NCBI GenBank assembly: GCA_009995045.1
Contig: JAACQG010000007.1
Location: 85,849-149,848, forward strand
DNA: 64,000 bases
Origin: Alphaproteobacteria bacterium
Lineage (GTDB): Bacteria; Pseudomonadota; Alphaproteobacteria; Micavibrionales; Micavibrionaceae
Reading direction: 5' to 3'
Part shown: positions 1 through 64,000 of the stretch, in pieces
Layout: every line of letters begins with the position of its first letter
How positions within the stretch are numbered: the first letter of the stretch is position 1
Position numbers and translations under genes: made by a program
Notes under the pieces: generated by a model
The model's input: the letters and a program-made list of their open reading frames with translations, nothing else
Database searches by the model: none
What the model was told of the DNA's origin: nothing

Positions 1-462
1 GGCTTTTGCGTTGTTTTGTGCGGCTTTGACCGCGCCCTCGCTGATATCAACGCCGATTCCTTTGGCGGATTTAAACTCGCTTAACAGTGCAAGAAGAAGG
101 CACCCTGATCCTGTGCCGAGATCAAGGATCGTTTTGGGGGCGGGTTTGTTTTTGTAATGCGCGAGCGCGACCTCGATCAGTGTTTCGCTGTCTGCGCGTG
201 GATCGAGGGTGTGTTCGTCGATGGAAAATTCCAGCCCCCAAAATTCACGCTTGCCGTATATGCGTGAAAGCGGTTTGCCGCTTTGGAATTGCTCCAGATC
301 ACGTTCAATCAGCGCCATTGCATTGTCGTCGATCAGATCATCGGGGCGGGTGATGATGTCCGCCCATGACACATCGCTGCGTTCTTTCAAGATGATGCGC
401 GCCTCAAGATCGGAGGTTTTTTCCGACAGTAATTTATAAGTTTGATGGATGGTTTTGGGCAT
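1..462 (-). CDS. prmC: Peptide chain release factor N5-glutamine methyltransferase PrmC (3' part cut by window edge)
   Basis: PrmC methylates the glutamine of the GGQ motif in release factors RF1 and RF2, using SAM, in the cytoplasm. The first 154 codons are visible. They hold the N-terminal helical domain and then the SAM-binding motif LDLGTGSGCLLLAL near residues 114-127, followed by GVDIS. The ATG at 462 begins one base after the prfA stop codon, the usual prfA-prmC arrangement, so enzyme and substrate are made from one message. The catalytic NPPY motif lies beyond the window. Identification is confident from the motif together with the neighbour. Confidence 0.93.
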   Translation of the reverse strand, partial: MPKTIHQTYKLLSEKTSDLEARIILKERSDVSWADIITRPDDLIDDNAMALIERDLEQFQSGKPLSRIYGKREFWGLEFSIDEHTLDPRADSETLIEVALAHYKNKPAPKTILDLGTGSGCLLLALLSEFKSAKGIGVDISEGAVKAAQNNAKA

Positions 463-463
463 T

Positions 464-1528
464 TTAGCTAAAATCAGCGAGGGCGGCGGCATGATCTTCG
501 GCGATGCAGGCTTCGATGATTTCGTTGAGCTCTTCGCCGCTCAGCACCTCGTTAAGGCGGTGGAGCGTCAGGTTAATACGGTGATCTGTAACACGCCCTT
601 GCGGGAAATTATACGTGCGTATGCGTTCGGAGCGATCACCAGAGCCGACCTGAGATTTACGGTCTTCGGCGCGTTCATCGGCTAATTTTTGGCGGCGTTG
701 TTCGTAAATGCGCGAGGCCAGAACCTTCATCGCTTTGGCTCTGTTTTTGTGTTGGCTGCGCTCTTCTTGCATTTCGACGACGGTTCCCGTGGGGATGTGG
801 ACGATGCGCACGGCGGAGTCGGTGGTGTTGACGTGCTGTCCCCCTGCCCCTTGGGAGCGATAGGTATCAATGCGCAGATCTTTGTCCTGAATATCCACAT
901 CGGCTTCCTCGGCTTCTGGCAGGACGGCGACGGTTGCGGCCGAAGTGTGGATGCGCCCTTGGCTTTCGGTTTTGGGGACGCGTTGAACGCGGTGCGTGCC
1001 GGATTCGTATTTGAGGCGTTGGAACACATTGCGCCCCGTGACTTCGCAGATAATCTCTTTATAGCCGCCGATATCGCTTTCGGAGGCTTCAACCACGTCG
1101 AATTTCCATCCTTGTGTTGCGGCGTATCCTTTGAACATGCCAAAGAGGTCGGCGGCGAAAAGCGCGGCTTCATCCCCGCCTGTTCCTGCGCGGATTTCGA
1201 GGATGGCGTTTTTAGCGTCGTCTTCATCTTTTGGGATGAGGGACATTTTAATTTTATATTCTAATTTAGGAAGCTTTGCTTCAATCGCGCGAAGTTCTTC
1301 GGCGGCGATATCCTTCATTTCAGGATCAGAAAGCATTTCTTTGAGGTCTTGTTTTTCAGCATTCGCGCTCGCGAGCTCTTCAATGGCCTCGACTACGGGC
1401 GAAAGCTCGGCGTATTCCATGGAGAGTTTTGTGAACTCTTCGCCGGACAAGCCCGTTTGTGACATGAGGTTGGCTAACTCTTCATGGCGGCCTTTGATCG
1501 ACTGTAGTTTTTCTTGAAATCCTGACAT
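464..1528 (-). CDS. prfA: Peptide chain release factor 1
   Basis: RF1 recognises UAA and UAG stop codons in the ribosomal A site and triggers peptide release. The 354-residue length is normal. The release motif GGQ is at residues 229-231 inside [15 protein letters not shown]. The stop-codon reading PxT tripeptide (PKT, residues 185-187, in RVPKTES) marks it as RF1 rather than RF2, which would carry SPF. It follows the RodZ-like gene by 9 bp and abuts prmC, its modifying enzyme. Nothing suggests a frameshift or truncation. Confidence 0.97.
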
Positions 1529-1537
1529 TTAGCGAAG

Positions 1538-2455
1538 CTATTCGTTTTCTACGCCAGATTCAACAGGCTTTTGCGCTTTTGACGGAAAGCGTGCTTTTAA
1601 TGTTGCGGCGTTGAGAGGGATGCGGCGCAGGACTTGTCCTTCTTTACCCAGATCTTCGAGGGCGACACCATCGACCAAAATCTCTACACCGCCTGCATTG
1701 CCAATGGAAATGGACAGTCCCAAGCGATCGGGGACAAAATATTGATCCCCTGCGTCCAGCACGCGGGAAATGAGTTTGCGGTTATTTTGATCGCGAATCT
1801 CAACCCAGCTGTTTTGCACCATTTTCAAAACGATGCCTTCTTGTTTTTCCACCACTGGTTCTGGCTCTGGCGCGGGTTCAGGTTTTGGTTCCGGCTTCTT
1901 GGCGAGCGTGGCGACTTTAAGCTCTTCCGGGACTTCGGGGATCATATCCTCGTCGATGTCTTCATTGTCCGCGGCTTGCGCAACTTGGTCGCTATTATCA
2001 ATCTGAGTTTCGCTTATGGCTTGTTCGGTTTGTGCTGGTTTATCATTGTTCATGCTCATCAGCGCGATCATTGCGCCGCAAGCCAGCACCAGTAAGCCAA
2101 CAACCAATGTCACCGGCGGGGTTTTTGATGGCGGCGGCACAGGGTTTGTTTCTTTTAAATCTTTCGTCGATTTCATTGCGCCAGATGATTGCGTTTTAAA
2201 CAGGCTGACGATTTTATCGCCGTCTAAACCAAGGTATTCGGCGTAGCTTCGGACAAAACCGATGGCATAAACACGGGCGGGCAATGTTTCGGTGTCGCCG
2301 GTTTCGATGGCGTGAATTTGCTTTGCCTGAATGCGGAGTGCGGCTTCTACGTCATCAATGCTACGATTATAGTGGATGCGGGTGCGCCGCAGAATTTCCC
2401 CTACGGGAAGGTCTGATGAATCATTTTGGGATTGTTGTGTAGCAGGGTCGCTCAT
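1538..2455 (-). CDS. RodZ-like helix-turn-helix membrane protein (DUF4115)
   Basis: Residues ~20-90 form an Xre/Cro-type helix-turn-helix of the RodZ kind (GEILRRTRIHYNRSIDDVEAALRI, then YAIGFVRSYAEYLGLD). A proline-rich linker and one membrane helix follow (VTLVVGLLVLACGAMIALM), then an acidic Pro/Glu spacer and a C-terminal DUF4115 beta domain (WVEIRDQNNRKLISRVLDAGDQY). In the family this layout places the HTH in the cytoplasm, where it can contact MreB, and the C-terminus in the periplasm. I chose the ATG at 2455; a TTG 18 bases upstream would add six residues. No mre genes are in the window, so a cell-shape role is inferred from the family only. Confidence 0.85.
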   Translation of the reverse strand: MSDPATQQSQNDSSDLPVGEILRRTRIHYNRSIDDVEAALRIQAKQIHAIETGDTETLPARVYAIGFVRSYAEYLGLDGDKIVSLFKTQSSGAMKSTKDLKETNPVPPPSKTPPVTLVVGLLVLACGAMIALMSMNNDKPAQTEQAISETQIDNSDQVAQAADNEDIDEDMIPEVPEELKVATLAKKPEPKPEPAPEPEPVVEKQEGIVLKMVQNSWVEIRDQNNRKLISRVLDAGDQYFVPDRLGLSISIGNAGGVEILVDGVALEDLGKEGQVLRRIPLNAATLKARFPSKAQKPVESGVENE

Positions 2456-2530
2456 GGAATCAATGTAACGCAATTACCCACAGAGTTCCAGTGGGTTTTC
2501 CACAGTTAAATGCACATCATTTTTAAACGC

Positions 2531-3769
2531 TTAAGCTGCGCCTGATTCTAAACCATATGCGGCGTGAAGCGCACGTACGGCCAGCTCGACATAATCTTCT
2601 TCCACAAGGATGGAGATTTTGATCTCTGATGTAGAAATCACCTGAATGTTGATCCCTTTTGCCGCCAAAGTCGCGAACATTTTTTCGGCAACACCAGAAT
2701 GGCTCTTCATGCCGATCCCGACGACAGATACTTTTGCGACGTCATCGGCGGTGATCAATTTTTCGTATTCAAGATCAGGAGCATCTTCAAGTGTTTTGAT
2801 CGCTCTTTCCAAATCGGCGCGGGCGATTGTGAAGGTGATATCGGTGGTTTTACCATCGGCGGCGACGTTTTGCACGATCATGTCGATGTTGATTGCCGCC
2901 TTGGCAAGGGGTGAGAACACCTTTGACGCAACGCCCGGTACGTCCGGCACGCGCAAGATGGTTACTTTTGCTTCATCGCGGCTGAATGCTATTCCGCTTA
3001 CGAGTTCTTCTTCCATGATTTTCTCCTCATTTACGACCAATGTTCCGGGTAAATCACTCCCGATATGATCTTCAAAACTTGATAATACTTGTAGGGCGAC
3101 GCCCTTTTTCATTGCGATTTCGACAGAACGTGTTTGCAAGACTTTCGCGCCGAGCGACGCAAGCTCCATCATTTCTTCAAATGATATGGTTTTCAGCTTT
3201 CTTGCCTGTGGAACGACGCGTGGATCAGTTGTGTATACGCCGTCGACATCTGTGTATATGTCGCAACGCTCCGCGCCTAAAGCGGCGGCGAGCGCCACGG
3301 CTGAGGTATCGGAACCGCCGCGTCCTAATGTGGATATTCTTCCCGCTTCTGTTACGCCTTGGAAGCCTGGAACAACGCAAACTTCGCCATCATTTAGGCG
3401 CTCAAGCAATAGCTCTGCGTCAACATCGGTGATGCGCGCTCTGCCGTGTTGATCGGTTGTTTTGAACGGAATTTGCCAGCCGAGCCATGAGCGCGCGGAG
3501 ATGCCTTGTTTTTGCAACGCCATCGCCATGAGGCCGGATGTGATTTGTTCGCCGCTTGATACGACAACGTCATATTCGCGGGTGTCGTGGAGTTTATTGA
3601 TCTCACCACAATAGCCAACAAGCTGATTGGTAACGCCCGACATTGCGGATACCACAACGCAGACTTTGTTCCCTGCTTTGACTTCGCGGACGACTTTTGC
3701 CGCGGCACGTTCGATGCGTTCGACGTCTGCGACGGATGTTCCACCAAATTTTGCAACAATGAGTGCCAT
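2531..3769 (-). CDS. lysC: Aspartate kinase
   Basis: Aspartokinase phosphorylates L-aspartate, the entry step to lysine, threonine and methionine synthesis. The 412 residues contain the kinase signature KFGGTS at 7-12, the GRGGSDTSA loop at 149-157, and two ACT regulatory domains in the last third (IAFSRDEAKVTILRVPDVPG and VSVVGIGMKSHSG), so feedback control by end-product amino acids is likely. It is monofunctional, with no fused homoserine dehydrogenase. It is divergent from ubiG across 48 bp. lysA and metA in this window lie further down the same pathway. Confidence 0.97.
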   Translation of the reverse strand: MALIVAKFGGTSVADVERIERAAAKVVREVKAGNKVCVVVSAMSGVTNQLVGYCGEINKLHDTREYDVVVSSGEQITSGLMAMALQKQGISARSWLGWQIPFKTTDQHGRARITDVDAELLLERLNDGEVCVVPGFQGVTEAGRISTLGRGGSDTSAVALAAALGAERCDIYTDVDGVYTTDPRVVPQARKLKTISFEEMMELASLGAKVLQTRSVEIAMKKGVALQVLSSFEDHIGSDLPGTLVVNEEKIMEEELVSGIAFSRDEAKVTILRVPDVPGVASKVFSPLAKAAINIDMIVQNVAADGKTTDITFTIARADLERAIKTLEDAPDLEYEKLITADDVAKVSVVGIGMKSHSGVAEKMFATLAAKGINIQVISTSEIKISILVEEDYVELAVRALHAAYGLESGAA

Positions 3770-3817
3770 ATTCTTATTTTTCTCGACTTTTTAACTGTGT
3801 GCGCTTACATAAAACTC

Positions 3818-4546
3818 ATGACAAATAGCGTTGATCAAAAAGAAATTCAACAGTTTTCCAAAGATTCTCTTTCATGGTGGGATGAAAAAGGGCCGTTTGC
3901 GCCGTTGCATCGCCTCAATCCGGTGCGTCTTTCCTATATAAAAGCGCAAATTTGCGAGCATTATGGCCGTGATGTGAAAGCGCTTAAGGCTTTAGAGGGG
4001 CTTGATGTCCTTGATATTGGATGTGGCGGTGGATTGGTGTGCGAACCTTTGGCGCGACTTGGCGCAAATACCACTGGCGCGGATGCGGACAGCCAAGCGA
4101 TTGCAGTCGCAAAGGCGCATGCGGATGACAATGGCCTTGATATTACTTATGAGAACAAGCCTGCCGAAGATATTGATAAGCAATTTGATGTCGTGCTTGC
4201 GCTTGAGATTATTGAGCATGTTAAAGAGCCGAGTGCGTTTGTGGCGAGTGTTGCTGGCCGAGTGAAGCCCGGCGGGCTCGTTATCTTTTCAACGCTAAAC
4301 CGCAATCCAAAATCGTTTTTGCTTGGGATTGTAGCGGCGGAATATATTTTGCGATGGGTTCCTGCGGGGACGCATTCCTGGAATAAATTTATTAAACCGT
4401 CCGAATTATCGCGCTTTGCCCGTAATGCCGCCCTGAAGCCGCATAACATTACGGGGTTGATATACAACCCCGTAAGTGACGTGTTTTCCCTCTCGAAAAC
4501 GGATATTGATGTGAATTACCTTTTATCGGCGAAGAAGCCAGCTTAG
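3818..4546 (+). CDS. ubiG: Ubiquinone biosynthesis O-methyltransferase UbiG
   Basis: UbiG performs both O-methylation steps of ubiquinone synthesis with SAM. The ATG at 3818 gives 242 residues, matching the family; the frame is open further upstream but that part lies antisense to lysC. SAM motif I is DIGCGGG at residues 66-72. The family-typical start (WWDEKGPFAPLHRLNPVRLSYI) and the segment FSTLNRNPKSFLLGIVAAEYILRWVPAGTHSW identify it as UbiG rather than a generic methyltransferase. It shares the divergent promoter region with lysC. Its stop overlaps the convergent small gene by 4 bp. Confidence 0.96.
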   Translation: MTNSVDQKEIQQFSKDSLSWWDEKGPFAPLHRLNPVRLSYIKAQICEHYGRDVKALKALEGLDVLDIGCGGGLVCEPLARLGANTTGADADSQAIAVAKAHADDNGLDITYENKPAEDIDKQFDVVLALEIIEHVKEPSAFVASVAGRVKPGGLVIFSTLNRNPKSFLLGIVAAEYILRWVPAGTHSWNKFIKPSELSRFARNAALKPHNITGLIYNPVSDVFSLSKTDIDVNYLLSAKKPA

Positions 4547-4785
4547 GCGGTTTTTTGTCCACCGTAGACTTGCTCGCTTAAAAAGCTTTGTAAGGCTTCA
4601 ATCAAAATATTATGCGGAACGGTTGCGCCTGTTTTACCGACTAAAATCTCGTTTAAATTCTGATATGTATAAATAATGTTTGTTTTAATGTGCGGTGCGG
4701 TGAACATCGCTACATAGTTAGATTTGCCAGGAACACCCATGTTTGTCCATTTGAATGACCAGTTTTTGTTTCTAATAATATCCAT
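4543..4785 (-). CDS. Small hypothetical protein
   Basis: An 80-residue protein I do not recognise. It begins MDIIRNKNWSFKWTNMG and has no signal peptide or clear membrane helix. The ATG at 4785 is preceded by GGAG at ribosome-binding distance; a GTG four codons upstream would place that GGAG inside the coding region, so I prefer the ATG. It is convergent with ubiG and overlaps its stop codon by 4 bp. Upstream is an AT-rich 130-bp region shared with the divergent HIG1-type gene. Its reality rests on the ribosome-binding site and clean placement. Confidence 0.6.
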   Translation of the reverse strand: MDIIRNKNWSFKWTNMGVPGKSNYVAMFTAPHIKTNIIYTYQNLNEILVGKTGATVPHNILIEALQSFLSEQVYGGQKTA

Positions 4786-4915
4786 AACACTCTCCACTTC
4801 ATACGTCTTTTCTTAACGTTTTGTTTACTTTTATGATTACACTATACATAAATGTATTTATTATGTCAAATAAATAATACTGGTCAATCGTATATCCCTG
4901 CCCTATCTAATATGT

Positions 4916-5113
4916 ATGAACATGTTTTTTATACTCTCAGCTATTCTTGCAGGCATCGCGACACTCGGCGCGCTTGGCCTTGGTTTATTCTCAATGATCA
5001 AAGGCGGCGAGTTTAATAAAAAATACGGTAACAAGCTCATGCAGCTGCGTGTGATGTTACAAGGGGTTGCTCTGGCTATGCTTGCCTTGGCATACTATTC
5101 TTCACAAAACTGA
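4916..5113 (+). CDS. HIG1-type twin-transmembrane protein
   Basis: 65 residues with two hydrophobic helices (about 4-25 and 44-60) and a short basic loop between them containing [17 protein letters not shown]. This is the pattern of the alphaproteobacterial HIG1/hypoxia-induced domain, related to the mitochondrial HIG1/Rcf1 proteins that associate with cytochrome oxidase. It lies 25 bp upstream of etfB on the same strand, so it probably belongs to the electron-transfer operon. The link to respiratory supercomplexes is from the family, not from this sequence. Confidence 0.8.
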
Positions 5114-5138
5114 TTCTTTCACTCTTAAGGATATTCCT

Positions 5139-5903
5139 ATGAAAATACTCGTTCCCATTAAACGTGTCGTTGATTACAACGTCAAAATTCGTGTCAAAGC
5201 CGATCAAAGCGGTGTTGAACTGGCGAATGTGAAAATGTCGGTGAACCCGTTTGATGAAATCGCGATTGAAGAAGCGGTTCGCCTTAAAGAGGCGGGCAAA
5301 GCTACGGAAGTGATTGCGGTCTCAATTGGCCCCGATAAAGCACAGGAACAGCTTCGTACGGCTTTGGCGATTGGTGCGGATCGCGCGATTTTGGTCAAAA
5401 CTGATGCGCCGATTGATTTGGGCGGGGTTGAGCCTTTAGCCGTTGCCAAGATACTTAAGGCATTGGTCGAGAAAGAAAATCCTGACCTTGTTATTATGGG
5501 CAAGCAATCTATTGACGATGATTCAAACCAAACAGGACAAATGCTTTCGGCTTTGCTTGGTTGGGCACAAGGGACGTTTGCAGGCAAGCTTGATATCGGC
5601 AGTGGTGATCTTAAGATTACGCGTGAGATTGATGGCGGTCTGGAGACTTTAACGCTTAAGACACCTGCGGTTATCACAACGGACCTTCGTTTGAATGAGC
5701 CGCGTTACGCAAAGCTTCCTGATATTATGAAGGCGAAGAAAAAGCCACTTGAAGAGATGACCCCTGAAGATTTGGGTGTTGATATCTCCCCGCGTCTATC
5801 GATTGTTAAAGTTGCAGAACCGCCGGTTCGTCAAGGTGGCGGCAAGGTTGCGTCAGTTGATGAATTGATTGATAAATTAAAGACCGAAGCAAAGGTTATT
5901 TAA
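5139..5903 (+). CDS. etfB: Electron transfer flavoprotein subunit beta
   Basis: Beta subunit of the heterodimeric ETF, which carries electrons from acyl-CoA and other dehydrogenases to ETF-ubiquinone oxidoreductase. The 254 residues start [17 protein letters not shown] and carry the ETF-beta signature region ([18 protein letters not shown], then TVL-like core [32 protein letters not shown]). The ATG at 5139 has AAGGA eight bases upstream; the frame is open 72 bases further up but lacks such a site. An RDD protein gene starts 2 bases after the stop and separates it from etfA. Confidence 0.96.
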
Positions 5904-5905
5904 GC

Positions 5906-6451
5906 ATGGTCTATGCGGGGTTTTGGCGCAGAAATATTGCTCTCACCATTGATACGGTGATTTTTTGCTGCGTCGTTTTCGCGCTTGATAGCATGATTAG
6001 CTATAACTTCTTTATTCTTAATCTTTTTTATCAGGCTATATGCCTTTTGTATTTTGTCGGGCTTACCGCGTCACCGAAACAAGGGACTATTGGGCAAGGT
6101 GTTATGAAGATTAAAGTGGGTGACCTTTATGGTGAGGTTTTATCCCCTCTTCAATCACTTATACGCTACATCGCTTGGGGATTGCCGTTTTGGCCTTTGG
6201 TTTTATATACATCCATGCCATCGACGGATGCGATGTTGGCAAAATTTGACGCCATATCGACCAATCCTGAATTGATTGAGGGACTTCTCAAAACTCCGGA
6301 AACCGATGCATACATGCAGATGTTGGGGCTGACGGGGGTTATTATGTTTGTTGGCAGTCTTATTTGGTATCTGCCAATTTTATTTACTAAAGAAAAAACA
6401 GGGATCCATGATCTCGTTTGTAAACAACGCGTTTTTAAAGAGGACACTTAA
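5906..6451 (+). CDS. RDD-family membrane protein inserted between etfB and etfA
   Basis: A 181-residue integral membrane protein. The start YAGFWRRNIALTIDTVIF matches the RDD pattern (paired Arg before helix 1, Asp within it), and there are about four hydrophobic segments. The stretch TIGQGVMKIKVGDLYGEVLSP is also typical of RDD proteins. It begins 2 bp after etfB and ends 2 bp before etfA, so all three genes are almost certainly co-transcribed. RDD proteins have no settled general function. Placement inside etfBA is unusual, because those genes are normally adjacent. Confidence 0.85.
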   Translation: MVYAGFWRRNIALTIDTVIFCCVVFALDSMISYNFFILNLFYQAICLLYFVGLTASPKQGTIGQGVMKIKVGDLYGEVLSPLQSLIRYIAWGLPFWPLVLYTSMPSTDAMLAKFDAISTNPELIEGLLKTPETDAYMQMLGLTGVIMFVGSLIWYLPILFTKEKTGIHDLVCKQRVFKEDT

Positions 6452-6453
6452 AC

Positions 6454-7383
6454 ATGAGCATTTTAGTTTTAGCAGAACACGATAATTCAGAGTTAAAAGC
6501 GGCGACGCTCAATACGATTGGCGCGGCGAAACAATTGGGCGATGATATTCATGTGCTTGTTGCGGGATCGAATTGCGGCGCGGTTGCGGATGCGGCGGCG
6601 AAAGTTGCGGGCGTTACCAAGGTTTTAAAAGCTGATGATGCGGCGTTAGAGCATGGATTGGCGGAGAATGTTGCGCCGGTGATTGTCGATCTGGCGGAGG
6701 CGTATTCGCATATTCTTGCGCCTGCAACGACATATGGTAAGAACATCCTGCCCCGCGCGGCGGCTTTTCTTGATACGCAGCAGATTTCAGATATCTCGGC
6801 TATTGTTGATGCCGATACATTTGAGCGTCCTGTCTATGCGGGCAATGCGATTGCGACGGTGAAGTCTTCGGACTCCATTAAGCTTATGACAGTGCGCGGC
6901 ACGACATTTGATCCTGTTGATGCTGAAGGTGGCTCCGCGTCGATCGAAGATATTTCTGCGCAAGGCGATAGCGGCCTTTCTACATTTAACAATGTTGAAT
7001 TGTCTAAAAGTGATCGCCCTGAGCTGACTGCGGCTAAAATTGTTATTTCCGGTGGGCGCGGTGTTGGTTCTGCTGAGAATTTCCAGATCATTGAAAAGCT
7101 TGCCGATAAACTTGGCGCGGCTGTTGGTGCTTCACGCGCGGCGGTTGATGCGGGTTATGTGCCCAATGATTATCAGGTTGGGCAAACCGGTAAAGTGGTT
7201 GCGCCTGATCTTTACATGGCGATTGGTATTTCCGGTGCGATCCAGCATTTGGCAGGCATGAAAGATTCCAAAACCATCGTTGCCATCAACAAAGACGAAG
7301 ACGCCCCCATTTTCCAAGTTGCGGATTACGGTTTGGTTGCCGATTTGTTTGATGCCGTTCCCGAGTTAAACGAAAAGCTTTAG
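6454..7383 (+). CDS. etfA: Electron transfer flavoprotein subunit alpha
   Basis: Alpha subunit of ETF, carrying the FAD-binding domain. The 309-residue product has the expected two-part layout: an N-terminal domain ([19 protein letters not shown]) and a C-terminal FAD domain with [30 protein letters not shown] and [12 protein letters not shown]. It follows the RDD gene by 2 bp and ends 3 bp before a convergent pentapeptide-repeat gene, leaving almost no room for a terminator. Confidence 0.97.
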
Positions 7384-7386
7384 CCC

Positions 7387-8685
7387 CTACTTTCCCGGGA
7401 TTTTGAAAATGGGGCGGGTGTTTTGGGGCATGATTGTGCCTTGGGTGTCGGCGTCATCTATATTTGCGCCGTCAAGGATTGCCCCCGTTAGATCGGCGTC
7501 ACGCAAATCCACCCCAGTTAGATTGGCGTAGGATAGGTCAGCATTTTTGAAATTTGCCTCTTTTAATTTGGCATTTGTAAAATCCACATAGCGTAATTTT
7601 GCATCACTGAAATTACAGGGGCTAAAGCGTGATGTGCTGCTGCCCCCGCCAAACATCAGCGCGCCTGCGTTCACACCCATCATTTTTGAATGCGAGAAAT
7701 TTGCACCCTTAAAGCTAGAGCCACGCAAATCGGCGTCTTCGAGGTCGCAATTGCGGAAATCGCTGTAATCAAGTGTCGCGCTTTGTAGTTCAATCTTGTA
7801 GAGGTTCATGCCGAAGAATTTCGTTTTCACAGCCTTGATTGCCGTCATTTTTTCGGATTTTAGGGAATTAAGCTCGCGCATGTCTACGCCGCTGAGATCG
7901 AGTTGGGATTCTTTTTCCCCTGATGTTTCGAGCCATGTTCGGTGTTTTTCGATCAGGTTGGCAAGCGGTTCACCGAGGTCTTTTACGGATTTTCCGATGT
8001 TATCATCTGTGACAGCATCGCTTAAATCGACCCCTGCCCCCATAATTTGCGAGACATTTACACCTGTCAGGATTGCGCCGTCCATGGTTGCGCCTTCAAA
8101 TTGTGCGCCGCCGACATCAACGCCGCTTAAATCTGCGCCGCCCATTTGTGCGCCGCGCATGTCGGCATTCGCCATATTTGCGCCAGTCATGATGGCATCG
8201 GAGAAATCAGCTTTTGAAGCGATGGATCCTGCGAGCTTTGCGCCCGAGAGGTTTGCGCCGCGGAAATTGACGGCTTGCCCTGCGTCGAATGATCCTTCAG
8301 ATGCAAAACCACCAATGCGTAAATCCGCGCGCTCTAAATCTGCACCCTCAAGCGAGGCGTTTTCGATTTTTGCGCCGCGCAGGTCAGAGCGGATAAAATT
8401 TGTGTTATCAAGATTTGAATAGCTAAGGTCACATGCGTAAAGCGATGCTTCCTGAAAATTGGCGCTAGAGAGATCCATCGCACGCATGGTGCAGCCCATA
8501 AAGCTGGCTTGGCGTAAATCCTTGCCAGATAAGGATAATTGAGAGAGATCGGTGTTTTTCAGGGATGCGCGGCGGCCACCGAGACGAGCGTTTAGAAAAC
8601 GGTTATGGAGGTCAACAAGGGCGTCTAGCTGATCTTGTGTGATTGTATCCATCTTTTCAGAATCAGCGTTATTTTCATGCGTCAT
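7387..8685 (-). CDS. Pentapeptide-repeat protein
   Basis: 432 residues dominated by A(D/N)LXX pentapeptide repeats, which fold as a right-handed quadrilateral beta helix. Two repeat blocks (about 45-225 and 285-425) are separated by a non-repeat segment rich in charged residues (IEKHRTWLETSGEKESQ). There is no signal peptide, so it is probably cytoplasmic. It is longer than the DNA-mimicking Qnr/MfpA proteins (about 180-220 residues) and has two blocks, so that function cannot be assumed. Repeat coding also produces long antisense frames here, which I regard as artefacts. Confidence 0.9.
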   Translation of the reverse strand: MTHENNADSEKMDTITQDQLDALVDLHNRFLNARLGGRRASLKNTDLSQLSLSGKDLRQASFMGCTMRAMDLSSANFQEASLYACDLSYSNLDNTNFIRSDLRGAKIENASLEGADLERADLRIGGFASEGSFDAGQAVNFRGANLSGAKLAGSIASKADFSDAIMTGANMANADMRGAQMGGADLSGVDVGGAQFEGATMDGAILTGVNVSQIMGAGVDLSDAVTDDNIGKSVKDLGEPLANLIEKHRTWLETSGEKESQLDLSGVDMRELNSLKSEKMTAIKAVKTKFFGMNLYKIELQSATLDYSDFRNCDLEDADLRGSSFKGANFSHSKMMGVNAGALMFGGGSSTSRFSPCNFSDAKLRYVDFTNAKLKEANFKNADLSYANLTGVDLRDADLTGAILDGANIDDADTQGTIMPQNTRPIFKIPGK

Positions 8686-8761
8686 AAACTTCGGGGTTCC
8701 CTTTTAAGACGTTGCACTATAAATAGTAACAGATTGAAACTTAAAAATAACTTTAGAAATT

Positions 8762-8902
8762 ATGCGCGATATTCTTTTACTGTCAATTTTGTTGCTAACG
8801 CTTAGCGCTTGCGGGATTAAACCGTCGAGCGTTTCGCCGCCCGATGGGTCGGGGAATAACCCATATCCTGCGACTTACCCGAAACCCGATACGGAGTCAT
8901 AG
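8762..8902 (+). CDS. lptM: Small lipoprotein, LptM-like, upstream of lysA
   Basis: A 46-residue precursor starting MRDILLLSILLLTLSACG. A hydrophobic signal leads to the lipobox LSAC (residues 14-17), then GIKPSSVSPPDGSGNNPYP and a Pro/Tyr-rich tail (ATYPKPDTES). This matches the short lipoproteins (YifL, now LptM, which assists LptD maturation in E. coli) that sit beside lysA or dapF in many proteobacteria. The stop codon is 3 bp before the lysA ATG, so the two are probably co-translated. The lipobox and position are seen directly; the LptM role is inferred. Confidence 0.8.
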   Translation: MRDILLLSILLLTLSACGIKPSSVSPPDGSGNNPYPATYPKPDTES

Positions 8903-8905
8903 ACC

Positions 8906-10174
8906 ATGGTTGGTTTTGTTGAGAAAAACGGTGTTTTGCACTGTGATGATGTTGCCCTGCCCGTGATTGCCGCGGAGGTTGATACACCGGTGTATGTTTA
9001 TTCTGCGGCGCATATTCGTGCGCAATATGATGCGCTTGCGGGGGCGATGGTTAAGGCATTGCCGGAAACGCGTCAGCCGATGTTGTGTTATGCCTGCAAA
9101 GCCAATAGCAATCTTGCGGTGTTGAAAGTCTTACAAGCGCAAGGATCAGGGTTAGAAATTGTCTCCGAAGGTGAGCTTCATCGCGGTCTTGCCGCGGGAT
9201 TTGATGCGGGGCGCATTGTTGCAACCGGCGTTGGTAAGCAAGATAGCGAGATTGCGGTCTGTCTTGATAAGGGGATTCATCAATTTAATGTGGAATCCCT
9301 GCCTGAGCTTGAGAATATACAAGCGATTGCGGCGCAGATGGATAAGAGCGCGGATGTTGTTTTTCGCCTCAACCCGAATGTGAGCGGCGGTGGACACCAT
9401 AAGATTTCTACTGGGCGTGCGCGTGATAAATTCGGCATTTCGGTTGAGCGTATATTCGAGGCCTTCGAGATGGCGCAGGGCATGAGCCATATCAACGCGC
9501 TTGGTCTTTCCATGCATATCGGATCACAGGTCAGCACGGTTGAAACATTTGAAGATGCGTTTAAGAAGTTAGCGGGGATTGTGACTGATATCCGCGCGGC
9601 GGGGCATGAGATTACGCGGCTTGATATCGGCGGCGGCTTTCCGATCATTTATAATGAAGAGGATTTGCTCGATTTTGATGCCTATGCGAACTGGGTGAAT
9701 GAGATTATCGAACCATTGGGCACAGAGATCATCATGGAGCCCGGGCGTTATCTTGTTGGCAATGGCGGCGCGTTATTGACCGAGGTTTTGTATGTGAAGG
9801 AAACGAGCGATCGTGACTTTTTGGTGATTGATGCGGCGATGAATGATTTGATTCGCCCTACCCTTTATGATGCTTATCACGGCATAGAAGCAGTTGAAAA
9901 TCGCGATGCGCAAGAGCGTGTCTATGACGTGGTTGGGCCAATTTGCGAGACCGGCGATACATTCAGCCAAGAGCGCAGCCTGCCGGAGATGGCGCGCGGT
10001 GATTTGGCGGTGATTAAATCTGCGGGGGCTTATGGGTTTTGCATGGCGTCGAATTATAACACGCGCCCGCTGCCCGCCGAGGTGCTCGTTGATGGTGATC
10101 AATTCACAGTTATCCGCAAGCGTCAGACCTATCAAGAGATAATAGATAAAGACATTATACCTGAGTGGTTGTAG
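8906..10174 (+). CDS. lysA: Diaminopimelate decarboxylase
   Basis: PLP enzyme that decarboxylates meso-diaminopimelate to lysine, the last step of the DAP route. The 422-residue length is standard. The PLP lysine is K65 in CYACKANSN, the glycine-rich phosphate loop is DIGGGFPI, and EPGRYLVGNGG and GPICETGDTF supply substrate and dimer contacts. It forms a two-gene unit with the lipoprotein gene just upstream; the TIGR02302 gene starts 12 bp downstream. Confidence 0.97.
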   Translation: MVGFVEKNGVLHCDDVALPVIAAEVDTPVYVYSAAHIRAQYDALAGAMVKALPETRQPMLCYACKANSNLAVLKVLQAQGSGLEIVSEGELHRGLAAGFDAGRIVATGVGKQDSEIAVCLDKGIHQFNVESLPELENIQAIAAQMDKSADVVFRLNPNVSGGGHHKISTGRARDKFGISVERIFEAFEMAQGMSHINALGLSMHIGSQVSTVETFEDAFKKLAGIVTDIRAAGHEITRLDIGGGFPIIYNEEDLLDFDAYANWVNEIIEPLGTEIIMEPGRYLVGNGGALLTEVLYVKETSDRDFLVIDAAMNDLIRPTLYDAYHGIEAVENRDAQERVYDVVGPICETGDTFSQERSLPEMARGDLAVIKSAGAYGFCMASNYNTRPLPAEVLVDGDQFTVIRKRQTYQEIIDKDIIPEWL

Positions 10175-10186
10175 ACTTTCGCTATT

Positions 10187-12685
10187 GTGAAAAATCAAAC
10201 AGACATACGCGTATCCGGCCTAAGGATTTTCAGTTTTGGGGTTATTGCGTTTGAACGCTTTAGCGTTTGTTTTTGGCGTGCGATTTCTTGGTGCTTGGCG
10301 TTTTTGGCGCTGTGGCTTTTTGCTCTGCCTGCGGCGTTTGGGACGATTGTGAGCGTGATTACGCTGATCGTGTTTATTCTTGGCCTTTCCTATTTCTTTT
10401 ATAATGATGTTTTTGCCTTTCGCCTGCCCTCTCTCGCGGAGGTGGATCGGCGCATTGAACGGGATAGCGGCGTTAAGAACCGCCCGCTTACGGGTGTTTA
10501 TGATCATTTGGCGAATGATGATGCGGGGGCTACGCGTGACATGTGGTTACGCTCGCGTGAGGTTTTGCGGCGGCTTTTGCCTGATTTGGGCGGTGCGAAA
10601 TTGCGGGGCGAATTGTCGGAGCGTGACCCCTATGCGATTCGGCTCTTTGCCTTTATGGCGTTTTTGATTGCGGTCATGGCGGCGGGGCCAGAGTGGTCGG
10701 TGCGTCTTCGTGACGGGGTGATGCCGATTTCGATCGGGCCAGAAAATGTGACTAAAGCGGATCGTTTTAATATCGTGATTACGCCGCCCGAATATACGGC
10801 GCTTCGCCAGATGATTTTGAATGACCACACGATTGACGGTGAAACGATTAACATTCCCCAAGGAAGCAGCGTTCACGCATTGGTCAATGGCGGGTTTGGC
10901 ACGCCGCGCATTGTGATGGGTGATGAGGAGCATTCCTTTGACAGCGCGTTTGAAGGCGTCATTGGGCGCAGTGATGGCGAGCTGATTATAAAACAGGGGT
11001 TTTTAACCCTGGGTGGATGGCCCTATACGATTGTAACGGATCAGGTTCCGAGCCTCTCATTGGTTGCGGACGCACCGAGTGTTTTGCCTGATGGCACATT
11101 TAGCGTCGGGGTTTCGGTGAAAGATGATTACGGGGTGCAATATCTGGAGATGGATATCGCGCTTGATCCGCTTGTTGAAGAGCCGCCGCCGATTGGCAGC
11201 GCGCAGATGGTGCAACGATCCGTGATTTCACCCGATGGAGAAGATTTTGAGCTTGCGCCCATCTATGATTTATCCGCGCATCCTTGGGCGGGTTTGCCGG
11301 TCACCATGACATTTAAAGCGATTGATGAGCTTGGTCAGGCGAGCAAACCGCAAGTGATGAAAGCGCAATTGCCAGAGCGGGCGTTTCAGCATCCAGTGGC
11401 TAAAACCTTGGCGGCGCTGCGCAAAGGCTTGATTTGGAACCCGACGGATCAGGCAACCTATGACAAAATTGCGTATGACGCCTTCGTTTTATCCACTGCG
11501 AAGGAGATGATTCATAATGATATTGTCGTTTACCTTGCGCTGAAATCCATGGCCTTGCGTTTGTCGTACAACACCCCGTCGATGGATATCACGCGCAGTG
11601 TTATGGATTTGATGTGGGATACGGCGTTGCGGGTTGAAGATGGTGATTTATCCCTTGCCGCCCGCAGATTACGCTACGCACAAGCCGCGCTGGAAAAGGC
11701 GTTGCAAGATCCGAATATGTCACAAGATGATATCGCGCAATTGATGCAGGAATTTCGTGAAGCGATGGGTGAATATCTGCAGGAAATGGCGCGGGAGATG
11801 CAAAAACGCATGGCCGATGGACAACAATTCCCGCAAATGCCCGATGCGATGAACAGCATGAACCAAGACGCGCTTGCTGATTTTCTCGATCAGATGGAAC
11901 AGGCGATGCGCGACGGCGACACAAAATCCGCGCAAGAGATGCTGTCGCAGATGCAGCGTTTAATGGATATGATGAACCCGTCTATGAGCGCGCAGATGCC
12001 ACAAGACATGAAGATGATGCAGCAAGGCATTAGCGATTTGCAAAAATTGATTGAAAAGCAAGAAGCGTTATTGGTGCAAACCGAAAAACAAGCCGATTTG
12101 ATGGATATGCTCAACGGGCTTGGGCTGAATGATCAGCGCAATCGCATTCCCGATGCGCAAAATGATGCCCCCCAAAATGCGCCGCCATTTGTGAACACGC
12201 AGGATAATCAGGTTGAGCAAGAGGCGTTGCGCTTTGTGCTGGGCAAATTGATGTTAGAGGCAAATGAAAAGATTGGCGAGATCCCCGAAAGCATGGGCCT
12301 CGCCGAGCAAGAGATGCGCGGATCATCAGAGGAATTGGGATATAACAATCCACTGGATGCGATGCCATATCAAATGCGAGCGCTTGATTATTTGAAGGAT
12401 TCGCAGGAGCAAATGGCGAAGCAATTACAAAAGCGCATGGTGCAAATGACGGGATTTATGTTGAGCTTTGGCAATCAAGGGATGAAGCGTGATCCGCTTG
12501 GGCGGCCAATGATGCCCGATGATGCTAATGGTGATCTGCCTGGTGGGGAGCGTGTGAAGATTCCTGATGAGGCGGAGCGTCGTCGTGTGCAGGAGATTTT
12601 GGAGCTTTTGCGGCGTCGTGCGGGGGATGGCTCTCGTCCGCGTGAGGAACGTGAGTATTATCGTCGCCTTCTGAAACGGTTTTAG
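10187..12685 (+). CDS. TIGR02302 / DUF4175 family membrane protein
   Basis: 832 residues. The N-terminus has two to three membrane helices (residues ~15-70) and another near 150-170. An extracytoplasmic beta-rich domain follows (PPEYTALRQMILNDHTIDG), and then a long helical region very rich in Met, Gln and Asp (about 500-640). The C-terminus, ending REEREYYRRLLKRF, is typical of this alphaproteobacterial family often found next to lysA. Function is unknown. Start is a GTG at 10187, 12 bp after lysA. The last 161 bp overlap the convergent zinc-ribbon gene, and the conserved ending argues this frame is real to its stop. Confidence 0.9.
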   Translation: MKNQTDIRVSGLRIFSFGVIAFERFSVCFWRAISWCLAFLALWLFALPAAFGTIVSVITLIVFILGLSYFFYNDVFAFRLPSLAEVDRRIERDSGVKNRPLTGVYDHLANDDAGATRDMWLRSREVLRRLLPDLGGAKLRGELSERDPYAIRLFAFMAFLIAVMAAGPEWSVRLRDGVMPISIGPENVTKADRFNIVITPPEYTALRQMILNDHTIDGETINIPQGSSVHALVNGGFGTPRIVMGDEEHSFDSAFEGVIGRSDGELIIKQGFLTLGGWPYTIVTDQVPSLSLVADAPSVLPDGTFSVGVSVKDDYGVQYLEMDIALDPLVEEPPPIGSAQMVQRSVISPDGEDFELAPIYDLSAHPWAGLPVTMTFKAIDELGQASKPQVMKAQLPERAFQHPVAKTLAALRKGLIWNPTDQATYDKIAYDAFVLSTAKEMIHNDIVVYLALKSMALRLSYNTPSMDITRSVMDLMWDTALRVEDGDLSLAARRLRYAQAALEKALQDPNMSQDDIAQLMQEFREAMGEYLQEMAREMQKRMADGQQFPQMPDAMNSMNQDALADFLDQMEQAMRDGDTKSAQEMLSQMQRLMDMMNPSMSAQMPQDMKMMQQGISDLQKLIEKQEALLVQTEKQADLMDMLNGLGLNDQRNRIPDAQNDAPQNAPPFVNTQDNQVEQEALRFVLGKLMLEANEKIGEIPESMGLAEQEMRGSSEELGYNNPLDAMPYQMRALDYLKDSQEQMAKQLQKRMVQMTGFMLSFGNQGMKRDPLGRPMMPDDANGDLPGGERVKIPDEAERRRVQEILELLRRRAGDGSRPREEREYYRRLLKRF

Positions 12686-13508
12686 CGTCATGCGTTGGCG
12701 TTGCGTGTGATTGCGCGTGAGATTGATCCGCCCCAACATCATGCGTTTCATCTGCATGTCCTTCGTCAGCGCCGTGTTCTTCCATCTTAGAGAGGTCAAC
12801 TTTCGGCGTTATCACAAAACGGATAGAGGCATCGAATACAGCGCTTGGCTCTTCGATGTCATATTCGGCTTTAATCGGCAACGTTTCTTCGGCGCTTAAA
12901 ATCTCTTTTGGCATACGGATGTAATGATATCCGATGGTCTCACCGCTTTCGGCGATCAATGTTACCTCAATCAGGGGCAGGATTGAATCTTTGGCGGTGA
13001 GGTTGATCACTTGCCCCGTCAGGGTGAATTTATCATTCGTCAAATTGCCGCGCATTTGATCAAAGACGATCCCCTCGCCCGGAACATCAACGCTCATGCC
13101 GATTGCCTGATAGAAGGCGATGGTTTTTGGCCATGTTTTCGTGATGGTGTTTTTCATGATTAAAACGGGTGCGGATAAAAAAATGAACATAGCGAGCGCA
13201 GAGATGATGATGAGCGCGAGGCTTGTTTGTGTTTTTTCTCTAGGCGCGCTGTCGTCTTCGGCGGCGTCAGCACCGCCATCAGGGATTGGTTTGACGGCAT
13301 TTGGGATGTCTTCCAGCCCATCATCGTCATCATCCTCAAAGCGCTCCTGACGATCACGCATTTCGATTTCCGCAATCAATTCATCGGGATCGGGCAGTTG
13401 CTGCCAGATTTCGCCGCAATTGGAGCATTTCACGCGTCGCCCTTCCGGCGCAAGAAGCGATGCCAGAAGATTAAAGCGAGATGCGCATTTGGGACAAGTC
13501 AGAATCAT
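12525..13508 (-). CDS. MJ0042-type zinc-ribbon protein with DUF3426 and His-rich tail
   Basis: 327 residues. The N-terminal zinc ribbon has two CxxC pairs (CPKC at 4-7, CSNC near 28-31). An acidic linker, one membrane helix (TSLALIIISALAMFIFLSAPVLI) and a DUF3426 domain of the FxxH type follow. The last ~85 residues are low-complexity and rich in His and Asp/Glu (HAQSHATPTHDAKT, PHQADHH). Most of this tail is read antisense to the end of the TIGR02302 gene. The His-rich tail could bind metal, or could simply reflect read-through after loss of an earlier stop. Confidence 0.85.
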   Translation of the reverse strand: MILTCPKCASRFNLLASLLAPEGRRVKCSNCGEIWQQLPDPDELIAEIEMRDRQERFEDDDDDGLEDIPNAVKPIPDGGADAAEDDSAPREKTQTSLALIIISALAMFIFLSAPVLIMKNTITKTWPKTIAFYQAIGMSVDVPGEGIVFDQMRGNLTNDKFTLTGQVINLTAKDSILPLIEVTLIAESGETIGYHYIRMPKEILSAEETLPIKAEYDIEEPSAVFDASIRFVITPKVDLSKMEEHGADEGHADETHDVGADQSHAQSHATPTHDAKTVSEGDDNTHVPHADESHPPHDAAKAPKSPAHDDAPPHQESSHAPHQADHH

Positions 13509-13595
13509 ATATGCTTTGTTTTTGATCTTAACGCGTTGAGTGTTTATTCTTTTTCTATTCTATCGGTAATAGCCTTCGGAAGGAAGTCCCATAAG

Positions 13596-14324
13596 ATGCT
13601 TAAATTAATCGCTTTTGTTGTTTTTATGATTGTGCTGATGCCCCTGCATGGTTTTGCGCAGGATAAAATATGTGAAGCGAGCAATCGCGAATGCATTTTT
13701 TCGGCGCTTATTCGTACCACTGGCAGCATTGAAAACCCGATTTGGCGCGATCAGAGCTATCGCGAGATTGCGAAATCCTTGGCGGCGGATGGGCGGTTTG
13801 ATGATGCGTTTGATGTCTGGGAAAAGATTGAAAACCCTGACACCAAGGCACTCACCATTCGCGGGATCGGCATGGCGGTCGCTGATTTTGAATTGCCTAA
13901 GGATCAATATGACGCCCTGTTTAAGGCGTTGCGGGCGCGTTCGGAAACCATTACACACCCGCCTTCTTATGCGATTGCCCTCACCTATATTGCAATGGCG
14001 CAGGCCTTTGCCAAGGATGATGAAGGGGCATGGGCTACGGCGGCGAGCATGGAAAATGAAGCGCTTCGCTATAAAGCCTATGGCGAGAGCGCAGAGATTC
14101 AGGCCGAGCGCGGCGATCTGGGCGCGGCGATGAAAAGCATTGGATACATTGAAAGCGCCGCTTTTCGTAACAAGGCGTATGCTTTAGTGTCAAAGTTACT
14201 GGCGGATCAAGCCATGTTTGATGAGGCGCTGCAGGCGGCGGTTCCTTTGGATAATGCGTATAAAAAGGCAAAAGCTTTGCAATATATTTTGGATCAGCAA
14301 GCGGCGCTGCAGAGCGAAAATTAA
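13596..14324 (+). CDS. Secreted helical-repeat (TPR-like) protein
   Basis: 242 residues starting MLKLIAFVVFMIVLMPLHGFA with a probable cleavage after GFA, so periplasmic. The mature part is alpha-helical repeats resembling TPR units (SYREIAKSLAADGRFDDAFDVWEKI; AYGESAEIQAERGDLGAAMKSIGYI). The ATG at 13596 has GGAAGGAAG nearby; the frame is open much further upstream but there it is antisense to the zinc-ribbon gene. It ends 3 bp before ftsE. I cannot name it; the location suggests a cell-envelope role. Confidence 0.78.
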   Translation: MLKLIAFVVFMIVLMPLHGFAQDKICEASNRECIFSALIRTTGSIENPIWRDQSYREIAKSLAADGRFDDAFDVWEKIENPDTKALTIRGIGMAVADFELPKDQYDALFKALRARSETITHPPSYAIALTYIAMAQAFAKDDEGAWATAASMENEALRYKAYGESAEIQAERGDLGAAMKSIGYIESAAFRNKAYALVSKLLADQAMFDEALQAAVPLDNAYKKAKALQYILDQQAALQSEN

Positions 14325-14327
14325 AAT

Positions 14328-15026
14328 ATGATAAGGTTTGAAAATATTGGGTTGCGATATGGTGTTGGGGATGAGGTCTTGCGGGATATCAACTTCAAAC
14401 TTGAACGTGGGTCTTTCAATTTTCTAACGGGACCTAGCGGCGCGGGGAAAACATCCTTGATGCGCCTTATGTATTTGGGGCGCACGCCAACACGCGGGTT
14501 GATTACGATGTTCGGCAAAAACATCAACGGCATGACCCGATCAGAGATTGGCATGATGCGTCAGAAAATCGGCGTGGTGTTTCAGGAATTTCGCCTGTTG
14601 CCGCATTTATCGGTGTTTGACAATGTCGCCCTGCCCCTGCGGATTACCGAAACGCCGGAAAAAGAAATTCAAAATAACGTGAATGAATTGCTCGATTGGG
14701 TTGGCCTTGGTGATCATAAAGATCAACTGCCCGAGACATTATCAGGCGGTCAGCAACAGCGTGTCGCGATTGCGCGTGCGGTAATTGCGCGTCCAAAACT
14801 CTTGCTTGCGGATGAGCCGACGGGGAATTTGGATGATACGATTGGTGTGCGTTTGATGAATTTGCTGGAGCAATTGAACCGCATGGGCACGACGATTGTG
14901 GTGGCAACGCATAACCAAGGTATGATGAACCAATTCGGCCATCCGCGCCTTATCCTTGAGCAAGGGCAATTGCATGTGCAGGAGCCGCAAACATGGATCC
15001 GCGATAAGATCGAAGGGGTTTATTAG
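14328..15026 (+). CDS. ftsE: Cell division ATP-binding protein FtsE
   Basis: ABC ATPase that pairs with FtsX to control peptidoglycan hydrolases at the septum. The 232 residues hold Walker A GPSGAGKTS (35-43), signature LSGGQ (138-142) and Walker B LLLADEP (158-164). The last residues extend slightly beyond the E. coli protein. The ftsX gene begins 2 bp downstream, which fixes the identity as FtsE rather than a LolD-type ATPase. Confidence 0.96.
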   Translation: MIRFENIGLRYGVGDEVLRDINFKLERGSFNFLTGPSGAGKTSLMRLMYLGRTPTRGLITMFGKNINGMTRSEIGMMRQKIGVVFQEFRLLPHLSVFDNVALPLRITETPEKEIQNNVNELLDWVGLGDHKDQLPETLSGGQQQRVAIARAVIARPKLLLADEPTGNLDDTIGVRLMNLLEQLNRMGTTIVVATHNQGMMNQFGHPRLILEQGQLHVQEPQTWIRDKIEGVY

Positions 15027-15028
15027 CG

Positions 15029-15934
15029 ATGGCAAAGTCGGTGCAAAGCTTTACCCAGAAAGCGGGGGGACGCTATGATTTGCCGCTTAATCGCAGCGGG
15101 AATGGGCGTTTTATTATTCTGCTGATCACGATGATGACATTTTTGGCGGTGCTTGCGATATCGGCATCCTTTGCGCTGAGCGGTGTTGCGGCGAAATGGT
15201 CGACGGGGTTGGAAAATAAGCTAACGATTGAGATTCCGGCGGGTGAAACGGATGTTTCTGCGTTAAAAGTTGAGGTTAAGAAAAAACTGGATAGCATTGA
15301 TAATATTTCAAAAATTGATGTTATGAGTGATGACGCGATTGCAGCGTTGGTTGCGCCATGGCTGGGTGCGGATTTTGCATTGGAAGAGGTTCCTATGCCT
15401 GCGTTGATCGCGGTGGAAACAAAGGAGAATACCCGTGCCTTTATCGACAAGCTGCAAAAAGATTTGTCGGAGATTAATTCCGCTATCATCGTGGATGCAC
15501 ATGAGGAATGGCTGGAGGATTTTCTACGGATGATTGGCGCGCTGAAATTTGGCGCGATGTTTGTTAGCCTTGTGATCGCGGCGACGGCGATTGTTGCGAT
15601 TACGGGGATTATCCGCGCGCGGATGTCCGAACACCGCCCCGATGTTGAACTGCTTCATTTAATGGGCGCGAGCGATGCCTATATTGCAGGGCAATTTCAG
15701 CGTTATGCGCTTCGGCTTGGCTTGCTGGGCGGGGCGTTTGGTTTGTTTGCGGGGGCGCTTGGCCTTGCGATATTTAGTGTTGGCATCAATGCGGGGGATA
15801 GTGATTTATTCCCCTCCCTTCGCCTCAGCGGTTTGGCGATATTTGTCTTATTTTGTTTGCCGTTTGTCTCTTGCGCGCTTTGTAGCACGACAGCGAAAAT
15901 TACAGTCTTGCGCAGTCTGGCGCGGATGCCGTAA
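15029..15934 (+). CDS. ftsX: Cell division protein FtsX
   Basis: Membrane partner of FtsE. The 301 residues show four helices: one near 28-52 and three in the C-terminal half (about 172-195, 225-250, 270-290). A periplasmic domain lies between helices 1 and 2 (LENKLTIEIPAGETDVSALKV). The segment RARMSEHRPDVELLHLMGASDAYIAGQFQ is characteristic of FtsX. It is directly downstream of ftsE and followed 11 bp later by the YdcF-like gene. Confidence 0.95.
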   Translation: MAKSVQSFTQKAGGRYDLPLNRSGNGRFIILLITMMTFLAVLAISASFALSGVAAKWSTGLENKLTIEIPAGETDVSALKVEVKKKLDSIDNISKIDVMSDDAIAALVAPWLGADFALEEVPMPALIAVETKENTRAFIDKLQKDLSEINSAIIVDAHEEWLEDFLRMIGALKFGAMFVSLVIAATAIVAITGIIRARMSEHRPDVELLHLMGASDAYIAGQFQRYALRLGLLGGAFGLFAGALGLAIFSVGINAGDSDLFPSLRLSGLAIFVLFCLPFVSCALCSTTAKITVLRSLARMP

Positions 15935-15945
15935 AAAGAGATACC

Positions 15946-16515
15946 ATGACCAAGACACGCTTACTCACTTTCTGCTTTTTTACCCTGCCAATGGTTTGGG
16001 TGATCGGGCTTGTGGTGTTTGCAATGGTCAGCTTATCGGCCAGCCCACAAAAGCCAGCGCAGACGACGGATGCGATTGTGGTTTTAACCGGCGGGCAAAA
16101 CCGCATTGATCAGGGTTTGATCTTATTCGCGCAAGGCAAGGCGAGTAATTTATTCATCAGCGGCGTGCATCCCGATGTGAAAAAATATGACATCACCAAA
16201 CGATGGGCGGGCGAGACATCGCTGCCCCCCTGTTGTATTTCACTGGGCAAACACGCGACCTCTACAATCGAAAATGCGAGCGAGACAGCCGAGTGGGCCG
16301 CCGAGCATGACATTAAAAGCATACGGCTTGTGACGTCGAATTATCACATGGCGCGGGCAAAATTGGAATTATCCGCAGCAATGCCTAATGTGCGCATCAT
16401 CACAAACCCGATCCAGCAAGATGATCTTGATACGTCAGAGCGCCGAATTTGGCGGTTGATGTTTAGCGAATATCATAAATTCTTGCTGCGTTATGTTCAG
16501 ATTTTATTCACGTGA
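15946..16515 (+). CDS. YdcF / DUF218 family protein
   Basis: 189 residues with one N-terminal membrane helix (8-32) and a DUF218 domain containing AIVVLTGGQNRIDQGLILFAQGKA, LFISGVH and VTSNYHMARAKLEL. DUF218 proteins include ElyC and SanA, implicated in envelope integrity; the exact reaction is unknown. The TGA stop overlaps the ATG of plsC (TGATG), so translation is probably coupled. Confidence 0.88.
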   Translation: MTKTRLLTFCFFTLPMVWVIGLVVFAMVSLSASPQKPAQTTDAIVVLTGGQNRIDQGLILFAQGKASNLFISGVHPDVKKYDITKRWAGETSLPPCCISLGKHATSTIENASETAEWAAEHDIKSIRLVTSNYHMARAKLELSAAMPNVRIITNPIQQDDLDTSERRIWRLMFSEYHKFLLRYVQILFT

Positions 16516-17264
16516 TGCCTTATATGAAACGCAATTATATTCGCTCTCTCCTTTATAACATCCTGTTCTTTGGCTTGACGGCGGCGGCATGTGTGCTGTG
16601 CTTGCCTGCGCTTTTGTTGCCGCGTAAATTGGCGATGGGTGTTGTATGGGCGTTTGTCGGATGTAATGCCGTGCTTGAGCGATGGGTGTTGAATTTGCGA
16701 TATGAGGTACGCGGCGCGGAGCATTTGCCCAAAAGCGGATCATATATTGTCGCGGCGAAACATCAATCAGCCTATGAGACGATGAAGCTGCATATTTTGT
16801 TTAGAGATCCGGCGATTATCCTTAAAAAAGAGCTATTGAGCGTGCCGCTTTGGGGGTGGTATTTGGCGAAAAGTGATGTGATTGCGATTGATCGCTCGTC
16901 CCGCAAATCTGCGGTAGAATCGATCCGCGCGGGGGCTGTTCATATGAAAGAGATGGGCCGTCCGATTGTGATCTTCCCACAAGGGACTCGGGTTTACCCC
17001 GACACCACCACAAAAGAAAAACCCTATAAGATTGGCGTGGCACGCGTGCAGGAGGCAACAGGATTGCCGATTATTCCTATGGCGATGAATGCGGGGGTTT
17101 ACTGGCCACGCAATGCATTTTGGAAATCGAGCGGCACGGTTATATTTGAATTTTTACCGCCGATTGAGGTTGGCATGGCACATGGTGCGTTGATTGCGCA
17201 GCTTGAAAATGATATCGAAGAGCATTCAAACGCATTGATGGAAGAGGCTAAGACTCATGGCTGA
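16515..17264 (+). CDS. plsC: 1-acyl-sn-glycerol-3-phosphate acyltransferase
   Basis: Transfers the second acyl chain to lysophosphatidic acid at the inner membrane. The 249 residues include an N-terminal membrane helix, the catalytic box KHQSAYE (an HX4E form of the usual HX4D, common in related proteins) and the glycerol-phosphate binding box FPQGTR, in place of FPEGTR. I chose the ATG at 16515, which overlaps the upstream stop; a GTG one codon earlier is also possible. The 3' end overlaps the DUF2125 gene by 8 bp. Confidence 0.92.
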   Translation: MPYMKRNYIRSLLYNILFFGLTAAACVLCLPALLLPRKLAMGVVWAFVGCNAVLERWVLNLRYEVRGAEHLPKSGSYIVAAKHQSAYETMKLHILFRDPAIILKKELLSVPLWGWYLAKSDVIAIDRSSRKSAVESIRAGAVHMKEMGRPIVIFPQGTRVYPDTTTKEKPYKIGVARVQEATGLPIIPMAMNAGVYWPRNAFWKSSGTVIFEFLPPIEVGMAHGALIAQLENDIEEHSNALMEEAKTHG

Positions 17265-18015
17265 AGCGAATAAAAAGAATAAAGGCATTATTGTCGGCAT
17301 CGTCATTGTCGTTGCCCTGTTGATTGGCGGTTATAGCTATTATTGGTTTGAGGTCGCGGAGGCCGCCAAAGAATCGTATATGCGCGAGCTATCAAAAATT
17401 GCGAATGACGCGGAGATTAGCGCGCCGATCGTTTCTGGCTATCCGGGGAAAATGGTTATTCGTAAAGACGTTGAGCAAATCGCCAGTGATATGGGCACGC
17501 TTGAGGTTATGGACATTGAGGCGAAAAGCTGGCCATTTCCCAATGCCGCGATTACGATTGAAACGGGTGAGATACGCTTGCGCAGCTCCATGTGGCTTGA
17601 GGGGTTATCCTTTGACAGCTTTGACGCAGTGATGCGGGTTACACCAAGCCGTGTGTTGTTTGAAGACAGCGCCCTGAAGCAGCGTGATTTTGAAGCAAAA
17701 GTGACGGGCAGCGTTGATATTTCAGATCCTGACGTGATTATTCCTGATTTAATCGTCACCCTTTCCAATCATCAGGATTTTCTTGCTGTGCTTGTCGATT
17801 CAGGGATTATCGAAGAACAGGCCGCAACATTTCTCGGCTTCGGGTTATCGGCATTTATGAACCAAGATACGGGAAAGATAGAAGTTCCGATTTATGCGCG
17901 TAATGGCATGATCAATCTCGGCCCCTTGCCGATTTTGCAATTGCCTACTGATCGCGGCGCGCAAGCGGGCGATACGCCTAAACGTATAAAGCCGACTGTT
18001 TCTCCTGAGGAATAG
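17257..18015 (+). CDS. DUF2125-like secreted or membrane-anchored protein
   Basis: 252 residues with a single N-terminal helix (GIIVGIVIVVALLIGGYSYYW) that is either an anchor or an uncleaved signal. A beta-rich periplasmic domain follows, with SGYPGKMVIR resembling the GYPxR motif of DUF2125, and then repeated short strands. It overlaps plsC by 8 bp. In alphaproteobacteria DUF2125 genes often lie near tyrA, as here. No function is established. Family assignment is by overall pattern and context, so only moderately firm. Confidence 0.7.
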   Translation: MAEANKKNKGIIVGIVIVVALLIGGYSYYWFEVAEAAKESYMRELSKIANDAEISAPIVSGYPGKMVIRKDVEQIASDMGTLEVMDIEAKSWPFPNAAITIETGEIRLRSSMWLEGLSFDSFDAVMRVTPSRVLFEDSALKQRDFEAKVTGSVDISDPDVIIPDLIVTLSNHQDFLAVLVDSGIIEEQAATFLGFGLSAFMNQDTGKIEVPIYARNGMINLGPLPILQLPTDRGAQAGDTPKRIKPTVSPEE

Positions 18016-18046
18016 TATTCTTTTTATAATTGGCCAACATAAAATC

Positions 18047-18134
18047 GTGATTGCGAGGCGGCGGAGTTAATGAAGTAATCATGCAATGAAAATTTCACTA
18101 GATTGCCACGCTCCCTTTGGTCCACGCGCAATGA
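18047..18134. repeat. Dispersed palindromic element, copy 1 (full)
   Basis: An 88-bp imperfect inverted repeat between the convergent DUF2125 and tyrA genes. The left arm starts GTGATTGCGAGGCGG and ends GTAATC; the right arm starts GATTGCCACG and ends GCGCAATGA. The arms can fold into a long hairpin. It belongs to the widespread class with the form TCATTGCGAG...GCAATC / GATTGC...CTCGCAATGA. Related copies in this window are at 43181-43259 (inside a gene) and 53634-53660 (one arm). Confidence 0.8.
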
Positions 18135-18146
18135 AAAAAAGTGGGA

Positions 18147-19073
18147 TCAGTCATCGCAAGGATCAGAATCAATCGCCATGCGTTGTGGGTTTGGATAGCC
18201 TTCTGGCCCTAGCTTCATGATCTCGCGGCGGATTTTGCGGGTTTCGGTGAATTTATTGAACAGGTAATCCCCATCTCCGCGACGAATAGCCTTTTGCATC
18301 GCCGAGAGATCCTCGCTGAAGCGTTGGAGGGATTCGAGGACGGCTTCTCTGTTGTTGAGGAATACATCGCGCCACATGGTTGGATCGCTTGCCGCGATGC
18401 GTGTGAAACCACGAAAACCGGAAGCGGCGAATTTGATAACTTCGGATTGGATATCGTCTTCTAATTCTGTTGCCGTGCCGACAATTGTGTATGCAATCAA
18501 ATGCGGGAGATGCGATGTGATGCCGAAAACCAAATCGTGATGCGCAGGGTCCATGATTTCGATTTTGGCATCGAAGGCTTCCCAAAGTTTTGTTATGGCC
18601 TCAACGGCGCGGATATTTGTATCTGGGCTTGGGGTGAGGATGCACCAACGGTCTTTGAACAACTCAGCGAAGCCGCTTTCGGGGCCGGAATGCTCGGTTC
18701 CTGCAATGGGATGCGCAGGTACGAAGCTCACACTTTCGGGCAGGAGCGGCAAGACAGCGTTAACCACAGATTGTTTGACCGAGCTAACATCGGTTAGGAT
18801 TGCCTTGGGCATAAGGAATGGGGCAATGGATGCAACGACCTTGCCGATGCTCCCCACGGGGATACAAAGGATGACGAGGTCACTGCCCTGCACGCCCTCT
18901 ACCGCGTTGGTTGTTGCGGTATCAGCCAATCCGAGCGTATCGACAGCGTTGCAAACATCCTCGTCCGCATCCACCGCAATCAAACGATCGCACAGGCCCA
19001 TTTGGCTGATCCCTCTGGCGAGTGAAGAGCCGATATGTCCCATGCCGATAATTGTAATTTGTGTAAACATCAT
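18147..19073 (-). CDS. tyrA: Prephenate/arogenate dehydrogenase
   Basis: NAD(P)-dependent oxidative decarboxylation of prephenate or arogenate in tyrosine synthesis. The 308 residues begin with a Rossmann fingerprint GMGHIG (10-15), and continue with ILTDVSSVKQ, PAHPIAGTEHSGPESG and GITSHLPHLIAY, all TyrA signatures. No chorismate mutase or ACT domain is fused. ATG codons at 19073 and 19070 are both possible starts. Divergent from metA across 60 bp. Confidence 0.94.
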   Translation of the reverse strand: MMFTQITIIGMGHIGSSLARGISQMGLCDRLIAVDADEDVCNAVDTLGLADTATTNAVEGVQGSDLVILCIPVGSIGKVVASIAPFLMPKAILTDVSSVKQSVVNAVLPLLPESVSFVPAHPIAGTEHSGPESGFAELFKDRWCILTPSPDTNIRAVEAITKLWEAFDAKIEIMDPAHHDLVFGITSHLPHLIAYTIVGTATELEDDIQSEVIKFAASGFRGFTRIAASDPTMWRDVFLNNREAVLESLQRFSEDLSAMQKAIRRGDGDYLFNKFTETRKIRREIMKLGPEGYPNPQRMAIDSDPCDD

Positions 19074-19133
19074 TCATCTATTATAAGAAAACTGAACAAA
19101 AAAACAGATGTATTTGGGTGGAAGTTCTAATTT

Positions 19134-20171
19134 ATGCCATTGGTAGCACATAACAATTTACCGAGTTTTGACCGATTAAGGGCGGAGGGGCGCACTGTGC
19201 TTAACCCGCAGCGTGCGAATAGTCAGGAAATTCGCGAGATGCATATTGGTCTTTTAAACATGATGCCCGACAAAGCATTGGAAGCGACAGAGCGCCAATT
19301 TCTGCGCCTGATCGGCGAAAGCAACCAAATTGCGCAGTTTTATGTGCATCCCTTTACCCTGCCGCAATTGGAGCGTGGGGATGATGCGAAGGCATATATT
19401 GATGAACATTACGACACGTTTGAAGATTTAAAAGAGCAAGGGCTAGATGCGCTTATTATTACGGGCGCGAATGTCGGGCAAGCCGATTTAACCTGTGAGC
19501 CGTTTTGGGAACCTCTGCAGGAGGTTATGGATTGGGCGTGGAATCATGTCGCATCGACCATTTGTTCATGCCTTGCCACGCATGCAGTGATGCAGTTTAA
19601 ATACGGACAAGCGCGGGAGGCACGCGGCGAGAAATTATGGGGCGTTTATAAACATCGCGTGACAGATCGTGGGCATCCGCTTGTGAAGGGTATGAACACA
19701 TCTTTTGACGCACCGCATTCACGCTTTAACCGCATCAGCACGGCGCAATTTGCCGAGGCCAATATGAAGGTACTGGCTGAAAGCGATGTTGCGGGGGTGC
19801 ATATGGCGGTATCGCCCGACGGGTTTCGCTTGCTGTGTTTTCAGGGGCACCCCGAATATGACACGATCAGCCTGCATAAGGAATATAAGCGCGAGTTGGC
19901 ACGCTATGAGGCGGGTGAATTAAGCAACAAACCGCCCTACCCCGAGGCGTATTACGACGCGGATTTGATCGCGCGGCTTGATGCGGCGCAAAGCTGTGAT
20001 GCGATGAATGATTCGGATTTTGAGGATTTGCTCGAAAATACGTGGCGCGATAGTGCGCGCACTGTCATTGGCAATTGGGTTGGGCAGGTTTATCAAACAA
20101 CCAATGTGGATCGCACGAAACAGTTCATGGACGGCGTTGATCCCGATGACCCTCTGGGCTTGAAGGCATAA
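19134..20171 (+). CDS. metA: Homoserine O-acyltransferase (MetA family)
   Basis: Acylates homoserine with succinyl- or acetyl-CoA, the first committed step to methionine. The 345-residue protein has NPQRANSQEIREMHIGLLNMMPDKALEATERQFLRL, the nucleophile cysteine (C146 in CSCLATHA) and FQGHPEYD with H239 and E241. The loop usually written TGAP is TGAN here, and the active-site stretch differs from the E. coli enzyme, so this is a divergent branch. Acyl donor choice cannot be read with confidence. Confidence 0.9.
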   Translation: MPLVAHNNLPSFDRLRAEGRTVLNPQRANSQEIREMHIGLLNMMPDKALEATERQFLRLIGESNQIAQFYVHPFTLPQLERGDDAKAYIDEHYDTFEDLKEQGLDALIITGANVGQADLTCEPFWEPLQEVMDWAWNHVASTICSCLATHAVMQFKYGQAREARGEKLWGVYKHRVTDRGHPLVKGMNTSFDAPHSRFNRISTAQFAEANMKVLAESDVAGVHMAVSPDGFRLLCFQGHPEYDTISLHKEYKRELARYEAGELSNKPPYPEAYYDADLIARLDAAQSCDAMNDSDFEDLLENTWRDSARTVIGNWVGQVYQTTNVDRTKQFMDGVDPDDPLGLKA

Positions 20172-20256
20172 TTGTCATTTCGACCGTATGTGATAAATCT
20201 TTTTGTATAGTTTAATGAAAATATCCCTCGTCGCTGCGCTTTGTCGGGATGACAAT
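20172..20256. repeat. Dispersed palindromic element of a second type (GTCATTTCGACC / GGGATGACAAT)
   Basis: An 85-bp imperfect inverted repeat just after the metA stop. The left end reads TTGTCATTTCGACC; the right end reads CTCGTCGCTGCGC followed by GTCGGGATGACAAT. It is of the same general build as the GTCATTGCGAG elements but has a different arm sequence. It separates convergent metA and the methyltransferase gene and could act as a transcript-end hairpin. Confidence 0.65.
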
Positions 20257-20259
20257 ATC

Positions 20260-21006
20260 TTAAGATCGGTTTGAGATAGCAGGTTTGGGAATTAGGCCGC
20301 GTTTGGCTTTTGTGACGATTGCGCTGCCGCTGCCTTTGTCGGCGCGGGCGTAGAGTTGTTTGCTGGCTTCGACGATATGCACGCCCGAGACGATGGGAAA
20401 TGCGGTTTTTCCGATATTTTCAAATGTTTGTGCGAGCCGCAGGATAGGCGCGTAAGACAGTGGCGGCATGAAAAGCGCTTCTTCGGTGCGCTCATGGATA
20501 AATTTGTTATCACGCAAAAGCTTGCAGAGTTGGTTTGTGCTAAATGGTCGCCCCTGTCCGAACGGATTTTTATCGGAGCGCGCCCAAAACCCCGAGCGAT
20601 TGGGCACAATCACAATCACGCGTCCGCTTGATTTAAGCCCGCGCCAGATTTCCGCGAGGTTTTGATTGATATGCTCGCTATGTTCCAGATCATGGATGAT
20701 GATCACGCGGTCGATTGAATTTGTTTCAATCGGCAGGTCAAATTGATCCGATAGCGCGACCAGATTTTGTGCGTTTGAAGTTGATGGCCAATGGTGAACG
20801 CCGCTATGGGCATGCATGATGGCAAAGCATCGCTCGGCCCCCGGCATAAGGTTGCGCAAATATGGCACAGCGTAGCCGCATCCCATGACGCGCATGCCTT
20901 TACAATCTTCCCATATCTCGCTGATGCGGTCATTGATGATCCGCCGCGCGGCGCGCCCTAATCGGGTGTTATAGAATGCTTTGAGATCGTATGAGGACAT
21001 GGTCAT
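20260..21006 (-). CDS. SAM-dependent methyltransferase, class I
   Basis: 248 residues. The usual glycine-rich motif I is present as MRVMGCGYAVPYL. The acidic motif region is IDRVIIIHDLEHSEHINQNLAEIWRGLKSSGRVIVIVPNR, followed by GFWARSDKNPFGQGRPFS. This resembles a family found next to mutT or gloB in Rhodospirillales-type genomes. Substrate unknown. ATG codons at 21006 and 21000 are both possible. It would normally be the third gene of the parvulin-mutT run but is separated from mutT by the element at 21120-21219. Confidence 0.85.
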   Translation of the reverse strand: MTMSSYDLKAFYNTRLGRAARRIINDRISEIWEDCKGMRVMGCGYAVPYLRNLMPGAERCFAIMHAHSGVHHWPSTSNAQNLVALSDQFDLPIETNSIDRVIIIHDLEHSEHINQNLAEIWRGLKSSGRVIVIVPNRSGFWARSDKNPFGQGRPFSTNQLCKLLRDNKFIHERTEEALFMPPLSYAPILRLAQTFENIGKTAFPIVSGVHIVEASKQLYARADKGSGSAIVTKAKRGLIPKPAISNRS

Positions 21007-21067
21007 GTATGTTTGTCGCTTCCTCTTGATGAAACCCGATTTAAAAAATCATGGTGGGATTCAAATT

Positions 21068-21119
21068 ACAGCAAATCACGCAGGGTGGCAATGAGAGGGA
21101 CGTCTGCTTTGGGCATGTC
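21068..21119 (-). pseudogene. Duplicated 3' end of mutT (remnant)
   Basis: A 52-bp stretch that repeats the last 17 or so codons of mutT. On the minus strand it reads DMPKADVPLIATLRDLL followed by a stop, against DMPKADVPLIASLRDLLL in the intact gene. The two DNA copies (21068-21119 and 21220-21271) match at about 46 of 52 positions, and the mismatches are mostly silent or conservative. It has no start of its own. It most likely marks the original gene end, displaced by the element between the copies. Confidence 0.8.
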
Positions 21120-21219
21120 TTTTTACGGCCTTCGGCCTCGTTTACGGGCATTCGCCCGCCTCGCACTTGCTCGGTACAATTTTAAAACCGTAGCTTTTAA
21201 AATCACTTTCTTTCTTATA
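21120..21219. repeat. Hairpin-bearing intergenic element, copy A
   Basis: 100 bp lying exactly between the two copies of the mutT 3' end. It carries three inverted repeats: GGCC-TTC-GGCC, CGGGC-ATTC-GCCCG, and ATTTTAAAA-CCGTAGC-TTTTAAAAT. The segment CTTGCTCGGTACAATTTT and the AT palindrome recur at 26608-26673. A related core (CCTTCGG, then TTTrCGGGC) occurs between the sufE duplications near 44246-44266. No transposase or open frame is present, so it is a non-autonomous element. Confidence 0.75.
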
Positions 21220-21664
21220 ACAACAAATCACGCAGGCTGGCGATTAAAGGGACGTCCGCTTTGGGCATGTCGTATTTGGGCATGTCTAGCGGGTGAACCC
21301 ATTCTACTGCTTTGTGCTCTTTTGCTGTGACTTCGCCTTTCCACATTCTGAGGGCGAAGACAGGCATAAGAAGATGAAAATCATCATAGCTGTGGGATGC
21401 AAACGCGATGGGGTGGTAACAGGTTGGGCGGGTTTCTATGCCTAGCTCTTCTTCAAGCTCACGCATGAGGGCAAATTCTGGTGTTTCACCCTGCTCCACT
21501 TTTCCGCCGGGAAATTCCCAAAGGCCGGCCATGGATTTACCGTCCGGCCTTTGGGCTAATAAGATTTGTGACTTGTCATTGATTAGCGCGGCGGCGGCGA
21601 CCAAGACAATCGGCAGATCAGGTGCCTCAGGTCTTGGTTTGGCTAAGCTGTCCGCGCAAGACAT
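21215..21664 (-). CDS. mutT: MutT-like Nudix hydrolase
   Basis: 149 residues with a complete Nudix box (GX5EX7REUXEEXGU) at residues 54-76, from GKVEQGE through RELEEELGI. MutT removes 8-oxo-dGTP from the nucleotide pool and so limits mutation. It starts 3 bp after the parvulin gene, so it is probably co-transcribed. The last codons (MPKADVPLIASLRDLLL) are duplicated 152 bp downstream, with a repeat element in between. The in-frame end is intact. Confidence 0.93.
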   Translation of the reverse strand: MSCADSLAKPRPEAPDLPIVLVAAAALINDKSQILLAQRPDGKSMAGLWEFPGGKVEQGETPEFALMRELEEELGIETRPTCYHPIAFASHSYDDFHLLMPVFALRMWKGEVTAKEHKAVEWVHPLDMPKYDMPKADVPLIASLRDLLL

Positions 21665-21667
21665 AGA

Positions 21668-22738
21668 TTATTCAGCCGCTTTTTCTGCCGGTACTTTTTC
21701 TTTAGCAGGAGCGTCTGCTTCTGCTTCATCACCTGAGGCTGGCTCAATGGCGTCACCGTTGATGTCGAAGATTTCTACGCCTGCTTTTTCGCGCAGTTTT
21801 TCAACAACTTCGTTTGTCACTGTATTACGAAGTTGGCCTTCCAAAAATGGCTTGGCTTCTGCAAAATCTGCGGGTGGGCGTGGGCGGCGTTCTTCGACCT
21901 TGATGATGTGATAGCCGAATTCTGATTTCACAGGCTCAGCGGAATATACGCCAATCTCTTGTGAATATGCAGCATCGCCGAATTCTGGAACAACATCGTT
22001 TTTAAGGAAGTAGCCAAGCTCTCCGCCATCTTTTGCTGTTGAATCTTTTGAATACTCTTTTGCAAGGGCTGCGAAATCAGCGCCGTCATCCAATTGCTTC
22101 ACAAGGTCATCGGCTAGTTTTTTGTCATCAACCAAGATATGCGCCGCTTTGACTTCTTCAACTTCAGGGAAGTTTGCAACATATTGATCATATGCTTCTT
22201 TCAAGCGATCTTCTGTGATTGCTTTTTCAACTTCGCGCTGAAGATAGACAACAGGAACGATGTTTGCTTTGGCCGCTTCAAGCTGTTGCTTAACCAGAGG
22301 ATCGTTATCCAAATTGGCTTTTGTCGCTTGTTCTTTCACCAAAGACATATTTACGATTTGGTTTTGCACCAAGGGAAAGAGTTGATCCATTGGCATTTGG
22401 CGTGTTTGCGCAGGCATAGTCTGCATGAATTGGAACACGTCGAGGCGTTTGATTTCCTTATCTCCGACTTTAGCAACAACCGGATTGCCGGGTTTGATTT
22501 CGGTTTCTGGCTGTGCGTTTTGTGCGTCAGCGTCTTGGGCATCGGCCATGTAGGCTTCATCTGCACTGTCTACTGGTTCGCCGGTTGTAGCTTCCGCTAC
22601 TTCTGTATTTTCTGCCCTGTCTGCGCTTGCGAGATGGCCAGAGAAATACGCCATTGCGCCAATCGCAATAACGACCAATGCAACGAGAACGATAATCACG
22701 GCATTGCCGGATTCTTTTGCACGAATATTATGTGTCAT
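21668..22738 (-). CDS. Parvulin-type peptidyl-prolyl isomerase (PpiC/SurA-like)
   Basis: 356 residues. One N-terminal membrane helix (VIIVLVALVVIAIGAMAYF), an acidic Ala-rich linker, a SurA-N-like helical region (VGDKEIKRLDVFQFMQTMPA) and a parvulin domain (VKAAHILV, then AKEYSKDSTAKDGGELGYF and GYHIIKVEERR). This predicts a membrane-anchored periplasmic foldase. I prefer the ATG at 22738, with AAGGA seven bases upstream; an ATG 6 bp earlier sits too close to it. Divergent from secA, which makes the precursors it would help fold. Confidence 0.93.
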   Translation of the reverse strand: MTHNIRAKESGNAVIIVLVALVVIAIGAMAYFSGHLASADRAENTEVAEATTGEPVDSADEAYMADAQDADAQNAQPETEIKPGNPVVAKVGDKEIKRLDVFQFMQTMPAQTRQMPMDQLFPLVQNQIVNMSLVKEQATKANLDNDPLVKQQLEAAKANIVPVVYLQREVEKAITEDRLKEAYDQYVANFPEVEEVKAAHILVDDKKLADDLVKQLDDGADFAALAKEYSKDSTAKDGGELGYFLKNDVVPEFGDAAYSQEIGVYSAEPVKSEFGYHIIKVEERRPRPPADFAEAKPFLEGQLRNTVTNEVVEKLREKAGVEIFDINGDAIEPASGDEAEADAPAKEKVPAEKAAE

Positions 22739-22865
22739 GTTCATTTCCTTTTATAATGAATAGAACAGCAGATTAGCCAAGTGGTGGATGCATTTCAACA
22801 GTGTTGTTGACGTTATACAGGCTGAGGCTTATACCATTTCCATACAGAATTATTTCGGAGAAAAC

Positions 22866-25652
22866 ATGGTTCTAAAACTCGCAACTAAGCTGTTTGGCTC
22901 ATCTAACGAACGTGTCTTGAAACAGATACAAAAACATATTGAGCCGATTAACGCGCTTGAGGCCCATTACGAGGCGATGAGCGATGATGAATTAAAGGCG
23001 CAAACGGATGTTTTTCGCGGGCGCATAGCAGCAGGACAAACAGAAGATGATTTGATGCATGATGCGTTTGCGGTTGTGCGCGAGGCGGCCAAGCGTGTGC
23101 TTGGTATGCGACCATATGATGTGCAGTTGATTGGCGGGATTGTCATGCATCAAGGGCGTATTTCCGAGATGAAAACGGGGGAAGGAAAAACGCTTGTTGC
23201 GACCTTGCCTACTTATTTGAATGCACTTAGTGGTAAAGGCGTTCACGTTGTTACGGTGAATGACTATCTTGCCTCACGCGATGCGGAATGGATGAGCGAG
23301 ATTTACAGCTTCCTTGGCCTGACCTGTGGTGTGATTACTGCGAATATCTCCGAACAGGAACGCCGCGCGGCTTACGCGTGTGACATTACATATGGAACGA
23401 ATAACGAGTTCGGGTTTGATTATCTGCGCGATAATATGAAATTCTCCCTCGATCAAATGGTTCAGCGCGACTTTAACTTCGCGATCGTCGATGAGGTTGA
23501 TTCGATTCTGATTGATGAAGCGCGTACACCGCTCATTATCTCCGGCCCCTCTGATCTTGATACGGCGCTTTATCCCGCGGTGGATAAAATTATTCCGTTG
23601 CTAGAGGATATCCATTACGAGATGGATGAAAAGCATAAAACGATTGTTTTGAATGAGGACGGGACAGAACGCGTTGAGCAATTATTGATTGAGCATAAGT
23701 TGATTGATGATGGCACATCCATGTACGACATTGATAATATTGCGATTGTTCATCATGTGAACCAGGCATTGCGTGCGCATAAATTGTTCTTCCCTGAAAA
23801 AGATTACATCGTCAAAGACGGTAAAGTGATTTTGATTGATGAGTTTACGGGACGGATGATGGACGGACGTCGCCTTTCCGAAGGGCTTCATCAAGCGATT
23901 GAAGCGAAGGAAAATGTTGATATTCAGACAGAGAACCAAACGCTCGCGTCGATCACATTCCAGAATTATTTCAGACTGTATCCAAAGCTTGCGGGAATGA
24001 CAGGTACGGCTCTGACCGAGGCTGGGGAATTTGCAGAAATTTATAATCTTGGGGTTGTTTCCATTCCAACACATCGCCCCGTTCAACGCATTGACCACCA
24101 AGACAAGATTTATCGTTCATTGGCGGAAAAGGAAGATGCGCTTGTTGCATTGATTCGTGATTGTAAGGAGCGCGGGCAGCCTGCGCTTGTCGGGACGGTA
24201 TCGATTGAAAAATCCGAGGAATTATCAGCGCGGTTGAAGAAAGAGAAAATCGAGCATAACGTTTTGAACGCACGCCAGCATGAGCGCGAAGCGTTTGTTG
24301 TGGCTCAAGCCGGTCGTCCCGGTGCGATTACGATTGCCACCAACATGGCGGGGCGTGGTACGGATATTAAGCTTGGTGGTAACCTCGAGATGCGGATTGA
24401 GGAAGAGCTTTCGACTGATCTATCCGAAGCCGCGCTGAAGACTGCGATTGCGCAGATCGAGACAGAGATTGCGGCCGATAAGGAAAAAGTGAAAGAGGCT
24501 GGCGGGCTATACATCATCGGGACAGAGCGTCACGAATCACGCCGCATTGATAACCAGCTTCGTGGTCGTTCAGGGCGTCAGGGGGATGCGGGAGCGTCCA
24601 TGTTCTTCCTATCGGTTGAAGATGATTTGATGCGCATTTTTGCGGGCGACAAGCTTGAAGGATTGCTCAATAATGCACGCATCGGCCTTGAAGCGGGTGA
24701 AGCGCTTGAGCATCCATTGATCTCGAAGATGTTGGAACGCGCGCAGGGTAAGGTTGAAGGCATGCATTTTGAAGTGCGTAAGAACCTGCTGAAATTCGAT
24801 AACGTGATGAATGATCAGCGCAAAGTGATTTACTCACAGCGCCGCGAATTGATGGAAGCCGATGACATTGGCGAGATCATCAAAGAGATGCGCCATGGCG
24901 TGATCGAGGATACGGTTCGTGCATGCATTCCACCGGGTGCATATGCTGAAAAATGGGACATCGAAGCCCTTGATACAGAGCTTCAGCGTCTTCTTGCGAT
25001 GGATTTACCCGTTGAAGATTGGGCGAAGGAAGAAGGCATCGCGGATGCCGAAATGTTGGAGCGTATTTTGGATGCCTCCGATAAACGCATGGCGGAGAAA
25101 GTTGCCAATTGTGGGGCGGATTTATGGCGCCGCATGGAAAAAGGCATTGCCTTACAGATGCTTGACCAGAGCTGGAAAGAGCATTTGCTCAATCTTGACC
25201 ATTTGCGTCAGGGCATTAATTTGCGCGCATTCGGGCAACGTGATCCGCTTAATGAATATAAAGCCGAAGCGTTTTCGATGTTCGAGCAAATGCTGGATCA
25301 ACTCAATGACACCATCACCATGACGCTTAGCTTCGTGGAAGTGAGCATTGAAGATGATAGTGGCAGACGTTTGTTTATCCCCGGCATGGGTGGCCCCGAT
25401 GAGGCAGAAGAACAGCGTTTACAGGAAAGCCGTGAAGACCCCGCTTTGATGGGGACTGGCCAAGCCGATAAAGAGGCCGCCGCAGCACGTCAACAAACAG
25501 CATCCGCAAAACCTGTTCAATACCCAAGCGCGGTTGCGTTTGACGCAAATGACGAAAGCACTTGGGGCAAGGTTCAGCGCAATGCGCTGTGTCCGTGTGG
25601 ATCGGGTAAGAAATACAAGCATTGCCATGGCAAGATCGCCGCAAACGGTTAA
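22866..25652 (+). CDS. secA: Preprotein translocase ATPase SecA
   Basis: Motor of the Sec export pathway. The 928-residue product has Walker A MKTGEGKT (102-109), the DEAD-type box [27 protein letters not shown] and [11 protein letters not shown]-terminal zinc-binding tail, [15 protein letters not shown], serves SecB and phospholipid contact. The ATG at 22866 is preceded by GGAG; an in-frame upstream codon would give a 26-residue extension not seen in SecA. Confidence 0.98.
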
Positions 25653-25677
25653 ACCTTGATATATCTTACGTTTAGTC

Positions 25678-25711
25678 AGGCGAGCGAAATACTCATTTCT
25701 TGCGCTCGCCT
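25678..25711 (+). terminator. Inverted repeat after secA, possible terminator hairpin
   Basis: A perfect 9-bp stem, AGGCGAGCG (25678-25686) and CGCTCGCCT (25703-25711), with a 16-base loop, starting 25 bp after the secA stop. There is no T-run after it, so it may stabilise the mRNA 3' end or rely on Rho rather than act as an intrinsic terminator. Confidence 0.45.
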
Positions 25712-25741
25712 TGGCGGCATTAATATGCCTATACTGGCTGT

Positions 25742-26605
25742 ATGAATTTTACCGACAAACATATTGTAAGCAGCAGCAGCTCTGGTCAGCATAAGGTCGC
25801 TTATCTCGATTGGGGCAATCCCAAAGATAAGCCGATTATTTGCGTGCATGGCCTGACGGGAAACGCGCGGGACTTTGATTATTTGGCGCATGACCTTGTG
25901 ACGCGCGGATATCGGGTGATTTCGATTACCTTGCCTGGTCGCGGGGCGAGTGATTTTTTAAGCAACCCACTCGATTATAATTATTCCCAATATATCACAG
26001 ATATATTCGAAGTTCTTAAGGTTGAGGGTTTTGACAAACCCGCCTGTGTTGATTGGATTGGCATTTCCCTTGGCGGGTTATTGGGGATACAGATTGCGGG
26101 GATGGATGACACGCCGATTAAGCGTCTTATCATCAACGATGTTGGCCCCGTTGTTCCGAAAGCCGCACTTGAATTTATCCATAAAGTTATCAAAGAGCCG
26201 TATTATTTCGACAGTGTGGGCGCGCTAGAGCAGAGAATGCGCGCGACTCGCGGGCTGACATGGGGGCCGGTTACGGATGGTCAATGGCGGCACATGGCCG
26301 TGCACAATCACCGCGTCTTAAGCGATGGACGGGTGACATATGCGTATGATCCGAAAATTGCCGTGGTGTTTGAAGATGCGCCAATTGGTGATGTTGATTT
26401 GTGGCAGATGTGGGAAAATATCTCCTGCCCGGTACTGCTTATCCATGGCAAAAAATCGATGTTGCTCACGAAAAAAATCATCAAGATGATGCGCAAAACG
26501 GGCGTTGAATTTGACCTCGTCACGCTCAAAAAATGCGGACATGCCCCGTCATTGATGGCGCCATCGCAAATTGAGATGATTGAGGAATGGCTGGAAGAGG
26601 CTTAA
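25742..26605 (+). CDS. Alpha/beta hydrolase, possibly altered active site
   Basis: 287 residues with an alpha/beta hydrolase core: HGLTGNARDFD (oxyanion region), nucleophile elbow GISLGG with S109, and C-terminal histidine H267 in CGHAPS. In related hydrolases the acid is usually an Asp in a GAxSDLL-type segment; here the equivalent stretch reads GKKSMLL with Met at 240. The acid may lie elsewhere, or activity may be reduced. Substrate unknown. A repeat element abuts its stop codon. Confidence 0.85.
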   Translation: MNFTDKHIVSSSSSGQHKVAYLDWGNPKDKPIICVHGLTGNARDFDYLAHDLVTRGYRVISITLPGRGASDFLSNPLDYNYSQYITDIFEVLKVEGFDKPACVDWIGISLGGLLGIQIAGMDDTPIKRLIINDVGPVVPKAALEFIHKVIKEPYYFDSVGALEQRMRATRGLTWGPVTDGQWRHMAVHNHRVLSDGRVTYAYDPKIAVVFEDAPIGDVDLWQMWENISCPVLLIHGKKSMLLTKKIIKMMRKTGVEFDLVTLKKCGHAPSLMAPSQIEMIEEWLEEA

Positions 26606-26607
26606 TC

Positions 26608-26673
26608 CGCTTCGCGCTTGCTCGGTACAATTTTTAAAACGTGGTTTTAAAAATCACTGACTTTCTCCTTACA
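26608..26673. repeat. Hairpin-bearing intergenic element, copy B (partial)
   Basis: 66 bp starting 2 bp after the hydrolase stop. It shares CTTGCTCGGTACAATTTT, the AT palindrome (here TTTTTAAAACGTGGTTTTAAAAA) and the following AATCACT...CTTTCT tract with the right two-thirds of the element at 21120-21219. The GGCC and CGGGC hairpins of copy A are absent. No duplication of the neighbouring gene end is seen here. Confidence 0.7.
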
Positions 26674-26704
26674 ATTGCCCCCTATCATCGTTATAAATAG
26701 AGCC

Positions 26705-27880
26705 ATGACAAGAACTCCAGACATTGTGATATTCGGCGCGGGGATTGCGGGGCTATGGGCTTTTAATCGCTTGAAACGCGCGGGCTATGATGTCTTGTTG
26801 TTGGAAAGTCGTGCGATTGGATGCGGGCAAACGATTGCCAGCCAAGGGATTGTTCATTCAGGCTTAAAATACGCATTTGCGGGACAGGTCAATGCGCTCG
26901 CTAAATCCATATCCGCGATGCCAGATTTGTGGCGTGACGCGCTGGCGGGGGTTGGCCCCGTTGATTTGAGCGCAGCGCGGATGAATGCCTCGTCTCAACA
27001 CCTCCTGATCCCATCCGGTTTTATGGGTGGCTTGGTCAAGCTTGTGACGAAAAAGGCGCTAGGCGGGAATGTGCATGAGGTCGCCAAAAAGGATTGGCCG
27101 CAGGATATCAACGATAGCGGATTTAAAGGTTCGGTCATTTATATGGATGAGCCTGTGCTGGATGTGCCTAGCGTTTTAGAGGCTTTGGTTGCCCCATATC
27201 GCGACAGCGCGTGCATGATTGATACACCTGATGATCCGATGGGGTTTTTGGCCCGTCATGATATCGCCCCCAAGCGCATCATTTATACGGGCGCGGCGAG
27301 CAATCATGCCATCGCAAAGCTTAACGGCGATGATAAAGGCCTCAAGACACAGGCACGACCGCTATTGATGGGATTTATCAAGAATGCGCCCTTCCCGCTT
27401 TATGCGCATTGCGTGGGCACATCGGATAAGCCCGTGGCAACGATCACCACACACACGACCCAAGACGGCGCATTGGTCTGGTATTTAGGCGGCGCAGTCG
27501 CCGAGCGCGACAAAGACTCTGATCCTCAGGCAGTTTATACGGCGACAAAAGACATGCTGCGTAAATATATGCCCAAGATTGATATGTCGGCATTTGAGTG
27601 GGGCGTTTTACCGATTGATCGCATTGAAGGAAAATCAGACACGCAAAATCATTTGCCCGATACACCGACAGTGCATAAGGCAGGAGATGCGCTTTATTGC
27701 TGGCCAACGAAATTGACATTTGCGCCGATGCTATCGGACATGATTCTGAAAGATTTGGCAGAAAACCAGATTGCGCCTTCTGGGAAAATCTCTGATTTTT
27801 CTGATTTGAAACGGGCGGAAATCACGTCCACACCGTGGGATGATATCGGAAAGGAGACATCATGGAAAAAAGACGTTTAG
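26705..27880 (+). CDS. FAD-dependent oxidoreductase (DAO family)
   Basis: 391 residues with an N-terminal FAD-binding Rossmann motif IVIFGAGIAGLWAFNRLKRAGYDVLLLE and SQGIVHSGLKYA, as in D-amino-acid-oxidase-like and L-2-hydroxyglutarate-oxidase-like enzymes. The GLKY segment resembles hydroxy-acid dehydrogenases, but the substrate cannot be assigned. I chose the ATG at 26705; an upstream in-frame codon 30 bp earlier is less likely. The 3' end overlaps the aldo-keto reductase gene by 19 bp, indicating one operon. Confidence 0.85.
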   Translation: MTRTPDIVIFGAGIAGLWAFNRLKRAGYDVLLLESRAIGCGQTIASQGIVHSGLKYAFAGQVNALAKSISAMPDLWRDALAGVGPVDLSAARMNASSQHLLIPSGFMGGLVKLVTKKALGGNVHEVAKKDWPQDINDSGFKGSVIYMDEPVLDVPSVLEALVAPYRDSACMIDTPDDPMGFLARHDIAPKRIIYTGAASNHAIAKLNGDDKGLKTQARPLLMGFIKNAPFPLYAHCVGTSDKPVATITTHTTQDGALVWYLGGAVAERDKDSDPQAVYTATKDMLRKYMPKIDMSAFEWGVLPIDRIEGKSDTQNHLPDTPTVHKAGDALYCWPTKLTFAPMLSDMILKDLAENQIAPSGKISDFSDLKRAEITSTPWDDIGKETSWKKDV

Positions 27881-28617
27881 GCAATACAGGAATTATGGTC
27901 TCCCCTTATGGCCTTGGCACGACCAAGTTTGGACGCAATGAAGCGGTGAAATACCCCGAGCCATTTGACCTGCCCGACGATAAAGAGATATCCAATTTGC
28001 TTGGCATAGCCAAGGAGCTTGGCGTGAATGTGATTGATACGGCTCCTGCTTATGGTGTTGCCGAAGAACGCATTGGGCGGTTATTGACCGGACAGCGTGA
28101 TGATTGGGTGATTGTCGGCAAGGTTGGCGAGGATTTTAAGAACGGCGAATCCGTTCACAATTTCAGCGTCGATTATTTTGAGCGCAGCTTGATGCGAAGC
28201 CTTGAGCGGCTGAATACGGATTATATTGATGTTTTAATGATCCATAGCGACGGCAATGATTTAGATATTTTAAACAACGAACCGTTGATTGAGTTGATGC
28301 ATGATTTTAAACGGCGCGACTTGGTGCGTGCGGTTGGCGCATCTACGAAGACAGCCGAGGGCGGTATCAAAGCGCTTGATGTGATGGATGTTGTGATGGC
28401 GAGTTATAACCCCGATTACACCGATGAATTGCCAGTGCTGGATCATGCCGCGGCAAATGATAAAGGGGTTTTCCTCAAAAAAGTTTTATCGAGCGGGCAT
28501 AACACAAACACACGCGAAGCATTTGATTTTGCCCTGTCACATTCGGCTGTATCTTGCGCCGTCATCGGTACAATAAACCCCGACCACCTGCGCAACAATA
28601 TAGCCGCTATTGCATAG
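27862..28617 (+). CDS. Aldo/keto reductase
   Basis: 251 residues. The AKR barrel start (MEKRRLGNTGIMVSPYGLGTTKFG) is followed by the catalytic tetrad region: D and Y in DTAPAYGVAEERIGRLL, K in VIVGKVGE and H in VLMIHSDG. It is shorter than the usual 310-330 residues, a length seen in small AKR branches. GGAAAGGAG just upstream is a strong ribosome-binding site inside the end of the oxidoreductase gene. Substrate unknown; it probably acts with the upstream flavoenzyme. Confidence 0.88.
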   Translation: MEKRRLGNTGIMVSPYGLGTTKFGRNEAVKYPEPFDLPDDKEISNLLGIAKELGVNVIDTAPAYGVAEERIGRLLTGQRDDWVIVGKVGEDFKNGESVHNFSVDYFERSLMRSLERLNTDYIDVLMIHSDGNDLDILNNEPLIELMHDFKRRDLVRAVGASTKTAEGGIKALDVMDVVMASYNPDYTDELPVLDHAAANDKGVFLKKVLSSGHNTNTREAFDFALSHSAVSCAVIGTINPDHLRNNIAAIA

Positions 28618-29614
28618 CCAGAGCGACTTGGACGCGTGTTTGCTGCGACATTTCCGTGCTTGACAACACGTCCCAGTCCGGGCCGATTTTGTCGACAGCG
28701 TTGCGGATTATTTCACGCACACGAGGCGAGACATTCAGAGGATCCAAGAGTTGAGTTTTAATTCTAAGATCGGAAAAATCGACATCCAAACCGCTTACAT
28801 CGCTAAACATTTGAGGCATTGTTCTACCACTGCCCTGAATAATTCTATCTGAGTCGATGATCATATCTGAGTAGCGCGATGCGCTCGCGAGGCCTAGTGT
28901 CCAAAAAAATGTGACGACATCTTTTTTATCCTGTTCAGATAGGCTTCTCGTTTTTCTTGTGCTGCTTGTCAATCGTGCCTTAAAACGCTTAGCATCATGG
29001 TCGCTTGTTGCTTCATTAAAACGGCCCTCATATTCATATGGCGCTTGATCAAGATGCTCTGCTATCTCTTTGAATAGCGGGTGTGCTGCATTTTGTCGGA
29101 TGATGGTGATATATGACGGGATATAATAGCCTTTTTCCGTGTAGGATTGGTGAACGTCAGCAAGATTACGGTTCAGGTATAGATGCGCCCCGCCAAATCG
29201 TTGCTTCATCCATTCTGCTCTTAATATGCTTCTGTTGAATTGAAGGACAGGTCTTTGGCCTTTTCCTTTGGCGATGTCAATAAGGCTTTGCAAATATGTG
29301 GTTAGCTCGTCATCTTTTTCGGATAAGCCCATAGCATATTTGTCTACAACAAAGCGTGAGCGAAAATGGCGCGCTCCGCCTTGTTCGTCCACTTCGAATT
29401 CATCGTAATAATTATGCTTTATTGTGTCATGGCTGAATTTCTTTGCGGCGCGAGTAAAGTCGCTCAATAAGGCGTCTTTGCTTTTTGCGATCAGGGATTC
29501 ATGGAAGGGTTCAAAAAAGCAGCATAATTCATCACGCGTCCTAAACTTACCCCAGAGATACGTTGAACCAGTGCGCCACAGAGCATGAATAAATATAGGA
29601 TCTTGCATTACCAC
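28607..29614 (-). CDS. Sulfotransferase-like protein
   Basis: 335 residues. The start IFIHALWRTGSTYLWGKF (P-loop-like WRTGSTYLW at 13-21) resembles the 5'-phosphosulfate loop of PAPS-dependent sulfotransferases, and LQFNRSILRAEWMKQRFGGAHLYLNRN resembles the 3'-phosphate region with its Arg and Ser. The acceptor is unknown. The 3' end overlaps the convergent reductase gene by 11 bp. The region upstream is AT-rich and contains an 8-bp inverted repeat at 29621-29647. Confidence 0.72.
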   Translation of the reverse strand: MVMQDPIFIHALWRTGSTYLWGKFRTRDELCCFFEPFHESLIAKSKDALLSDFTRAAKKFSHDTIKHNYYDEFEVDEQGGARHFRSRFVVDKYAMGLSEKDDELTTYLQSLIDIAKGKGQRPVLQFNRSILRAEWMKQRFGGAHLYLNRNLADVHQSYTEKGYYIPSYITIIRQNAAHPLFKEIAEHLDQAPYEYEGRFNEATSDHDAKRFKARLTSSTRKTRSLSEQDKKDVVTFFWTLGLASASRYSDMIIDSDRIIQGSGRTMPQMFSDVSGLDVDFSDLRIKTQLLDPLNVSPRVREIIRNAVDKIGPDWDVLSSTEMSQQTRVQVALAMQ

Positions 29615-29620
29615 AACTTT

Positions 29621-29647
29621 TTTTGTATTAGCTATGTATATACAAAA
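29621..29647. promoter_or_regulatory. Operator-like inverted repeat upstream of the sulfotransferase-like gene
   Basis: TTTTGTAT (29621-29628) and ATACAAAA (29640-29647) form a perfect 8-bp dyad with an 11-base spacer, starting 7 bp upstream of the ATG at 29614. The dyad lies in the expected promoter or leader of this minus-strand gene, so it could be a repressor site. No regulator gene is adjacent. Confidence 0.35.
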
Positions 29648-29668
29648 CTATAATTATGTCAATGAAAT

Positions 29669-30943
29669 TTACTGATGCTGCTGCGGGGGTGGGGTTACTC
29701 TTATGCGGGTGATTTGGTTGCGTTGGCGGCGGACGATGTCGAAGCGGAAATCGTGGAACATGAAGCTTTGCCCGATATCGGGGATCATCTGTGATTCGTG
29801 CAAGATAAGCCCTGCGATTGTTGCATATTCCTGATCGGGAAGGTTCCAGTGAAATTCGCGGTTCAGGTCGCGGATTGTGACCGTTCCCTCCACCATGAGT
29901 TTTTGATTGGTCAGGCGCTTAACACCCACGACGTTCTGGTCATGCTCATCATCGATCTCACCAACGATTTCCTCCAGGATATCCTCAAGCGTGACGATGC
30001 CCATAAACGCGCCGTATTCATCGACCACAACGGCAAAATGCTCGCGTTTTTCACGGAAATTTTGCAACTGATCGTAAAGATGTGTGGTTTCGGGGACGAA
30101 GCGTGCCTTCATCATGATGTTTTCCAGCGTGACCTTTTCGGCCTTGCCCTTACTCTCGTATAATTCCTGAAGCAGCATTTTCGCGTGGATGACGCCGATG
30201 ATGTTATCGGGGTTGCCCTGCCACACGGGAAGGCGAGTATAGGCGCTGTCGAGCACTTGGGAGACGATTTTATCCGCTGGCTCATCGCCGTTGATCATTT
30301 CCACGTTTTTGCGGTGGATCATAATTTCTTCGATGTCGACATCGGCAAGGTCGAGGATTGAGCGCAGCATGGCGCGTTGTTCTTTTGTTTCTTGTTCGGG
30401 GCCGTCATGCATTTCGATGACGCCGCGCAAAAGCTCGAAATGAGAGCCGCCCTTATTGCCCATGATATCAGCGCCGCATAAATGCAGCACACTGCGCACA
30501 ATCCATGTGACGGCTTCGGTTACGGGGGCGAGAATTTTCACGACAACATGAATAAGCGGCGCAATCGCCATCGACATTTTTTCGGCGTTGTTGATCGCAT
30601 ATGTTTTGGGCAGGACTTCGGCAAAGATCAAGACAAGGAAGGTCATGACCAGCGTTGCGTAGACAACCCCCGCATCACCAAATATTTTCATCAAAAGGCT
30701 GGTGGCGAGCGCGGAGGCGAGGATATTAACGAGGTTATTGCCTAGCAAAAGCGCGCCGATAAGGCGGTCTTTTTTCTCGCGGATTTGGTTGACGAGGATG
30801 GCGCGGGCATCGCCCTCTTTTGCACGGCTGAGCATGCGCACGCGTGATGCTGCGGTAAGGGCCGTTTCGGATCCGGAAAAGAACGCGGAGAGGAACAGTA
30901 ATATTAAAATTGCTATGCCTGGGAGGAGAATGCCGACTTCCAT
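29669..30943 (-). CDS. CorC/HlyC-type CNNM membrane protein with CBS pair
   Basis: 424 residues. The N-terminal DUF21 domain has four membrane helices (LLPGIAILILLFLSAFFSGSETAL is the first, with the conserved SGSETA). A tandem CBS domain follows (MIHRKNVEMINGDEPAD and MKARFVPETTHLYDQLQNFREK), then a CorC_HlyC domain (IPDIGQSFMFHDFRFDIVRRQRNQITRIRV). The family exports Mg2+/Co2+ or affects divalent metal homeostasis. Its start lies inside the end of aroB (31-bp overlap), so it is co-translated with the aro genes. Confidence 0.92.
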   Translation of the reverse strand: MEVGILLPGIAILILLFLSAFFSGSETALTAASRVRMLSRAKEGDARAILVNQIREKKDRLIGALLLGNNLVNILASALATSLLMKIFGDAGVVYATLVMTFLVLIFAEVLPKTYAINNAEKMSMAIAPLIHVVVKILAPVTEAVTWIVRSVLHLCGADIMGNKGGSHFELLRGVIEMHDGPEQETKEQRAMLRSILDLADVDIEEIMIHRKNVEMINGDEPADKIVSQVLDSAYTRLPVWQGNPDNIIGVIHAKMLLQELYESKGKAEKVTLENIMMKARFVPETTHLYDQLQNFREKREHFAVVVDEYGAFMGIVTLEDILEEIVGEIDDEHDQNVVGVKRLTNQKLMVEGTVTIRDLNREFHWNLPDQEYATIAGLILHESQMIPDIGQSFMFHDFRFDIVRRQRNQITRIRVTPPPQQHQ

Positions 30944-32109
30944 CGTTCTTTCATGCCTTCTTTGTTAAGTTTGCTGGTATCGATTGATTGGCCGCCCAAT
31001 GCCTTTTTAAGCACGTCACGTACCGCGTTTTCTTCGACATCCTTGCTGACGAATGTGTCACCGATTGCGTTGGCGAGGATGAAGACCATCTTACCGCTGC
31101 GTGCTTTTTTGTCACGGCGCATGGTGGTCATGAGGGATTCAATATCGGTTTTAAAATTGGGAATTTGATCGACGCGGGTCGGCAAGCCCATATTCATGAA
31201 ATGGTTTTCAACGCGTTCAATATGCTCTTGCGGGAACAGGCCCATTGCAGCCGATAGCTCGTAAGCGAGGATGATTCCGATGGAAACCCCCTCCCCGTGC
31301 AAAAGCGTGCCATTGTATTTTGCGGCGGTTTCCAACGCGTGGCCAAATGTATGGCCGAGGTTAAGCAGCGCGCGAACGCCGTTTTCTTTTTCATCGGCCT
31401 CAACGATGGCGGCCTTTGATTTTGTGCAGTTTTCGATGGCATAGGCCAATGCATCCGCGTCCAGATTTGCCATGCGCGCGCCATTTGCTTCCAGCCATTC
31501 AAAGAATGGCATATCATTGATCAGGCCGTATTTCACAACCTCCGCATAGCCCGCGAGAAGTTCACGCGGGGACAAGGTTTTCAGGACATCAATATCGGCC
31601 AAAACGCTGACGGGTTGATAGAAACTGCCGATGAGGTTTTTGCCTTGTGGGGTGTTGATCCCCGTCTTACCGCCAACCGAGCTATCAACCTGCGCGAGAA
31701 GGCTTGTCGGGATTTGGACATATGGGACGCCGCGCATCACTATAGACGCGCAAAACCCGCCGAGATCACCAATCACACCGCCGCCAATGGCAAAGACATA
31801 GGAATTGCGGTTTAAATTGTTTTCGAGCATCCATTCGCTGACGCGTTGAACATTGTCGAATGATTTTGTGCCCTCGCCCGGTTTTAAGGTCATCATGTGA
31901 ACGTGGCGGGCGCGGTTATCTTGCATGATTGTTTCCACCTGCTTGGCATATGGCTCCACATTTTTATCGGTGATGATAAAGACGGAGCGCCCCATAATGT
32001 CATCAGGGATCAATTCTGCCGCGCGTGATAACAACCCTTGTCCGATATAGATATCGTAGGCGTGGTTATCGAGGTCGATGGTAACAATTTTTGTTTTTGC
32101 TTCAGACAT
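30913..32109 (-). CDS. aroB: 3-dehydroquinate synthase
   Basis: Second step of the shikimate pathway; NAD+- and metal-dependent cyclisation of DAHP. The 398 residues include GGGVIGDLGGFCAS, PTSLLAQVDSSVGGKTGINTP and the metal-ligand motifs DEKENGVRALLNLGHTFGHALE and LLHGEGVSIG. The C-terminus is some 30-40 residues longer than usual and is the part that overlaps the CorC gene. The ATG at 32109 gives a family-like start (MSEAKTKIVTIDL). It follows aroK by 10 bp. Confidence 0.96.
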   Translation of the reverse strand: MSEAKTKIVTIDLDNHAYDIYIGQGLLSRAAELIPDDIMGRSVFIITDKNVEPYAKQVETIMQDNRARHVHMMTLKPGEGTKSFDNVQRVSEWMLENNLNRNSYVFAIGGGVIGDLGGFCASIVMRGVPYVQIPTSLLAQVDSSVGGKTGINTPQGKNLIGSFYQPVSVLADIDVLKTLSPRELLAGYAEVVKYGLINDMPFFEWLEANGARMANLDADALAYAIENCTKSKAAIVEADEKENGVRALLNLGHTFGHALETAAKYNGTLLHGEGVSIGIILAYELSAAMGLFPQEHIERVENHFMNMGLPTRVDQIPNFKTDIESLMTTMRRDKKARSGKMVFILANAIGDTFVSKDVEENAVRDVLKKALGGQSIDTSKLNKEGMKERWKSAFSSQA

Positions 32110-32119
32110 AAAGGGGAAG

Positions 32120-32674
32120 TTATAACACTTTTGAAATGGCTTCAATCATTTCATTGAGCGCATGATCGGCGTTATTGCCTTTTGTTTTTATGGTGATATC
32201 GGCATTTGCGTATGTGGATTTTCTCTCATCAATCAGCTTGGCGAGCGTTGCCTTTGGATTTTCCGTCTTTAACAGAGGGCGGTTTTTGGCGGTTTTAATG
32301 CGCGCATAGATTGCTTCGGCGTCACTGTCCAGCCAGATTGAAATGCTTTTTTCTTTGATCGCGTCCATGATTATCGGGTTCATGGGTGCGCCTCCGCCCG
32401 TTGCGATGATGCATGCGCCGCCGTCCAATAAATCGAGGATGGTTTTTTCTTCGGATTGGCGGAATCGTTGCTCACCATATAGCTCAAAAATCTCGCTAAT
32501 GCTAAGGCCGCCGCGCTTTTCTATCACATGGTCACTGTCGAAAAATTCGAGATTGAGGGCATCGGCAAGCATCTTGCCAAGATGCGTTTTTCCCGTGCCC
32601 ATCATACCGATAAGGATGACAGGTTTTTTCAGGGATTTTTCAATATTTCTTGTGTTTAAGTGCACGGCAACCAT
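32120..32674 (-). CDS. aroK: Shikimate kinase
   Basis: Phosphorylates shikimate at the 3-hydroxyl. The 184 residues have a Walker A GMMGTGKT (23-30), the shikimate-contacting FDSDHVIEKRGG, and GGGAPMNP. The N-terminus has about 15 residues ahead of the core, so the true start could be slightly later. It is the first gene of the minus-strand aroK-aroB-CorC unit, divergent from the small membrane protein gene at 32752. Confidence 0.95.
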   Translation of the reverse strand: MVAVHLNTRNIEKSLKKPVILIGMMGTGKTHLGKMLADALNLEFFDSDHVIEKRGGLSISEIFELYGEQRFRQSEEKTILDLLDGGACIIATGGGAPMNPIIMDAIKEKSISIWLDSDAEAIYARIKTAKNRPLLKTENPKATLAKLIDERKSTYANADITIKTKGNNADHALNEMIEAISKVL

Positions 32675-32751
32675 AGGGGGGTCAATTGATCTTTGGGCGA
32701 TCGTTGTTTACGGTGTTAATTCATTCACAGAATATGGCGTAAGGATAAGAA

Positions 32752-32904
32752 ATGTCAAAGCTTCTACCAACTTTATTTCTGGTTATTATTGTCGCGATTA
32801 TCGCGGGAACAGTGTTTTTGTCGTTTACCGATGTTCCGGTATCACAAAGCGTGGTTTCCGACACTATAACCCTTGAGCAATTTAAAGCGAATAGCCAATC
32901 ATAA
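32752..32904 (+). CDS. 50-residue single-pass membrane peptide
   Basis: MSKLLPTLFLVIIVAIIAGTV and the following FLSFTDVPVSQ form one membrane helix with a short polar tail ending KANSQS. The ATG has AAGGATAAGA upstream as ribosome-binding site. The stop overlaps the start of the next gene by one base (TAATG), a classical coupling arrangement, which strongly supports translation. I do not recognise the family; it sits between aroK and xerD. Confidence 0.75.
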   Translation: MSKLLPTLFLVIIVAIIAGTVFLSFTDVPVSQSVVSDTITLEQFKANSQS

Positions 32905-34532
32905 TGCGCATTTCCCTCCCCGTTATTGCCTTCATTGCATTGATCTGCGCCGCGCCGTTTGCGCATGCGGATAAGATGGGTAAATACAAACAACCAACAC
33001 AATTTGAAGCCACTGAAGATTTTTATGTGATTGAGGGGGCTGGCTTGTTCCAAAGCGGCTCACCGGACGCATTGAGCGTGGATATGTGGAGCGGTTCAAA
33101 ACGCAGTGACATTACCGCCCTCATCAAAGATTTACCCGTTTATTCAAATAGTGACGCCATTGGCTCACTTACCGAAGCCGTGCTTTTAAGCGAGAGCAAT
33201 GTTGAGGAATTGGCCAATTACAAAGACGTGAAACCGGGGGAAGATTTACTGACACTTCGCGTTTATAAGCTGATTGAGGCGGGGCGTTATAAAGACGCGC
33301 TTGAGCTTTATACGGTTGCGCTTGATACGCCGCATCATGAAGCGATTGCGAAAGCGGGTATTTTATCAATGCTCGGCAGCGGCGAGAAATCCATCGCATG
33401 TCTTGAAATCAAGACATTGGGTAGTATCACGAGCGAGGATGACTTTTGGGCGGACCTAACGGCATATTGTGATTACACATTATCGGAAGAACCGCCAGAA
33501 GACGCGCAGAAAGTGTTGGAAGACACACGCTATGAAATTTTGCGCAGTTTGGCGTTTAACCCTAACTTTATTTACCCCTACAGCAACGCAAGCTGGCGCA
33601 AGCTTAGCGTATTTGAGCAAAGCCTTTTGATAGCCGAGGGACGAATCGACCCGCCAGTTGTAGACGCGGCGATGCTTGCGGCAACGGCCCCGCGTGATTT
33701 AACTGCGCTCCTGTCACTAAAAACGCTGACGGAGGCCGATCGCCTCACATTGCTGCTAAAGGCACGTGAATGGGGAATGGTGGATAATGAAGACCTTGTC
33801 AGTGCGTATAAACAGGCAGAACCGCAAAGCGATGCCCTTGGTGGATTGCCTGTTTTGTATCAAGCGCTTGCAAATGAGGAAGATGACCAAAAGCGCAATG
33901 ACATTATGCTTAAAGCGATTGATATACGTGATGAATTTGGTATTTATGCGCTTATCCCATTTGCTCAAAATATTGCGGAGTCTTCATTAACAGGATTATC
34001 TGACGCCCAGATGCGCACAGCAATAGAGGCCTTTTACTATGCTCGGGTGACAAATGCGGATCAAATCATTGAAAATTACACTGCGAATGCGGCTGAAAAT
34101 TTAAACAATATTGCGTTTTTGGAGAATATGCGGCTCATTCCGCTTGTCCTGCAAATGCCTGAAAGTCATGAATTCATCATAAATATGCAAAATATAAACA
34201 TTTTTCATAAAAACTCACAGGGTTTGGCTGAATTTAACATAGAACTGCTTGACAACAGCGTTGACGATGTTGATAATGCCTCCAAAGTTTATGAAAAAGA
34301 TGTTGACGTTGCAGCGCAACAAAGGCAAGAAGATCTCCTTAAGCAATTGGGAAATGCTTCTCGCGACAACGCTTTAGGTGAAACTGTCTTGCTGAGTATA
34401 AAATTGTTGTCTGGAAAAACGATCCATCAGGCCGATGAAGATGTTTATTCAGATGTTATTAAAGCCTTGAAAAAGGCTGAATTAAATGAATTTTCTCGGG
34501 AAATGGCGATTGAACGCCTTTTCGAGAAGTAA
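32904..34532 (+). CDS. Large secreted helical-repeat protein of unknown function
   Basis: 542 residues with a signal peptide (MRISLPVIAFIALICAAPFAHA, cleavage after AHA). The rest is mostly alpha-helical with TPR-like pairs (LRVYKLIEAGRYKDALELYTVAL). No catalytic motif is visible. It is translationally coupled to the 50-residue membrane peptide upstream and followed 25 bp later by xerD. A protein of this type at the aroK-xerD boundary occurs in related genomes in my recollection, but its role is unknown to me. Confidence 0.8.
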   Translation: MRISLPVIAFIALICAAPFAHADKMGKYKQPTQFEATEDFYVIEGAGLFQSGSPDALSVDMWSGSKRSDITALIKDLPVYSNSDAIGSLTEAVLLSESNVEELANYKDVKPGEDLLTLRVYKLIEAGRYKDALELYTVALDTPHHEAIAKAGILSMLGSGEKSIACLEIKTLGSITSEDDFWADLTAYCDYTLSEEPPEDAQKVLEDTRYEILRSLAFNPNFIYPYSNASWRKLSVFEQSLLIAEGRIDPPVVDAAMLAATAPRDLTALLSLKTLTEADRLTLLLKAREWGMVDNEDLVSAYKQAEPQSDALGGLPVLYQALANEEDDQKRNDIMLKAIDIRDEFGIYALIPFAQNIAESSLTGLSDAQMRTAIEAFYYARVTNADQIIENYTANAAENLNNIAFLENMRLIPLVLQMPESHEFIINMQNINIFHKNSQGLAEFNIELLDNSVDDVDNASKVYEKDVDVAAQQRQEDLLKQLGNASRDNALGETVLLSIKLLSGKTIHQADEDVYSDVIKALKKAELNEFSREMAIERLFEK

Positions 34533-34557
34533 AAAGAAGAAATTAGGAGAATACACT

Positions 34558-35550
34558 ATGGCACGTCCAGGACGCCCAGCAATGCCGAAGCCAGATCTAC
34601 ACCCTAGCGTGGATGCATTTTTAGATATGCTCACGACAGAGCGCGGTGCCGCCCACAATACGCGCCAAGCTTATTGGCGTGATTTGGCGGATGTGAGCTT
34701 ATATCTCCGCAATGAGCTTAGCTCTGATGTGAATGTTGCGACAGCGGATCAGCTTAAAGCTTATTTGAAAGATTTATCAGAGAAGAAAAACACAAAGGGT
34801 GACAAGAACACTCTTATCGCCTCTCGCACTGTTGCACGTCGCCTATCGGCGCTTCGTCAATATTACCGCTTCCTTATTTCTGAAGAAAAGCGTGAAGATG
34901 ATCCAACAACAAACATCGAAAGCCCAAAGCAGACACGCACGCTGCCGAAAACATTGACTGAAGGTGAAGTTGATAACCTCATCACAACAGCGGGCAAAGG
35001 CGGAAAGCCAGAGAATATTCGTCTTGTTGCTTTGCTTGAGATTTTGTATGCATCAGGTCTTCGCGTTTCCGAGCTTGTTGGCCTTCCTATGTCGGCTCTT
35101 GGTGAAGAAAACCAGTTTTTGATTGTGACCGGTAAAGCCGGTCGTGACCGTATGGTTCCATTGTCCGAGCCTGCGCAAGCTGCGCTTGAGAAATACATGG
35201 CGGTTCGCAAAACTTTCATCGGTACAGAAAACCAAGCTCTCCAAGAAAAAGCGGTTTTCCCGTCTCGCACATCAACAAGCGGTCATTTGACACGTCAGCG
35301 TTTCGCGCAATTGCTTAAAGATTTGGCACGCGCCGCAGACATCGAAGAAGGCAAGGTTAGCCCACATATTCTTCGTCACGCGTTTGCGACCCATCTTCTT
35401 AGCCGTGGTGCGGATCTTCGCAGCGTTCAAAAAATGCTTGGGCATGCTGACATTGCGACAACACAGATTTACACCCACATGGTTGGTGAAGGCCTTAAGA
35501 AAACTGTTAAAGAAAAGCATCCGCTTTCCACTAAAACAGGCACGAAATAA
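34558..35550 (+). CDS. xerD: Site-specific tyrosine recombinase XerD
   Basis: Acts with XerC at dif to resolve chromosome dimers. The 330 residues have an N-terminal SAM-like core-binding domain and the catalytic set R169 (SGLRVSEL), K193 (TGKAGRDR), H270 and R273 (HILRHAFATHLL), H296 (LGHADIATTQ) and Y305. AGGAGA precedes the ATG at 34558. The aroK-xerD-accA synteny marks it as the housekeeping recombinase rather than a phage integrase. The N-terminus has a longer lead than usual (MARPGRPAMPKPDLHP). Confidence 0.93.
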   Translation: MARPGRPAMPKPDLHPSVDAFLDMLTTERGAAHNTRQAYWRDLADVSLYLRNELSSDVNVATADQLKAYLKDLSEKKNTKGDKNTLIASRTVARRLSALRQYYRFLISEEKREDDPTTNIESPKQTRTLPKTLTEGEVDNLITTAGKGGKPENIRLVALLEILYASGLRVSELVGLPMSALGEENQFLIVTGKAGRDRMVPLSEPAQAALEKYMAVRKTFIGTENQALQEKAVFPSRTSTSGHLTRQRFAQLLKDLARAADIEEGKVSPHILRHAFATHLLSRGADLRSVQKMLGHADIATTQIYTHMVGEGLKKTVKEKHPLSTKTGTK

Positions 35551-35568
35551 GCTTTATTCAATATTATT

Positions 35569-35613
35569 AACAGGCGCAACATGGATTCGGTTTGAATTCG
35601 GGCGCCTGTTTTG
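35569..35613 (+). terminator. Intrinsic terminator after xerD
   Basis: AACAGGCGC (35569-35577) and GCGCCTGTT (35602-35610) form a 9-bp GC-rich stem around a 24-base loop, followed by a short T-tract. It lies 18 bp after the xerD stop and 40 bp before accA, separating the two transcription units. Confidence 0.6.
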
Positions 35614-35654
35614 CTATCCATATGACTCATTCCAACAACAAGAAAAAAATATAA

Positions 35655-36596
35655 ATGTTAGAATTTGAAAAACCCATTATTGAGCTTGAAGGTAAAATTG
35701 CGGAGCTGCGCCACGTCAGCAGCGATAGTGAAGTGAACATCTCTGATGAGATATCACGCATGCAGGGCAAAGCCGACAAGCTCATGCAGCATGCTTATGC
35801 AAGACTTACCCCTGCGCAAAAAGTGCAAGTGGCCCGCCATCCAGAGCGCCCGCATTTCAAAGACTACGTGAAAGAGCTTATTACCGATTTTACACCGCTT
35901 GCGGGGGATCGTAACTTTGCCGAGGATAACGCGCTTGTTGGCGGCCTTGGTCGCTTTAACGGGCAATCGTGTGTGATTATTGGCCATGAAAAAGGCCATG
36001 ATACAGAAAGCCGCATCAAGCATAATTTCGGCATGGCGCGCCCTGAAGGGTATCGCAAGTCACAGCGCTTGATGGCGATGGCGTCGCAATTTAAGCTTCC
36101 TGTGATTACTTTGGTAGATACGGCTGGCGCGTATCCTGGCCTTGGTGCGGAAGAGCGTGGCCAGAGCGAGGCGATTGCAAAATCGATTGAGAGCTGCCTT
36201 CGCACAGAAGTACCGATTGTATCGGTTGTTATTGGTGAAGGTGGATCAGGCGGCGCAATTGCGATTGCTGTTGCTGATCGCATCTACATGCTAGAGCATT
36301 CAATTTACTCCGTGATCTCTCCTGAAGGATGCGCATCCATTTTATGGCGTAGCGCCTCTTATGCGGAAGATGCGGCAACAGCGCTTAAATTGACAGCACA
36401 AGATTTGTTGTCGATGAAGTTGATTGACGGCATCATTGAAGAACCGGTTGGCGGCGCGCATCGCTATAAGCGAGAGTCTGTCTTGGCTGTTGGCAAGAAA
36501 ATAGATTCCGCGCTTAAGGAATTAACACCTTGGGATAGCGCAAAATTAAAACAGACGCGCCGTGAGAAGTTTCTTGCTCAAGGGCGTCTGGGTTAA
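35655..36596 (+). CDS. accA: Acetyl-CoA carboxylase carboxyltransferase subunit alpha
   Basis: Half of the carboxyltransferase that makes malonyl-CoA for fatty acid synthesis. The 313 residues include LEFEKPIIELEGKIAELR, RPHFKDYVKELITDF, TLVDTAGAYPGLGAEERGQSEAIA and GEGGSGGAIAIAVADRIYMLEHSIYSVISPEGCASILWR, all AccA hallmarks. Typical length. The window does not contain accB, accC or accD. Confidence 0.97.
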   Translation: MLEFEKPIIELEGKIAELRHVSSDSEVNISDEISRMQGKADKLMQHAYARLTPAQKVQVARHPERPHFKDYVKELITDFTPLAGDRNFAEDNALVGGLGRFNGQSCVIIGHEKGHDTESRIKHNFGMARPEGYRKSQRLMAMASQFKLPVITLVDTAGAYPGLGAEERGQSEAIAKSIESCLRTEVPIVSVVIGEGGSGGAIAIAVADRIYMLEHSIYSVISPEGCASILWRSASYAEDAATALKLTAQDLLSMKLIDGIIEEPVGGAHRYKRESVLAVGKKIDSALKELTPWDSAKLKQTRREKFLAQGRLG

Positions 36597-36610
36597 CAGC
36601 ATAATAGTTT

Positions 36611-37018
36611 TCACATTCGAACAGAATTGTGCTCTGACTTCATGGCGCTCTTGCGCATAGCCGCATCCGTCAATCCCGCTCTATCTTTCATGAATTTAAT
36701 ATCTCCATGCCCCGCTCTTGCATGCCCCTCTTCATTTGCTGCGGCGCGGAAATAGAGCATCAAGAACACACGGATACCCGCGGTTAATGATGTTTTCGGA
36801 TTTTTTCGAATACTGATGAGTGTGCAGATATCATGAATTGAACAATTTTCGCGTTTTGCGATGTCAAACAAGGCATTCCACATCTCAGGCTCCAAGCGCA
36901 CAGATGTTCTGCGCCCGTTCACTGTGATATTACGACTTAAAAGAGTTGTTTTAATATCGTCATCATCCGTTGTGTTTTTAGTTATTGTACGCAGATTTGA
37001 GTTTGCAATAAATGCCAT
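36611..37018 (-). CDS. Ribbon-helix-helix domain protein
   Basis: 135 residues. The middle region NITVNGRRTSVRLEPEMWNALFDIAKRENCSIHDICTLI is a ribbon-helix-helix DNA-binding domain of the RHH_4 type (beta strand RRTSVRLE, then two helices). The N-terminal ~30 residues and C-terminal tail are not recognisable. I place the start at the ATG at 37018, which has GGGGA just upstream, rather than a GTG ten codons earlier. A 14-bp perfect palindrome lies 52-65 bp upstream. Confidence 0.8.
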   Translation of the reverse strand: MAFIANSNLRTITKNTTDDDDIKTTLLSRNITVNGRRTSVRLEPEMWNALFDIAKRENCSIHDICTLISIRKNPKTSLTAGIRVFLMLYFRAAANEEGHARAGHGDIKFMKDRAGLTDAAMRKSAMKSEHNSVRM

Positions 37019-37069
37019 ATTTCCCCACTTGTCTTTCTTTTTGAACACATACGCAACACTTACAACCAG

Positions 37070-37083
37070 AAGTATATATACTT
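37070..37083. promoter_or_regulatory. Perfect 14-bp palindrome, candidate operator of the RHH gene
   Basis: AAGTATATATACTT reads identically on both strands. It is 52-65 bp upstream of the RHH gene start, within its expected promoter region. RHH regulators usually bind short palindromes or tandem dyads and often repress their own genes, so autoregulation is plausible but unproven. AT-rich palindromes also occur by chance. Confidence 0.4.
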
Positions 37084-37125
37084 TTGCTTAATCTATACAA
37101 ATAAAAAAGACATGGAATTTTAATT

Positions 37126-37386
37126 TTATACCGTTATTAACTCCATACTCACCGCATGCAGCCCATCTTCAAAGCATCCGGACAGCGTATTATTTACTAA
37201 TCTTTGCCGCTGAACGCGTGATAATCCATTGAAGTCAGGCGAGGCGATTATAAGCTTATAATGTGTTTCCCCGCTTCCATCATCGCCCGCATGCCCAGAA
37301 TGCAAATGACTCTCATTTACAACCTGAAGGTGATTAATGTTTATTTTGCTGCCAATAGCCGCCTTGATTTTTTCTTCCATCGTCAT
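37126..37386 (-). CDS. bolA: BolA-family protein
   Basis: 86 residues with the BolA fold pattern: helix MEEKIKAAIGSK, strand HLQVVNESHLHSGH, THYKLIIASPDFNGLSRVQRQRLVNNTL and a C-terminal helix/strand FEDGLHAVSMELI. The His residues in SHLHSGH are the usual iron-sulfur ligands with a monothiol glutaredoxin. Divergent from the J-domain gene by 74 bp, the standard alphaproteobacterial bolA-dnaJ-cobST layout. Confidence 0.92.
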   Translation of the reverse strand: MTMEEKIKAAIGSKININHLQVVNESHLHSGHAGDDGSGETHYKLIIASPDFNGLSRVQRQRLVNNTLSGCFEDGLHAVSMELITV

Positions 37387-37460
37387 AGTTTTGTTGAACC
37401 TTATGCTTGTTTACCGTTACCATAGGAGTAATGACCCTTACTTAGTAATAACAGGATTTT

Positions 37461-38072
37461 ATGCCGCAGATATTTTTAAAACCACGATCCGCCGATTTTG
37501 CAGAGTTAAATTCTCAGCACGATGTGCAGGAATGCGACATGCCTAATTGCTATTTGAATGGTGAGCATCGCGCGCCGAAGGATCGCAGCCTGTCGGACTA
37601 TTATCATTTTTGCTTTGAACATGCGCGTGATTACAACAAGGCGTGGAATTTCTTTGCAGGCATGAGCACCCATGATGTGGAGGAACATATCTATAATTCC
37701 ATGTATGGTGATCGCCCGACTTGGACATACGGAGTGAATGGGAACGCGGAAGATGCGCTGTACCAGAGCGCATGGAAAATGAAATTCGGTGAGGATGCAG
37801 AGCCACCGCCCAATAAAGAAGAACGCATGCGCAACAGCATCGGTGAGTCGCATCATTCCAAGGAATATGAAGCCATGGCGATTATGGGGTTAGAGCCGCC
37901 GCTGACGTTTGATGCAATTAAATTGAAGTATCGTGAATTGGCAATGAAACACCACCCAGACCGCAATCAAGGATCACAAAAGTCAGAAGAGCTTCTCAAG
38001 ACCATCAATATGGCCTATACAGTATTAAAGCTGGCGTATGAGAAGTTTGATAAACTGCCTGATCAGAAATAA
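37461..38072 (+). CDS. J-domain protein beside cobS
   Basis: 203 residues. The N-terminal half is unique to this group (CDMPNCYLNGEHRAPKDRSLSDYYHFCFEHARDYNKAWNFF, with conserved Cys and His that may bind metal). The C-terminal J-domain has the HPD tripeptide in KHHPDRNQG and would stimulate a DnaK ATPase. A J-domain protein of this shape upstream of cobS is standard in alphaproteobacteria and may assist cobaltochelatase assembly, although that role is inferred. Confidence 0.9.
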   Translation: MPQIFLKPRSADFAELNSQHDVQECDMPNCYLNGEHRAPKDRSLSDYYHFCFEHARDYNKAWNFFAGMSTHDVEEHIYNSMYGDRPTWTYGVNGNAEDALYQSAWKMKFGEDAEPPPNKEERMRNSIGESHHSKEYEAMAIMGLEPPLTFDAIKLKYRELAMKHHPDRNQGSQKSEELLKTINMAYTVLKLAYEKFDKLPDQK

Positions 38073-38122
38073 CCTCCCTGCCCCCACTTGAATTATAACC
38101 TCGGACAACAAAGATAATAAGC

Positions 38123-39202
38123 ATGAGCGCAAATAACATTGATAACATCGACAAAGAAAAAGATCGTCACGCCAGCCAAGATGGCGGCATGGCGTTTAAC
38201 ATCACCGAGGTCAAAGCCAAAGAGGGCAAATACACATCCATTCCCGATACCAAGGTCAATGTGCGCGAGGTGTTCGGCCTTGACCTGGATTGGGATGTTC
38301 CCGCGTTCAGCGAGGATACACCCAATGTTCCCGACATCGACAAGACATATCAATTTGACCACGATACGACACTTGCGATTTTGGCAGGGTTCATCCATAA
38401 CCGCCGCGTGATGATCCAAGGATATCACGGGACAGGGAAATCAACACATATTGAACAGGTTGCGGCGCGGCTCAACTGGCCATGCGTGCGCATTAACCTC
38501 GACAGCCATGTAAGCCGCGTGGATTTGATCGGTAAAGATACGATCATCTTGCAAGAAGGCAAACAGATCACACAGTGGAAAGAGGGCTTGCTCCCTTGGT
38601 CTATTCAAAATCCTGTGGCACTTGTGTTTGATGAATATGATGCGGGGCGTCCCGATGTGATGTTCGTTATCCAGCGCGTGCTTGAGGCCGAAGGACGCCT
38701 AACGCTGCTTGATCAGAATAAAGTCATTCGCCCGCACCCTGCATTCCGTTTGTTTGCGACATCCAACACGATTGGCCTTGGTGATACGACTGGCCTTTAT
38801 CATGGTACGCAGCAGATCAACCAAGGGCAGATGGATAGATGGAATGTTGTCGTGACATTGAACTATCTTCCGCATAATGACGAGATGGATATCATGCTCG
38901 CGAAATTCCCGCATCTTGCCAATGATGAAGGGCGCGATATGGTTGATAAGATGGTGCGTATGGCGGATATGACGCGCGAGGGATTTGTGAATGGTGATCT
39001 TTCCACCCTCATGAGCCCGCGTACGGTGCTTGCGTGGATTGAAAACACGGAGATCTTCGGCACGCCTGAATTGGCGTTCCAGCTTTCGTTCCTCAATAAA
39101 TGTGACGAGACAGAACGCCCAATCATCGCCGAATATTACCAGCGTTGTTTCGACGTTGATTTACCCGAAAGCGCGATCAAGAATTTTGTGGTGAGTGGTT
39201 AG
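38123..39202 (+). CDS. cobS: Aerobic cobaltochelatase subunit CobS (AAA+ ATPase)
   Basis: 359 residues; AAA+ ATPase of the MoxR-related class that works with CobT to drive cobalt insertion by CobN. Walker [10 protein letters not shown] at 100-108; Walker [10 protein letters not shown]; family-specific start [23 protein letters not shown] and ending [11 protein letters not shown]. The N-terminus carries about 40 extra residues ahead of the conserved [12 protein letters not shown]. No cobN or other cobalamin gene is in the window. The stop overlaps an antisense gene by 4 bp. Confidence 0.92.
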
Positions 39203-39576
39203 GCTGGCTGAGAATTTACTGCAATGTCGTGACCTGAATGCTCTTTAGGCATGTCCAATTCCTGAAAAGAACCATCTGGCTGTAAAATCATATGCGTGCC
39301 ATCTGGCTCTACAAAGCCAATCAATACAGGCTGTTGGTTTTCATCAAAATCAATAATTATTTCTCTATCGCTATTTTCGCTGAGAATTTCATTAACACCA
39401 CTTAAAACTCCCAACGCTATTGCGTTCAACATGAAAACAGCGTTCTGACCAGTGTAGTATCCCCACTTTTCAAATGACCTATCAAACGGTGCAGAGTCCT
39501 CAACGCTACAACGAACAGCACCGCTTGCAATAACCGCTATACCAGCCACACCAAAAATTTTACTAATCATACCCAT
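39199..39576 (-). CDS. Hypothetical protein lying antisense between cobS and cobT
   Basis: 125 residues. The N-terminus [21 protein letters not shown] is a hydrophobic segment followed by RCS, which is not a canonical lipobox because Arg precedes the Cys. The later part ([37 protein letters not shown]) has a beta-strand repeat with paired PDG turns. I recognise no family. It interrupts the usual cobS-cobT pair on the opposite strand and shares its upstream region with cobT. Confidence 0.6.
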
Positions 39577-39683
39577 ATTTTTTGCCCTATGCTAAAAAAC
39601 ACATTTTCAATACCATAATCAATTTCAATAACACAAGATATTTGTGGCTGGCATCGGGGGGCTTTGCGCCCTATATTCTTTTT

Positions 39684-41531
39684 ATGAGTGAAGAGAATGT
39701 TAATAATTTTAAACATGTGACATCGATTACGATGCGAACGATTGCGCGCGACAATGAGGTTGAGCCGTCTTATTCCGCATCCGAGCCACCGACGGGGCGC
39801 GTGATTGAGGGGATGCGCCCGCGCCTGCCGCAACCGGATCTTGATATGAACGCCGCGAATAAGCGCCTTGTGCGGGGATGTGCGGATGTGCAGGCGCTTC
39901 GGCTTGCGCATCACAATGAGCGCCTTCATTACAAAATAAAGCCCCGCGACAATCATGCCGCCAGCGTTTTTGCCGCCCTTGAACAGGCGCGATGCGAGGC
40001 GATTGGCGCAAAAAAGATGCCCGGTGTGGGCGGCAATTTGAACGCCGTCCTTGCGGAAAAATGTGAGCGGCTTGGCCTGCAAAACATCACCAAGCGAGAA
40101 CAAGTTGATATGGGTGATGCGTTGCATGTTCTGGCGCGGATGGAATTAACGGGGGAGTCCGTTCCGCCGAGCGCGCAGAAATTGGTTTCCCTGTGGAAGC
40201 CATGGCTGGACCAGCGGCTTCAGGATTTGGGTTTTGATGATCTAAAGCCCCTCCTCAATGATCAGGCGGAATATGCGAAAGTTGCGAAAAAGCTGATTTC
40301 ATCGCTCGATATGGTGATTGAAGATGGCATGGATGAGGGCAGCTCCGATAATGATGAAGAGCAGGATATTGACCAACAAGACCAAAGCGACGATGAAGAA
40401 AGCGCGCAAGACGAAGATGACGAGCAAGAGGGCGATGAGCATGATCTCGACGAAAATATGTCCGGCGGCGCAGATGATGAATATCTAGAGGCGTTTGGCG
40501 AAGATGACACGCTGGATGATTCCTCGGGTGAAGGTGATACAGATGCGCCGTCGACGCCGCGCGGATCGGGGCGCGATGATTTTATCCCGGGTCGTGACGG
40601 GGAATATACGATCTACACTTCCGAATTTGATGAAGAAATTGCGGCGGAAGATTTGGCGGATAATCATGAGCTGATCCGCCTTCGCGCGATGCTGGACAAG
40701 CAATTGGCCGCGCATCAAACGGTGATTACAAAGCTCGCCAACCGCCTCCAGCGTAAAGTCATGGCGCAACAACAACGCAGTTGGAGCTTTGATCAGGAAG
40801 AGGGAATTCTTGATACGGCGCGGCTGGCGCGGGTGGTGGCGAATCCGAATGTGCCGCTGACCTTTAAGCAGGAAAAAGAAACTGAATTTCGCGACACCAT
40901 CGTAACCCTACTCATTGATAATTCCGGCTCCATGCGCGGGCGTCCGATTGCGACGGCGGCCATGACGGCGGATATTGTTGCGCGCACATTAGAACGTTGC
41001 GGCGTGCGGGTGGAGGTTTTGGGCTTTACCACGCGGGCATGGAAAGGCGGCAAGTCCAGAGATGTCTGGACGCAAAATGGTCGCCCGAAACATCCGGGGC
41101 GGCTCAATGATTTGCGCCATATCATCTATAAAGACGCAGGCGCGCCGATGCGCCGCACGAAAAAGAATATGGGCCTTATGCTCAAAGAGGGAATCTTGAA
41201 AGAGAACATTGATGGTGAGGCGCTTGTCTGGGCGCACAACCGAATCGCCCAGCGCCCTGAACAGCGCAAGATCATTATGGTGATTTCCGATGGCGCGCCA
41301 GTTGATGATTCGACCCTCTCAGTGAACCCGACACATATCCTTGAAAATGATTTGCGCAATGTGATTCATTGGATTGAGGAAAAGTCGAATATCGGCCTGA
41401 CCGCGATTGGTATCGGGCATGATGTGACGCGCTATTACAAACGCGCGATTAAGATCACGGATGCGGATGAACTGGCGAAAGCCTTGGTGGATCAGCTTGA
41501 AGATTTGTTTGATGACGACAATGAAAAATAA
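39684..41531 (+). CDS. cobT: Aerobic cobaltochelatase subunit CobT
   Basis: 615 residues with a CobT N-terminal domain, a highly acidic Asp/Glu/Ser-rich linker (about 215-300) and a C-terminal von Willebrand A domain with the MIDAS motif DNSGSMRG near residue 412. It forms a chaperone-like complex with CobS. I place the start at the ATG at 39684; upstream in-frame codons overlap the promoter of the antisense gene. A short downstream gene begins 12 bp after its stop. Confidence 0.93.
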
Positions 41532-41543
41532 GGATTACTGATT

Positions 41544-41834
41544 ATGCCCCATTTATATTTATTCGCAAAAATCACCCCGAAAGCCGAGCATCTTGATGAC
41601 GCCCGCACAGCTATCCAAGGGATTATCGCGCAAACCGTGGCGGAGGAAGGCTGTATTCAATTTCATCTGCATGATGGATTGGATGATGGATGCCTCTATC
41701 TCTATGAGGAATGGGTGAATGAAGACGCCCTCGCCCATCATTACGACCAGCCGTATACGAAAGCCGTGTTCGAATCCTACAAAGAGTGGCTCGCCGCGCC
41801 CGTTGAAGGGCATAAAATGCGTCTGGCATCTTAA
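41544..41834 (+). CDS. Antibiotic biosynthesis monooxygenase-fold protein
   Basis: 96 residues, a complete ABM dimeric alpha-beta barrel: LYLFAKITPKAEHLDDARTAIQGIIAQTVAEEGCIQFHLHDGLDD, then LYLYEEWVNEDALAHHYDQPYTKAV. Members include quinol monooxygenases such as YgiN; many have no known substrate. AAGGA precedes the ATG. It probably continues the cobT transcript. Confidence 0.88.
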   Translation: MPHLYLFAKITPKAEHLDDARTAIQGIIAQTVAEEGCIQFHLHDGLDDGCLYLYEEWVNEDALAHHYDQPYTKAVFESYKEWLAAPVEGHKMRLAS

Positions 41835-41875
41835 CCTCTCTTGTCTTGGCGCGGAATATCGCTTAACTACAGTAT

Positions 41876-43165
41876 ATGAGCGATAAAAAGAAAATCTATA
41901 AACCGAAACCGATTAGCGGATACCCCGAATGGCTGCCACAGGTGCGCCGCGTTGAGCAGCAATGGCTGGATCATATCCGTGAGGTGTTTGAAAGTTATGG
42001 GTTTTGCAACATTGAAACGCCCGCCGTTGAGGCATTGGAGGTCATCGCCGCCAAGGGTGAGGATGTTGATAAAGAGATTTACGTGCTTGAGCGGCTCCAA
42101 AAAGAAGAAGGCGACAAAGAGGCGCGGTTAGCGTTGCATTTCGACCAGACTGTGCCGCTCGCGCGATATGTGGGACAGCATTTCAATGATTTGGTGTTTC
42201 CGTTCAAACGCTATCAAACGCAAAAAGTCTGGCGCGGCGAGAGACCACAGGCGGGGCGTTTTCGTGAATTTACGCAATGTGATATTGATGTGATTAATGT
42301 CGATAATCTGCCGCTGTCGTTAGATGCAGAAATGCCGAAGATTATTCATGAGGTTTTGAGCGGGTTGGATATTCCACCGTTTGAGATACGGATTTCTAAT
42401 CGGAAGATTTTATTAGGCTTGTTAGATTATTTAGAAGTTCGAAACAAAACCGAAGTTACAAGAATAATTGATAAAATTGAAAAACTAAGTGAAGATAGCA
42501 TTGAGCAATTATTAAAAGAGCATGGCATTGACGAGGCAGATTCTTCAGAAATATTATGGCTCGCTTTATGCCCTGATTTAGACGCTGTTTTTCCTCATAA
42601 TGAAATGATGCAAGAGGGCCTTGAAGAATTACAATTCGTCATGGATCAACTCTCTCACCTTCCTAATGTGGTTGCGGATTTGTCTATCGTTCGTGGCCTG
42701 GATTACTATACGGGGACGGTTTATGAGACGATGTTTGTTGATGATCCGTCTTATGGGTCGATTTGTTCGGGCGGGCGCTATGATGATCTTGCGTCTTCTT
42801 ATATCAATAAAAAGCTGCCCGGCGTTGGAATCTCCATCGGGTTTTCGCGCTTGTTTGCGAAGATGCATACACAGCTTGATACAGGGCGCATCTCGCCCGC
42901 TGATGTGCTTGTGATTTTGAATTCGGAAGATGATCGCGCCGCGGCGAGTGAGATTGCCGATACGCTGCGCAAGAATGGCAATGCCGTGGAGCTTTACCAC
43001 GCGCCGCAGAAATTTTCGAAACAGTTGTCCTATGCGGAAAAGAAAGGCATTCCCTTTGTCTGGATGCCGCCTTTTGGTGATACGGTAGAGCATAAAGTTA
43101 AAACCATGGCGACAGGCGATCAGGTCGAAGCCGATTACAAAGACTGGAAAGCCGCTGATGCTTAG
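41876..43165 (+). CDS. hisS: Histidine--tRNA ligase
   Basis: 429 residues, class II synthetase. Motifs: FETPAVEALEVIA, FDQTVPLARYV, VWRGERPQAGRFREFTQCDIDV (motif 2), the histidine-binding RGLDYYTGTVYETMF, and GISIGFSRLF (motif 3 Arg region). The stretch about 42380-42640 is visibly more AT-rich and uses AGA, ATA and TTA codons that the rest of the gene avoids. Its 3' end overlaps the next gene by 8 bp. Confidence 0.96.
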   Translation: MSDKKKIYKPKPISGYPEWLPQVRRVEQQWLDHIREVFESYGFCNIETPAVEALEVIAAKGEDVDKEIYVLERLQKEEGDKEARLALHFDQTVPLARYVGQHFNDLVFPFKRYQTQKVWRGERPQAGRFREFTQCDIDVINVDNLPLSLDAEMPKIIHEVLSGLDIPPFEIRISNRKILLGLLDYLEVRNKTEVTRIIDKIEKLSEDSIEQLLKEHGIDEADSSEILWLALCPDLDAVFPHNEMMQEGLEELQFVMDQLSHLPNVVADLSIVRGLDYYTGTVYETMFVDDPSYGSICSGGRYDDLASSYINKKLPGVGISIGFSRLFAKMHTQLDTGRISPADVLVILNSEDDRAAASEIADTLRKNGNAVELYHAPQKFSKQLSYAEKKGIPFVWMPPFGDTVEHKVKTMATGDQVEADYKDWKAADA

Positions 43166-43832
43166 AAAATCCAACAATACGTCTTTGCGAGCAAAGCGAA
43201 GTAATCTCTTCTTTTTAGGTATGTTGATTGCCGCGTCGCTCTCGCTCCTCGCAATGACAGCGTCGGCACAACAGGAGCAAAGCCTCGCGCTCTCCCCGAC
43301 ATATTCGCCTGATTTTTGTGAATTTAGCGTCACATTCCCGAGCGAGCCATATAAATCGCGCAAATGCGAATCAAAGGATCGGTGTTTTGACCAGATCAGC
43401 TATACGCAAGTCTTTGACATGGCATCGACGGTGAATTTTCGTGTGATTTGCAATCCTGTCGGGCAAGAGGTTTTGGATGCTTATTCCCCCGAGGTGATGA
43501 AAGCCACGCTCAAAGCCATGACCAAACAGAGTGTTGTGCAGGAATTTAACACCTCATACCGTGACGAGAAAACATATAAGCAAGCGGGCTTGGTTGGCGA
43601 AGGCCTCTCTGGTCGCACCCCGACGATTTATATCGCGCAATTATGGATTGGTAAGACTTCCGCGTTTTCCGTTGAGGCGGAGTTGATCGGTGAACCGATG
43701 GCCGACGCGGATGAATTATTTCGCGATGTCTTGGCGAGCGTTGGGCCGAAAGCGGTTGAAGGCGATGCGGCTGAGGACGGCGATGAAGCGGATGCGGCGA
43801 AAGAGCCTACCCCTGCGCCGACAGCGCCTTAA
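43158..43832 (+). CDS. Secreted protein whose signal peptide is encoded by a palindromic repeat
   Basis: 224 residues. Start ATGCTTAG overlaps the hisS stop. The N-terminus MLRKSNNTSLRAKRSNLF, then LGMLIAASLSLLAMTASA|Q is a good signal peptide. SLRAKRSN and IAASLSLLAMT are exactly the translations of the two arms of the dispersed element at 43181-43259. The mature part is unrecognised (FCEFSVTFPSEPYKSRKC, with several Cys) and ends in a Glu/Ala/Pro-rich tail. Convergent with sufE, overlapping 26 bp. Confidence 0.8.
   Translation: MLRKSNNTSLRAKRSNLFFLGMLIAASLSLLAMTASAQQEQSLALSPTYSPDFCEFSVTFPSEPYKSRKCESKDRCFDQISYTQVFDMASTVNFRVICNPVGQEVLDAYSPEVMKATLKAMTKQSVVQEFNTSYRDEKTYKQAGLVGEGLSGRTPTIYIAQLWIGKTSAFSVEAELIGEPMADADELFRDVLASVGPKAVEGDAAEDGDEADAAKEPTPAPTAP
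43181..43259. repeat. Dispersed palindromic element, copy 2, inside a coding region
   Basis: The left arm starts GTCTTTGCGAGC and ends AAGTAATC (43206). The right arm (43226-43259) starts GATTGCCGCGTCGC and ends CTCGCAATGAC. Arm ends match those of the copy at 18047-18134 and the single arm at 53634-53660. The reading frame passes through both arms without a stop and supplies the basic and hydrophobic parts of a signal peptide. Confidence 0.82.
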
Positions 43833-44211
43833 TTCTTTCCACCATTGAGAAAAATCCGTTGCGGCGGTTAGGGCTTAGGTTTTGATCGAGGCCGATTTGC
43901 GCCATGGCGGCGTCAATATCGGTCGCCCTGATCTGCGCGAGGGATTTATCCTGATATGCGGCCATAAGAATGCCAATCAACCCGCGCACAATATGCGCGT
44001 CACTATCGGCGATGAAATGGAGTGTTTCGTCTTCAATCGTTGCGTCCATCCATACTTGTGATGTGCAGCCGCGCACGAGGTTGGTTTCAGTTTTCAAAGC
44101 ATCGTCCATTTTGGGAAGCGCACGCCCCAAATCAATGAGGTAGCGATAACGCTCTTCCCAATCATCAAAGAGCGCGAAGTTTTCGATTAACTCTTCTAAT
44201 TTATCAACCAT
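43807..44211 (-). CDS. sufE: SufE-family cysteine desulfuration protein
   Basis: 134 residues. SufE accepts sulfur from the cysteine desulfurase SufS and activates it for Fe-S cluster assembly. The acceptor cysteine is C49 in LVRGCTSQVW, and FADSDAHIVRGLIGIL-like sequence follows (FIADSDAHIVRGL). The ATG at 44211 has AGGAAA upstream. A second, shortened copy of the first ~20 codons lies just upstream (44204-44332), so a repeat-associated duplication has rebuilt the 5' end. No other suf genes are in the window. Confidence 0.92.
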   Translation of the reverse strand: MVDKLEELIENFALFDDWEERYRYLIDLGRALPKMDDALKTETNLVRGCTSQVWMDATIEDETLHFIADSDAHIVRGLIGILMAAYQDKSLAQIRATDIDAAMAQIGLDQNLSPNRRNGFFSMVERIKALSAQG

Positions 44212-44332
44212 AGTGCATTTCCTGTTTCTTAAAGTGTGCAAACAAACCTTCGGTTTGCTTTGCGGGCCAATCATCAAAGAGGGCGAAGTTTTCGACGAGT
44301 TCGTTTAATTCTTCGTTTTCTATGTCTGCCAT
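44204..44332 (-). pseudogene. Duplicated 5' end of sufE, now a 42-residue reading frame
   Basis: It reads MADIENEELNELVENFALFDDW, matching sufE residues (MVDKLEELIENFALFDDW), then diverges into PAKQTEGLFAHF and stops. About 28 of 29 bases over the FALFDDW region are identical to the real gene. The switch point is a GC-rich hairpin (AAACC-TTC-GGTTT) that resembles the element at 21120-21219. Its TGA lies 2 bp beyond the sufE ATG (ATGGTTGA), so it overlaps the real start and could act as a coupled leader peptide. Confidence 0.75.
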
Positions 44333-44451
44333 GTCAATTTTCTTGCTTTATCGGTGTAAAAATACATTTTGTTTATATAAGGGGTTGCGTCGTGTTTGAC
44401 CAGTTCGCTAAGTTAATAATGTAAAACAATTTCTAAGGGATAAATCCATCC

Positions 44452-45783
44452 ATGAGCAAATCAGAAAAAAGCGATAGCAAAAACACACTTTACTGTTCTT
44501 TCTGCGGTAAGAGCCAACATGAGGTGCGTAAGCTCATTGCGGGGCCAAATGTATTCATCTGTAATGAATGCGTGGAGCTTTGCATGGATATCATCCGTGA
44601 AGAAGACAAAACCCAACTTGTGCGCGATGGCGCCGATGGAGTCCCTGCCCCGTCAGAGATTAAGAATTTCCTCGATGACTATGTTATCGGTCAGGAAGCA
44701 GCCAAGCGCGTTCTCGCGGTTGCCGTGCATAACCACTATAAACGCCTAGAGCATGGCGGTAGCGGTTCTGATGTTGAGTTGGCGAAATCCAATATCATGC
44801 TTTGCGGGCCGACCGGTTGTGGTAAGACATTGCTGGCGCAGACATTGGCGCGTATTTTGGATGTGCCGTTCACCATGGCGGATGCAACAACATTGACCGA
44901 AGCCGGTTATGTTGGTGAAGATGTTGAGAATATCGTCCTTAAATTGCTGCAGGCGTCTGACTATAATGTTGAGCGTGCGCAAAAAGGGATTGTCTATATT
45001 GATGAGATCGACAAAATCTCCCGCAAATCTGACAACCCATCCATCACACGAGATGTATCGGGCGAAGGTGTTCAACAAGCGCTTTTGAAATTGATGGAAG
45101 GGACGGTTGCTTCTGTTCCTCCACAGGGCGGGCGTAAACATCCTCAGCAAGAGTTCTTGCAGGTTGATACGAAAGATATTCTGTTTATCTGTGGTGGTGC
45201 GTTTGCGGGTCTGGATAAGATTATTGCGCAACGTGGTCGCGGTACGACAATTGGATTTGGCGCGGACATCAAAGATTTGGATGATGCACGCGGTATTGGC
45301 GAATTGTTCCAAGAGCTTGAGCCGGAAGATTTGTTGAAATACGGTCTTATCCCTGAATTTGTTGGTCGTTTGCCAGTGATTGCAACGCTTGAAGATTTGG
45401 ATGAAGATGCGCTTATCACGATCCTCACTCAGCCAAAGAATGCGATCGTAAAGCAATACACCAAATTGTTCGACATTGAGGGCGTTGATTTGACGTTCAC
45501 CGATGACGCATTGAAAGCGATTGCGCAAAAAGCGATTGCGCGTAAAACTGGTGCGCGTGGTCTTCGTTCGATTATCGAAAATCTATTGCTGAACACTATG
45601 TACGAAGTGCCGGACATGGAAGATGCGAAAGAAGTTATCGTTGATGGCGACACGGTTCGTGAGAATAAAGAACCTGAAATCGTTCATGAAAAAGGTAAGA
45701 AGAAGGCGACAAAGTCTAAGAAAACTGCCGATAAGAAAAAAGACGATAAAGAAGAAAAAGATGACGCGGATGATGCGGCTTAA
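44452..45783 (+). CDS. clpX: ATP-dependent Clp protease ATP-binding subunit ClpX
   Basis: 443 residues. N-terminal C4 zinc-binding domain (C15, C18, C37, C40), AAA+ core with Walker A GPTGCGKT (119-126), [17 protein letters not shown] and the GARG sensor region [11 protein letters not shown]. It unfolds substrates for ClpP. The C-terminus has a Lys/Asp/Glu-rich extension ([20 protein letters not shown]) longer than in E. coli. clpP is not adjacent, contrary to the common clpP-clpX order. Confidence 0.97.
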
Positions 45784-45792
45784 TCTTTAGCC

Positions 45793-46335
45793 TCATCCCC
45801 CTATCCCATCACACCGTGGCGCCACATCTTCTGGCGCCATGTTTGTTTTTAGATCTTTCGTTGCGCGCGCAGACAGCATACCAACACAGAAAAGCAGCAT
45901 ATCCATCTCTTTTTGCGATGATGCGCTCAGTGTAACGCCAAATATATTCATTGGTGGAGACTTTCTTAGACCATTAAATGTGGCGCCTAATAGATTTGCA
46001 GAGCCAAGGAAAGAATTTCGCAAAGCCCTTAAGTCGTCTTTTAAGCTTTCGGAGATATAAGTTTTATCAAAACTAACATTGACGATTAGAGAAGCCCCGC
46101 TTTTTGCAAATTTTTGATGAACGACTATCTGCTTTTTTAATGCGTCACTGATATAAAAACGCATACCAGAATGCACATTCCTAGCGCGGTCAATTTCTAC
46201 CTCTGAAATAACGCCATTTTTCTCCATTGATTTCAGCGAGTTTTCTAACGTTTGCGCCGCCTTTTTCGGGTCGAATTCTGCATTTCCTTCATACATTTGC
46301 GCATCATTAACGCACCGAATTAATATGTCAAACAT
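45793..46335 (-). CDS. Hypothetical protein
   Basis: 180 residues without signal peptide or membrane helix. Features are an N-terminal MFDILIRCVNDAQMYEG, a helical region AQTLENSLKSMEKNGVI, a central strand pattern SGASLIVNVSFDKTYIS and a tail SSQKEMDMLLFCVGMLSARA. I recognise no family. Convergent with clpX across 9 bp; lower GC than its neighbours, which may indicate recent acquisition. Confidence 0.65.
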   Translation of the reverse strand: MFDILIRCVNDAQMYEGNAEFDPKKAAQTLENSLKSMEKNGVISEVEIDRARNVHSGMRFYISDALKKQIVVHQKFAKSGASLIVNVSFDKTYISESLKDDLRALRNSFLGSANLLGATFNGLRKSPPMNIFGVTLSASSQKEMDMLLFCVGMLSARATKDLKTNMAPEDVAPRCDGIGG

Positions 46336-46451
46336 ATTATTCTCGAATTCATTTGCGCTTTGTTTACTTTGTTTTTATCCTTTTGCGTGAGAATATAAAT
46401 TCGACTGCTTTTCATTACCCATTTGAATACATATAGAGAAAGAAGAATTCC

Positions 46452-47417
46452 ATGAGCATTTCGCCGGCAGCCATTTTGGATAATCCCAATCAAAAATTCC
46501 GCCTTATCACACGCAGTGATATGGATGGCTTGGTATGTGGGGTTTTGCTCAAAGAGCTTGGTTTGATTGATGAAGTGACATTTGCGCATCCCAAGGATAT
46601 GCAAGATGGCCTTATTGATGTTGGCCCCAATGATATCACAACGAATCTTCCTTATGTTGAGGGTGTCTACATGGCGTTTGACCACCACGCATCCGAAATG
46701 GAGCGCGTAAAAGGAAACCCGGAGAATCATGTGATTTTACCGCAATGTCCATCTGCGGCGCGTGTGGTTTATGATTTCTTCGGCGGCGCGGAACGTTTCC
46801 CCGATGTATCCGATGCCATGATGTCGGCAGTTGATAAAGCGGATTCGGCGCAATTTTCCAAGGAAGATATCCTAAACCCAGGTGGCTGGGAGCTGCTTAG
46901 CTTTTTGATGGATGCGCGCACCGGTCTTGGGCGTTTCCGTGATTTCAATATTTCCAATTATCAATTGATGATGAAACTGATTGATCATTGTCGTGATCAT
47001 GATGACATTGACGATATCCTTGAGCTTCCTGATGTTAAGGAACGCGTTGATATTTACTTTGACCATCAGGTTAAATTCCGTGAACAGCTTGAGCGCTGCG
47101 CGAAGGTACATGACAATCTTGTGATTCTTGACCTACGTAAAGAAGACACGATCTGGGCGGGGAACCGTTTCATGATTTATGCGCTTTATCCGCAGACGAA
47201 TATCTCTATCCATATCTTATGGGGTAAGAACAAGCAGAACACGGTCTTTGCGATTGGGAAATCTATCATCAACCGTACATCAAAAACCAATATTGGCGAG
47301 CTATGCTTGTCTTATGGCGGTGGCGGTCATGATGCGGCGGGTACGTGCCAGATTGAAAACCTGAAGGCAGAAGAAGTTTTGACCGAGATCATCAAAAAAA
47401 TTAATGCGGATGGATAA
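46452..47417 (+). CDS. DHH-family phosphoesterase
   Basis: 321 residues. Metal-binding motifs DMDG (23-26, ITRSDMDGLVCG), DHH (77-79, MAFDHHASEM) and a C-terminal DHHA1 region SYGGGGHDAAGTC. Members include exopolyphosphatases, RecJ-like exonucleases and nanoRNases. It lacks extra domains, so the substrate (oligonucleotide, cyclic dinucleotide or polyphosphate) cannot be named. Confidence 0.9.
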   Translation: MSISPAAILDNPNQKFRLITRSDMDGLVCGVLLKELGLIDEVTFAHPKDMQDGLIDVGPNDITTNLPYVEGVYMAFDHHASEMERVKGNPENHVILPQCPSAARVVYDFFGGAERFPDVSDAMMSAVDKADSAQFSKEDILNPGGWELLSFLMDARTGLGRFRDFNISNYQLMMKLIDHCRDHDDIDDILELPDVKERVDIYFDHQVKFREQLERCAKVHDNLVILDLRKEDTIWAGNRFMIYALYPQTNISIHILWGKNKQNTVFAIGKSIINRTSKTNIGELCLSYGGGGHDAAGTCQIENLKAEEVLTEIIKKINADG

Positions 47418-47472
47418 GCATTAATTCCTTCCATGCGGTTGAATTACTGTTACGCCATCCCATGTCACTGAT

Positions 47473-48912
47473 ATGACACAAAAAAACGCTATTGTATGGT
47501 TTCGTCAAGATTTACGCCTTGCCGATAACCCCGCTTTAAATGCTGCGCTTGATGCGGGGCATGCGGTTATTCCCGTATACATCCTAGATGATGAAAACGC
47601 CGCCGAGTGGAAGCTTGGTGGGGCAACGCGATGGTGGCTACATCAAAGCCTAACCTCGCTTCAGGATGATTTGCGTGAGCATTTGATCATACGCCAAGGC
47701 GACGCGGCGAGCGTTATACAAGCGTTGATAGAAGATACAGGCGCGGTCGCAGTCTATTGGAATCGCTGTTACGAGCCATGGCGCATTAAACGCGATGAAG
47801 CCATCAAAAGCGGATTGAAAGATAACGGCATTGATGTTGAGAGCTTTGACGGATCCATGCTCTGGGAGCCGTGGCAGGTTCTTAAGGATGATGAAACGCC
47901 CTATCGCGTCTTTACGCCTTATTACCGCAAAGGCTGCGCGAAGAGTGAACCACGCAAACCCCTTGATCGTCCAGATCGCATTACTTATGGCGATCATGAC
48001 GCCGTGATGGGACATGTCGATGATTTGGCGTTGATGCCGGACATTCAATGGTATGATGGCATGGCGGCGTTTTGGGATGTTGGTGAAGATGCCGCGCATA
48101 AACGCCTGCAGGATTTTCTTGAGGGCGGCTTAAAAGGCTACAAAGATGATCGCAACCGCCCTGATATGGAGAATGTATCACGGATGTCACCATATTTGAG
48201 GCATGGCGAGATTTCTCCGAATCAGGTCTGGCATATCGCAAAAGAGTATGCGGCGGCCAACAACATCCCCGACAAAGATATCGATCATTATTGCAGTGAG
48301 CTTGGCTGGCGGGAGTTTTCTTATTATTTGCTGTTTCACTTCCCAAAGATCACTTGGGATAATTTGCAAGATAAGTTTGATGATTTCCCTTGGGATGAAA
48401 GCGATAGCGAGGAGCTTAAGCGCTGGCAGGATGGTCAGACGGGCATTCCGATTGTTGACGCAGGAATGCGCCAGTTATATGAAACGGGCTGGATGCATAA
48501 CCGCGTACGGATGATTGTTGGCTCATTGCTGGTTAAAAATCTTTTGATCCACTGGCATAAGGGTGAGGAATGGTTTTGGGATACGCTGGTTGATGCTGAC
48601 CTTGCGAGCAATAGCGCGAGTTGGCAATGGGTTGCGGGATCGGGCGCGGATGCTGCCCCTTATTTTCGAATCTTTAACCCCCTGCTTCAGGGTGAGAAAT
48701 TTGATCCCAATGGCGATTACGTGCGGCGATATGTCCCTGAGTTAAAGGATATGCCGAAAGAATTTATTCATAAACCATGGGAAGCAGGGCCGCTTATCTT
48801 ACAAAGCGCAGGCGTTAAGCTTGGTGAGGATTACCCTGAGCCGATTGTTGACCTAAAAGAATCACGAGAGCGTGCGCTCGATGCATTGCAAAGCACTAAG
48901 CAATCGGATTAA
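47473..48912 (+). CDS. phrB: Deoxyribodipyrimidine photo-lyase
   Basis: 479 residues. The N-terminal antenna domain starts IVWFRQDLRLADNPALNAAL. The FAD-binding catalytic domain has SRMSPYLRHGEISPNQVWH, WREFSYYLLFHFP, TGWMHNRVRMIVGSLLVKNLLIHW, and WQWVAGSGADAAPYFRIFNP. It repairs UV pyrimidine dimers with blue light. Class I CPD photolyase is likeliest; a cryptochrome-like role is less so. The gene stands 55 bp after the DHH gene. Confidence 0.95.
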   Translation: MTQKNAIVWFRQDLRLADNPALNAALDAGHAVIPVYILDDENAAEWKLGGATRWWLHQSLTSLQDDLREHLIIRQGDAASVIQALIEDTGAVAVYWNRCYEPWRIKRDEAIKSGLKDNGIDVESFDGSMLWEPWQVLKDDETPYRVFTPYYRKGCAKSEPRKPLDRPDRITYGDHDAVMGHVDDLALMPDIQWYDGMAAFWDVGEDAAHKRLQDFLEGGLKGYKDDRNRPDMENVSRMSPYLRHGEISPNQVWHIAKEYAAANNIPDKDIDHYCSELGWREFSYYLLFHFPKITWDNLQDKFDDFPWDESDSEELKRWQDGQTGIPIVDAGMRQLYETGWMHNRVRMIVGSLLVKNLLIHWHKGEEWFWDTLVDADLASNSASWQWVAGSGADAAPYFRIFNPLLQGEKFDPNGDYVRRYVPELKDMPKEFIHKPWEAGPLILQSAGVKLGEDYPEPIVDLKESRERALDALQSTKQSD

Positions 48913-48921
48913 CCTAGAGGG

Positions 48922-49776
48922 ATGATAGATCCTCAATCAAAAATTGGTGTATGCGCCCCCTCCTCCTATGTTGAGAAAGACGACATTGATTTGGCGGCGG
49001 ATAGTCTTCGGGCGCGCGGCTATGATGTTTTCGTGCATCCGCAAACATTCATGCGCGAGCATCAATCCGCCGGATCACATCAGCAAAAGATCGATGCGAT
49101 CCATGATTTATACCGCGATGAGAGCATTGACGTGATATGGGCTGCGGGCGGCGGTAATCGTACGATGCATAGTGTTGACCGGCTTGATTATGATTTGATT
49201 GCGCGCAATCCAAAGCCGATGATCGGGTTTAGCGATGTGACCGCCCTGTTGAATGCGATCACGGTTAAGACGGGGATCATCAATATCCATGCGCAGGTTT
49301 TTAAGAATCTCCCGCAATACCAAGAATTAGACGCCCTGCTGAGTGGGGATTACACGATGTCGTTTGAGAATGCCCGCATCATGAAAGCAGGTGATGCGCG
49401 TGGGGCGATTTATGGCGGTAATCTTAGCCTGTTTCAATATCTGCCCGAAACGCTAGGGCATTCATTTTTGGATGGTGCGATTTTATGCCTTGAAGATTGT
49501 AACGAGGAATTGAGCCGCATTGACCGTATGTTTTTACATTTAAAGCGCATTGGCGCTCTTGATCGTATCGGCGGGCTTATTCTCGGGACGTTTAGTGATC
49601 TGGCTGATAGCACGCGGCCATTCGGCTTTTCTCTGGACGATATTGTTCGTGAGCATATTGAAGGGCTTGATATTCCCGTCATAATGGATGCGCCGTTTGG
49701 TCATGGCGGGCATTTGTCACCTCTGCCGATTGGTGCGCAAGGTGAGATGAATAAAAAATCGCTTCGAATCATTTGA
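48922..49776 (+). CDS. LD-carboxypeptidase (muramoyltetrapeptide carboxypeptidase family)
   Basis: 284 residues of the S66 serine peptidase family, which trims the terminal D-Ala from recycled murein tetrapeptides. It starts IGVCAPSSYVEKDDI; the nucleophile is S104 in MIGFSDVTALLNAI, and WAAGGGNRTMHSV, the Glu in GGNLSLFQYLPE...ILCLEDCNEEL and the His region PVIMDAPFGHGGHLSPLPIG are present. No signal peptide, consistent with cytoplasmic murein recycling. Ten bp after phrB with TAGAGG as ribosome-binding site. Confidence 0.9.
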   Translation: MIDPQSKIGVCAPSSYVEKDDIDLAADSLRARGYDVFVHPQTFMREHQSAGSHQQKIDAIHDLYRDESIDVIWAAGGGNRTMHSVDRLDYDLIARNPKPMIGFSDVTALLNAITVKTGIINIHAQVFKNLPQYQELDALLSGDYTMSFENARIMKAGDARGAIYGGNLSLFQYLPETLGHSFLDGAILCLEDCNEELSRIDRMFLHLKRIGALDRIGGLILGTFSDLADSTRPFGFSLDDIVREHIEGLDIPVIMDAPFGHGGHLSPLPIGAQGEMNKKSLRII

Positions 49777-49875
49777 TAATTCTCTTTTCACCGCGATATT
49801 ACTACCCTCAAGGCATTGAAAAACATCACTCAAACTTAATTTTTCCTTATTTAACAAGACTCTAATATAAGGTGT

Positions 49876-49903
49876 TTGACTCCCGCGCGAAAATGTGCAT
49901 AAT
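49876..49903 (+). promoter_or_regulatory. Candidate sigma-70-type promoter for the gene at 49942
   Basis: TTGACT (49876-49881), a 16-bp spacer and CATAAT (49898-49903) face the gene at 49942, with a predicted start near 49910 and a leader of about 30 bases. The consensus match is reasonable but untested. Confidence 0.5.
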
Positions 49904-49941
49904 TTAGTACATACTAATAAATAAAAAAATGAGTAAAAAGG

Positions 49942-50652
49942 ATGGGCGCCGTGTTGCATTACAGGGATACAACGCGCGGTTCTTTCGAAATGTGGGGCAA
50001 TGGTTTTCGATACGATTACGATAACAACAAAAGCGCGCTAAGCGTTTTCCACCATGAGTCAGAAAGACTGCTTGCACAATTTAAATTTGATTCACTCTTG
50101 TTAAAAGAGCCACGCACCTATGTTGGCTTTCTTGATAAGGCGTCGCAAATTAACGCGTTAATGGTAAGCAATAACAGCACCGTTAATCTTGCCGAAACAA
50201 TGCCTTTACGCCATGTTGCACCGATATTTCAGAGCATTGGCGTGATTTCACGGCATGCATTTGACCTTCACATACTCGACCTACCCCGCTTCAGCGAACG
50301 GTTCGCACAAGAATACGGCCTTAAATCCATCAATATTAAGCCCTTTAAATCACGCGATTGTGAGAATGCATTTTTTATAGCACGCCTTCAGACACTGCAT
50401 GACAATTGCATCAGCGTGCGGGCATGTACATTAGGCGGTATTATGGGGGCGCTATCGGAAAGTACGTTGCGTGACCTTATGACGATGGAATTTGGACATC
50501 GTTATAATGGCTCTGCACAGAATTTGCTCAATGCATCCTCTAAACTTTCTTCGCTTTCCTACATTTTGGATGAGAGTTTTGTGCCTGAAATGAAGGTTTT
50601 TAGCTCAAATACAGATAAAATTGATTATATTCACAGCAAGTCAACGCATTGA
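49942..50652 (+). CDS. Orphan hypothetical protein upstream of carD
   Basis: 236 residues, no signal peptide or membrane helix, no motif I recognise. Some patterns: GNGFRYDYDNNKSALSVFHHESERLLAQFKF, LRHVAPIFQSIGVISRHAFDL, and a C-terminal LSSLSYILDESFVP. The ATG at 49942 follows AAAAAGG very closely, so the real start might be an ATG at 49990 (MWGNGF). It sits alone between an LD-carboxypeptidase and carD, with its own candidate promoter at 49876-49903. Confidence 0.6.
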   Translation: MGAVLHYRDTTRGSFEMWGNGFRYDYDNNKSALSVFHHESERLLAQFKFDSLLLKEPRTYVGFLDKASQINALMVSNNSTVNLAETMPLRHVAPIFQSIGVISRHAFDLHILDLPRFSERFAQEYGLKSINIKPFKSRDCENAFFIARLQTLHDNCISVRACTLGGIMGALSESTLRDLMTMEFGHRYNGSAQNLLNASSKLSSLSYILDESFVPEMKVFSSNTDKIDYIHSKSTH

Positions 50653-50670
50653 TTCATAACAATTTTATAT

Positions 50671-50710
50671 CTTTTTGTGAATCAAAAGTGTCATTTCGAG
50701 TCACAAAAAG
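50671..50710. promoter_or_regulatory. Perfect 10-bp inverted repeat abutting the carD promoter
   Basis: CTTTTTGTGA (50671-50680) and TCACAAAAAG (50701-50710) are exact complements, 20 bp apart. The right arm ends one base before the -35 hexamer of the candidate carD promoter. No T-run follows on the plus strand, so it is a poor intrinsic terminator for the preceding gene, and an operator is a fair alternative. Confidence 0.45.
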
Positions 50711-50739
50711 TTGAAAATTAACGAAAAATTAAGTATAGT
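50711..50739 (+). promoter_or_regulatory. Candidate sigma-70-type promoter of carD
   Basis: TTGAAA (50711-50716), a 17-bp spacer and TATAGT (50734-50739). The predicted start near 50746 gives a ~163-base leader before carD. The hexamers and spacing are close to the consensus; alternatives further downstream (TTGACA at 50761) lack a -10 box at the right distance. Confidence 0.6.
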
Positions 50740-50746
50740 AATTCTA

Positions 50747-50909
50747 TTCACACCAAGTGATTGACATGTTTATAGGGGCAACATCCCCGGTTTTACTGAC
50801 CGCCACTGTAAAGGGCTATGCATGAAAACCAAGGTTAAATAGTTTAACCGCGGAAAATGTTGTTAATAACAATAATAACGATAACAAACGAACAAAGGTG
50901 ATATAAAAC
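50747..50909 (+). ncRNA. Structured 5' leader of carD, possible riboswitch-like element
   Basis: The leader holds three complementary sets: GGGG-CAACAT-CCCC (50775-50788), GGTTTT...AAAACC (50789-50794 with 50825-50830) and a perfect GGTTAAA-TAG-TTTAACC (50833-50849). Within the second, CTGACCGCCACTGTAAAGG resembles the conserved CCGCxACTGTAA core of cobalamin riboswitches. The B12 box and the usual outer stem are not recognisable, so a standard cobalamin riboswitch is unproven. The ribosome-binding site AAAGGTGAT precedes the carD ATG. Confidence 0.5.
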
Positions 50910-51464
50910 ATGGCTAACAATGATAATTTCAACTTTACTAAAGGCGATTACGTAGTTTACCCGGCACATGGCGTTGGGCAAATTGAAGGCGTTGAGACAC
51001 AAACCATCGGCGGGATGGATGTCAGCCTTTATGCGATCTCTTTCGAGAAAGAGCGCATGCGCTTGAAAATCCCTGTGATTAAAGCTGAAAGTTCTGGCCT
51101 ACGTATGTTGAGCACATCAACACATATTGATGATGCCATCAAAACACTTAAAGGACGTGCACGCATTCGTCGCACCATGTGGAGCCGTCGCGCACAGGAA
51201 TATGAAACAAAGATCAATTCCGGCGACCCTGTTTCTATCGCAGAAGTTCTTCGTGACCTTAAGCGTAGCAACGATGATACAGAGCAATCTTATTCAGAAC
51301 GCCAAATCTACCAATCAGCATTAGAGCGTCTTGCACGTGAAGTTGCTGCGGTTGATAAAACATCCGAGATTGAAGCTGCAGACAAGCTTGAAGACATTAT
51401 GGGCGTGATTAAAGTTGACCCAGAAAGCTTCCTTGCGAGCGAAGACGACAAGATCGCCGCTTAA
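50910..51464 (+). CDS. carD: CarD-family transcriptional regulator
   Basis: 184 residues. The N-terminal CarD/TRCF RNA-polymerase-interacting Tudor-like domain is GDYVVYPAHGVGQIEGVET, and the C-terminal all-helical DNA-binding region is IRRTMWSRRAQEYETKINSGDPVSIAEVLRDL with the conserved Trp. CarD stabilises RNA polymerase open complexes and affects rRNA and stress transcription. It has a candidate promoter and long structured leader upstream and an intrinsic terminator downstream. Confidence 0.95.
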   Translation: MANNDNFNFTKGDYVVYPAHGVGQIEGVETQTIGGMDVSLYAISFEKERMRLKIPVIKAESSGLRMLSTSTHIDDAIKTLKGRARIRRTMWSRRAQEYETKINSGDPVSIAEVLRDLKRSNDDTEQSYSERQIYQSALERLAREVAAVDKTSEIEAADKLEDIMGVIKVDPESFLASEDDKIAA

Positions 51465-51489
51465 TCACCACGGCTGATATTAGAATTTC

Positions 51490-51523
51490 AAAAGCGCGGA
51501 CTTCACGGTTCGCGCTTTTTTTG
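51490..51523 (+). terminator. Intrinsic terminator after carD
   Basis: AAAGCGCG and CGCGCTTT arms around a short loop (GACTTCACGGTT), followed by a run of seven or more T residues. It begins 26 bp after the carD stop, so carD is likely a single-gene transcript. Confidence 0.85.
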
Positions 51524-51642
51524 TGCCCTTTTTATGATTGAGCCGCCCTGCCCTTTGCTATCACCCTCAATCTATTATATACTTATATTCGTTACGGGAA
51601 CTCTCCCGTCTGTTCATTCATGATCGAAACTTGATATCAATT

Positions 51643-52464
51643 ATGTGTCACGCTGACAGCCTTAAGGGCTTCGTCAATTTAGGAAATCCTAGCCAGATAT
51701 GGGCTATCCCCGCCATTCACAGCGCGGCAGGGGATCTGACACTCTTGCATAATAACATTCTTAACAACGTCATGCCTGGTGATCGGATTGTCTATCTTGG
51801 CAATTATACGGGCTATGGCGAGAGCGCGGTTGATTCGATTGACGAGCTGCTGGCGTTTCGTCGTTTGGTGCTTTCCATCCCCGGTATGATTCCGTCCGAT
51901 ATTATTTATCTAAAAGGGATGCAGGAAGAAATGCTGGCCAAATTATTACAACTGCAATTTGCCTCCAACCCTAGCGATGTTTTGCTATGGATGCTCGGCA
52001 ATGGTTTGAATGCGACCCTTGCTGATTATGATATATGCCCGCATGAGGGGATTGAGGCGTGTCGCCGCGGGGTGATGGATATCACCCGTTGGACACAAAA
52101 GATTCGCACGAAAATTCGTGAGCACGCAGGGCATCAGGATTTCATGATGGCGCAATACCGTGCGGCGTATACCTGCACGGAAAAACATGCATCTCCGCTT
52201 TTGTTTGTGCATGCAGGATTGAATGTCGGAAAGCCATTGATGGAACAAGGCGATTCTTTGTGGTGGGAATCACAAAATTTTGATGCGATTAATGCCCCCT
52301 ATGCACCGTTTGAAAAAGTCGTGCGCGGCTATGACCCCGCTCATAAAGGATTAAATCTCAATTGTGTGACTGCGACGATTGATGATGGATGCGGATTTGG
52401 CGGAAGCCTTGTCTGCGCAGGGTTTGGCGCCGATGGACAGGTCAGCGAAATCCTCCAAAATTAA
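51643..52464 (+). CDS. Degenerate PPP-type metallophosphatase (pseudophosphatase candidate)
   Basis: 273 residues with the layout of bacterial PPP serine/threonine phosphatases but altered catalytic motifs. GDxHG is PAIHS (23-27), GDxxDRG is GNYTGYG (53-59), RGNHE is KGMQE (91-95), and VVHGHTP is VVRGYDP (226-232). Asp, Asn and His metal ligands are therefore lost while the His in FVHAGL remains. The surrounding fold sequence (PGDRIVYLG, LLAFRRL, NLNCVTA...GGSLVCAGF) is conserved. The start at 51643 is a choice; a TTG upstream would overlap the carD terminator region. Confidence 0.8.
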   Translation: MCHADSLKGFVNLGNPSQIWAIPAIHSAAGDLTLLHNNILNNVMPGDRIVYLGNYTGYGESAVDSIDELLAFRRLVLSIPGMIPSDIIYLKGMQEEMLAKLLQLQFASNPSDVLLWMLGNGLNATLADYDICPHEGIEACRRGVMDITRWTQKIRTKIREHAGHQDFMMAQYRAAYTCTEKHASPLLFVHAGLNVGKPLMEQGDSLWWESQNFDAINAPYAPFEKVVRGYDPAHKGLNLNCVTATIDDGCGFGGSLVCAGFGADGQVSEILQN

Positions 52465-52594
52465 ATTTTCACCGCTATCATTACAAAAACTTAATGAATC
52501 CTTAAATGGGCGGTAACCATTTTCCTGATATCACGAATATATAAGGTTGGTTCTATAGGTGGAACCAATTCCCTCCAACAAAGGTTAGAGTAGT

Positions 52595-53482
52595 ATGGCT
52601 TATATAGACGACCCAGAAACACAAAAAGCGAATTTAGATTATATTCGCACCTCTATGAACGAACCTTTGCTTGAGAAGGATCATGAATTAGACCTTGCGC
52701 GGCGATGGAGCGAAGAAGGCGATGAGAAAGCGTTGCACGAATTGGTGCAATCTTACACACGTCTGGTTGTTTCATTGGCGGCAAAATTTCGTAATTACGG
52801 CCTTCCGATGGGTGACCTCATCCAAGAAGGCAATATCGGCCTGATGCAGGCGGCTCAGCGATTTGATTACAAACGTGATTTGCGCTTTTCCACATATGCG
52901 TCATGGTGGATCAGATCATGCATACAAGATTATGTGCTTCGTAACTGGTCGATTGTTCGCACTGGTACGACAGCGGCGCAAAAATCATTGTTCTTCAACC
53001 TTCGTCGTCTGCGTGCGCAGATCGAGGGGCGTGAAGAAGGTGTTGCGCTTGACGATGATGGTCGCGAAGAAATTGCCGATGAGCTTGGCGTAAAAGTCAG
53101 CGAAGTGCGTGCGATGGAGAGCCGCTTTAACGGTGGTGATCAATCACTTAACATGCGCATTGGCGAGGACGGCGAAGACGATTGGCAGAGCATGTTGGCC
53201 GATGAAGGTCCAAATCCTGAAGATGTTGTAACAGGCATTAAAGATGCGGAAACACGTTCAGCATGGCTTAACAACGCGCTTGATAAACTGAGTGAGCGTG
53301 AACAACGCATCATCCGTGAGCGTCATCTCGGTCAAGAAACAGTTACGCTTGAGGCACTCGGCAATGAGTTGGGTGTCAGCAAGGAACGTGTGCGTCAGCT
53401 AGAGCAGCGCGCCATGGAAAAAATAAAAGGATCAATTAGTAACGATATTAGCAATCCAACCGAATTACTAAGCAGTTACTAA
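52595..53482 (+). CDS. rpoH: RNA polymerase sigma factor RpoH (sigma-32 type)
   Basis: 295 residues, heat-shock sigma factor. Region 2 is MGDLIQEGNIGLMQAAQRFDYKRDLRFSTYASWWI; the RpoH box QKSLFFNLRR (129-138) distinguishes it from RpoD; region 4 ends LGVSKERVRQLEQRAMEKIK. Upstream, TTGGTTC (52547-52553) and GGAACCAA (52561-52568) can form a small hairpin 27 bp ahead of the start. An intrinsic terminator follows at 53531-53567. Confidence 0.96.
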   Translation: MAYIDDPETQKANLDYIRTSMNEPLLEKDHELDLARRWSEEGDEKALHELVQSYTRLVVSLAAKFRNYGLPMGDLIQEGNIGLMQAAQRFDYKRDLRFSTYASWWIRSCIQDYVLRNWSIVRTGTTAAQKSLFFNLRRLRAQIEGREEGVALDDDGREEIADELGVKVSEVRAMESRFNGGDQSLNMRIGEDGEDDWQSMLADEGPNPEDVVTGIKDAETRSAWLNNALDKLSEREQRIIRERHLGQETVTLEALGNELGVSKERVRQLEQRAMEKIKGSISNDISNPTELLSSY

Positions 53483-53530
53483 TCCCATACCAGTTTGAAG
53501 ACACGGTCATATAGATCTGTTTTCTCTCGA

Positions 53531-53567
53531 AGCCAGGCTGAATCCCCCTCCAGCCTGGCTTTTTTTA
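53531..53567 (+). terminator. Intrinsic terminator after rpoH
   Basis: AAGCCAGGCTG and CAGCCTGGCTT form an 11-bp stem with a short C-rich loop (AATCCCCCTC), followed by T6. It lies 48 bp after the rpoH stop codon. Confidence 0.9.
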
Positions 53568-53633
53568 TGTCCGTTTTAAAGCCGTGAAACGATCATTCAC
53601 CGCGTGAGAGAATAACAAAGACATGGGCAAGCC

Positions 53634-53660
53634 GTCATTGCGAACGCAGCGAAGCAATCC
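53634..53660. repeat. Dispersed palindromic element, single arm
   Basis: GTCATTGCGAACGCAGC followed by GAAGCAATCC matches one arm of the elements at 18047-18134 and 43181-43259. No matching second arm follows before the M48 gene, so it is a truncated copy. It lies between convergent rpoH and the protease gene. Confidence 0.65.
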
Positions 53661-53686
53661 TTTTAGCTGACTTAAACGCCCATCCT

Positions 53687-55144
53687 TTAATCTGTGATGA
53701 TTTTATACTGGCGGCCTGCGACTATGCTTTCATTGGGAAGAAGGCTGTTGAGAATGCGGAAGCGCTCTTCTTTTTTATCGCTGTATGGGAAGCGGCTTGC
53801 CATGCTCGCAATCGTATCGCCTGATTTTGCCGTTACGACACGCAATGTGTTGGGCTTGAGCGTATTCTTTTCCGCGTTTGATAGTGTATCAAAGCTATAG
53901 CTCGCGCGGCGCAAATCTTCGATGGTTCGGCTTGATGTGCCGCTTGGGATTGCGATTTGGAAACGCGCAAAGGAATCAGGCTTAAATTCGATTGCCATCA
54001 CACGGATGGTCACGGGTTTGCCACTGACCGTTCCATCAAACGCAGCGGTGGCGGCGTCCATGCCATTGACCGTTGTGCGTTCGGCGCGGATGCCGGGCTT
54101 ATCCTTTAACCAGCTTTGCGTGAGGTAATTGCTGGCGGATTGGCCGCTGCTGCGTTTGGCGATATCGAATAACATCACTGTGCCGTTATTATCAGTTATA
54201 ACAACTTGGCTAGGCTGATTGATGATCCGATATCCACTCGGCGCGGTGAATTTAAAGCCAATTTTTGGATGGTAAAATGTCTGATCTCGGGCAAAGCCTT
54301 GATCGGCGCTATCGCCGTAGGTGATTCCGTCGATGATTTGTAAATACTCGCTACGGTTTTTGATGTCACTATCGGCGTAGCTTTTGGCTTCATTTGCCGT
54401 TTTAAGAACGCGGTCGCCGGTTGCGGGGTGCGTTGAGAAATACCCTGCACCCGCATTCGGGTTTTGCCCCGCGAGGCGCGCATCAAGGCCGCTTTGCGCC
54501 TGAAGCGCGCTTAAGAACGCCGCCATTTCATCGGGATCATATCCGCCTTGTGTCATATACCGCAGGCCGAGCGTGTCGGCTTCGTTTTCTTGCGTGCGTG
54601 AATATGAGCTTAAATAGAGATTCGCGCCCGTACCGAGGGCTTGCGCGGCTTCTGGGCTGCCGATGACCGCGCCAAGGATCCCTGCCCCCAGTGATGTCAC
54701 AACGCCGCGTGAGTAACGCTCCGCGGAGTGACGTCCCGTGATGTGTCCCGCTTCATGGGAGAGAACGGCGGCCAATTGCGCCTCGTTATTGGCCAAAGCC
54801 AAAAGCCCGCGCGAGATATAGATATACCCACCGGGCAACGCGAAGGCGTTTACGATGGGGCTGTCGAGGACGAAGAATTTATATGTCACATCGGGGCGTT
54901 CGGTTTTTTGGGTGACTTTTGCGCCCACGCGACTGACGTAATCGGTGACGGATTTGTTATTGTAGATGCCGTATTGTTCGACGATTTTTTCATGCTCGCT
55001 CGCGCCGACGCTGTTTTCTTGTGCGGGTGACATGAGGGCGGTAAATTGCTGCTTGCCCGTCGCGGCGTTGGTTGAGCATCCTTGCAAGGCAAACGCGGAG
55101 ACCACAAGGGCGGATGTGGTTAAAAAGAATGACTTGCTAAACAT
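53687..55144 (-). CDS. M48-family metalloprotease lipoprotein with C-terminal LysM-like domain
   Basis: 485 residues. Lipobox LQGC (20-23) marks an outer- or inner-membrane lipoprotein. The zinc protease motif HEAGH is at 130-134 in LAAVLSHEAGHITGRHS, with a third ligand region RTQENEADTLGLRYM. The C-terminal part has LRVVTAKSGDTIASMASRF...VAGRQYKI, similar to LysM. This combination resembles BepA/YfgC-like periplasmic quality-control proteases. Divergent from the nuclease gene by only 24 bp. Confidence 0.9.
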   Translation of the reverse strand: MFSKSFFLTTSALVVSAFALQGCSTNAATGKQQFTALMSPAQENSVGASEHEKIVEQYGIYNNKSVTDYVSRVGAKVTQKTERPDVTYKFFVLDSPIVNAFALPGGYIYISRGLLALANNEAQLAAVLSHEAGHITGRHSAERYSRGVVTSLGAGILGAVIGSPEAAQALGTGANLYLSSYSRTQENEADTLGLRYMTQGGYDPDEMAAFLSALQAQSGLDARLAGQNPNAGAGYFSTHPATGDRVLKTANEAKSYADSDIKNRSEYLQIIDGITYGDSADQGFARDQTFYHPKIGFKFTAPSGYRIINQPSQVVITDNNGTVMLFDIAKRSSGQSASNYLTQSWLKDKPGIRAERTTVNGMDAATAAFDGTVSGKPVTIRVMAIEFKPDSFARFQIAIPSGTSSRTIEDLRRASYSFDTLSNAEKNTLKPNTLRVVTAKSGDTIASMASRFPYSDKKEERFRILNSLLPNESIVAGRQYKIITD

Positions 55145-55168
55145 GGTTTCAATCCTTCACAGTCTTTA

Positions 55169-56047
55169 ATGATGAGAGTGATACTAATCTTTTTAACGCT
55201 GATTTCCAGTGTAATCTTTATTCCATTTGCTCACGCGGATGAAACCCTTCCCGTTGTGGAATTTTCCGATATGCGCAGAAGCGGTCAAGGCGAAGTGGCG
55301 GATGTGCTTTCGCCCGTTACCATCTTAATGAAAGACGGGACGATCATTCGGCTTGTCGGGATTGATGTGCCGGGGATGTATAAAGACGATGCGAGCGTCA
55401 TGGCGGTGACGGCGCGCGATATCCTGCGCGATTTATTGGCGGGGCAGCGTGTTGAAATCTATCAAACCACTGATAAGAATAGCGGATTGGTCAATCGCAT
55501 GGGGCAACAGCTCGCGCATCTAAAGCTGGCCAAGGGTGGATTTTGGGCGCAGGGGGTTTTGCTGAAGCTTGGCTTGGCGCGGGTTAAAACCACAGCTGCG
55601 AATGCGCATATGGCGGATAAGATGCTTGTGATCGAGAGGGCTGCGCGCGAGGAGAAGATTGGCATTTGGGCCAATGATGCCTATGGCGTTGTCTCCGCCG
55701 ATAACGCGGAGAGCGCGGTTGGCAATTTTGCCATTGTTGAAGGGCGCATTCAAAGCGTCGCGCTCAAGAAAAACCGTCTCTATATTAATTTCGGCAAGAA
55801 TTGGAGGCATGATTTTACGGTCTCTATAGCGCCCGAAGACAAGCGTGCCTTTTCAAACGCGCGGCTTGATCCGATGCGTTGGGGGCGAAAGCGCGTTCGG
55901 GTGCGCGGATCGGTGCGTGACTATAACGGGCCGTATATGGAGATCACGCATCCTGGCGCGATTGAATTTCTTGATGATGATATCGCCTTGCCCGAAGATG
56001 CGCCGCGCGAAGATGCCCTCCCCCAATATGTCGCGCCGCCGCAATAA
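55169..56047 (+). CDS. Secreted staphylococcal-nuclease-like (thermonuclease) protein
   Basis: 292 residues. Signal peptide MMRVILIFLTLISSVIFIPFAHA, then an SNase/OB-fold domain: SPVTILMKDGTIIRLVGIDVPG, VEIYQTTDKNSGLVNRMGQQLAHL, LKLGLARV and AAREEKIGIWA. A second OB-like stretch follows (VEGRIQSVALKKNRLYINFGKNWRHDFTVSI). SNase domains cleave nucleic acids with Ca2+; the catalytic Arg-Glu-Arg set is only partly clear, so activity is unproven. Either of two adjacent ATGs could start it. Confidence 0.82.
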   Translation: MMRVILIFLTLISSVIFIPFAHADETLPVVEFSDMRRSGQGEVADVLSPVTILMKDGTIIRLVGIDVPGMYKDDASVMAVTARDILRDLLAGQRVEIYQTTDKNSGLVNRMGQQLAHLKLAKGGFWAQGVLLKLGLARVKTTAANAHMADKMLVIERAAREEKIGIWANDAYGVVSADNAESAVGNFAIVEGRIQSVALKKNRLYINFGKNWRHDFTVSIAPEDKRAFSNARLDPMRWGRKRVRVRGSVRDYNGPYMEITHPGAIEFLDDDIALPEDAPREDALPQYVAPPQ

Positions 56048-56134
56048 GACAGGTGTCTGAAATGCAAATAAAGCCATTGATCTGGCGCATTGCGCCCCTT
56101 AAGTTAAACTCTTAATGCATTCAAATTTAGGCTT

Positions 56135-57130
56135 ATGAGCACGCAGACACCACAAGAGACACCTCGCCCATTAAGAACGCGACCGCTGATGGATTTATTT
56201 CCTGCGTTGCGCCCTTATTCTAGTGGGTATCTGCGCGTTGATGACATCCATGATCTGTATTGGGAACAAAGCGGCAATCCTGATGGTGTTCCTGTTGTCC
56301 TGCTTCATGGTGGGCCGGGCGCAGGTGCGGGGCCAATGCATCGGCGGTTTTTTGATCCTGATCATTACCGCATTATTGTCTTCGACCAACGCGGCGCTGG
56401 GCGTTCCGCTCCCTTGGGCAGTATCGAGAATAACAATGCGGCAGAGTTGGTTGGCGATATTGAACGCCTGCGGACGCATTTGCGTGTTGATCGCTGGCAT
56501 TTATTTGGCGGATCATGGGGCAGTACGCTGGCGATGCTCTATGCGATCGCCCACCCAGAACGCTGCATTAGCATTGTTATGCGCGGGATCTTTTTGTGCG
56601 AAGCCGAGGAGATTGATTGGTTCATTCACGGTATTCACACTGTTTTCCCCGAAGCATGGGAACAATTCACAGCTATTTTAAACGACCAAGAGCGCGACGA
56701 TATCCTCGGCGCGTATTATGCGCGGCTGACGCATGAGGATGAAGACGTACAGATTGAGGCGGCGATCCATTGGAGCCTGTATGAGGGTGCGTGTTCGTCG
56801 TTATTGCCCAATTATGAAACCATCACCACATCGGAGCAAAAACAGCATGCATTGGCGCTTGCGCGGCTGGAGGCGCATTACTTTAAGCATGAATTAATCG
56901 CCCCTGAAAACAGCATTTTAACGCAGATTGATCGCGTACGGCATATCCCGTGTTCAATCGTACAGGGGCGTTATGACATGATATGCCCCATACGTACGGC
57001 TAATCGATTGCATCACGCATGGCCGGAAGCGGATTATGTGGTAGTCCCGGATGCGGGGCATTCCGCACTTGACCCCGCTTTGCGTTCTCGGCTAATAGAA
57101 GCAACGGAACATGCGAAAGCGTTAAAGTGA
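56135..57130 (+). CDS. pip: Proline iminopeptidase
   Basis: 331 residues, alpha/beta hydrolase fold, releases N-terminal proline. The oxyanion motif HGGPGAGAGP (59-68), nucleophile S127 in GGSWGSTLAM and DQRGAGRS are S33-family hallmarks. YDMICP and the C-terminal GHSALDP supply the Asp and His. Cytoplasmic, no signal peptide. 23 bp upstream of pgk. Confidence 0.94.
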   Translation: MSTQTPQETPRPLRTRPLMDLFPALRPYSSGYLRVDDIHDLYWEQSGNPDGVPVVLLHGGPGAGAGPMHRRFFDPDHYRIIVFDQRGAGRSAPLGSIENNNAAELVGDIERLRTHLRVDRWHLFGGSWGSTLAMLYAIAHPERCISIVMRGIFLCEAEEIDWFIHGIHTVFPEAWEQFTAILNDQERDDILGAYYARLTHEDEDVQIEAAIHWSLYEGACSSLLPNYETITTSEQKQHALALARLEAHYFKHELIAPENSILTQIDRVRHIPCSIVQGRYDMICPIRTANRLHHAWPEADYVVVPDAGHSALDPALRSRLIEATEHAKALK

Positions 57131-57153
57131 TCACCCTTGCATTAGGATAATAT

Positions 57154-58359
57154 ATGGATTTTGAAACGATTAAAGATATTGATGTGCGCGGCAAACGCAT
57201 TTTGCTCCGTGCGGATTTAAATGTCCCTGCGCAACGCGGCAAAGTGACCGACACGACGCGTATTGATCGTTTGAAACCTACCATTGATTATTTGCGCGAG
57301 GCAGGCGCGAAAGTACTTATCCTCTCACATTTCGGACGCCCCGAAGGCGAGCAAAACCCGGAGATGTCCCTCGCGTTTTTGGTGAGCGCGCTTGAAGAAT
57401 GTTGGGGCTGTGATGTGAAATTTGCCACTGATTGCATCGGCGAGAGAGCGGCGGCGGTTGCCAATGCGCTTGGCGATGGTGATGTTGCGTTGCTTGAGAA
57501 TTTACGCTTTCACAAGGGCGAGAAAGAGAACGACCCTGCTTTTGTGGCGGAACTTGCGAAGCTTGGCGATATCTATGTGAATGATGCCTTTTCTGCGGCG
57601 CATCGTGCGCATGCCTCGACCGAAGGATTGGCGCATGTGTTGCCGCCGGTTGCGGGACTGTCGATGGCGCGCGAGCTTAAGGCATTGGATGCGGCGCTTG
57701 ATAACCCGAAAACACCCGTTGTTGCGGTCACTGGCGGATCAAAAATATCCACTAAACTGAGTGTATTATACCATCTTGTTGAAAAAGTGGATTATCTTAT
57801 CCTTGGCGGCGCGATGGCCAATACATTCATCTACGCGCAGGGCGGCGATATTGGCGCATCCATGTGCGAAAAAGATATGCAGGATGAAGCGAAGAAAATC
57901 TTAGCCCACGCAAAAGACAAGCGCTGCAAAATCCTCCTGCCCATTGATGCAACCGTTGTGCGCGAGCTTAAGAACGGTGCGGAGCACAGCCACGTCCCCG
58001 CCGATAAAATCCCGAGCGACATGATGGCAATTGATGCAGGCCCCAAGAGTATTGAATATTTCCTTGATGAGATTAAGGATTGTAAGACCTTGGTATGGAA
58101 CGGGCCGCTTGGCGTGTTTGAAATTTCTCCGTTTGATGCAGGAACCAACGCATTGGCCAAAGCCGTCGCGCAGCGCACCAAGGACGGATCATTGATCAGC
58201 ATCGCGGGCGGCGGCGACACGGTTGCGGCGCTTGAAAATGCGGGTGTGGCGTGTGATTTGAGCTATATGTCCACGGCGGGTGGTGCGTTTCTTGAATGGC
58301 TACAGGGCAAGCCGTTGCCGGGTGTTGCCGCATTATCGCACAAAAAGAAAGCGGCCTAA
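57154..58359 (+). CDS. pgk: Phosphoglycerate kinase
   Basis: 401 residues; transfers phosphate from 1,3-bisphosphoglycerate to ADP. RADLNVPAQRGKVTDTTRI, LILSHFGRPEG, LLENLRFHKGEKENDP, DAFSAAHRAHAS and the C-terminal nucleotide motif SIAGGGDTVAAL are present. The only glycolytic gene in the window; gap and fba are not adjacent. Confidence 0.97.
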   Translation: MDFETIKDIDVRGKRILLRADLNVPAQRGKVTDTTRIDRLKPTIDYLREAGAKVLILSHFGRPEGEQNPEMSLAFLVSALEECWGCDVKFATDCIGERAAAVANALGDGDVALLENLRFHKGEKENDPAFVAELAKLGDIYVNDAFSAAHRAHASTEGLAHVLPPVAGLSMARELKALDAALDNPKTPVVAVTGGSKISTKLSVLYHLVEKVDYLILGGAMANTFIYAQGGDIGASMCEKDMQDEAKKILAHAKDKRCKILLPIDATVVRELKNGAEHSHVPADKIPSDMMAIDAGPKSIEYFLDEIKDCKTLVWNGPLGVFEISPFDAGTNALAKAVAQRTKDGSLISIAGGGDTVAALENAGVACDLSYMSTAGGAFLEWLQGKPLPGVAALSHKKKAA

Positions 58360-58392
58360 CAACAGCCGCCCTCACCCACCTTAAACAACGCA

Positions 58393-59532
58393 TCATTCAT
58401 CGTTTAGCGTTTGATCGATGGAATGTTTGATAATGTCTTTGGCAACATTGGTGTCAATGCGGGTGAAATAATTCATCGCCTTTGTCATGTCAGCCAAATC
58501 CACCATTTTCCCGTTATTACGAATTCGGTTGGTGAGCAGGAAGATCGACATAAAATCGGCCTTTTGGATTTCAAACGCGCGGCATGCAACAGCCAAGCCC
58601 TGCCCGCTATTTTGCATGAGAATGCTGATAACGGTTTCCGTTTTCATCCCTGTGTATTGCGCAAATTGCGCCACAAATCCTGAAATCTGACCGCGGCGCA
58701 AACTGCCGAGCATCATTTTGATCGTCAACAAGCCTTTATCTTTATAGCGCTGCGCGGCGTTCATCATGGGTTTTGTTGGCATGATGTTTTCGTGATCATC
58801 TATCGCGTCTGTGAATTCCTGAATTACGTCATCGACCATGCTGCCGATTGAACCGTCGATATCGAGATCATATGCTTTTACGATATATGCTTTAAGCGCT
58901 TGTCCAACATTTTGGTAAAGACGCTTTGCGATGTCCGCGGTCATTTCTTCGCGTTGAAGCAAAGGTTTTGCAAGCACTTCGTCGTCTTGCGCCATATCAA
59001 CCATCACATCAACCGCATATTCGGTGAGCGTGATCTTTTTATTTTGGGCGAGGTTTAGCACAGTGCCGCTTTCACCCGTATCGACAAGAATGTTGATGAT
59101 TTGATCGCTCATCGATTCGCGCTTGGCGATGGATTTCCAATGATCGGCGCCTTTTGATTTGATGATATAGATAAGGTCGAGATCACTTAAGATGACGCTT
59201 TTGCTTAAAATGCTTCCGGCGACATCAATATCATCATTGGCCATTTGCAAGATCAGGCGCAGCGGAACATTGTCCATGATGGATAGGCGCTCTGCCATGG
59301 CGGCGCGTAAATCACGCTCGGCTTGGCGCATAAGACCAATGAGCACATCGGCAACCAATTCGCTTTCGCGCGGTGACAATTCCATCTCAAGCAGCTCCGT
59401 CACCGCCGTGGTTAATTCCGCCCGCGCCAACGGTTTTTCATCCTTTGCGAGGCCGTGCAGCTTTTGACTGTCGTACAGCTTCACCAATAAGGGTGTCATT
59501 TTCGATGATTGATCTAAGACGTTTAAGTCCAT
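58393..59532 (-). CDS. DUF2336 protein
   Basis: 379 residues of helical repeats (LLEMELSPRESELVADVLIGLMRQAERDLRAAMAERLSIMDNVPLRLI; DHWKSIAKRESMSDQIINILVDTGES). This pattern is the alphaproteobacterial DUF2336 family, whose members are often annotated without a function and can be encoded near motility or signalling genes. The ATG at 59532 is preferred over one 14 codons upstream. Convergent with pgk. Confidence 0.85.
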   Translation of the reverse strand: MDLNVLDQSSKMTPLLVKLYDSQKLHGLAKDEKPLARAELTTAVTELLEMELSPRESELVADVLIGLMRQAERDLRAAMAERLSIMDNVPLRLILQMANDDIDVAGSILSKSVILSDLDLIYIIKSKGADHWKSIAKRESMSDQIINILVDTGESGTVLNLAQNKKITLTEYAVDVMVDMAQDDEVLAKPLLQREEMTADIAKRLYQNVGQALKAYIVKAYDLDIDGSIGSMVDDVIQEFTDAIDDHENIMPTKPMMNAAQRYKDKGLLTIKMMLGSLRRGQISGFVAQFAQYTGMKTETVISILMQNSGQGLAVACRAFEIQKADFMSIFLLTNRIRNNGKMVDLADMTKAMNYFTRIDTNVAKDIIKHSIDQTLNDE

Positions 59533-59843
59533 TTTATGTAAGCCCCAGCTAATTATTTTTGTGCCTTTTGGCATCTTTTTTAATGAGGGTTAAGAAGAAT
59601 TGATGGTGAGCGGGAACGCCCTGTTGATATGAATTCTACGCATTAAACTCTTAACTCTCAACACATGTTATACGCTTCAATCGTTATTTTTACGTTAAAG
59701 TTTGGTAAAAAGAGTCTTAAGATGCTAAAATAGTTTGATTGGTATTGTTTTTAATTATATTCAATTTACTGACTGTAAAGAAATATTAATCTTTTCTGCG
59801 TAACCTAATAATAGGGTTTATTTAAGAATTAAGGGTTTTAAAC
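59533..59843. other. AT-rich intergenic region between DUF2336 and the Q/N-rich gene
   Basis: 311 bp without a reading frame I can support. It is strongly AT-rich and must hold the promoters of two divergent genes. TTTAC-TGACT-GTAAA (59765-59779) is a small inverted repeat. TTGGTA followed 18 bp later by TAAAAT (near 59702-59731) is a weak promoter candidate facing right. Nothing else stands out. Confidence 0.6.
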
Positions 59844-60134
59844 ATGGCAGGTCCACTTTCCGGTATCGGTTCACAGACACAATCTGCTGTTGCAGCGCAG
59901 GCGCAACAACAGTCACAACAGAACAACCAAGGCGCTCGTCAGGCGAATGAACAGCCGCGTGAGACACGTCCAAACCGTGTACAACCGCAAAACGCACCCG
60001 CCAATGAAACGCAAAATTCCGCAAACACCACACAGGAAACACAGCGTCAGGAGCAATTCTTTGCCTCTAACCTGAACGAATCTGAAGTGGATGAGAATTC
60101 GCCGCGCGGATCGTTGATTGATATCGCGGTTTAG
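59844..60134 (+). CDS. Small Q/N-rich low-complexity protein
   Basis: 96 residues: MAGPLSGIGSQTQSAVAAQAQQQSQQNNQ, then Asn/Gln/Pro/Arg-rich sequence and an ordered-looking C-terminus SPRGSLIDIAV. Predicted disordered. The C-terminal motif PRGSLIDI may be the conserved part. TAAGGG precedes the ATG. A good intrinsic terminator follows, so it is a real transcription unit. Function unknown; it is divergent from DUF2336. Confidence 0.72.
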   Translation: MAGPLSGIGSQTQSAVAAQAQQQSQQNNQGARQANEQPRETRPNRVQPQNAPANETQNSANTTQETQRQEQFFASNLNESEVDENSPRGSLIDIAV

Positions 60135-60158
60135 ATATTCATTGATATAAGGACGAAA

Positions 60159-60184
60159 TGCCCGCTTTAGTGCGGGTTTTTTAT
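60159..60184 (+). terminator. Intrinsic terminator after the Q/N-rich gene
   Basis: CCCGC-TTTAGT-GCGGG hairpin directly followed by T6. It starts 25 bp after the stop codon, and its T-tract points along the plus strand. Confidence 0.88.
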
Positions 60185-60246
60185 TGCCCATCGAATCACT
60201 TCCAACATAAGATTCCCTCGTCCATCGCAATGGCGCGAAAGAAAGC

Positions 60247-61665
60247 TTATTGGAATGCGACCTCGTCGAAGCTGCGAAGTTTTCGGCTGTGGAGCTTTTC
60301 GTTGGGCGTTTCGCGCAATAGCTCCATGGTCAAAAGGCCAACCTTGAGATGCTGATCCACGCGCTCACGATAAAAGCTATCGGCCATACCAGGGAGTTTT
60401 AGCTGCCCATGGAGCGGTTTATCGGATACACAAAGCAATGTGCCATATGGTACACGCAAGCGGAATCCATTGGCGGCGATTGTGCCGCTTTCCATGTCCA
60501 TCGCGATTGCGCGGGATTGGCTGAGTCGACGGTTTTGACGGTCAAATGCACGCAATTCCCAGTTACGGTCATCGGTGGTGGCGACCGTTCCGGTGCGCAT
60601 GATTTTCTTAACGTCATACCCTTCCACGCCGCAGACTTGGCCGACGGCTTTTTGGAGGGCGACCTGAATTTCTGCCAAAGCGGGGATCGGGATGCTGGGC
60701 GGCAGGTCTTCGTCGAGGATGTGATCTTCGCGTAGATACCCATGCGCCAGCACATAATCTCCCATTGCCTGAGAATTACGAAGCCCCGCGCAATGCCCAA
60801 GCATCATCCATGCATGCGGGCGCAGGACGGCGATATGGTCGGTAATGGTTTTTGCGTTTGACGGGCCGACACCGATATTGACCATTGTGATGCCGCTGCC
60901 ATCTTCTCTGGTGAGGTGATAGGCGGGCATTTGCGGCAGGCGCTTGCGTGGGTCTGGCTGAATAAATTCTGCATAGCCATTTGTGCCGGCTGTCTTTTCG
61001 CCAATGAGGATAAATTCGTCGATATAGAATTGGTAATTTGTGAAAATGACGTAATTTTGGAAATCGCATTCCGATGTGCCGCAATAATGCCTGAGGCGTT
61101 GCAGGCTTAAATCGACACGCGGCGCTGTGAATAGCGCGAGGGGCGCATCTTCGCCAAGTTTGGGCACATGCGTGCCATTGGCAATTTCATCGTCCATGAT
61201 GTCCAGATTGGGCACATCAAAGATATCAGGCAGATCACCCATTTGATCGAGGCTTAACTGCCCCTCCAGATGGAAATCGGAACCAAGCGCGAAATGCAGC
61301 GGAATGGCGACATTGCTCACGCCAATTTCAATTGGAATGTCGTGGTTCATATTCAGCAAGCGCATTTGCTCAATGAAATATTCTTTAAAAATATCAGGGC
61401 GCGTCACGGTCGTGGAATATGATCCAGGCTTAGGGGCATAACCAAACGACATGCGCGTGTCTCTGCGTTTTGCGAATTTCGTGGTGATGCGGATATAGGG
61501 GTAGAACGCGGAAACGCGCTTTGTTGGCTTCTTTCCGTCTACGTAGGATTGGAATTGATCGCGGAGGAATTGCGTTTGCTCACTATAGATTTGCTCTATA
61601 GCCTCGAACGCTTCCTGCGGGGAGGTGTAGTTTTTCGGCTTTCTAGCCTTAAGTGCTATTATCAT
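60247..61665 (-). CDS. amn: AMP nucleosidase
   Basis: 472 residues; hydrolyses AMP to adenine and ribose 5-phosphate. The N-terminal AMNp_N-like domain starts YTSPQEAFEAIEQIYSEQTQFLRDQF and includes YPYIRITTKFAKRRDTRMSFGYAPKPG. The C-terminal phosphorylase-fold catalytic domain contains NIGVGPSNAKTITDHIAVLRPHAWMMLGHCAGLRNSQ and AIAMDMESGTIAANGFR. Length fits the family. Its promoter must lie in the region 61666-61932. Confidence 0.95.
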   Translation of the reverse strand: MIIALKARKPKNYTSPQEAFEAIEQIYSEQTQFLRDQFQSYVDGKKPTKRVSAFYPYIRITTKFAKRRDTRMSFGYAPKPGSYSTTVTRPDIFKEYFIEQMRLLNMNHDIPIEIGVSNVAIPLHFALGSDFHLEGQLSLDQMGDLPDIFDVPNLDIMDDEIANGTHVPKLGEDAPLALFTAPRVDLSLQRLRHYCGTSECDFQNYVIFTNYQFYIDEFILIGEKTAGTNGYAEFIQPDPRKRLPQMPAYHLTREDGSGITMVNIGVGPSNAKTITDHIAVLRPHAWMMLGHCAGLRNSQAMGDYVLAHGYLREDHILDEDLPPSIPIPALAEIQVALQKAVGQVCGVEGYDVKKIMRTGTVATTDDRNWELRAFDRQNRRLSQSRAIAMDMESGTIAANGFRLRVPYGTLLCVSDKPLHGQLKLPGMADSFYRERVDQHLKVGLLTMELLRETPNEKLHSRKLRSFDEVAFQ

Positions 61666-61739
61666 GCTCTATTATCGCTTAAAAAGCGTTTAGATTCAAT
61701 CAATAAGAGAGGTGCAATAAGAGAGCATCGTATTAAAAC

Positions 61740-61768
61740 TTGACAATATAGGAATTTATTCATATATT
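61740..61768 (+). promoter_or_regulatory. Strong candidate promoter between amn and ftsY, within a dyad
   Basis: TTGACA (61740-61745), a 17-bp spacer and TATATT (61763-61768) form a near-consensus sigma-70 promoter on the plus strand, although both flanking genes are on the minus strand. The same bases form an inverted repeat, GACAATATA and TATATTGTC, so a symmetric regulator site may overlap it. Confidence 0.55.
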
Positions 61769-61774
61769 GTCTGT

Positions 61775-61900
61775 GATCGATCATTACGGGGTCGTCATAT
61801 ATCGCAGGGGATCAGGGTTTCCTTCCTGATCTTAATCTCCGGCGTTAGATGATCGCGTAAAACAAATTGGATTGTGCACTCTCGGCGCGCGCCTTTTTGC
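61775..61900 (+). ncRNA. Possible small RNA between amn and ftsY
   Basis: Downstream of the promoter at 61740-61768 the plus strand can fold: GATCAT (about 61780) with ATGATC (about 61850), enclosing a hairpin GATCAGG-GTTTCCTT-CCTGATC. A GC palindrome (GGCGCGCGCC, 61884-61893) and T5 could end transcription, but its stem is short. No protein is encoded. It does not match SRP, 6S or tmRNA as I know them. Speculative. Confidence 0.35.
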
Positions 61901-61932
61901 TGTTTCAACCATCATGTTGAGACAAAAATTTT

Positions 61933-63111
61933 CTACTCAATACCCATCAGGGATCGTGCGTATTCGCGGGCGTTGAATGGCTGCATGTCTTCAATCCCCT
62001 CGCCCACGCCAATGGCGTGAACAGGTGTACCGAATTGATCCGCCAGCCCGACAAAAACGCCGCCTTTTGCGCTGCCATCTAATTTCGTGACAATCAGGCC
62101 GCTGACATTGACCATCTCTTTGAATGTTTCCAATTGAGAAAACGCGTTCTGTCCTGTGGTTGCGTCGAGCACTAGTAGCGTTGAATGCGGGATGGTTTCG
62201 TCGTTTTTCTTTAAAACACGAATGATTTTGGCCAATTCCTCCATCAAATTCGCCTTATTTTGCAATCTTCCGGCGGTATCAATGAGCAAAACATCAATAT
62301 TTTCCGCTTTGGCCTGCGTGTACGCCTCATACGCGACCGCGGCTGCGTCTGCGCCGACATCTTTTGCGATGAGCTTGCACCCTACTCTATTGGCCCAGAT
62401 TTGAAGCTGCTCTGTGGCGGCGGCGCGGAATGTATCACCTGCAGCCATCATCACCTTAAGGCCGTCATTGCGTGTAAATTTTTCAGCGAGTTTTCCGATC
62501 GTCGTGGTTTTGCCGACGCCGTTTACACCTGCCATCAAAATGACAAACGGCCCTTCGGCGGGTTTTTCGATCGTGAGCGGCTTTGCGACAGGCTCAAGGA
62601 TATTGGTTATGGCCTCGGCTAATGCTTCCTTGATTTCATCTTCGGATATATCTTTGCCGAAACGGTCTTTGGAAAATTCTTCCATGACTTTTGCGGCGGT
62701 GCGCGGCCCTAAATCTGCTGATATCAAGACTTCCTCAAGCGAATCCAGCGCATCTTGGTCGAGCTTTTTCTTGGTCAGGACATCGCTGATGCCGCCTGTG
62801 ATTTTGTTGGTGGATTTAGACAGCCCTGATGATAGGCGTGATAACCATCCGCCCTCGTCACTATGATCGCTAAGCTCGCGTGCCTCTTTGAGGTCTTGTT
62901 CGGGTGTGTGTTTGGGGGTTGGGGTTGCTTCTAATTCTTCGATGATATCGGTTTCGGTTTCTTCGAAATCATGCTGAACATAGCGGGGCAATTCGGAATC
63001 GGCGTCGGTTGAAGGCTCAATCTCGGGCGCGCCATCGGGATGGACAATTTTATCCTCTTTTTCCGCTTGTTCTTGCTCGCTCGCGTTTTTTTTCTTACGC
63101 CAAAAAACCAT
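61933..63111 (-). CDS. ftsY: Signal recognition particle receptor FtsY
   Basis: 392 residues. An acidic N-terminal A domain (EQEQAEKEDKIVHPDGAPEIEPSTDADSE) precedes the NG GTPase: G1 loop GVNGVGKTT (195-203), DVLLIDTAGRLQNKANLMEEL, and TKLDGSAKGG. It docks ribosome-SRP complexes at the inner membrane. The start MVFWRKKK gives a basic membrane-contacting N-terminus. The gene order mtaB-x-ftsY on the minus strand is close to the common alphaproteobacterial mtaB-ftsY pair. Confidence 0.97.
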   Translation of the reverse strand: MVFWRKKKNASEQEQAEKEDKIVHPDGAPEIEPSTDADSELPRYVQHDFEETETDIIEELEATPTPKHTPEQDLKEARELSDHSDEGGWLSRLSSGLSKSTNKITGGISDVLTKKKLDQDALDSLEEVLISADLGPRTAAKVMEEFSKDRFGKDISEDEIKEALAEAITNILEPVAKPLTIEKPAEGPFVILMAGVNGVGKTTTIGKLAEKFTRNDGLKVMMAAGDTFRAAATEQLQIWANRVGCKLIAKDVGADAAAVAYEAYTQAKAENIDVLLIDTAGRLQNKANLMEELAKIIRVLKKNDETIPHSTLLVLDATTGQNAFSQLETFKEMVNVSGLIVTKLDGSAKGGVFVGLADQFGTPVHAIGVGEGIEDMQPFNAREYARSLMGIE

Positions 63112-63197
63112 GTCAAACTCCCTTTTTGTATGAGAATGACTATAGGCCTAATGCATGGTTTCGCCAAGGGTTATCGGCAGATATTTGATAGGCGGCG

Positions 63198-63893
63198 TTA
63201 CTCTTGCGGCGTATCGACAAGGGCGTTGAACTCTTTTTTGCGGATGGTGATTTCCTCAAGGTAAATATCAAGGGCATCAGACATGCTTTGCTTTAATTTT
63301 TCAAACTCATCTTGCACGCTTCCTTTTTGAACATATCGGTTTTCCATCATTGCAATCAGGCGCGGCATATCCGCCTCCATGCGCATTGCCAGGGTTTCTA
63401 CGACGGTTACATTTGTTTCATGGTGACGCTCTTCATGTGCGAGGATTTCGTTATATTCGCATGTGCCTTTTTTATGATCTTTGGCGATAAAAATCTCTGA
63501 TCCATATTTGATGGTGACCAGTATTTTTTTTACGTATGGGCAGTAATAAATGCCGTATTTATCGTAAGGTTTTGCAATTAAGTCCGTGTTGGTTGTCATA
63601 CTTACCCCGCCACGTGTGACGCCTTGGGTGTGCCAGTTACTGTCATCCGTACCCGACACCCATGCATTATTTTCATGTTGCTTGCGCCAATTTTTTATGC
63701 GCTGGCGCCCCTCTATTGTGAGGGATTTTCTATTCATTCGATGATTGTAAATGGTTGGTGCGATTTGAATATCGAACAGAATCTGGCTGCGAAAATTCTT
63801 GTGACTGGCACAGCCAGTTGCTTTTTGCTGCTGGGCGCTTGCGGATAAAGGGATAAAGATAATAATGGCAGATAAGATGATAAGATATGGCAT
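63198..63893 (-). CDS. Secreted zincin-like hypothetical protein between mtaB and ftsY
   Basis: 231 residues with a signal peptide (MPYLIILSAIIIFIPLSASA, cleavage before QQQ). The sequence YNEILAHEERHHETN contains an HExxH motif (H153, E154, H157) followed by HE. The rest has Cys at 28, 118 and 145 and a C-terminal helical pair. It may be a periplasmic metalloprotease or only resemble one; no third ligand is assigned. It is inserted between mtaB and ftsY on the same strand. Confidence 0.75.
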   Translation of the reverse strand: MPYLIILSAIIIFIPLSASAQQQKATGCASHKNFRSQILFDIQIAPTIYNHRMNRKSLTIEGRQRIKNWRKQHENNAWVSGTDDSNWHTQGVTRGGVSMTTNTDLIAKPYDKYGIYYCPYVKKILVTIKYGSEIFIAKDHKKGTCEYNEILAHEERHHETNVTVVETLAMRMEADMPRLIAMMENRYVQKGSVQDEFEKLKQSMSDALDIYLEEITIRKKEFNALVDTPQE

Positions 63894-63916
63894 CGCGTAG
63901 CCTATGGCTTTTTTTG

Positions 63917-64000
63917 TCAGGATACGATATCAGCCAATAACTTCCCTGACTCGTATGCGTTGATTTTTACCTGTACCAGTGTACCTGCATTTGTGGTTTC
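63917..64000 (-). CDS. mtaB: C-terminal end of MtaB-type methylthiotransferase (partial)
   Basis: Only the last 27 codons are in the window: ETTNAGTLVQVKINAYESGKLLADIVS then a stop. This fits the C-terminal TRAM-like beta strand of MiaB/MtaB radical SAM methylthiotransferases (LVxVxI... then GxLLGxxV). MtaB next to ftsY is the usual alphaproteobacterial order, which supports MtaB over MiaB. The evidence is short, so confidence is limited. Confidence 0.55.
   Translation of the reverse strand, partial: ETTNAGTLVQVKINAYESGKLLADIVS

Follow-up and report, generated by a model that had tools for sequence, protein, structure and literature searches.

Dispersed palindromic repeats recur within the predicted signal peptides of a hisS-adjoining gene in a family of Alphaproteobacteria

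A precedent for a signal peptide made from a repeated DNA element comes from Yersinia, where extracts of the published account describe the RU-2/YAPL element within YPO1552 (Delihas 2007, PMC2759123). The same extracts report unrelated signal sequences for YPO1552-like proteins of other genera and list YE2643 and YPO2495 as further predicted Yersinia cases beside the main one (PMC2759123). Palindromic elements of about 100–150 bp, situated in frame inside genes, have been described in Rickettsia (Ogata 2000, via excerpts of PMC2229807 and PMC10969869), and excerpts of the latter source characterize MITE, REP and ERIC-type repeats as short inverted-repeat elements that are mostly intergenic and comprise several sequence kinds (PMC10969869).

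Here, we analyzed a 64,000-nt stretch of DNA (hereafter the window) from genome G000, in which a palindromic repeat lies inside the leader of a gene adjoining hisS, together with the orthologous leaders of its family. As far as the extracts go, these elements resemble those of Rickettsia in being palindromic repeats located in frame inside alphaproteobacterial coding genes; however, the Rickettsia elements sit in unrelated metabolic genes, whereas the in-gene cases described here are leaders of envelope proteins, and the likeness described here is one of position. Similar to the MITE, REP and ERIC-type repeats described there, the elements are short, carry inverted repeats, are mostly intergenic and fall into several kinds; in-frame fusions are known for those repeats too, and the difference lies in the recurrent use at one orthologous leader. 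Compared to the one main case and two predictions described in the Yersinia extracts, a single orthologous gene has here been hit many times, by repeats of several kinds, and some well-known envelope proteins are affected in addition. Within the literature that we surveyed by titles and abstract openings, with most subscription journals outside its scope, no prior report was found in which several repeat families have repeatedly been turned into the leader of a single orthologous gene. In our judgement, the window feature is probably one case of a recurrent insertion or copying of dispersed palindromes into the leader of an exported protein.

The features of the locus are collected in Table 1. 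The start codon of the gene for the predicted secreted protein (ATG, 43158–43160) overlaps the stop codon of hisS (TAG, 43163–43165), as the initial annotation had described. The first 37 residues of the protein, MLRKSNNTSLRAKRSNLFFLGMLIAASLSLLAMTASA, resemble a Sec signal peptide, with a basic n-region, a hydrophobic core and a small-residue cleavage motif (ASA↓Q after residue 37, placed by eye), and with a charge of +5 ahead of the best ten hydrophobic residues (17–26, LFFLGMLIAA; mean hydropathy 2.66). This cleavage motif had been proposed initially and is the likely site, the signal peptide ending at 43268, just beyond the 43262 first assigned to it. No family was found for the whole 224-aa protein in Pfam or NCBIfam, nor for its mature part in PHROGs, and a TraE match lay below the cut-off (E 0.043) and covered residues 5–65, leader included. 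The mature protein (43272–43829) represents a conserved family with three to four invariant cysteines in a four-row alignment, for which AlphaFold2, also given a four-row alignment, returned a mean pLDDT of 51 and no usable model. An Rfam search of the window gave no match.

Table 1. Coordinates of the hisS junction and of the repeat-containing leader, numbered from the first base of the window
Feature	Position	Strand	Remarks
hisS-like histidyl-tRNA synthetase gene	41876..43165	+	429 aa; Pfam tRNA-synt_His 2.1e-28; stop overlaps start of next gene
Gene of predicted secreted protein	43158..43832	+	224 aa; family without name; hisS neighbour in most orthologues; mature protein starts at Q38
Predicted Sec signal peptide	43158..43268	+	37 aa, MLRK..ASA↓Q; from hydropathy and charge; cleavage by eye
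Left arm, repeat kind A	43181..43206	+	GTCTTTGCGAG...GTAATC; encodes SLRAKRSN (S9-N16)
Loop between arms	43207..43225	+	encodes hydrophobic LFFLGML; holds alternative start Met22 (ATG 43221)
Right arm, repeat kind A	43226..43258	+	GATTGCCGCGTCG...CTCGCAATGAC; encodes IAASLSLLAMT (I24-T34), second part of hydrophobic core

The stretch 43181–43258 is a two-armed palindromic repeat, referred to as kind A, that lies in frame within the predicted signal peptide. Its outer 11-nt arms (at 43181 and 43248) are 91% complementary, and inverted terminal arms are likewise present in other copies. The frame opening at 43158 reads through both arms and yields the peptides that the initial annotation had given for them, but the division of labour assigned to the arms holds only in part: SLRAKRSN is indeed basic, but R3 and K4 of the n-region lie outside the element, and IAASLSLLAMT does belong to the hydrophobic core, but the best hydrophobic window is mostly loop, so that the core spans both loop and right arm. 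Because element and loop together supply most of the n-region and of the core, the present leader would be expected to fail without them. The dispersed nature of the repeat was borne out in G000 (1.9 Mb), in which the left-arm pattern occurs at six places and GTCATTGCGAG at eight, with no occurrence of the reversed controls. Both arms were judged present in four of the six copies, in one of these with a mismatch, and the five copies other than the one in the leader were read as intergenic on a map of ORFs of at least 120 aa. Two long frames enter the copy at locus L006, one of them being the upstream extension of a gene. Within the window, six one-mismatch matches were found compared to 1.5 expected by chance (four besides the window copy). 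The counts in G000 confirm that the window element is a real dispersed repeat.

The mature part of the protein was matched in 91 of the 105 genomes of the family, and the whole protein in 79 of 144 relatives, two of which are outside the family. The mature-part matches provided 88 leaders; the fragment-only G145 and G157 were left out, and G048, one of the 89 loci read, gave no match when its locus was searched again. When the N-termini were compared, as initially proposed, a palindromic repeat was found by eye in 24 of the 88 leaders (25 with the doubtful G088). Kind A is present in 12 (G000, G001, G017, G041, G064, G068, G070, G076, G079, G082, G144 and G147), kind B in eight (G027, G035, G052, G057, G061, G074, G080 and G081), kind C in two (G022 and G050), kind D in G008 and kind E in G042, with only the right arm in the leaders of G068 and G074. 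The other 63 leaders are nearly all short and ordinary; in G032 and G043, no clear signal follows the chosen start, and five loci with non-repeat leaders have no hisS within reach. The earlier suggestion that the insertion had extended or replaced an older leader is supported by the comparison of relatives, which show ordinary leaders changed in this way. A fixed detector (motifs of kinds A, B or C, or an inverted repeat scoring at least 14), written after the leaders had been seen, also flagged 24 of the 88, missing G074 and adding the doubtful G088. Two leaders have a peculiar structure. The leader of G022 (L016/L191) is 69 residues long, and a second palindrome, of the NHRGHR type, seems nested in its kind-C element; in G017 (L019), the hisS stop and the chosen GTG start both lie inside the left arm, which seems to be read in two frames, one giving the end of HisRS and the other the leader.

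Repeats of kinds A to C are also dispersed elsewhere in the genomes. An exact kind-A arm occurs in 68 of the 105 family genomes (reversed control, 0–3 per genome), and 60 of the 105 contain the kind-B pattern (control, 0); kind C gave 12 and 7 matches in the two genomes with C leaders (control, 0). The leader repeats thus belong to at least three dispersed kinds, A, B and C. The highest number of exact kind-B matches among the 105 genomes, 219, was found in G025 (2.3 Mb). The counter-example raised at the outset, the same leader in a genome without the repeat, was encountered in none: kind-A leaders were found in 12 of the 61 genomes with any other A arm and in 0 of the 27 without exact A arms elsewhere (Fisher 0.015), and kind-B leaders in 8 of 54 genomes with other B matches and in 0 of 34 without (Fisher 0.021), other arms being counted as exact matches minus two for the leader itself and the Fisher figures being uncorrected for kinship. 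With a cut of three, the respective figures were 12/50 versus 0/38 for A and 8/39 versus 0/49 for B (Fisher about 0.001 each). A cut of at least six arms, chosen after the counts had been seen and including the leader's own arms, gave 12/46 versus 0/42 for A and 8/31 versus 0/57 for B, and at a cut of ten some leaders fell below it (A, 10/37 versus 2/51; B, 6/23 versus 2/65).

To describe recurrence, we used a maximum-likelihood tree derived from 178 columns of the mature part, with stars on 45 of the 85 inner branches, on which several end branches are long and gains and losses are not distinguishable. On this tree, with G088 scored as none, at least 15 changes are needed for the presence of any repeat, 9 for kind A, 6 for kind B and 19 for all states. 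Turnover of the leader is seen within genera: G028 has the ordinary leader MKRLKFALLSLGILPALHSAAIA and G057, of the same genus, the kind-B leader MKRLNQQNTSSRRKPGSSWACLKKIPAFAGMTMLLGLATAPAIA between nearly identical flanks, and in genus g10 the site is empty in G016, filled by kind A in G079 and G070, and filled by kind B in G052, with an LPSLA c-region common to G016, G079 and G070. Alignment of empty and filled sites by eye suggests insertion plus local replacement, and no clear target duplication was seen.

Across the 88 genomes, kind A was seen 12 times at the hisS junction compared to 0.37 expected (0.68 counting each arm) and kind B eight times compared to 0.23 (0.40 counting each arm); these expectations assume an even spread over genes at 0.95 genes per kb and are rough, exact patterns undercounting copies, the genomes being related and the Poisson figures being uncorrected for kinship. 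LptA was matched in 102 genomes, and in the 90 of these that were examined with the same detector, five LptA-like genes were flagged. Four of these repeats lie inside the leader, namely that of G025 and three from one genus that probably go back to a single event, whereas the fifth, in G080, is upstream of an ordinary leader. Among 83 paired genomes, 20 were flagged only at the hisS-linked gene and two only at LptA (exact p 1.2e-4, with kinship ignored and the scanned stretches differing in length); the latter two include G074, in which a repeat was also recognised by eye in the hisS-linked leader. As the numbers seen exceed those expected, and taken together with the nine (A) and six (B) changes on the tree, the hisS junction looks like a hot spot for these repeats.

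The idea that the phenomenon is private to the hisS-linked gene was rejected, as repeat leaders were also found in SBP_bac_5, SBP_bac_3, LptA, M23, FliP and LysM genes. Eighteen genomes were scanned with profiles of the A leaders, and eighteen with profiles of the B leaders, and the counts refer to the matches listed. From the listed A matches, 26 were selected, chiefly because their frames are long, and ten of these look like leaders of exported proteins (L205, L214, L215, L216, L217, L222, L223, L224, L225 and L228; L226 perhaps). Of 20 listed B matches, seven do so (L276, L279, L289, L300, L301, L302 and L303), and the remainder of both sets do not. These leaders were judged on the peptide, without individual inspection of the DNA arms, and Pfam was run on some of the proteins. 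It assigned L215, L223 and L228 (kind A) and L302 (kind B) to SBP_bac_5, L276 to SBP_bac_3, of which L289, L300 and L301 look like paralogues, L205 to LptD_N/LptA, L216 to Peptidase_M23, L225 and L303 to FliP, and L279 to LysM.

Several of these genes deserve separate mention. FliP, a core flagellar export protein, has by peptide a kind-A-like leader in G062 (L225) and a kind-B-like one in G035 (L303). In G025, each of the four SBP_bac_3-like genes (L276, L289, L300 and L301; Pfam on L276 only) carries a kind-B-like leader, two of the four have an apparent kind-E remnant upstream, and the genes were possibly duplicated along with their leader. The LysM protein L279 (G036) has a lipobox-like leader (..AFAGMTMILFLLSGC) containing a kind-B-like element, and this leader may represent a repeat-derived lipoprotein signal. 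Repeat-made leaders of SBP_bac_5 proteins are present in G082, G147 and G035, and G252, from another family, has an SBP_bac_5 leader formed from a two-armed kind-A element (L375, 1501–1602, minus strand).

A wide occurrence over the whole class was not supported, since the kind-A profile gave matches at E 1e-5 in only 4 of 289 class genomes, a strict threshold at which the true A leader of G068 would be missed (no better than 0.007, if matched at all). Two of the four genomes belong to the family studied here, another is G252, from outside it, and the two matches of G384 do not resemble leaders of an exported protein. In an unselected sample of copies (first-listed in 30 genomes each for A and for B, 60 loci in total), no clear repeat-made leader was found, L131 being a possible one, which indicates that leader formation is a rare fate of a copy. 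The initial annotation had called the formation of an export signal by both arms unusual. A signal formed by both arms fits part of the kind-A leaders best. The case is not isolated: this gene has taken up repeats of several kinds on many occasions, a few other exported proteins have them as well, and there is the Yersinia precedent.

We propose a mechanism in which dispersed small palindromes would insert, or be copied, into the stretch of a few dozen bases that separates the hisS-overlapping start codon from the cleavage site. Copies that keep the frame would be translated, the left arm adding residues, usually basic ones, to the n-region and the right arm forming the hydrophobic core or abutting it. 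A signal peptide would be expected to tolerate such insertions, since Sec demands charge, hydrophobicity and small residues at the cleavage site, but no particular sequence. From the sequences, we infer translation of the leaders from the start near the hisS stop and their export by Sec; in-frame copies may be kept by selection for export. On a wider reading, the dispersed palindromes would constitute a mobile supply of export signals, several families repeatedly replacing or extending the signal peptides of envelope proteins of this lineage, with kind A often pre-encoding the basic and the hydrophobic halves; on this we are evenly divided. By a criterion of our own for signal-like frames, 22 of 34 dispersed kind-A copies (65%) contain an open frame with a basic and then a hydrophobic part, compared to 12–15% of shuffles, whereas only 1 of 16 dispersed kind-B copies does so (shuffles, 9–10%). 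As kind B is no better than shuffles, such a pre-adaptation would hold for kind A only, and the notion that any palindrome encodes a basic and a hydrophobic half was rejected, since only 10–15% of shuffled palindromes do so and kind B is not above them.

Among the alternatives, the elements might be tolerated passengers which neutrally extend the n-region at an insertion-tolerant junction, with export depending on a native core, a reading that we regard as possible but on balance doubtful. In five of the eight kind-B leaders, as well as in the D and E leaders, the best hydrophobic window falls entirely at or beyond the element end, so that the element mainly lengthens the n-region there, and the hisS-linked leader of G064/G082 evolves close to neutrally (dS 0.245, dN 0.205). 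For the M23-gene leader of G035/G074, the values were dS 0.278 and dN 0.124, and for the LptA leader of G061/G074 dS 0.121 and dN 0 (four synonymous and no nonsynonymous differences). A passenger role is at odds, however, with the window gene, G001 and G017, in which a native core is lacking: since only three to five residues remain between the element end and the cleavage site, the core must come from element and loop. It is also at odds with the hisS-adjoining kind-A leaders, since in 6 of 11 the best hydrophobic window is already complete before the element end. Alternatively, the element could be 5′ untranslated DNA, with translation beginning at an internal start beyond the left arm (Met22 here) and the frame upstream of that start being open by chance. 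Met22 exists, and translation of the window gene from it is possible, giving a 16-residue hydrophobic leader without charge; moreover, several copies with an open frame lie just upstream of cytoplasmic-looking genes (e.g. L307, L310 and L312), and the G017 start that is closest to the hisS stop is already inside the left arm. We nevertheless consider this reading unlikely, as orthologues with ordinary leaders also start near the hisS stop. All 23 repeat leaders (GTG in three, TTG in one) have an in-frame start within 20 nt of that stop, as do 55/59 others (G088 included), the start nearest the stop having been chosen, which favours this result. In addition, 10 of the 23 repeat leaders have no usable internal ATG, that is, one leaving 14–40 aa, G074 having no internal start of any kind in this range, and the frame is open through the element in 23/23 leaders compared to 31–62% for single frames of dispersed copies.

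The position between coupled genes and the long, near-perfect inverted repeats of several kind-B copies at this site (score up to 28) would also suit a palindrome acting as RNA between hisS and the next gene, in processing or attenuation, with coding as a by-product. Such a role appears improbable to us, given that the window copy forms no strong hairpin (folded as DNA, z −0.41, no better than shuffles), that leaders of other envelope genes show the same arrangement, and that in the few cytoplasmic-looking genes read (presumably ArgH-, CobT-, HrcA-, LeuB- and RbfA-like) the copy precedes the likely start. Most of the genomes consist of many contigs, and repeats can cause mis-joins; an assembly artefact or chimera in draft genomes is nevertheless scarcely credible, G057 and G028 being single-contig genomes and the same insertion occurring in the same frame in related genomes (G064/G082 and G041/G144).

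The origins of signal peptides, which evolve fast, can rarely be traced. At the hisS junction, one can still recognise the donor DNA, different donors have taken part in repeated events at a single orthologous site, and close relatives retain empty sites. The case therefore allows one to measure the conversion of repeats into protein, the minimal sequence demand of Sec, and selection versus tolerance. It also serves as a warning for annotators, as repeat-containing frames of this kind need not be spurious. If dispersed palindromes do act as a mobile supply of signals, repeat-driven leader turnover would count among the regular ways in which signal peptides evolve, and the hisS junction would be its hot spot.
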